DNA of 64,000 nt from Sycon ciliatum (taxonomy: Eukaryota; Porifera; Calcarea; Leucosolenida; Sycettidae). A model generated the notes under the pieces. The model was not told the DNA's origin, searched no databases, and saw nothing but the letters and a program-made list of their open reading frames with translations. Position numbers and translations under genes: made by a program. The stretch spans positions 11,329,947 to 11,393,946 of the forward strand of contig NC_088646.1 of the NCBI RefSeq assembly GCF_964019385.1. Reading direction: 5' to 3'. Shown piece by piece: positions 1-64,000 of this stretch. Position 1 is the first letter of the stretch. Each line of letters begins with the position of its first letter.

Positions 1-1490
1 GTCAGAACTCGTATCTTATAGGTCCTTTTCTCGGTACATCATTATTACTACAGCGCTATAGGCTCACCATCCGATTTTTATTTAGCACACCTGATGAGCC
101 GTCACTAGCAATACGGCAAAACGTACGTCGTGTGAAACCACTTGTTATAGTACCAAACGTGTCCATCATCGTTACATCAACATGAAGTTTAGTAGGATAT
201 TGGCTTTCGGTTTGTGACAGTTCGTCTTCGCTTGGCTCCCCCTCTTCATGTATTTTACATACCTTTGAGCCTCCGGAGTTGGGTGGTCTGTTGCCTTGCG
301 TCTTCAAGTTGTAGTTAGACTGGTTTGTCCAGTGGTCTTACTAGACTCGTCATCATCATCCTGTAACGTTCGACATACTTTATTGCCGAAGGACATAGCT
401 CGTGCACATCTTCGTGGTGCATCCCTTCCCCTCTTCGGAACTTTCCGCACCTGAGATTTCCAAGTTGGAAGGTTGTTGGTTTGCGCTTCGTAGATGTGTT
501 GGAGCTTGGTGTCAGGTCGTCGAATGTCTCAATATCCTTGTCAGTGTTGTGCCTGGTTGTCGCATTATCTGACTGTATTATATTTCGTTGTCTTGGTGGA
601 CTGTTAGTCATACCTCGTATCTATAGGTCCTTTTCTCTTTACATAATGAAGTTTAATATCAATAGTAGTATTCAATACATTGAGTTCTCCAGTGTTCCGA
701 TAAAGGAATCCCTGCATGCTTACAATCTCTGAAGTACTAATTACCAGCATAGTACACTACCTCTGTACACAAGTACTTTGCACAAACATTCCTTTACATT
801 GTAGAGTGAAGTGCTAAAGCAGTGTCAGTCAGCCTCACACTGGGAGATTGTGAAGCGATAAACAAGTGTCAGCTCTACACTGGGAGCTTACCTGATCAAG
901 AAGAACAGGCAATCACAAGGTGACAACTCGTACGAAGACCCGAGATATTGATTTACTGCTTCGCAGACCGCTGGATCCCGCTGCCAATAGCTGAAGTACA
1001 TCTTCATGTACTTGCGATACTGCAATTGGGTAGGCAAGGGAGAAAGAGTGAAGAGCGGTGAAGGACTATCAGAGGAAACGATACACGTGGCATAGAAAGA
1101 TGGCTAGGGATGCTATGTGGTGTGATGCGGTGTGCGGTGAGGAACACAAATGTGAGAGCATGTATGTTTGCATGGACACGTGATGCTTGCACACACAACT
1201 ACATTGCATAACAGCATGTGGTCAGACGTTATACATGTACAGATGCCGATTGTTCACCTCTAATCTGCAAGATCAATACCTGAATCCATGCACATTTCCC
1301 ACTCTAAGCTGCAAGATCAACACCTAAATCACGTACATTTCCTTCATACATCACATCACCACTGGGAGAACTGGAAACATGACGACCAGATTTCACAATA
1401 TTTGAAGGACTCCGAACAAGAAACGACAAAATACATCAGAGCTAAATACTCAGTGGAATGAGACAAACAAGTCTGGAGCACTTCAAGTAC
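1..1490. other. left-edge region without a recognised gene
   Basis: Two open frames lie on the minus strand, about 611-315 and 307-56. They are rich in charged residues and Ser/Thr, and I recognise no family. A near-identical 24-25 bp stretch (CTCGTATC...GGTCCTTTTCTC) occurs at 8-32 and 614-637 and brackets this interval, so it may be a decayed repeat. Downstream exons of the F-box gene could lie here, but I could not place one in the required phase. Confidence 0.3.
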
Positions 1491-1493
1491 TAG

Positions 1494-1775
1494 TGGCTGC
1501 GTTCGATTATACCCACGAATCGATTCGCGCTATTCACATCACCCCATGTGAATAGGGTGAATCGATTCCGAACCAATTACAGGGCTCATGACATGAAAAT
1601 CGAACGACTTGAATGCATGCGAATGGATTCATGAATCGATTCAAGTGCGTAATCAAGTGCAAGTGCATAATCTTCCTTGCCGTGGTTGGCTAACACCCTC
1701 TCTCTTTGTATTGGCCGGTGTTCTCACTGTGCTATGAGATGCTGTAATAAATAAATAAATAATCGAACGCAGCCA
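1494..1775. mobile_element. MITE-like inverted-repeat element, 282 bp
   Basis: The ends are 17-bp inverted repeats, TGGCTGCGTTCGATTAT at the left and its complement ATAATCGAACGCAGCCA at the right. The interior carries the repeated motif GAATCGATTC and no coding capacity. It sits in the downstream intron of the F-box gene. No clear target duplication was found. Confidence 0.6.
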
Positions 1776-1891
1776 GTAAAACGCTAGATACTCTTGCTAA
1801 TACAGAAATATGCTTCAGCCCTTCTTATCCAAAACACTTCCATTATGATGCTAGATTTGGCCTATGGCAGGTGTGGACAGAGGCAACTAAC

Positions 1892-2872
1892 ATTTGTATC
1901 GGCAGCAATGGAATGCCACGAGTGACATGTTGCCTTGCATGCCTGCAGATCATCCAGACTCAGGTATCCGAAGATCTGCTTTAACACTGATCTTGGTAAC
2001 TCTTTTATATGTCGACATTGCGACGCACAGACTGCAGCAACAAGAAACACACAGGTTCAGCAGAGGTAGTACTGTCGACTCTGCCGTGGACATTGAGTGC
2101 ATACTGGCACCACTGCTGCTGTGTCTGCTGAAACAAAGCAGATACAGTGGCGGAAAGGTCTTTTTTCTTCAACTCAACACAATAAGCTGAATACATGAGG
2201 AATTTAATGGCAGTGTAGTACATGTACGGTTCGTGCTACTGAGGGGCATGTGCTCCTCCAACCTACCGATGTCAGTATCAAGAGGGACAGGAGACCTAGA
2301 ATACACAAGAAGGCTCCGCGAAAGGAAAATTCACGGTAGCATTAATTTGTATACTTTCTGAGAGCACAAAAAATGTGTGCAAACATTTGCAGTGTCATTC
2401 ACACGTTTGCCATGCAAAGCCAATCCAACGGGCTAGTGATCATGTACCTGTGCCATTGGAATGCAAAGTCTGATCTAGACTCACCAGCACCAGCACCAAT
2501 ACCAATACCAGCACCAACACCGGCACCTCAGCAACATCAGTAACACCAGGACCTCCAGCACCAATACCAGCACCAGTACTAGCACTACCAGCGTTGTCTT
2601 TGGATTTTTCTAATCATCTTTCCGATCGCGTTATCATGGATTTTCAATAAAGTTCTTTGTCACCAGCACCACCCGTAGCACCAGCAACAGGGGCTAGGGG
2701 TGACCTAGCAGCCTTAGCCATGGAAACAGCACCTAGTTATGCACGTCAAGTACTTACTGCCACCGGTGGCAGCTGAGGCATGAAGCGTAGAATCTCGAGA
2801 GCAGCGTCGCTTTGCTGGTGATCCGTCTTCTGTTTCTTCGTTCTTCACTAAAACAGGACAGATGGACATCAT
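1892..2872 (-). CDS. F-box domain protein, 5' part of gene (two exons seen)
   Basis: Two minus-strand exons join in phase. Exon 1 runs from the proposed ATG at 2872 to 2758 (donor GTAAGT). Exon 2 is 2031-1892, with acceptor TTGTTGCTGCAG and donor GTTAGT. Together they encode about 85 residues. A Ser/charged N-terminus starting MMSICPVLVKNEE is followed by a canonical F-box (IKELPRSVLKQIFGYLSLDD, then LQACKATCHSWHSIAAD). F-box proteins bind SKP1 and recruit substrates to SCF ubiquitin ligases. The substrate-binding part would lie in later exons that I could not find, so the subfamily is unknown. The frame stays open above the chosen start for about 70 bp, so an earlier start is possible. A TRIM retrotransposon lies 69 bp upstream of the ATG, and removing it leaves that frame open across the empty site. 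Confidence 0.7.
2479..2700. repeat. degenerate CACCAG/ACCAGC short tandem repeat
   Basis: Imperfect hexamer-like repeats of CACCAG with CAATAC variants lie in intron 1 of the F-box gene. No long uniform array remains. Confidence 0.6.
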
Positions 2873-2940
2873 AGGCAGGTGCAGTTCAGTACTGTAATCT
2901 GTCGCTAAAGTAGTTCGCAACAAGTTCCAGACATTGTCCC

Positions 2941-3493
2941 TGTAACAACTTGATGAGTCAAGGAATAGATACTCAATGGGAGTAGATAGCATGGTATATA
3001 TAGGGGGGGGGGGGGGAGCATAGGTGATAACTAACACAATGCAAGTGTAGATGATGTAAGTGTGGGGATAAGGTGTGAATGGAAGTGTGAGGGTAAGCAC
3101 TAACTCAATGCTGGTGGAATATGTCACATCTCTCCTTTCCCTAATGATTAGGAGTGTACCTTGTTAAGAGTAGGCATACAGGCAAGGTCTAGTAAAAGAT
3201 GAACTATGAAGGGAATATTATGAGAAGTCCAATAGGCTGATGCATGGAGGTCAAGCTGCGCATGCGTGTCCACGTATGTGGGCGTGGGTTCGAATCCCAC
3301 TTCTGACACCATGTAACAACTTGATGAGTCAAGGAATAAATACTCAATGGGAGTAGATAGCATGGTATATATAGGGGGGAGAGCATAGGTGATAACTAAC
3401 ACAATGCAAGTGTAGATGATGTAAGTGTGGGGATAAGGTGTGAATGGAAGTGTGAGGGTAAGCACTAACTCAATGCTGGTGGAATATGTCACA
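2941..3493 (-). mobile_element. TRIM: 553-bp LTR retrotransposon in miniature
   Basis: Two nearly identical direct repeats of 188 bp (2941-3128) and 182 bp (3312-3493) differ mainly in a poly-G run. Read on the minus strand they start TGTGACATATTCC and end GTTGTTACA, giving TG...CA termini. The 5-bp target duplication GTCCC lies at 2936-2940 and 3494-3498. Directly after the minus-strand 5' LTR is a primer-binding site that starts TGG TGTCAGAAGTGGGATT and is complementary to a tRNA-Leu 3' end including CCA. Directly before the 3' LTR is a purine tract GGGAAAGGAGAGA. The internal region is only 183 bp and has no gag or pol, so the element depends on proteins supplied in trans. Apparent reading frames inside the LTRs are not genes. 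Confidence 0.9.
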
Positions 3494-3649
3494 GTCCCGT
3501 ATCGCCAAAATGTTATCTTCGTAATAAGGCGTTCATTTCTGGTGGACTAGCCGAGTATATCTGCTGATTCTGAATCTGCAATAAACTTTGGGAGTTCCTG
3601 TATCCAGGTACCTGTTCCTTGTGATATTATTATTATTAATTAGCTCTCT

Positions 3650-5003
3650 GCGTTTGCATCAGGGTAATAGGGACGATTTCCACTACGGTACTGTGAGTGG
3701 TGTGCCGTGAGTACCCATGGTGATTTGCTCACGTGAGGGGCAGTTTTGGCGCGAGTGCATTCCGTGGCTCGTGCCGTACCACGCCGTGGCCTTTCCGGTG
3801 CCGAGGGCCTCTGAGGGGTAGAAATGGCATGCCGCGATATTCCGTGAGGTCGAATGCAGTGAGTAGTAGTGCGGCGCGCTGCCTTCATAACGTAACTTGC
3901 CTTCATCACGCTCTGAAAGCATGCATCCAAACTCTCAATTTCTCGCACGAGCCCATCCGTTTTTGCTCGATTCGTTCCAGTACCTACACAATCTCTGAAT
4001 TCTGGCGCGTGAACTCCAGTTCCGTACGAAAGTTCATTTCAAACTGGAGGGAAAGTGCGGTGTTTGATTTTCCGCAGTGCGCGGACTGCAGCTGAATGAT
4101 GTAATGAAGGCAGCGCGCCGCGCATCTGGCCCATAGAAAAGAGATCACAGTTGCATACTCTTTGTTTATGGACTCTTGCTACTACGGTAGTGCGATTTCT
4201 CGATTTCAACCCCCGGGTCAAGTGCAGTGTGTCACGTAAATGCTCCAGTCAATTTGCAGCGGTGTTCATGGTGGGTTGAAGCTCGACCCGGGTTGAACTC
4301 AAGACCTCAATCCGGGCTAAAAAGTAAAAACTCTCATGTAAACGCAGCCTGTTACCTTCCACAGGAGAGCCCCTCGATAGGCTTCCCCAGCTAGCTGTTG
4401 GTCAATCCTTGAACCAGGGAGTCGTAGGTTTGTACCACAGTACTCCCTGGTACAAACTTAGGTTCACTGGTTCATGGAGTGCATTCATTCAATATTGCGT
4501 GTGCATAATGTATTCCCAAACCAGACACAAGGAGACACAGAGTGAAAAACAGCGCATGTACTGACAAGTCTCAGCCTCCTGACAATCTGCTCTAAAAAGC
4601 ACGGTCAAAGACGTGTACCTTTGGACGGTTTGCAAGGATCAGTTGAATCCATGCGATGATGCTCCTGAACGAGGCCCTGGCTTGTGAGGGTTGTTGGGCT
4701 GGCTCGGGCAGACACCTCAGAGAGAAACCGATACCGTCGAGCAGAAAGGTTTGCTGGTATTGATCACTCGTACAGTATCTGCAACTAGAACAGAACTACG
4801 AGTGGGAGTGGACGCGTTTGATTGGAACACGAGAGAGACGAGAAATGTTGCTATTCATTCATGGTAAAATTTAATTTTCTTTCTTTTCCGTTTATGTTTC
4901 TGCACGTGACAGAAAAAAAGCCTTGGCTTTGTTTGGGCTTGGCTGACCTAAGTCCTTGCGCTGCAGTTTCTTATCCCTACCCCAACTTCAGTATTATAGG
5001 CCC
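3650..5003. other. spacer with decayed inverted repeats, no gene seen
   Basis: GC-rich sequence at about 3870-4130 begins and ends with GCGCGCTGCCTTCAT-type inverted ends. The interior of the element at 41525-41846 is related to it. At 4148-4176 a single CAAGAG-type end (CTCTTG preceded by TTTATGGA) is seen. A hairpin at 4414-4448 starts CAGGGAGTCG and ends CTCCCTG. No coding sequence is convincing. Confidence 0.4.
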
Positions 5004-5075
5004 TCCCATATGGTCTAGTGGTTAGGATTTCTGGTTTTCACCCAGACGGCCCGGGTTCAATTCCCGGTGTGGGAA
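5004..5075 (+). tRNA. tRNA-Glu (UUC)
   Basis: A 72-nt cloverleaf can be drawn. The acceptor TCCCATA pairs with TGTGGGA (one G-T pair), followed by discriminator A. The D-arm region contains an A box, TGGTCTAGTGG. The anticodon stem CTGGT/ACCAG-like arm holds loop TTTTCAC with anticodon TTC. The T-arm is CCGGGTTCAATTCCCGG with a B box. A run of eight T residues begins within 10 nt of the 3' end and serves as the pol III terminator. No intron. It is identical to the copy at 14944-15015. Confidence 0.93.
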
Positions 5076-5639
5076 ACCATAATTTTTTTTCTTCCTTTTC
5101 TGTTCAGCTAGATCAGCTCAGGACATCTCATCACCGTCTTTGCGTTTGTTTTTTGTTTTTGTTTTGTTTTGCTTTTTTAAAGTGCATGTTGTCCCTTTCC
5201 TTTTCACCTACATAGGCATAGGTTGAGACGCTGAGTAGATCTACGCATCCATTTTTTTTCATTTTCTCGATAGCAATACAGTTTGCCCTGCCGTGCTTTG
5301 GACCAGTAGAGAAGGAAATGAAAAGTTGCTCCTGACTTTGAACATCCCTGTATGAATCTAAAACTTTCAATGATGACCCATATCTGAGTGTTCAAGCTCA
5401 GGTAACTAAATTGCTTTACTTGGCGTTACATTGGTGGTGAAGACTTGAGCTTATATATGTAGAGCCAGTTACTAGCAAATCACTCAGCATGCCTCCGTTG
5501 ACTAAAGGCAATAATGACCTGGTGGAATCAGCTGCATCAATGTAAGACTTTTGTTAGTTTTTTTTAAAAGTTGAATTAACTAATTTAGTTTTAGAGACAG
5601 GGGAAAGTTCAGAGGTCTGATGAATGTTCTAGTGTTCTA

Positions 5640-5866
5640 GTGTCACAACGAAGAGGACAAACTGTACAGTAACCATTCTTTATTGAAGATACATAATTAC
5701 AACATAGTAACAAGCTTATGGTTGATAAATATGGTGGTAAAGACACACCTGGCAATATGGCGGTAAACACACGCCTGCCCACACACGCTCTCTAGGCTGC
5801 AAACTAGTAATTATACATCTTCAATACAGAATTGTCACCGCACAGTTTGTCCTCTTGGTTGCGATA
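5640..5866. mobile_element. foldback/MITE-like element, about 225 bp
   Basis: The left end has CACAACGAAGAGGACAAACT and the right end has the near-complement AGTTTGTCCTCTTGGTTGCG. The next bases (CTTTATTGAAGATACA and TCTTCAATACAGAA) also pair. There is no coding capacity. Confidence 0.55.
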
Positions 5867-5969
5867 TTAAAGTTGCTATCTCCAAAGCGCTTGTTCTAGT
5901 GCCACCCAATATTTAATATGGTATGTCTGTATAATGCGCATCAGAGAGTTGTACGCTCTATGGAGCCCC

Positions 5970-6330
5970 GGGGACGACTGCAATGGGCAGCCCGATAACA
6001 AACCTCATTGATTCAGTGCAGGGAGTCGTATAAACCGGTGGGCGCGCTCCTGATTCCTGAGGAGCCCGCTTGACTCAGCTTGATAGCTGTACTATCTTGT
6101 TGTGTCATCTACGGGCTGGAACGTTCTATGAGGTCCATGGTCTGTGCGACGTGGAGTATTTTGAATTGCGATCAAGGCCACAATCTACGACCCCAAGCAC
6201 GGCCCAGACCAGGAATGGTATACTCGGCACCTGTGAATCGGTCCTGCTCCAAGGGTGATGGCAATAGGCAACCCGGTAACAAGCCTCATTGCTTTAGATG
6301 ACTCAGCTTGACATCTGTGCAATATTTGTT
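5970..6330. repeat. degenerate direct repeat, spacing about 276 bp
   Basis: A segment reading GCAATGGGCAGCCCGATAAC near 5981 recurs with changes near 6259. A flanking ACTCAGCTTGA motif recurs near 6073 and 6301. This is an old tandem duplication or repeat remnant; I see no function. Confidence 0.4.
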
Positions 6331-6912
6331 TGCCATTGATTACTTTTCAAGGCATGAATAAGAATGCATGATTTGACAGACCATAAGAAAACAACCAGTG
6401 AGTCAGCTATCTATGACTGTTTCTCTTTGTAGTTAGTACTGAAACTTCTTCTTAGTGGTAGGACCATCCTTTGGGACATACTGACTGAGTTGTACCAACA
6501 AGCGTTGATATGGTTGTGTTGCGTTCCCTTCCCCTTTCACTGTCAATGAAGGCTTCTTTCGTATCTATTTTCGGACCTTCCTCGCCGTATATCGACAGTT
6601 GATGAGACTCATATCTGTTGTGCCCTTGTTTTGAGGTCCACACATCCCCAAAAACTCGAAACCCAGGCACATTCTGAAGTTGCCGCGATTTCTACACAGG
6701 GGTAACACGGGGGAATCATGTGGCACACATCGCTGGTGCGTTTGCAGGCCATGCCCTCTCCTAGGTGTATATGACTCCCTGGTTCAGTTCTATCTGCCCA
6801 TGTTGTTCTCATAGGTACTAAAACTCTCCGGTGTACAATGTATACTGCAAGACAGCTTGCAGGCTACGATCATTTACAGTATCATAACAGTCATAGCAGT
6901 TTTATACATGTA

Positions 6913-7101
6913 CAGTCAACTTCGCTAATGACGACTGCGGATATAACGACAATTCGCGAATAAACAACAGAATGTCCATGCCCAGAGCAAAGTCCCATCC
7001 AACTGTAATACATAATATGAGACTTCGGGTATAACGACACTTCGCGAATAAGGATACTTTTCTGATGCCCCGCCGAGTGTCGTTATAAGCGAAGTTGACT
7101 G
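6913..7101. mobile_element. pogo/Tigger-like MITE, 189 bp
   Basis: The termini CAGTCAACTTCGCT and AGCGAAGTTGACTG are perfect inverted repeats flanked on both sides by TA, the target duplication of Tc1/mariner/pogo elements. The interior repeats TATAACGACA and TTCGCGAATAA motifs. It is about 93% identical by eye to the element at 14555-14742, which lies in the opposite orientation. It ends about 90 bp upstream of the SPPL3 start codon. Confidence 0.85.
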
Positions 7102-7192
7102 TATGATATTATCTTATCTGCTTGTTTGTTGTGTGTTTACTTGTCTATGCTCTCACAGGGACGGTGCACTGTTTTCAGGGCCAAAACCTATT

Positions 7193-10100
7193 ATGGGCTG
7201 GAGGCTCTGTTTGGTGATGCTGGATGAATGCATCATGATGGCCTTCTGCGTGCTGACTATAATTGCTGCAGCGGAAAGGTACGCCTGATTTCCATCCACG
7301 GTGCTGGCCCGTGAAACTCGCCTCTGTGAACAAGATTAGATAGCGGCGGGCGCTGGGCGGCCCAGGCACTGTGAACGCTGTGTAGCGAGTGCACGTTAGC
7401 GCAACGCTACTTATTTTTCACGCGGCGAATGCACTGTAATGCAGCTTTGATATTTTTTGCACCAGGACTCCCCCAGGAGTGGGTCCCCGACCTGTAGTGC
7501 TCAGTCTAATCACTATCGGCGGAGGTGTCACCCTGCTGTGAAGGAAACCAGCTTAACATGTATGGATCCATACCACAACTGGGACCAAGTGGATCCAAGA
7601 GTCAGCATTATCATGGCTCCGACCTGGCTATGACATAGGACTTTCATGCCCGCTGACTGTTGATGGTGAATAAATTGTCTGCAAACTCGTCTCAGAAGTC
7701 GATGAGAAGATTTTACCCAAAGAAATTGCTGTGAACTTCTGCTCCTTCCATGCCATGTGTGGTTGCAAGGCTGTACCCACATGTATGTAGTGTCTAGATG
7801 GGGTTTGCAAGAGGCAAGCTATACTTGTAGCTACCGGAATGCCAGTGCCGCCGAACTCTAACGAATCCCGTCGTGCACTGCTCTGTCCATTCTCAGGTCC
7901 ATGCCAGAGTTCAAACAGAAAGAAGAGGCAGAGAAAACTGGCGAGAAGCCACCTTCTGATCCAAGTAAGTTTCCACTTCTTAAATGTTTCTGAGCTCAGT
8001 CAAGAATGCGGTTCTCCTCTTTCATTGTACGCAAGCTCTCATTATCAGTCTTCTTGTGAGCGTAGTGACTATGACGGCGTGTGCACAATGATAGAGGAGA
8101 ACAGCATTCTTGAATGGAACCAGACTGACACCATGTTGCTGGACCCTGCCGTCTTTGTTCCAAGTGTCTCTTTGTTCTTTAGTCCATGGTCCACTGTTGT
8201 CACTTTTCTTGCTCCTTAGTTGTGAAAAAGAAAACCAATTGTCTTTCCATGCGCGTGTTTTTTGCAGTTCCTACATTTCAGCTTGACGCAAGCCTCTTCC
8301 TTGTCATCCCAATCTCGTTCTCAGCATCTCTGCTGCTTTTCTTTTTCTTCTTTTCTCAACTGGAGTTTATAATGGCTATCTACATATCCGGTATGTGAAC
8401 AAAGTTTATGTTTGCTATTATATTCGGTGCAGTACTTGCTGAAGTGCTGGTGTATTTTACTTTGAATTACATTCCTTTTGAAATTGGCGGATCATGTAAA
8501 GTTGCCCTCGATGAAATGATATCTGACCCAAAGTGCATTATTTGGTGCTCTCAAGAGTCAACTTGCACAGCCCTTGATGCCCTGAGAGGGCCACAGATGC
8601 AGCTGGACGTACATTATGCACATGCACAAATGCAGTGCTGTAATCGGAACTGGTCCAGGATGCCAGTATTGCGCTTTTGGCTCGAATTTCACCGGGCACA
8701 ACTGTGCTTCTTCAAAGTAAGTCCAGGCTGGCACATGGAGTTGAGTGGTGTCCAAAAGGTCGCGTTTCACTTCTCAATATTTCTTGATTGTCTTAGTGTT
8801 GGATGTGTATGTATTTCTCCCTCCATGCCTTATGTTTCGGGTATCATTGCTTCTCTCTCCCGTCTGCCTGACCTGCTCTAAAAATGTGCTGGCTTTGTTA
8901 TGTTTTGACTGTCGCTTGATTGCTCAGCGTTTACCATGGTTGCGGTAGCCTTCTCTGTTCAACCAATCTGCTCGTGGCTGAGCTATGTCCTATGCGGCTT
9001 GACAACAGCCAGGTGCGTCATCATCTTTTTTCATTCATTTTATTTGATGGCTCATCTTCCAGGGGGAAGTAGATGGCGCTGATTGGGACAGTCTTACTAT
9101 GTGCAGACCGTGCTCCTGCAATCATGTGCTACTGGATACAGTCATGCGCTGTTAATTAGGGGTGAAAGTTTGCAGTAAAATCCCGAGTTCGAGTAACCAA
9201 ATTTTCTCTGATCGAATTTGGGTATTCTTCATCTCCTAAGAATCGTATACAGTCAGACCTCGCTTATCCGGTCCTCTCTTATCCGGATCCCTCGCCATCC
9301 GAAAGAAAATCGTTGGTTACCGATTTACAGCATACTCGTATGTCGTGCATACATGCAGTACGTGTGTTCAATTATCCTGTTCCCTCGCCTCCCGGATATT
9401 GTGGAAAAACGGATGTGTGCGGTTAAGCGAGGTCTGACTGTATAAAAGTCTGGAACTCACCCAGATAGTTTTCTTGTGACCTGTCAAATCGTGAATTCTG
9501 ATGCCCTGAGAAGTACTCAACGGAAAATAATTCACGGATGTGGCCTTGAGGCGCACCCTGTCCACGGAAATTAAGTATCTATAGATGTGTTCTTATGAAA
9601 TTATTCTCTTCTCTCTTTTTGTACAGTGTGGGCTTTCCAGTGCTAGGCGAAGTAGCGGTCACGACTCTGATTTCATCAGCCGTCGGGGTCTTTGCTGTAC
9701 TGGCATGGCTTGTAACAGCTCACTGGATTCTTCTCGATGGTAAGGTCTCTGAAATTACAAGTATTTTTATGACAAGGAATTCGATATTGGTTACTCTTTG
9801 AAATATAATTTTTGACTGCAGTGGCCTTGTAGAGATCCCTGCTGATATGGATCATATGGGTCCCCATTAATTTCTGCCGGTGTCTTCTGTCATTTCCAGT
9901 GTTAGGCATTGCCCTGGTCATCTGGATGTTGTGTCATATCAAGCTACCCAGCATACGCGTGGCTACCGCGCTGTTCGTTAGCTTGATGATCTACGATGTG
10001 TTCTGGGTAAGGCAATGCTACGTTTGTGTGCCCACTGGACTTTTTGTATTTCGCTCAGGGTGTTCCCTGCCAGTAGTCCATCTCCCCCATCCCTTTCCCC

Positions 10101-13100
10101 ACCCCGTATTTCGCTCAGGGTGTTCCCTGCCAGTAGTCCATCTCCCCCATCCCTTTCCCCACCCCGTATTTCGCTCAGGGTGTTCCCTGCCAGTAGTCCA
10201 TCTCCCCCATCCCTCCTTGCTTCGGCTCGTGTGAAGGAATTCTGTTTCTTGGTTTGATTTCTATGTACATGTAGGTGTTCTTCTCGGAGCGTATCTTTCA
10301 CAAGAATGTCATGATGGATGTAGCTATGAAGCAAGCAAGTAACCCGGTCAGTACCAGTATCTCGGGGCATTGTCAGCTTGCTGTGCCTGTGGTGAATCCT
10401 ACCCGGAAGTGTTGCATGGCAGCAGGCTTTGCAAGCCCATCTATGTATAGCTCTGCTGGTTGCCGTGCTAATAAGTAATATCTAAAATTTAGATTATTTA
10501 ATAAGGCATGCACCGCAGTCATGTGGGCTGGACATGTACTTCATTCGGGGCAGATTGCTTCTTCCTATGGTTCACTCTTGATTGAGGCCAAGTTACTGTT
10601 GGTATGCGTGCATAACATAGTGCGTGTACTGTGTTGCTATTGAAACTAAACTTGCTTCGTGAATTCACTGAATAGTTACTAAGAGGCGGTTCATAATTAT
10701 CGCCATTTATCAACGACCCCTCCTTCATACATGACATGAAGTCATGTTTACCATGTGCTTTCTGTGTTGTTTCCAGCTTGCTTGCCATCACGATCTGGCT
10801 CTAACCCTTCTGTTCGGCAAATGTGGATTATATAATTATTATATCGCCCTTCATGTCTGTGCTATTTCAATGTGTTGTTTACCAACTACAGGTTGGAGTG
10901 ATTGCGAACAAAGTCGGTTTGCCAGAAGTGGCCAAATCCTCACCGAAGATCATGTTGCCTGGCAAGTTTGTCATGCATGGGTAAGGGCTATCCTGCTGGG
11001 CCATTGGACCGGGGTGTGTTGAACGACTACTGCAATACCTAAAGTAAAGACTACAACGATAACACCTGCCTTTGGAGACCAATGTCAGACAGCATATCTT
11101 GTCTTGCGTGTAATTTGGCCTGCCAATTAAAACCATTTTTTGTGCACCATGGCTACGCACAGGTCTGAGTCTACATGTGAGCGTAGGTCCTAATAGGCAA
11201 AGGCGGCTGTGCTCAATGAAACCTAGCCTCGTGAATAGCTTGTAGTGTACTGCTCTAGTGTGTCCTAGCCCAGTGCTTCCTTTCAAAGATAGGTGGTCTA
11301 CTGATGATGCTAAGTACAGTCCTGCTCAATGAAATCCGATTGCACGTGCAAGCACGCCATGGCGGGTGCTATGCAGCCGTAGACCTCCGAACATTGGGGT
11401 GTTCGGCTGGTGTGAGGTGCAAAGCTTACTCGCTCGATCGGATTTCATTGAGCGGTTTTGTACATCACAAGACTGTATACTAGTATCTTACTTTCTTGAA
11501 GTTATTTCTTCCTATGCATGCAGCCATCGGACATGCAGTATCCTTCCTGTCTTGCTTCAGACATGCTATGCTTGGCTAGATATGATTCTCAGCTGAACCT
11601 TTGTTTTGTGGCTGTCGCTCCTGTTCTTGTTCTTCCCGCTTCCGTAGGATATTTTCAGATGGTTCTGGTGTTCTTGGGCTGGGTGACGTGGTAAGTCCCA
11701 GCAGCACATTGTTTGGTGGGCTGTCAGCAATTCCGTTGTCTAGCTATAGCTGGTCAAGTTTAAGGTATAGTACTGTAACCATATGCATAGTTTTGACTGC
11801 CCAATTTGTTTTATTCATTGCCATTGTATTTAACCTTATGCATATACTTGTTGAGAGAGAAGGGAACATAAAGCAGTACTCCTGTAACTCTGCGCTTCGC
11901 ACACAAGCGCTCATCAGACAGCTATTCTGTGCTGTATAGTCATTAGTCACACAGGATGTAATGGCTGCATTTTCTATGTGTTGCATCATATTGCCATCCT
12001 GAACATTATTATTGGCTTTCTGCTTCGTTGTGGTGCGTTGTGCAGTTCATACCAGGGCTGATTGCTTGCTTCACCAGGCGCTTTGACCACACTCTGCAGT
12101 GCATTGGACGAGAGCGACTGAAGAAAAATCGTGTCATCACCTACTTCAACTGCTCTCTGCTAGGTTTCTGCGCTGGTGAGTAGCATTGTACTCTTCTTCA
12201 CCTGCAGTGTGCACAATAAGGTAGCATGTGTGTATGCCTTTGCACTTCTGTGACCCGTTTCATATTGCCATACCCCACCTCACCCTCATTCAGAACCCAG
12301 CATGGCAATCTCGATAGTGGCAGAGCACATCTACAATGGGTTTTTTCAGTTTTTGCGGATCAACTGTCGCTTGCATCTTTGTCAGGAGTTCTGGTTGGCC
12401 ATGAAGACTGTGGTGACTTGATGGAAGGACTGATTCCATAGGCAAAACACTGTCACATTGAAGCTCCAATGCACATTCCGAAAACAGCCAAACAGAGCCG
12501 CCTAAGCCCTAAACTCTCAAACTGGCCAAGCTGCAGAATGCCCGATATACACTTTCAGATCCACGAACCGGTTTTGATGACCTTGTGTCTATGTGTGCTG
12601 GGGAGAGCGCTCTCAGGATGTCAAGACCGAGAGGCCTTTGATGCTGCAAGTGCAATCAGTCCGCATTTCACTTGCCATTGTAACAACAGGGTGTGACTCC
12701 GGGGTAGCCTGGTCGGTAAGGCACTGTTCTGTAAAGAGGGGCGCTGGTTTAGAAATTAGAATCTCACCAATGGATCCTTCTTTGGAACATGGATATCCTG
12801 CTTGGGGCTCAAACCCATGACCCATCAAAAGTAGCTAAAATAACTCATGCTACTAAACATCTGAAAGGACTTGCCTGAGATAGCCACATTTTCTTCCTCG
12901 CCTATGTTTTCTCGTATGCAGGTATGCTGATGTCAACACTCGCAGTCCTGATGTATGGTGTGGCTCAGCCAGCCCTGCTCTACATCGTGCCAACATCCAT
13001 AATACCGCTGCTACTCGTCAGCATCCATCACGGTGAGACGAGTGCACTGTGGCACGGCGACTGCTCTCACATACAAGTCTTTCCCGTCCACCAGACATAG
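7193..13100 (+). CDS. SPPL3: signal peptide peptidase-like 3 (SPPL3), 11 exons
   Basis: Intramembrane aspartyl protease of the presenilin/SPP clan; in animals SPPL3 acts in the Golgi/ER and sheds glycosyltransferases. Exons: 7193-7278, 7897-7964, 8268-8390, 8928-9012, 9627-9739, 9900-10006, 10275-10346, 10892-10980, 11648-11690, 12046-12175, 12922-13100. All have GT-AG boundaries, the phases close, and the product is 364 aa (human about 384). Visible hallmarks are the first catalytic motif MIYDVFW (Asp about 191), the second GLGD (Asp about 261) and AQPAL (PAL about 322-324), within several hydrophobic segments. The N-terminus (MGWRLCLVMLDE) aligns with the human first membrane segment but is about 8 residues shorter. 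The 3' end is uncertain: a good donor (GGTGAG) lies at 13033, and the family's usual DLRRMW-type tail is absent if the exon is read through to TAG at 13098. Confidence 0.92.
9250..9440. mobile_element. Tigger-like MITE, 191 bp, in SPPL3 intron 4
   Basis: Inverted termini CAGTCAGACCTCGCTTA and TAAGCGAGGTCTGACTG are flanked by TA on each side. It is related in end sequence to the 6913 and 14555 elements but is a separate family. There is no coding capacity. Confidence 0.8.
10046..10219. repeat. minisatellite, 60-bp unit, 2.9 copies
   Basis: An exact 60-bp unit starting GTATTTCGCTCAGGG begins at 10046, 10106 and 10166. It sits in SPPL3 intron 6, 40 bp after the exon carrying the first catalytic Asp. 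The copies are identical, which suggests a recent expansion or an assembly-sensitive repeat. Confidence 0.95.
11317..11460. mobile_element. MITE of the GCTCAATGAAATCC family, 144 bp
   Basis: Left end CAGTCCTGCTCAATGAAATC and right end GATTTCATTGAGCGG form a long inverted repeat flanked by TA. It lies in SPPL3 intron 8. Kin are at 17640-17796 and 40327-40466, with half copies near 29351 and 29488 and a single end near 42737. Confidence 0.75.
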
Positions 13101-13866
13101 CGCTTTGCCATCGAGTTGAGAAGTGTTGAGTGATGCAATGGCTCAGGGCGATGTAACTATTGTGTTTGTATTACATCTTGCAATTGAGCCTTTACAAATT
13201 GATTTCCTACTTTGATATAAATGATATCACACAACATAAGGGACTAATAATCTCATACACTGTATTAACACTGGCATACTATTGTTGTCCTTACTGGGAT
13301 ACACGCCATGACCGTTTTAATGGGTTTTACTATAGTGTGACCGTCACCTCCTGCAGTCATGCCTGCAGTTGGGAGGCTATTTATTGTTATTATAGTAGAG
13401 ACAAGCAAATTCTTCTCTGACGGATATTCTGTTTTTGCAGCTTCTTCTCATTGTTTCCAACCTCATTTAGTTGTAGTCCACAGTCATATTCTAGTGTTGG
13501 AATTAGTACCAGCTTTTCTTTCACGTTTTCAGTGATAGAGGTTTGTTCCCCGGAGTAGGAGCAATGCTAAAATATTATCGCTGTTGCCTTTTAGAGCGAT
13601 ATAGTGTTTGGGGTTGCACCAGCCTATTGCTAGCTCTCCTGTATTCGTTGATTCCGAATCTTTCTGGAACCAAATCTCAAATTGGTTGTGGTGGATGCTC
13701 ACTCCTTATTCCCTGTCCCGTCTCTCCTTGGTGTATCAGAAAGTGATGTGCTTTGCTACAGCTCACTTGGAGTAACAACGACTTTGTATGTTTGTTATGG
13801 GACACTGTAGTATTTTTTTTAAAGAATGTTGTCTTGAATGGTTGCGTTTGCATTGATGTGTTGTTT
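13101..13866. other. SPPL3 3' flank, no gene seen
   Basis: AT-rich sequence that probably contains the SPPL3 3' UTR or, if the donor at 13033 is used, a terminal exon. A candidate acceptor (TTTTTGCAG) ends at 13440, but the peptide after it does not resemble an SPPL3 tail. No canonical AATAAA was identified close to the stop. Confidence 0.3.
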
Positions 13867-13879
13867 GCTGTTGCTGCTA

Positions 13880-13891
13880 CTGCTGCTGCTC

Positions 13892-13958
<67 letters not shown>

Positions 13959-13994
13959 CGTTGTCGTTGTTGTTGTTGTCGTTGTCGTTGTCGT

Positions 13995-14049
<55 letters not shown>

Positions 14050-14052
14050 ACT
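13880..14052. repeat. (GTT)n microsatellite with GTC interruptions
   Basis: About 170 bp of GTT triplets, interrupted by GTC at several points. The long open frames over it (poly-Val, poly-Leu, poly-Asn, poly-Thr) are artefacts of the repeat. Confidence 0.97.
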
Positions 14053-14517
14053 GCTGGTGCTGCTGCCGGAGCCACCGCCGCCATAATCAGCATCGTCATT
14101 GTCGTTGTGATCATCGTTGTTACATGAAGCTAGCGTTACAGTCCATTTCAAAACTATAGACGCGTACCTAGGCAAAAACCGTTATGCCAGCATCTATACC
14201 ACATAAAATCTGTGATCACTTTGTGCATAAATTTTTCCAAATTGGGCGTCTGTTATCCAATCGTTTAGAAACTATATGAGAGTAATTGTGGAGCGGTCCT
14301 GAGCAATATTCCGAAAACTATTCTCAAAAAGTTCCAGCCAAATTGGAAATATTTCAAAAACCCTACGCGTCTATAGTTTTGAAATGGACTGTAGGTGGAA
14401 TGGAGTGTAGTGAGTCTAGTGACCACCTGATGATAGCGGTGGCAGTGATAATCATCAGCCACTCGTTCACACAAGCTACACCACAACCTTTACTCCCTGC
14501 TTCACTAGTACTAGTAC

Positions 14518-14548
14518 CAAGAGTCCATAACCTGTTTATGGACTCTTG
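14518..14548. mobile_element. 31-bp CAAGAG-family element with 7-bp target duplication
   Basis: The element starts CAAGAGTCCATAA and ends TTTATGGACTCTTG, with almost no interior. It is flanked by CTAGTAC at 14511-14517 and 14549-14555. See the family finding. Confidence 0.75.
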
Positions 14549-14554
14549 CTAGTA

Positions 14555-14742
14555 CAGTCAACTTCGCTTATAACGACACTCGGCGGGGCATCAAAAAGGT
14601 GTCCTTATTCGCGAAGTGTCGTTATACCCGAAGTCTCATTATATGTATTACAGTGGGATGGGACTGTGCTCTGGGCATGGAAATTCTGTCGTTATTCGCG
14701 AATTGTCGTTATATCCGTAGTCGTTATTAGCGAAGTTGACTG
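14555..14742. mobile_element. pogo/Tigger-like MITE, 188 bp
   Basis: Same family as 6913-7101 in inverted orientation. The ends CAGTCAACTTCGCT and AGCGAAGTTGACTG are flanked by TA. It inserted into the TA of the right-hand target duplication of the 14518-14548 element, so it is the younger of the two. Confidence 0.85.
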
Positions 14743-14943
14743 TACTAGTACTGCGCAACCTATGAACGAAACTACATGTAAAAGAAAACTAATCTTTTGC
14801 TCCCCTTTTTTGAGATTATAAGTAAGTATTAGTTGTAGAGTCTGGCACTGCACACGCAAAGCCACACTGTTTCCCAGCACGGCAGATAGACACTGATTTA
14901 GGTCCCTTCTAAAGCCACACTTTGAGCCGAAGTTGACAGGTAT

Positions 14944-15015
14944 TCCCATATGGTCTAGTGGTTAGGATTTCTGGTTTTCACCCAGACGGCCCGGGTTCAA
15001 TTCCCGGTGTGGGAA
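14944..15015 (+). tRNA. tRNA-Glu (UUC), second copy
   Basis: All 72 nt are identical to the gene at 5004-5075, with the same anticodon TTC, A box and B box. It is followed by a T-rich terminator of nine T residues. The flanking DNA differs from the first copy, so the shared part is essentially the tRNA itself. It looks functional. Confidence 0.93.
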
Positions 15016-15090
15016 ACCAACCTTTTTTTTCTTTTCTTTTTTTTCTAGTTCGCCGCACTTTATTTATTCATCGGATACCACACGAACTAG

Positions 15091-15172
15091 CAAGAGTACA
15101 TGAAAACCAGGGAGTCGTAAAATACTGGTATTTTACGACTCCCTGATAAAAACCTTTTTTCATGTACTCTTG
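15091..15172. mobile_element. CAAGAG-family element with an embedded CAGGG palindrome
   Basis: The outer ends CAAGAGTACATGAAAA and TTTTCATGTACTCTTG pair. The 7-bp flanks GAACTAG and CTACTAG match at five positions. Inside, 15108-15145 is a 38-bp CAGGGAGTCG...CGACTCCCTG palindrome with its own near 8-bp duplication (ATGAAAAC / ATAAAAAC). It is therefore a nested insertion. Confidence 0.75.
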
Positions 15173-16232
15173 CTACTAGTACACGAGTACGAGCTCGTGC
15201 TGTTCCGTTTTTTTTTTTTTTTGTGAGGTCACAAGAGTAAACAAGCTCCTCCTATGTATGTATTAATTTTACTCTTGGACCAGTAGCCTAGGTGCACAGT
15301 TGATAGTAACTTGATACAGACTGTGTTCAGCTGGTACTGTAGCCGTGCATACAGTGCCAAAGCGTATTCGAGTAGATCTAACACCCCAAGATTCGGAAAC
15401 CGGTTCCTTCTATCAACACAACAAACATCTCCAAATGGCCCCCAGTGCACGTCAACAATGACTACAGTAACTGTTGCTACCAAAGAGTACATAAACTTAT
15501 GACGTGTACTCTTGCTGTTAGCCACAGGATCCCGTACGCCATACCGCTAAACACAGCAATGCAATCGTCAGATGTGACACCGGGATTGAACATGTAAAGC
15601 AAGGCATTCTTAAAAAGAAAAGTTATGTGATGGAAAGTACAGAACTGTTCCCAGAAAACAGAATAGATTTGATTCAAAATTCGTATTAATTTTTAGCAAA
15701 TAGCCCTAAGCTCCTCCAACTAAAGAGCAAGTCTACAGAGCAATTACATGTACATAGCAGCAAGACTAAACCTATGGAACAGTCTCTCAAAGGCATAGCA
15801 TAAAACAAGAGTGCCAATACGGTACATGATACCGTCTAGTAAAAAACAAAAAAACATGGCAAGAACATCCTAGCAACACAGACCAACTGCAGTGATTCTA
15901 TTGTGCACGCAGCACATGATATTTATAGCAGATAAAGACGTTTTGATCCACTACAGGCTATATTGGTAGGCTGACACAGCATGAACGTACACACGGAAAT
16001 GCTATGTACAAGAGCACGATCGGGACTAAACTAGGATACGGAAAAGAAGCGAAAGACAAGGAAGAAGAAGAACTGGATAAAGTGGAATAAAATTATGACA
16101 GTGCGAATATTATACAGCAACGGCTCCTTTATACACAACACACCACGCCCAGCCACACTCACACAACACACACACACACACCTTCAGGACTTGAGAATAC
16201 CTGTACTGCTAAGGCTGTAGCAGCAGCGGGAC
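15173..16232. other. spacer downstream of YKT6, no gene seen
   Basis: It contains a short inverted repeat CAAGAGTAAA...TTTACTCTTG at 15232-15276 and the likely 3' UTR of YKT6 next to 16233. No open frame resembles a known protein. Confidence 0.35.
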
Positions 16233-23916
<7,684 letters not shown>

Positions 23917-24283
23917 GGTAACTCTAATTTAGGGGTGCCTTCAGACCACAACACCAAAAGATCGAGAAGCTAACAATGACCACGACAACCAGCGTCTAAC
24001 CAGTACTACTACAAGAGCTACCACAAGAGCTAGAAACTTTGAAAAAACTGTATCCTACTCTCAGTCTGACTTGCTAGCTTTGCTCAGTAGTTTCTGTTTG
24101 GAGACAGCTTTGTTTGAACATTTTTTGTGTGATGATCGGTCGATCGAACGATCGCCATTGTTCCTCACGTGTTCTTATGACAGAAGGCAAAACGTGTAGA
24201 TGTACGTGTGACCATGGTGACGTAAACGTGAAGTAACAGAGGCATGACGTAGCTACCACGTGCACTCAATGATCGATCTATGC

Positions 24284-24323
24284 CAGGGAGTCGTAAAATA
24301 CCATGGTATTTTACGACTCCCTG
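24284..24323. mobile_element. 40-bp perfect CAGGG palindrome with 8-bp target duplication
   Basis: The half-site CAGGGAGTCGTAAAATACCA is followed immediately by its exact complement. ATCTATGC lies directly on both sides (24276-24283 and 24324-24331). CAGGG ends plus an 8-bp duplication are the signature of hAT transposons; here two ends are fused with no interior. Confidence 0.8.
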
Positions 24324-24998
24324 ATCTATGCTGCTCGATCTGCATCCTGACGTCGACATGTCGCCTTTTTGCAGGATCAGCAGTCTGCTCTGTCAGATCC
24401 AGCAGCAGGACAGATCCTGGAGAGAGAGGAGGAGACGGATAGAGTGGAGGTCTTCTGGAGGACCCGGCCCCGAGTACGGGTCGGAGTCAGTTAGTGTGCC
24501 ATGATCATGACATGATGATAATGCTTGCATGCAGTCATAACCCGGCGTGAGTAGTCTGCCATTCTCAGTCCCAGACTGAGAATCCGGGACGACTCCCTGC
24601 CTCCCTGGTCTTCAGCCCTTGGCCTAGCTTGTGAGTTGCCCAGTGCGTATTGAGACTGTTTCAACATGGTTTAGTTGTGTCGCGAGCAAGATGGTTGAGC
24701 ACCGACTTGTCACCCGGATCTTCTTCTTGGATTCTTGAGTTGAGATGAGCTTCATCTTGAGCCGATGAAGTTAGACTTAGAACTCAATAGAAGTTAGAGG
24801 GATTAGAATGATAAACCTTGTTTTGCTCAAAACATGTTGTTGGTTGACAGCATGTTACAAGGCGGAGGACCACCGACGGTCCGTGTTCGGAAACAGTCAG
24901 TGCCCCTAACTAACGTTACTTCAACCATCCATGGTTGGTAGAGCCCCGGTCTTGCGACCATCTGAACTGTATGGGTGTTAGCCCCGGTATAGCGGTGG

Positions 24999-25147
24999 CG
25001 CAACAACAACAGCAGCAGCAGCAGCAACAACAAGAACAACAAGAACAAGAACAACAAGAACAACAACAAGAACAACAACAACAACAACAACAACAACGAC
25101 GACGACGACGACGCCGGACGACGACGACAACAACAACAACAACAACG
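24999..25147. repeat. (CAA)n / (CGA)n triplet microsatellite
   Basis: Triplets run from CAG/CAA through CGA back to CAA. ORFs of poly-Gln/Arg and poly-Val/Cys type across it are artefacts. Confidence 0.95.
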
Positions 25148-26700
25148 CACTTTTGATGTGTCCATAACATATTGAACAACACCAACGTGTAGATGGGGTG
25201 TTCCGACGTGGTGAAGGCCTACCCATGTCGGGCCTTGTCGGGAAATCACCAACCTCGTCTACAGAGAGCACCTTCTCACGACAGTGTCATGGTGGTGACA
25301 GTAACTGTTGTCAGCTGACGAGCTGAGAGAGGGACGCCATGGGCAGAAGTTGGAAAAAGAAAGAAAAGAGGAGAAAAAGAACAATTCAGAACAAATGCTA
25401 CAAAGTTTATGAGGACTGAGTAGAAGTTGATTCAAGCAGACATCCGGAGGAGCGAACAAAGAATACACGACGGACGGTACAACAAGAAGACAAAGGCAAC
25501 TCCCTAGTAGTAGTACATGTATTGAGGGTCAGAACAGGGGCTAACCGTGACCCATACGGTTGAACGTCGGGTCGGTTCAGATGGTCGCAAGACAGACCGA
25601 AGACCGAAACAGCTTATTCAATATTGATGCCGCATCATGCGGTAGTCCCTACCATGGCAAGGGACGGTCTACAATAGTACAAATCATGCACCTACTATAC
25701 TCGATCGGTTGAACTAACGGTTGCGTAATGTTGTTACTTGAGCCAAGTATTAGTTCAGGTCCCTATACATATACTCATCCCTTTATCTGCTATTGGAGGA
25801 TATGAAACATCTACCCAAGAAGTTGAAGAACGAACTTAGTACTTCCTCGCTATGGAGTGGTGTTGCGAATGTGGGCCAAGAGCGCACGCGCAGTACTCAA
25901 TGTGGAGAGGTGGACGATTCAGATTATTTTCGAATGCCGTTGATATGGCCGAGTTTGTCGCTATGACACCCCTCGGAATTTCCCACCTTGCTCCCCCTTA
26001 TGTTCTGGCTGCCCGTTTTGGATCCATCAGTTGCCTGATGATCGTAGAGATACGTGAAACTCGGAGTTGTGACAAAGCTTCCAATCTCTCTCTTGTGTAT
26101 AATTATTATTAATTATTATTACGACTAGGCTCAGCTGAGTTAGAAAGAACTACCAGTAGTTTGTTATTATTACTTCGAATTATCACTCCCTTAGTATTGA
26201 CTCACATAGATTTTGCCATACCTAAGCAGTCAAATATTCCTGCATCATTTGACTCCTTAGGGCTATATTCTGTCCCTGCGGGAATTTGCGGAAAAAACTC
26301 TCGAAAACTTGCAAAAGAAATTGCGGCAGAAAACAACAAAAATGCGACGAAAAGTGCGGAATGATGCAGAACTTGCCAGGAATTCGCGGAATTATTTGCA
26401 GAAAATTGCGGATTTGGGCCAAATCTCGAAATTTGTTGCATCGTTTATCTACTCCGAAGTAGTATGAGTCATACTGTGCAAGTAACCTACAGGATCATGG
26501 AAAGCACTGTGTGAAACACGTGAGATATAGTGCAGAAAACAACCAAAAACGTGGGAAATCGCGGATTTTGCTGAAAATCGCGGGTTTGGGCCAAAATCGC
26601 GAAATTTGTTGCATCCGTGGAATCGCGATTTCCTGGAGGGACAGTATATTGACCGCTTATATTTGACTCCTTTCTAGCGATTGAACACGTGCTTTGGTTA

Positions 26701-26988
26701 GTCGTGATAAATCTAATATTGACTTCGTAATTGGTCAGTATAGGAAATAAAAGACCTCGTAAAAAACCTCGGCTTCGCCTCGGTCTTTTACTCGGCCTTT
26801 ATTTCCTATATTGACCTCGTAGACCTACTCAGTCAATATGACAATATTGTATCTAATATTGACTGAGTCACGAGGTCAATATAGGAAATAAAAGCCGAGT
26901 AAAAGACCGAGGCGAAGCCGAGGTCTTTTACGAGGTTTTTATTTCCTATACTGACCAAGTACGAAGTCAATATTAGATTTATCACGAC
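26701..26988. repeat. 288-bp near-perfect inverted repeat (large hairpin)
   Basis: Arms of about 130 bp start GTCGTGATAAATCTAATATT and end AATATTAGATTTATCACGAC. Inside each arm is a smaller hairpin around GACCGAGGCGAAGCCGAGGT. It could form a long cruciform in DNA or a long hairpin in RNA. Confidence 0.85.
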
Positions 26989-27448
26989 AAACAGTCCGTA
27001 TTTCAAATTCCAAAACGATAACCTCATGAATCCCGGTTTTATGATTGCACAACCGTTGCACCACCACCTACTCTGAGTACTCATGCAGTGACAATGCTGC
27101 ACTGCCACTACTCACAGGCACCGTTCAACTGCGCCTAACTTGCCTAAGCAGTCAAATATAAGCAGTCAATATCCCTGAGGAGTGAAATATGCAGGAATAT
27201 TTGACTGCTTAGGTATGGCAAAAATCTATGTGAGTCTAAGGGAGTGATAATAGATACGTATTACCGGTAATACTTACTTACTACTTGAGCTCACTGACTT
27301 GTCAGTTTGAGCACTCTGGCAAGGTACGTTCGGGCCTGATTGGAAATTTTTATTTCCATTGCTATCAGGTTCGGCCTCATTTCCTCTGTGCTGCGCTGAT
27401 GAGTTCAAAAAGAACGAAACAGCATGCTGTCCGCAGATTGAGTACTTA

Positions 27449-28164
27449 GGGGCCGTCCGTAAATATCGATGTTTTTTTAGAGACGATATTGGTGCGTCTG
27501 GGGGGGAGGGGGTTTGAGCTATGTGCGTCTTTTCGAGCATCAGAAAAATATCGATGTAAATATCTGAAGTTTCGCCGATCCCTGCACGCGGACGTCTAAA
27601 TGGCTATACAAGAAATGTGAAACCAGCTTCCGTTCGCGGAGCTAAAACTCGCGACACGAGAACAAAATCAAAAATTGGAAGCTGTACGCCCATGGCGAAT
27701 TTCAAGAGCAAAAGAATGAGCTATTGATTGTGGAAATCGGCCGAACGATGCCTGCAGGAGACCTTTTTCAAGACGTAGAGGCAGTGCGAACAAACACGGA
27801 CGAACTCCACAAGAGTTTCCAGTCTTCACTGTCTGAACAAGGATTTGAAAAAATTCAAGCCCGAGCGTAGCCGCTTTGTCTACACCAGTACACATGGTAG
27901 ATCTACACGATGGCTGTGAGCACTGCAGCGCCAACCCGGTTCGCTCCCCCCAGGCGATGCAGCTATTGCGTGAGTGCGGCGGGATTTTCACGCCTACACC
28001 GGACCCTCAACATCCTGGGCACTTCATGAGCATCCAAAAAAATATTTAATATTGATTCCATGATCTAGATGTACATGTGCGTCTTCTGGGGGGAGGGAGG
28101 GGGGTCAAGGGAGAGAAGCACCAATATCGTCTCTAAAAAAACATCGATATTTACGGACGGCCCC
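27449..28164. mobile_element. foldback MITE, 716 bp, TTA target duplication
   Basis: Termini GGGGCCGTCCGTAAATATCG and the exact complement continue for about 45 bp through a T7 run and AGAGACGATATTGGTGC. TTA flanks it at 27446-27448 and 28165-28167. The interior has no clear gene. The features fit a Harbinger-type non-autonomous element. Confidence 0.8.
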
Positions 28165-28801
28165 TTACTACTTGTAAATGTAAGTATTAGTAATTTAGTT
28201 GTAGTTTAGTTCTTAGCTAAGCTAACTCAGCTGAGCCTAGTCGTGGCCATGGTAACGGCGCAGGCACCTGCTGCGTGTGATGAAACCTAGGAAACAGCGG
28301 CTATGCTCTGAACATAAACGCGCTAACCACGAAACTGTTATCTGGTTATCATGCATTTGTTACGTGCAGCACACCCTTCATGCATGGTACTATTGGTAGA
28401 TCCCCCTTTCAAACCAAACAAACTGCAAAGCGGGGATCAACAGCATACACGCATGAGTCATGTATGATGTAGCTCCTGTTCGACTGCTTTCACAAACAGC
28501 AGACTAGACGGTCAGTGTGTATCTATTTGTCAGCCAGGCCCATTTCTTTCAAACTGATCATTTCGCAACTGGCACATAGACGAATGTTGAATAAGCTGTT
28601 TCAGATTATTTCAACGCGTTACCATAATTGTACCTGTAGATTAAATTGACACGCTACCGGCAGTCTAAGAGCAAAGCTGTCCGCCTTTGCGAGCACAAGA
28701 GTCGTTATCCTTGCGTCGGAAAGTGAGCGAGTGTCGACAGTGTGAGAGCCTGCGCCTGGTGTTCATTCGAGTCACACAGACACTGGACAATCACCGCCAT
28801 C

Positions 28802-52986
<24,185 letters not shown>

Positions 52987-54177
52987 ACACCACAGAAAAC
53001 AGATTCAATTGCCGTATTGAATGAACACGGACAGGAGCTCTCCTGTCCCTTCATGCAGCTGCTATGACGAAGCGGTGCTTCAAACAAGTCATTTCATATG
53101 GCAACTGTTATTTTCTCTTCAATGAAATTTCACCGGACACGCGTCTACAAAGCACATAGCTGGCTGTTTACCCGGCCCCTGTTCTTGTCCCATGTGCATA
53201 TCCTAGTATTCTGTTTGTCCTTGACCAACAAAGGCAAGCAGTTGAGCTACACACATCATACTTTGGAAGTAGCGTAAATGCCATTAATTTCATGGTGGAA
53301 TACCATTCATTTGCTTCTATTTGCCATACCATGAAAGAGTACTTCAGGAATCAAAATAACTATAATGGATTGGAAAAAAATGGTGTTGAGGTGAGCTGGA
53401 GGTAGTTTTCTTTTCTTTCAGTCTTGCCGATTCAAGACATTTTATACCTATTATCATTTTATAAGTATTTGTTCATGGTTTTTGTTGGCCTGCACCATCA
53501 GAGTCAGAGAGAGAGAGAGAGTTGTCGTTTACGAGTCCATAACTCATTTTTTTTACAGTAAAACTGATGTTACAGAACGTATCGATATAGAGTGCAACAG
53601 CAGATTGCGGCTACGTGACTATCGAAAATGACGCAAACAAGGACCCTGACACCATTATCAAATGTATCATGACTACGCAGAGTGGCATGCTATGCTTGAT
53701 GTACTCTTGATTGTACACTGTACTGTACATCAGAAGGTACGGATACATAAACCGAAGTGTGAAATACCGCATGGGGTTCTGGACGCTGCAATGTACATGC
53801 ACGCCGGGTTTTTTTGACAGCATGATACAGTAAAAAAAACAATGTCACAGGTTGTACCAAGACCACACTCCAGTTGTGGATCAAGGCTTCTATGACTAAT
53901 CAACAATGAGATAGCCGGCTAATTCTACTCTCCCAAACTGCTGCGGAGTTGCATGCTCTGGTACTCGTGGCCATAGCAGCAATAGTAGCGCATGTAGTTA
54001 TCTGTTATTTCCATCCATAAAATATCTGGAAACGGATACTCGGAACAAATGGCTGCGAGGCCTTGATTATTGAGGTTGGTGGAGGATCTAGCTGGCCCTC
54101 ACACAAGCCCACACATGGTATCATGTCACTTGCCAAACACTGCTTCTTCGCAGCGTTTTCCAAAATATGTGCGAATG

Positions 54178-54182
54178 TGTGC

Positions 54183-54270
<88 letters not shown>
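54178..54270. repeat. (GT)n(GA)n microsatellite
   Basis: GT repeats run directly into GA repeats. Confidence 0.97.
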
Positions 54271-54271
<1 letters not shown>

Positions 54272-55106
54272 GCACTTGAACATGTGCAAGTTCCACAGCG
54301 GTGAGCACAGTCAACAAACCTCTGAACTACAACAGCATTGAGTAATAGTGCTCTAACATGTTGGGCTAGCTGCACACTTCTATCTTTGTCACCAGGGGGC
54401 AGTAATTTGTAGCCCCTGAAAAATCAACACTTTCGACCCGTTTTTAAACTCTGTGTGGCACGATTTGACTGACCAAACGCACACACTGCAGTGCAGCACT
54501 TGGTCAAAGTACTTCGAAGTACATCATTCAAGATAATGATGGGAGTCAAAGTTCTGATTTCCCAGGTAACCCAACTTGCAGAACAGGTCAGCATGATTTG
54601 CAAAAAGCAAAAGTGGCTAGTTACCCTATGACCGAGAATGCCGTAAGGTGCATGCGCACCATGTCAGCATACTGGCGGAGATATACATGTACATGTACCG
54701 TAATGTGTATGTACCGCACCGTACCGTATATGTTCCGTAATGTCGCGTATTAAAGCCGGGCTTATTTCTGTGGAAGCCAATGTCAGGGCTAGGCTATATT
54801 CACATCAGGCTTCTATTCAAACTGGGTGTTTCTATGTGTGTCAACACTAAAACCAAGCTTATGCGCCGACAGTGTAACTTGAAAATCAGGCTTCTATACG
54901 AGATAGACCTTAATACAAGACTCTACGGTATCCTACTACTACTACTGAGTACATGTACTACCCACCATATCACAATCTAACAAACATCTCTATAGCGAGC
55001 AAATGAAGACTACTTCGCGCCACGTGCATGTACTACAACAGCCTCTGGTCCACCAAGAGTGTGTGCACATTAGGACATTTGTGGAAGATGCGAAGTATAT
55101 TTCTAA

Positions 55107-55402
55107 AGCTGTGTTCACAACTGGCGCGTGGACGCGGTACGCTTGCGGTTCATGCGTGCCCAAACGCGGGCTCAGGCTTTCACAAAAACAGCAATCCGAG
55201 TCGTATTTAGCGCGTGGGACACCTTCGAGTACTAATTTTTTGACCCCGCCAGTCAAAGTGACTGGCATGTACTTCGAAGTACGCTGGTACGCGCGCTGAA
55301 TATTCCAACATATTGGAATTTCCATTTCGGCGCGTTTACGTACACATGGTGCCCCAAAAGCCAGCAAAAATACGCACAAACGCGCCAGTTGTGAACACAG
55401 CT
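55107..55402. mobile_element. Harbinger-like MITE, 296 bp, TAA target duplication
   Basis: Ends AGCTGTGTTCACAACTGGCG and its complement. TAA flanks at 55104-55106 and 55403-55405. The arms continue through CGTxxACG segments. No coding. Confidence 0.85.
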
Positions 55403-55895
55403 TAACGAATGTTACAGCAAAGCTTCCGAAGGGAAAGCAAATGCCTAGTCGTCAGCAGACGTACAATGATTATGCATCTGCCACTTGATTATCGTAACAC
55501 AGACATCCTACTGCACACGTACACGTAGCTTCACTATGACTGTATGAGTTACACACTCTTGGCTGGATTAGAGGCGGTACTAGTAACATGACGTCACCGC
55601 ATTCATTGCCAGTGCACTAGTAGTAGTATAGTGGCAAGCAAAGCAAGTCTTCAAAGACTTTTTTTAAAGTACCAGGCAGTGCAACACCCACAAACACTCC
55701 TCTATATCCCTCAAAGCATGATCAGGTCAAAACACCTCAATTCCACTACATCCATGATCGATTAATTTAAATGGGATACGCGAGGTGAATGCAGAAACGA
55801 CAATTTCATGAGCAATAAAAGCAGCTATGCGCCAATCATTTTCATGATGAAAACGAGCAGTAAAATATTTACAAAGTTTGGAACTACTAACAAGT

Positions 55896-56165
55896 TTATG
55901 CAGTGTACTTCTTTCCTTCATCCGCCTTGGTGTAACCCTTGCCAAATCTGCTGATCATGTGCTGCTCATATTCCTGTGGAGTAGGTGCCGGGCCATGGTA
56001 ACCGTATGGGTTTGGTGCTCGTGACTCGCCTCTTGCGTCCCGAGCTGCAACGTAGTTCTTGACATACTTCGACCTTGATACTCCATACATGACTCCAAGA
56101 GTCAGCGCCGTGTAACGAGCAGCTCTGATCAGCTGTGTAGGAGAGTTATAAATTGGAGTCGCCAT
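55896..56165 (-). CDS. ATP5ME: ATP synthase subunit e-like, mitochondrial
   Basis: An intronless frame of 89 aa. The N-terminal half matches the subunit e family: PIYNSPTQLIRAARYTALTL followed by GVMYGVSRSKYVKNY, with the GxxxG-type GVMYG motif that mediates dimer contacts between F1Fo complexes in the inner membrane. The family is short (about 70 aa) with one N-terminal membrane helix and a polar tail. Here the tail (PNPYGYHGPAPTPQEYEQHM) is unlike vertebrate subunit e and slightly longer. The start is the ATG at 56165; a GTG two codons upstream is ignored. The symbol rests on the N-terminal half only, so a divergent or lineage-specific paralogue is possible. Confidence 0.75.
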   Translation of the reverse strand: MATPIYNSPTQLIRAARYTALTLGVMYGVSRSKYVKNYVAARDARGESRAPNPYGYHGPAPTPQEYEQHMISRFGKGYTKADEGKKYTA

Positions 56166-57390
56166 CTCCACACGTCAAAGGCAGACACAGGCTTTACTGA
56201 ATACAGTATCTATGACTCCACAATCAGTGTCCAAGACTTGAGGAGGAAGAAGGACAACCTGGCAACAAGAAATCCCAGTGAGAAAAAAAAGTGAGATCTG
56301 GTGCAAAAAAATCACACTGCGCTGAAGCTCTAGCTCTCGCTATCGCGCTCCCGATCTTCAAGTCTTTTCTGGATCTGTGTCTCGTACTAGCGCACTTCAT
56401 CATGTCAGCGCACACGCTCGCGCAACGCCCAACGCGACCCGTTGAGGACGCGACGAGGCTTGACAGCGCGCAAAGCTCGATAGTACCTGCGCAGCTGCGC
56501 ATGCGTGAGGTAAAGTCGATAGTTTACTACTTTGTGGCTACGTGATACGGGAGGCGCAGGCACCGTGTGCCCCAAACATCCTGCGCGTGAGATCCTTCGA
56601 AGCGTCACGTTTTGAATGGTGCATGAAAGTGATCACACTTGAAGTTGAAAGTTAGTTGTGAACATTATTATTTTGAGAAAAAGGAAACTGTTTCAGTCAC
56701 CTACTACAGACTTGCTGTCGTATTTTTGGATGACTTGTACTGCTTGCATCCTGGTTCGTAATTTATTATTTAGTGGATTCTCAAGCCCATCTGATCCTAA
56801 CCGCATTGATAACAAACTGAGGCTACCAACTGGCAGGTATGGCATGGAAAGAGTGATCTAAGTTCGTTCTTTGCAGTCCCCTGGATACTGTAGCTGAAAT
56901 CGGTGAAAGTTCAGCAGGTGAAAGTTTTTGACGTTGTTAGAATTTCCTGTTCGCTCCAAGCGAAGGGGAGCTAGCTGGGAGAATGGATCAGAGAATCGTA
57001 CACGCCAGGCGTTCCGTCGCAGAAGCTCTTCGCCTGGACGATGAACAGCATTTGAAGGTAGAACAATTTTAATTCTTGTCCAATGTAATGTTGGAGCATG
57101 ATACCTGGTAAACAAGTTAATGGAAGAATATTTTTTAGTGAAACATTTCACTGTATACTAGTACCAATAACTGTAGATGGAAGTTCGTCTTATTCGTGAA
57201 GATACTGTTGTTCACCAAAGGGAAAGGAGTCGAAGCCATCTATGATCAACTGTAAAGTTACTAAAGTATCACTGTCGAAGAACATGCCATGTGTTCCCAA
57301 ACAACACGTGTTTGTCAACTACCGTACATGATTGACCCATGTGTAACGCCATTGCTGCATTTGAGACATGGCTCCATGTAGAGTATGAAC

Positions 57391-57426
57391 CAGGGAGTCG
57401 TCAGATACGTATTTGACGACTCCCTG
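57391..57426. mobile_element. 36-bp CAGGG palindrome with 8-bp target duplication
   Basis: CAGGGAGTCGTCAGATAC is followed by its complement with one mispaired position. GTATGAAC lies directly on both sides (57383-57390 and 57427-57434). Confidence 0.8.
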
Positions 57427-57443
57427 GTATGAACTACGGTCAT

Positions 57444-57586
57444 GGACATGGACATCCGGTCGAGCGGCCGAGGGCGGTGGCCATGCAGCCGTGAGTACCC
57501 ATACCATCAACACGTGCATTCCAACGCAGCGTTCTGTACGCACTGGGGGCACCGGCCCCGTGTCAATCGACCGGATTTCCATGTCC
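57444..57586. mobile_element. MITE with GGACATGG ends, about 143 bp
   Basis: Ends GGACATGGACATCCGGTCGA and TCGACCGGATTTCCATGTCC-like sequence (one base differs). The interior GGCCATGCAGCCGTGAGT is shared with 60555-60715. It begins 10 bp after the CAGGG palindrome's target duplication. Confidence 0.7.
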
Positions 57587-58098
57587 CCAACGGTAGCATG
57601 CTAGAGGCGATCTGGCATTGTCGATAGTTTTCACAAAACGAAAAAGTTTAGTTACAAGCCCCACCCCGAATGAAAATAATATTGACTTGACACCGAGAAT
57701 GGATCGATGTTTCAGCTATCAATATTTTCAAAACGGAACTCTCCTCGACCCACCCAGCCATAAACGAAACTTTTGTTTCGTGTAAAAGATCAATAATTGT
57801 GGACGGCTCCTAAAGCATGTTGGTGCTTTACTAGCATGCAAAGCACCAACATTATCACTGCTGCTGATTTGCTCTTTGCTCATTGTACAATGTACATGAT
57901 TGTGTTCACATCGACTTCAAAGTGTCCGAGAAAAGCACCGCTGCCCCCCCCCCCCCCCCCCCCCATATAAGTCATATCCCCCTCCCTTTCAGACTTCTAT
58001 AACTATTGTCTTGTTTCAGTATGTTGACGTAAATACTGTAGTAAGTTGTCTTGGTCCTTGAGCTCTAGTGTCAAACTGTAGTGTAATAAATACACCCC

Positions 58099-60017
58099 CA
58101 GGGGCGTGCTCGGCTCCCCTTCCAGGGGGGGGGGGGGGGGGGTGCACCACTTCCAGACAACAGCAATTTTCAAAAGGTTGTACTGTAGTCCATCAGCCAG
58201 TGGTGCCAAAGTGAGTCCCCTGTTGCACTTACAAATCGAACACCTGGAACTGACATCAATCGACAGCAAAAGCATCACTGAATCCGACCTGCCTACTTTC
58301 CCTGGCGAAACTCTTGCACTCCTTTTGCAGTGCGCCTTGGAAGTTCGACAAATTTCTTATTCTTCAACAGCCATTACGAGGTTTTCCATCCGTTTTATCA
58401 GGACATCCAATGCGTCTTCAGTGAAAAACGTGGAGTTTTGTCAACGTTTGGTGTGGTTTTCCGTGGCGATCGACCTAAAATCGCGAAATAAATCGCCGTC
58501 GATTTGAGCAGAGGTGAGTTGGCTTGGAGCACGTACAGATTCAAAAAATATGTGTACATGCGCACCGGGAAGAAGATGAAGATGCTCACCATTTTCAAAT
58601 AACAAATTCAAAAAACTACATGACTATTGTACTGCAATTGTTGTAGTTACTTGTTTGCAACTACAATGGTATCAAGTAGATAATCAAGCGAGGTACAGAG
58701 GGATTGATGGCTGATCAAAGCCCAAGGGACCAGCCCGAGGGCTCTGATCAGTCATCAAGCCCGACTGTACCTCGCTTGAATATGCTTCAGACGATCCCCA
58801 ACAATTTTTTTGATTTTGAATTCAATCGCTTTATCTTTGGGTGATCTCGAGTGTGGTAGATAGTACTTCGAAGTAGTACAACTGTAACTGTACTACTACC
58901 TGGTTGCAACATGTTCAAAGCAGCCTTGCCTTTATTTCAACTGTTTGCTGTCAGCATCCAGAGTCATGGCGTTTGCTAGTTTGTCGTAATGGAGAAAAGA
59001 ACTGCATGGCATTCACTCGATGTAGAACATCCATCGCCGCAGATTCCTTACTTTTAGCTCTCCACGTTCCTTATTTTTCCAGGGATCAGGACCTTCCCGG
59101 GGTGATTCCATTCAGGGTGGAAGCGTAGATCACTTTTGAGAGACAGTAAAAACTACGCTTCAAACCTGCTTGACATGACTCGGGGTGCATACTTCGGAAA
59201 CCCGAAGGTGGATGATGTTCAATACTAGCTCATTGTAATCTTCCTGAAGGTATGTATTCGGATGCTCAATTAAATAGAACAGTGAAAGAGATGTGTAATG
59301 GAACAACACTCTACAAGTAGCGAACAACAATTTTATTGTAATTTGAATCCAGGCACACGTGTAATACGGAAACTGCAATGGTTTACACTGCAAATCTTCT
59401 CGATTTGCAAGATTTTTCCCGTAATTCACAAAAATCTGAAAGTTCATTCCTGAAACGCGCATGGCACTGATTGGAGATTGGGTTTAGGTCACAACAATGG
59501 CTGTCGATGAAATGCCAAAAATGGTCACTTTGTCGGCTTCCCCCTGCAGAGCGTGCAAGTCGTTTACTCTTTTTATTTGCGGATTCGGTGTACAGGGTAC
59601 CTAAACTCCCCATTGAGGCCAAAATCAACTATTCGATTTCTAAGTGCAACAGGGTGCTTGAATTTGACGACTTCTGAGTTCTTGGCTGATGGACTACTGG
59701 TGACATCATCAGATATTTGTACATGTGACGTCATTATTACTGTTACAAAGATTGTATGCACGGATATAGTTAAGAACAATCGTCACACTAGTTGACGTAT
59801 CTGGACAGGATTCGGCAAGGAGAGCGTCGAAAGAACAGCCCCTACTGCACTACAACTTACTAGTACAATGTACAAGACACAGGTGCAGGATGTGCTCCCG
59901 CGAGGTCGGGCTTTCCGCAATACATAACATCGTCATTGGTGACTTTTCAAAAAAAAACCGGCAAAAATATTTTGGGGGTGCACTTGCCCCCTGTGCCCCT
60001 CGCCAAGCACGCCCCTG
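58099..60017. mobile_element. possible non-autonomous hAT-like element, about 1.9 kb
   Basis: Left end CAGGGGCGTGCTCGG and right end CCAAGCACGCCCCTG are inverted repeats with one mismatch. Both are followed inward by a G/C-rich run and a TGCACC motif. CACCCC abuts both ends, but no full 8-bp duplication is seen. The interior open frames are not recognisable. Confidence 0.45.
58684..58779. repeat. 96-bp inverted repeat
   Basis: CAAGCGAGGTACAG and CTGTACCTCGCTTG form the ends; GATGGCTGATCA/TGATCAGTCATC pair inside. Confidence 0.65.
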
Positions 60018-60554
60018 CACCCCTTTCCGGAGCCTTGCGTCGCAACCCATGTCTTCTTGCCATGGTATTGCGCATGAGTATTGATACGCACGTGGACCCT
60101 TTTCTTCTTCATTTTCTAACGAGAAAAAAAGGTTTCTTTCAATGTATCCCACAGTTCATCAGCCTTCTTACCTTATTTTTAAAGCTAGATTGTGCCACTG
60201 TAGATCACTTTCTCCCTTGGGGTTTGTCGCAAGAAAATCGAAACCTCTGATTTCTGTAGCAAGGGTGCATATACCAGAATGTGTGATGCAGCATATGCGT
60301 AGGAAAGCACAAGGCGTCGTTTACGCCGTTTTTGATGCGTTGTCGGAACCACTACTGTGTCGCGCTGAAGTAGCATGACCTGTAGCATTAGTGTTTGCCA
60401 TCTTGACGTCAAGAATGACAAATTGCGCTGTCCTGAATATCAGAGCAGGAAAGAACAGATAATCTTTCTATGGGTTAGTTTCAACATGCCCGATTCCTGT
60501 AGTGTTGGACATGTACATGATTGATTGTAAATGATATAATACTGTGCATGTCTT

Positions 60555-60715
60555 GGACATGGAAACCCAGTCGGAGGTCAAGCGGCTCCAGTGCGCTGGC
60601 CATGCAGCCGTGAGTTCACATGCGATCAACATGATTGTGCACTGTGCATGCAACGTTCTGTACGCACTGAGGGCGCCGGCCCCGGTCATTCACTTGAACC
60701 GGATTTCCATGTCCA
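60555..60715. mobile_element. MITE with GGACATGG ends, about 161 bp
   Basis: Ends GGACATGGAAACC and GGATTTCCATGTCC. The interior matches 57444-57586 (CATGCAGCCGTGAGT, GTTCTGTACGCACTG). Same family, moderately diverged. Confidence 0.7.
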
Positions 60716-60904
60716 CAACAATACGACGAGGAAAAGTATATTGAAATAGAAACGTTTTCCTGGAAGTAAAGTGAGCACTACCACGTACCGGTACCGTGGG
60801 CATGGGTACGTGTATATTTGTGTAGAAGATTACCTCCTTTATCAGTCCTTACTACATCCATGCATCATGACATGTACTGATGTCATTGTACTGGTGTATT
60901 TGTC

Positions 60905-61059
60905 CGGGGAGTCGTAAAATATAATACGGTGTTTTACGACTAGTCCCTGCTAGTAGTGTCATGACACCAGTCATCAGTAGATCTGTGACTGTACTGCGGC
61001 CACATGTGGATCAGGGAGTCATCAAAATACAAGTATTTCAACTATTTGACGACTCCCTG
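60905..61059. repeat. two diverged CAGGGAGTC palindromes
   Basis: 60905-60949 (GGGGAGTCGTAAAAT ... TTTTACGAC then TAGTCCCTG) and 61012-61059 (CAGGGAGTCATCAAAATAC ... GACGACTCCCTG) belong to the CAGGG palindrome family but are imperfect. ATGTGGAT flanks the second, offset by 2 bp on the right. Confidence 0.6.
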
Positions 61060-61539
61060 ATATGTGGATCCTCGATCAAATGCATGTCAAGCAAGGAAGA
61101 ATGTTCTTTTTTCGAACATTTTTTCGTTCGTTGCAGCAGCATTTTGCACGTGTTCATCATGAAGTACAGTTGAAATGTTATGTGGGGCTGGACGGCGGGA
61201 AATTCGTAGCTGCTAGTGCTGCATTGCGATCTTCTACGAGTACTTGTAGTGAGCGTTGAAAGGTTTCTTCACCGAGCTCTGACGAGGACCAAAAGAGCAC
61301 AGGCCTCGCCAAACCCTTGCGGATAAGTAACCCAGCTCCACACGAGGCGTAGTCCTCCGCGAAGAGTGTTTGTTCTCTGAGAGGACTATGCTTTCTATGC
61401 CGACGGATTTTGAAGTGAGCTCAGCTTCAAACCTTGTCATGCGTTGTTCCCCTGAGCCATAGGCTGCGAATGCAGCGATCACGAACCGAACTTCATGGCC
61501 AACCAAGTCCTGAGTAAGTTCGTTTAGACTTGTGGCACA

Positions 61540-63012
61540 ATGACTCAATCGATCGTCGTGCAAGTGGGCCAGTGTGGCAACCAAATTGGTTGTCGTTTCT
61601 GGGACCTTGCTCTTCGCGAGCACGCCGCGAGCAATCCACGTGGGACCTATGATACAGCGCTGAGCAGCTTCTTTCGCAACGTAAACCCGAACCGTCGAGT
61701 CGGCGGGCCAGCTAGCCTGCCAGTGGGCGATGGGACGGGGAAGATTCGGTCTCTCAAGGCGCGAGCAGTGCTGGTCGATATGGAGGAGAGCGTAGTGAAT
61801 GAGTTGCTGCGCGGCCAACTGGGTGAGGTGTTTGACTGTCGCCAGAATCTGACGTCGATCTCCGGCTCTGGAAACAACTGGGCAGTGGGACATTACATGT
61901 ACGGTGATATGTACGCCGATCAGCTGGCCGAGTGCATCAGACGAGCGGCGGAGGAATGCGACTGCCTGCAAACGTTCTTCTTGCTTCACTCGATGGGCGG
62001 TGGGACTGGGTCGGGCCTGGGTACGTACGTGCTGGACCACCTACGGGATACATATCCCGAAGTGTATCGCTTTGCCCTGCCGGTGTATCCGTCAGTCGAC
62101 GATGACGTCATCACCTCACCGTACAACAGCTTACTGGCCACAAGTCACCTGACGGCACACGCCGATTGCGTTCTGCCCGTCGAGAACGAGTCTTTGGGTC
62201 GTATCACACAGCTTGTGTCGAAGAACTGCGGTGGGGGCAGTCTGGGCAGCGGCAAGTTGCAATCCAAGTCGCGATCGCAGCAGGGTGTACTGTCGTCAGG
62301 CGTTAGCTCTAGTCATGGAAGTGCAGCCGAGGTGAAGTCAAAGCCGTTTGACGACATGAATAATATCGTGGCAAACCTCATGCTGAATCTGACCAGTTCG
62401 TCGCGGTTCGAGGGTTCCCTGAACGTGGATCTAAACGAGATCACAATGAATCTAGTGCCGTACCCACGCATGCATTACCTAGTGTCGAGTATGGCACCGC
62501 TGTACTCCCTGCGCGATGTTGGCATGGGACCCAGGTCGATGGACCAGGTGTTCAGCGACGCCCTGTCACGCGACCACCAGCTGATGCACGCCGATCCGAA
62601 GAACAACGTCTACCTGGCGTGTGCCATGCTGCTGCGTGGCAAGGTGCAGATGTCGGACATTCGCCGCAACATCGAGCGCATGCGGCCCAGCCTGTCGTTT
62701 GTACACTGGAACGATGCTGGCTGGAAGACGGGCTTGTGCTCGGTACCGCCGGCCGGCCAAGCTTACTCCTTGCTTTGCCTCGCCAATAACACGTGTATTC
62801 GGCACACGTTCCGTAACGTCCACCAGCGCTTTCGCAAGCTGTACCAGCGCAGGGCCCATCTGCACCACTACACAACTGTTGCCGGCATGGAAGCTGCAGA
62901 GTTTGACACTGCGTCCGAGAGCCTGCTATCATTGATTGATGAGTACGAGCAACTGGACGTGGCGTCACGGCAGCCAGAACACCTCATACCACCTCTTCAG
63001 ATTTCCAAGTAA
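61540..63012 (+). CDS. TUBE1: epsilon-tubulin, intronless
   Basis: Tubulin isoform of centrioles and basal bodies, needed with delta-tubulin for stable triplet microtubules. It is 490 aa (human 475). The N-terminus MTQSIVVQVGQCGNQIGCRF and downstream SLKARAVLVDMEE, ISGSGNNWAVGHYM, the GTP-binding tubulin signature GGGTGSG (153-159), DDVITSPYNSLLA, PFDDMNNIVANLMLNLTSS, DLNEITMNLVPYP and RRNIERMRPSL are all diagnostic of the epsilon class. A Ser/Gly/Lys-rich insertion at about 228-268 accounts for most of the extra length; human TUBE1 has a loop in the same place. The single exon contrasts with AK7's 23 exons. It may be a retained retrocopy that replaced the original, or simply intron loss; no poly-A remnant or target duplication was recognised. 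Confidence 0.97.
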   Translation: MTQSIVVQVGQCGNQIGCRFWDLALREHAASNPRGTYDTALSSFFRNVNPNRRVGGPASLPVGDGTGKIRSLKARAVLVDMEESVVNELLRGQLGEVFDCRQNLTSISGSGNNWAVGHYMYGDMYADQLAECIRRAAEECDCLQTFFLLHSMGGGTGSGLGTYVLDHLRDTYPEVYRFALPVYPSVDDDVITSPYNSLLATSHLTAHADCVLPVENESLGRITQLVSKNCGGGSLGSGKLQSKSRSQQGVLSSGVSSSHGSAAEVKSKPFDDMNNIVANLMLNLTSSSRFEGSLNVDLNEITMNLVPYPRMHYLVSSMAPLYSLRDVGMGPRSMDQVFSDALSRDHQLMHADPKNNVYLACAMLLRGKVQMSDIRRNIERMRPSLSFVHWNDAGWKTGLCSVPPAGQAYSLLCLANNTCIRHTFRNVHQRFRKLYQRRAHLHHYTTVAGMEAAEFDTASESLLSLIDEYEQLDVASRQPEHLIPPLQISK

Positions 63013-64000
63013 ATGTACTTTGACTGGATGTATTCTGATATCTTGATTAGTCACTGCTCATCTTGGCAGCCTTCTATTTCTTTTTCTGATTGCAATGGAT
63101 GCAGGGGCATTCACAAGTGCAGTGTAAATGTATTGTCAGATTTTACTACTGAAGTACGTTTGAATAACAAGAGACTGATGTTGATTTAAAGCTGTTGAGT
63201 TTCCCTATGCCAAACCTGATTTTATTACTTCAAAGTATTTGGAAGCGTCCTTCAAAATTTTCAAAGTATTTAAATTATTTTATTTTGTAGGATAGCATTA
63301 TTCACGTTTAGTCTCTTCAGACCAGTTGAACAAGGTTCTTGTTGGACCACACAGCGACCATTTATATTTCTTTTGTGTCAAACTTGAGCTGTTTTAGTTG
63401 ATGAATATTTTCACTTTGGAGTTACAGCTGTATGTCAACACAAATTTTGTTCGTTTCGTGAGCTACAAACTTTTGCGTTGGTTCTAAGTGATATACAGTA
63501 CAAGGACAGTTATGTGTGGTGATATAACATTATAAGTAACAGTAGGAGGCACACTTGACTGACTCACAGCTGCCATCCAGAGCACACGAGAAGTCCATAC
63601 AACCTTCGATTCGGCGAGTCTACACTCCCTGGTCAATACACAGTGTTTCAGGAAATTCACCCCTCATTAGTTGAACTTGAATAGGCTGAGGAAGATTATG
63701 GCTGAAGAGCACTAGAACTCCAGTGTGTGTGTGTGGGGGGGGGGGGGGGGGGGGGCAACCGACTTTCTTATCAAATTATCACCGAAGTCACTACCACTGT
63801 TTTGTACTAATGGGCACAGCGAGAATATCCACACACAATAATCATATAGAACGTGTTGATTTTCAAGCCTACACACACATCTATCAACACTTAGTTTCTA
63901 CACCCAGTCCAGTAGAGTACTCACATATCCATTGCTACTCGGAGTTTCACGACCTTAGTCAATCACCAGCCAACACAACTCACACTTTCTATATAAATTA
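63013..64000. other. TUBE1 3' flank and right edge, no gene seen
   Basis: AT-rich sequence holding the likely 3' UTR. A poly-G run of about 20 lies at 63736-63755 next to a short GT tract. No exon is convincing. Confidence 0.4.

Follow-up and report, generated by a model that had tools for sequence, protein, structure and literature searches.

Palindromic units in the analysed window

The analysed stretch of the Sycon ciliatum genome, comprising 64,000 nucleotides and called the window in the following, contains very short palindromic units of two families (Table 1). Those of the first family have ends starting with CAGGG and sharing the core CAGGGAGTCGT, and those of the second family have CAAGAG ends (CAAGAGTACATG). 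Palindrome centres with arms of at least 16 bases and at most one mismatch were found nine times in the window, a count which is unfiltered for simple repeats, whereas none of 20 first-order Markov simulations produced any.

Table 1. Positions of the micro-elements, their duplications and longer related elements in the window.
Feature	Position	Strand	Flanks and remarks
CAGGG-family micro-element, perfect 40-bp palindrome	24284..24323	.	exact 8-bp duplications both sides
Left 8-bp target-site duplication of 40-bp palindrome	24276..24283	.	ATCTATGC
Right 8-bp target-site duplication of 40-bp palindrome	24324..24331	.	ATCTATGC
CAGGG-family micro-element, 36 bp	57391..57426	.	near-perfect palindrome
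Left 8-bp target-site duplication of 36-bp unit	57383..57390	.	GTATGAAC
Right 8-bp target-site duplication of 36-bp unit	57427..57434	.	GTATGAAC
CAGGG-family micro-element, 38 bp, nested in another micro-palindrome	15108..15145	.	ATGAAAAC/ATAAAAAC, 7/8
Host of this insertion, 36-bp CAAGAG-family palindrome	15091..15172	.	own 7-bp flanks 5/7
Degenerate CAGGG-family micro-element, 35 bp	4415..4449	.	no clear duplication, 3/8
Diverged CAGGG-family micro-element, 38 bp	29125..29162	.	6/8
Diverged relative, 45 bp	60905..60949	.	without duplication, 1/8
Relative, 48 bp	61012..61059	.	4/8 in register
763-bp element with CAGGGAGTCGT-like ends	6019..6781	.	6/8
Second-family micro-element, 31-bp palindrome CAAGAG...CTCTTG	14518..14548	.	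exact 7-bp duplication CTAGTAC
Longer second-family element, 267 bp, CAAGAG ends	21746..22012	.	7-bp duplication CTGACAG
Longer second-family element, 303 bp	51553..51855	.	7-bp duplication GTATCGT

The 40-, 36- and 38-bp palindromes were found exactly where a preliminary description of this DNA had placed them, together with the flanks it had given. Both diverged relatives that it had named are present as well; the one of 45 bp is without a duplication, and for the one of 48 bp the duplication appears in a shifted register, ATGTGG being exactly duplicated if the unit boundaries are set to 61010-61061. The 35-bp unit, the diverged 38-bp unit and the 31-bp CAAGAG palindrome had been overlooked. 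For the nested 38-bp unit an empty site can be inferred: removal of the insert and of one duplication from the host leaves 36 bp, which are identical at 33/36 positions to an uninterrupted copy elsewhere in the genome (L001:1388-1423).

Copy number, duplications and target preference

About two thousand such short units of 22-58 bases, mostly palindromic, are present in the S. ciliatum genome. The pattern CAGGGAGTCGT-N(6-36)-ACGACTCCCTG, corresponding to 28-58 bp, matched 1978 places in the 538-Mb assembly and a 22-31-bp version matched 344, with no match for the reversed control of either pattern. A search of viral contigs likewise gave no match. One single exact 38-bp palindrome is found at 435 places, and in this commonest unit, as in the 36-40-bp units, 0-4 bp lie between the two arms of approximately 19 bp. 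Longer classes are scarce, with 53 places at 59-89 bp, 24 at 90-120 bp and 14 at 222-252 bp. Many of these matches are small units lying side by side or nested, and at most places of the two longest classes one end or both consist of a whole small unit, as judged from 80 listed letters. Since only copies with exact 11-bp ends (CAGGG family) or 12-bp ends (second family) were counted, the sample is skewed toward young copies.

The flanks of 93 CAGGG-family matches were checked, namely of the three perfect 40-mers, of the 50 places listed for 28-58 bp and of 40 of the 50 listed for 22-31 bp (of the other ten, five were already in the first set, one lay inside L040 and four were not retrieved); the 93 include one overlapping pair in L040, and as all listed places are on contig C1 this sample is not a random draw. 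An exact 8-bp duplication was present in 49 cases, agreement at 7/8 positions in 12 and fewer in 32. Under random pairing of flanks exact 8-bp agreement is expected at 0.05%, so the observed repeats, which are flush with the unit ends, are about a thousand times more frequent. The longest flush exact repeat measured 8 bp in 49 cases and 7 bp in two; in the remaining 42 it ranged from 0 to 4 bp, so that lengths of 5, 6 and at least 9 bp did not occur. All three genome copies of the perfect 40-mer have exact and mutually different duplications. Among the first 15 exact 38-mers sampled, four were without a duplication of 7/8, and of 20 further consecutive ones 16 had an exact 8-bp duplication and four one of 7/8, so that 31/35 sampled exact 38-mers have retained duplications of at least 7/8.

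The 61 duplications with at least 7/8 agreement fit the target nTnnnnAn, with T at base 2 in 51/61 and A at base 7 in 49/61 (binomial P of 4e-19 and 7e-18, respectively); a bias toward G1, A7 and C8 was also seen. The expectation in the preliminary description that genome copies would have 8-bp duplications was thus borne out, at least 7/8 positions agreeing in 61/93 and then in 20/20 copies. Flanks were seldom common to copies in the samples examined, which argues against segmental duplication.

Probable mobility of the short units and alternative explanations

These observations point to TIR-only non-autonomous transposons of hAT type in which the 36-40-bp unit is itself mobile, a reading to which we give a probability of roughly three quarters; the units of 36-40 bp probably move as such. 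Weighing against it are the 32/93 matches with less than 7/8 agreement, the 17/48 units whose arms differ in bases 12-16, the failure to find an autonomous hAT with CAGGGAGTCGT ends at 70 loci and the long ends needed by other hATs (see below). Short terminal inverted repeats (TIRs) starting with CAGGG or CAG are a hallmark of hAT elements. Such TIRs were demanded by the search pattern here, and both ends are flush with the duplications, the copies representing insertions that arose independently. The units are short and non-coding, have TIRs and duplications and reach a high copy number, features which are those of MITEs. The hAT-type reading had already been put forward for the 36-40-bp units in the preliminary description and is supported, with the nTnnnnAn preference as an independent additional feature.

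According to the proposed mechanism, the unit would consist of two abutting, oppositely oriented ends, each some 19 bp long with the core CAGGGAGTCGT, and a hAT-type transposase acting in trans would cut at both CAG/CTG ends. Joining of these ends to staggered cuts 8 bp apart would then produce the 8-bp duplications at nTnnnnAn targets. Such a transposase would have to accept the short unit as its substrate, requiring only the terminal 12-19 bp without subterminal repeats, and synapsis may be achieved by strong bending or by extrusion of a cruciform which brings both ends next to each other. Palindromic relatives of greater length seem to shrink by deletion between short central repeats, which could supply tiny units.

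Such shrinkage could also be the whole explanation, if longer palindromic MITEs were inserted with normal 8-bp duplications and their centres were afterwards removed at the insertion site through replication slippage or hairpin deletion; in that case the tiny forms would never have been mobile. In line with this, one 40-mer shares its arms with a 79-bp palindrome present at two places and differs from it only in lacking the segment enclosed by two CTAG repeats. The 27-mer corresponds to the 38-mer without an 11-bp segment lying between two GTA repeats and is paralleled by a 29-mer of the second family (listed three times), and centres differ among units that otherwise match. However, the 38-mer is present in 435 identical copies, compared with just three of the 40-mer with its different centre and with 53 places for the entire 59-89-bp class, and the few places of the 90-120 and 222-252-bp classes mostly contain small units themselves (again judged from 80 listed letters). 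With duplications retained at 31/35 of the sampled exact 38-mers, in-place conversion would need to have been fast, nearly complete and directed largely to one product, and we consider it unlikely for units of all sizes. Restricted to the 22-31-bp forms, with the 36-40-bp units mobile and 27-mers, 24-mers and the like derived from them, in-place deletion has about an even chance. The 3-bp microhomology within the 38-mer accounts for the 27-mer, and the proportion of exact duplications is similar in shorter and longer units (22/45 in the 22-31-bp range, 27/48 in the 32-58-bp range). On the other hand, the 16 retrieved sites of the 27-mer have 16 distinct left 8-mers, ten of them exactly duplicated, and 3/4 sites of the 24-mer have an exact duplication, as would also be expected of mobile units of 24-27 bp. 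The 22-31-bp forms with their 22/45 exact duplications may thus have been derived from longer insertions by subsequent deletion, and some identical short forms could arise from recurrent in-place deletion.

The symmetry and variable centres, without any bending problem, would likewise be accounted for if two separate half-sites were inserted 8 bp apart, as in tagmentation, and their inner ends were then end-joined, the palindrome being made anew at each site; the Hydra transposase hATx-6 does join free 20-bp ends in vitro (PMC8721813, excerpt). However, if half-sites had paired at random, 10 of the 48 units of at least 32 bp would be expected to be A/C hybrids at base 12, but none was (A/G and A/T arm pairs occurred once each), and a single exact centre is found 435 times. 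Bases 12-16 are identical on both arms in 31/48 units and differ in 17/48. The absent hybrids and the recurrent centre mean that the halves would need to come from one donor and be rejoined precisely, which makes this route very improbable. A further alternative takes the palindromes as conserved binding sites, or as spread by segmental duplication, with incidental flanking repeats. In its favour, flanks are shared in L009/L010 and L102/L103 (two other flank matches spanned just 16 and 23 bp), and in the second family both the element and its 7-bp repeat are identical at loci L187 and L190. For most sampled copies this explanation is excluded by the thousandfold excess of flush exact 8-bp repeats and by the lack of shared flanks among the 20 further exact 38-mers; as a general account its probability is negligible.

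Relation to known transposons and search for an autonomous partner

Cut-and-paste transposases must grip both ends of one DNA together, and the hATs studied so far need long ends. In common with hAT elements (Hermes, Ac, Tol2) and hAT MITEs, the micro-elements have 8-bp duplications and short TIRs. Hermes requires between 140 and 190 bp of its left end in cells, and Tol2, Tag1 and Ac about 100-200 bp (PMC10368747, excerpt), whereas a micro-element measures about 38 bp as a whole and offers no space for a long subterminal region; the whole 38-bp element is thus shorter than the roughly 100-200 bp per end needed by the studied members, a need which is not a formal criterion of membership. Hermes prefers targets with T2 and A7, and hATx-6, which is more active on 20-bp than on 30-bp ends in vitro, has a target bias (G1, A6/A7, C8) resembling the G1, A7 and C8 of the micro-elements (PMC8721813, excerpt). 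Its substrates were, unlike a single 38-bp unit, separate oligonucleotides or 30-bp ends around lacZ (PMC8721813, excerpt). The 38-bp unit being found 435 times, with duplications of at least 7/8 at 31/35 sampled sites, suggests that the need for long ends has been relaxed in one animal lineage. This would open a minimal transpososome to direct testing, and a transposase needing just about 19 bp per end would serve as a tool. Every insertion gives the genome a potential hairpin plus 8 bp.

Among the top-ranked open-access literature matches, no earlier report of nuclear TIR transposons shorter than 50 bp was recognised. Mariner-like elements have TA as target. The human mariner-derived MITE Made1 is similar in being non-autonomous and a near-perfect palindrome of two TIRs with almost nothing between them, but it is mariner-like and measures 80 bp with 37-bp TIRs (PMC1784062, excerpt), whereas the micro-elements measure 22-58 bp, with arms of about 19 bp in the commonest unit and 8-bp hAT-like duplications. 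The GC42 clusters of yeast mitochondria are likewise palindromic, mobile-like units of 42 bp flanked by short direct repeats, but these are mitochondrial and GC-rich with AG or ACT repeats (PMC4478555, excerpt), in contrast to the nuclear micro-elements with 8-bp hAT-type duplications. As EDTA discards TIR candidates below 80 bp (PMC6913007, excerpt), the size of 22-58 bp lies below the range accepted by at least one standard pipeline, and similar units may be widespread and uncounted.

hAT genes are present in the genome (150 scored PF05699 matches of 422 candidates), and two copies of one 2.68-kb hAT family are flanked by exact 8-bp duplications. A confirmed CAGGGAGTCGT-type end was found at none of 70 hAT loci, comprising 30 loci with about 1.5 kb on each side of the hAT domain, several from one family (L052-L081), and 40 with 1 kb downstream of it (L122-L161); a few weaker matches, differing at two or more positions, remain, e.g., at L063:2568 and L076:2148. 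In the family of L052-L061, TAGGGGTG is found at the 3′ boundary in 5/7 copies displayed. Neither the window nor loci L001-L051 contained a match to the hAT reading frames of L052-L081. L122, the nearest match, where CAGGAAGTCGT lies next to a fitting 8-mer, was rejected as partner, since its copies L163 and L164 place the element end at TAGTGCTGAAACGAGTAC. The 763-bp element of the window was likewise dismissed as parent, its nine matches being itself, as sole full copy, and eight partial ones; no Pfam transposase domain was found in the six frames of window positions 5000-9999. A 430-bp pair with exact duplications (L005:945-1374) is most simply explained as an AGGGACC-ended element inserted in a micro-palindrome rather than as a parent element.

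The second family and the smallest forms

The second family was found at 155 places in the genome. Of 20 copies checked, 12 had exact 7-bp duplications, 15 agreed at no fewer than 6/7 positions and none had an 8-bp duplication. The Galileo/1360/P superfamily also has 7-bp duplications, with the palindromic target GTANTAC bearing T2 and A6 (PMC4168063, excerpt); with ends of CAAGAGTACATG and no coding copy known, the second family is only a candidate member of P. On a speculative view, the reduction of two families, with 8- and 7-bp duplications, to micro-palindromes would mean that the genome favours minimal forms regardless of the transposase. We tentatively consider that units of 24-27 bp, with 12-bp ends and 0-3 bp between them, might be complete transposons, although this is doubtful. 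DNA of this length being unable to loop, transposition would proceed either through an extruded cruciform in which each strand supplies one hairpin end, or with two molecules that are held apart from each other. The commonest centre seen in the micro-palindromes of both families is ACCGGT.

Copies and insertion sites of the CAGGG family

Re-checking the window sequence confirmed the palindromes of the preliminary description, among them the perfect 40-mer at 24284-24323. The 538-Mb assembly (313 contigs) was then searched for such units, with both 11-bp ends required to be exact and the reversed pattern as control. Units of 28-58 bp were found at 1978 places and units of 22-31 bp at 344 (the two classes share the sizes 28-31 bp), whereas the control gave 0 matches in every size class. 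Longer classes were small: 53 places at 59-89 bp, several of them nested or tandem small units, 24 at 90-120 bp and 14 at 222-252 bp. Most places of the latter two classes had an entire small unit at one end or at each end (80 letters of each listed) and hence represent neighbouring units rather than long elements; a few, among them C7:4896816 (90 bp) and C2:39545204 (239 bp; C, assembly contig), may be true longer relatives. The commonest unit, the 38-mer CAGGGAGTCGTAAAATACCGGTATTTTACGACTCCCTG, has 435 exact copies. Behind the common 11-bp core several arm types occur (AAAATAC, CAAATAC, ATAGACC and ACTCAAAC). A sister type of 38 bp, with ends CAGGGAGTAGT in place of CAGGGAGTCGT, was seen at two fetched loci (L037:219-256, L005:1557-1594).

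The proposed 8-bp duplications were borne out in genome copies. For 93 matches (three perfect 40-mers, all 50 places listed for 28-58 bp and 40 of the 50 listed for 22-31 bp), the flanking 8 bp agreed exactly in 49, at 7/8 in 12 and at fewer positions in 32, while 8/8 agreement was observed in 0.05% of 8556 left/right flank cross-pairings. Exact repeats that directly abut the ends reached a length of 8 bp in 49 matches, 7 bp in two and 0-4 bp in 42; lengths of 5, 6 or more than 8 bp were absent among the 93. The next 20 consecutive exact 38-mers had 16 exact duplications and four at 7/8, and no flanks were common to different copies among these 20. Together with 15 exact 38-mers sampled earlier (eight exact, three at 7/8, four fewer), this makes 35 copies, of which 24 have an exact duplication and 31 agree in at least 7/8. 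At duplicated sites, position 2 was T in 51/61 and position 7 was A in 49/61, the same preference that is reported for Hermes (PMC8721813). Duplications, flush repeats, T2/A7 preference and the unshared flanks (n = 20) together indicate that most sampled copies are independent insertions with hAT geometry.

The copy at 15108 is nested in a 36-bp palindrome of another family. When the insert is taken out together with one duplication, a 36-bp unit remains that is identical at 33 of 36 positions to an uninterrupted copy (L001:1388-1423), the closest approach to an empty site obtainable here from one genome.

Proposed movement of the small units and the likely transposase

Small forms could also be products of deletion within longer units: a 79-bp palindrome offers a route to a 40-mer via deletion between CTAG repeats, and the 27-mer equals the 38-mer after deletion between GTA repeats. 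However, longer relatives are too few to form a standing pool of parents, and a single exact 38-mer predominates, the comparable 40-mer being more than 100-fold rarer (3 copies); both observations count in favor of the small unit itself moving. The arms point in the same direction as to origin from a single donor: among 48 units of at least 32 bp, the two arms agreed in the type of their first base in 46, and A/C hybrids were absent (0 versus 10 expected), so that each insertion most likely derived from one donor unit. Bases 12-16 were identical between arms in 31 of these 48, the remainder differing often by small changes. Exact duplications were about as frequent at 22-31 bp (22/45) as in longer units (27/48). 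Units of 36-40 bp likely move as such; those of 22-31 bp may move or may be deletion products.

The agent is likely a hAT transposase. hAT domains are abundant in the assembly (150 scored matches to PF05699), and one 2.68-kb hAT family has exact 8-bp duplications in two copies (ATTATAGG and GCCAAAAG) and a 660-aa frame, read in copy L122+L162, although its ends are not those of the CAGGG family. Small size is an obstacle, given the long ends required by studied hATs, reported as between 140 and 190 bp of the left end for Hermes in cells and about 100-200 bp for Tol2, Tag1 and Ac (PMC10368747). A favorable precedent is hATx-6, reported to join 20-bp ends in vitro more actively than 30-bp ends (PMC8721813). 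Six units of 24-40 bp, folded as single DNA strands, all formed full-length hairpins, and we propose that cruciform extrusion would bring both ends side by side.

The nearest TIR-only palindrome in the literature compared is Made1, with 80 bp (PMC1784062). EDTA is described as discarding TIR candidates below 80 bp (PMC6913007), a threshold that would hide the present class from annotation. In a limited open-access literature search we recognized no description of TIR transposons smaller than 50 bp from nuclear genomes, and we regard the CAGGG family as an extreme and new form of non-autonomous hAT element.

A second family and further features

Units of a second family (CAAGAGTACATG...CATGTACTCTTG, 28-58 bp) were found at 155 places in the whole assembly (control 0). 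Among the first 20 listed, 7-bp duplications were exact in 12 and at least 6/7 in 15, with T2 and A6 each in 13/15; none had 8-bp duplications. Cross-pairing of flanks gave 2/380 exact agreements, both due to loci L187 and L190, which have identical element and duplication and may be one duplicated locus. The window also holds second-family elements of 267 and 303 bp, each with exact 7-bp repeats. The different stagger, 8 versus 7 bp, implies that two transposition systems have both yielded micro-palindromes in this genome. Despite different ends, the commonest listed unit of both families has the center ACCGGT.

Coordinates of features in the window and at fetched loci (L)
Feature	Position	Strand	Remarks
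Diverged CAGGG-family relative	4415-4449		additional to the preliminary description
Diverged CAGGG-family relative	29125-29162		additional to the preliminary description
hAT family, 2.68 kb	L163 (C3:30912312-30917312), L164 (C9:9525294-9530527)		ends TAGTGCTGAAACGAGTAC, not CAGGG-family ends
2346-bp element	L070:813-3158		14-bp perfect TIRs TAGGGGTGAAACGA, duplication GTTTAAAC
Second-family micro-palindrome, 31 bp	14518-14548		exact 7-bp repeats
Epsilon-tubulin gene	61540-63009	+	single-exon frame, 490 aa; 99% identical to EukProt entry scpid50670, an identifier in the style of Sycon ciliatum, which suggests a calcareous sponge as the probable source
Open frame	38499-39323	-	presumably resembles part of TMEM19
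Open frame	41865-42392	-	presumably resembles part of TMEM19
Two tRNA genes	5004-5075, 14944-15015		equal Rfam scores
Large foldback-type inverted repeats	26697-26992, 34706-35133, 51574-51842		arms 56-97 bp, 83-96% complementary
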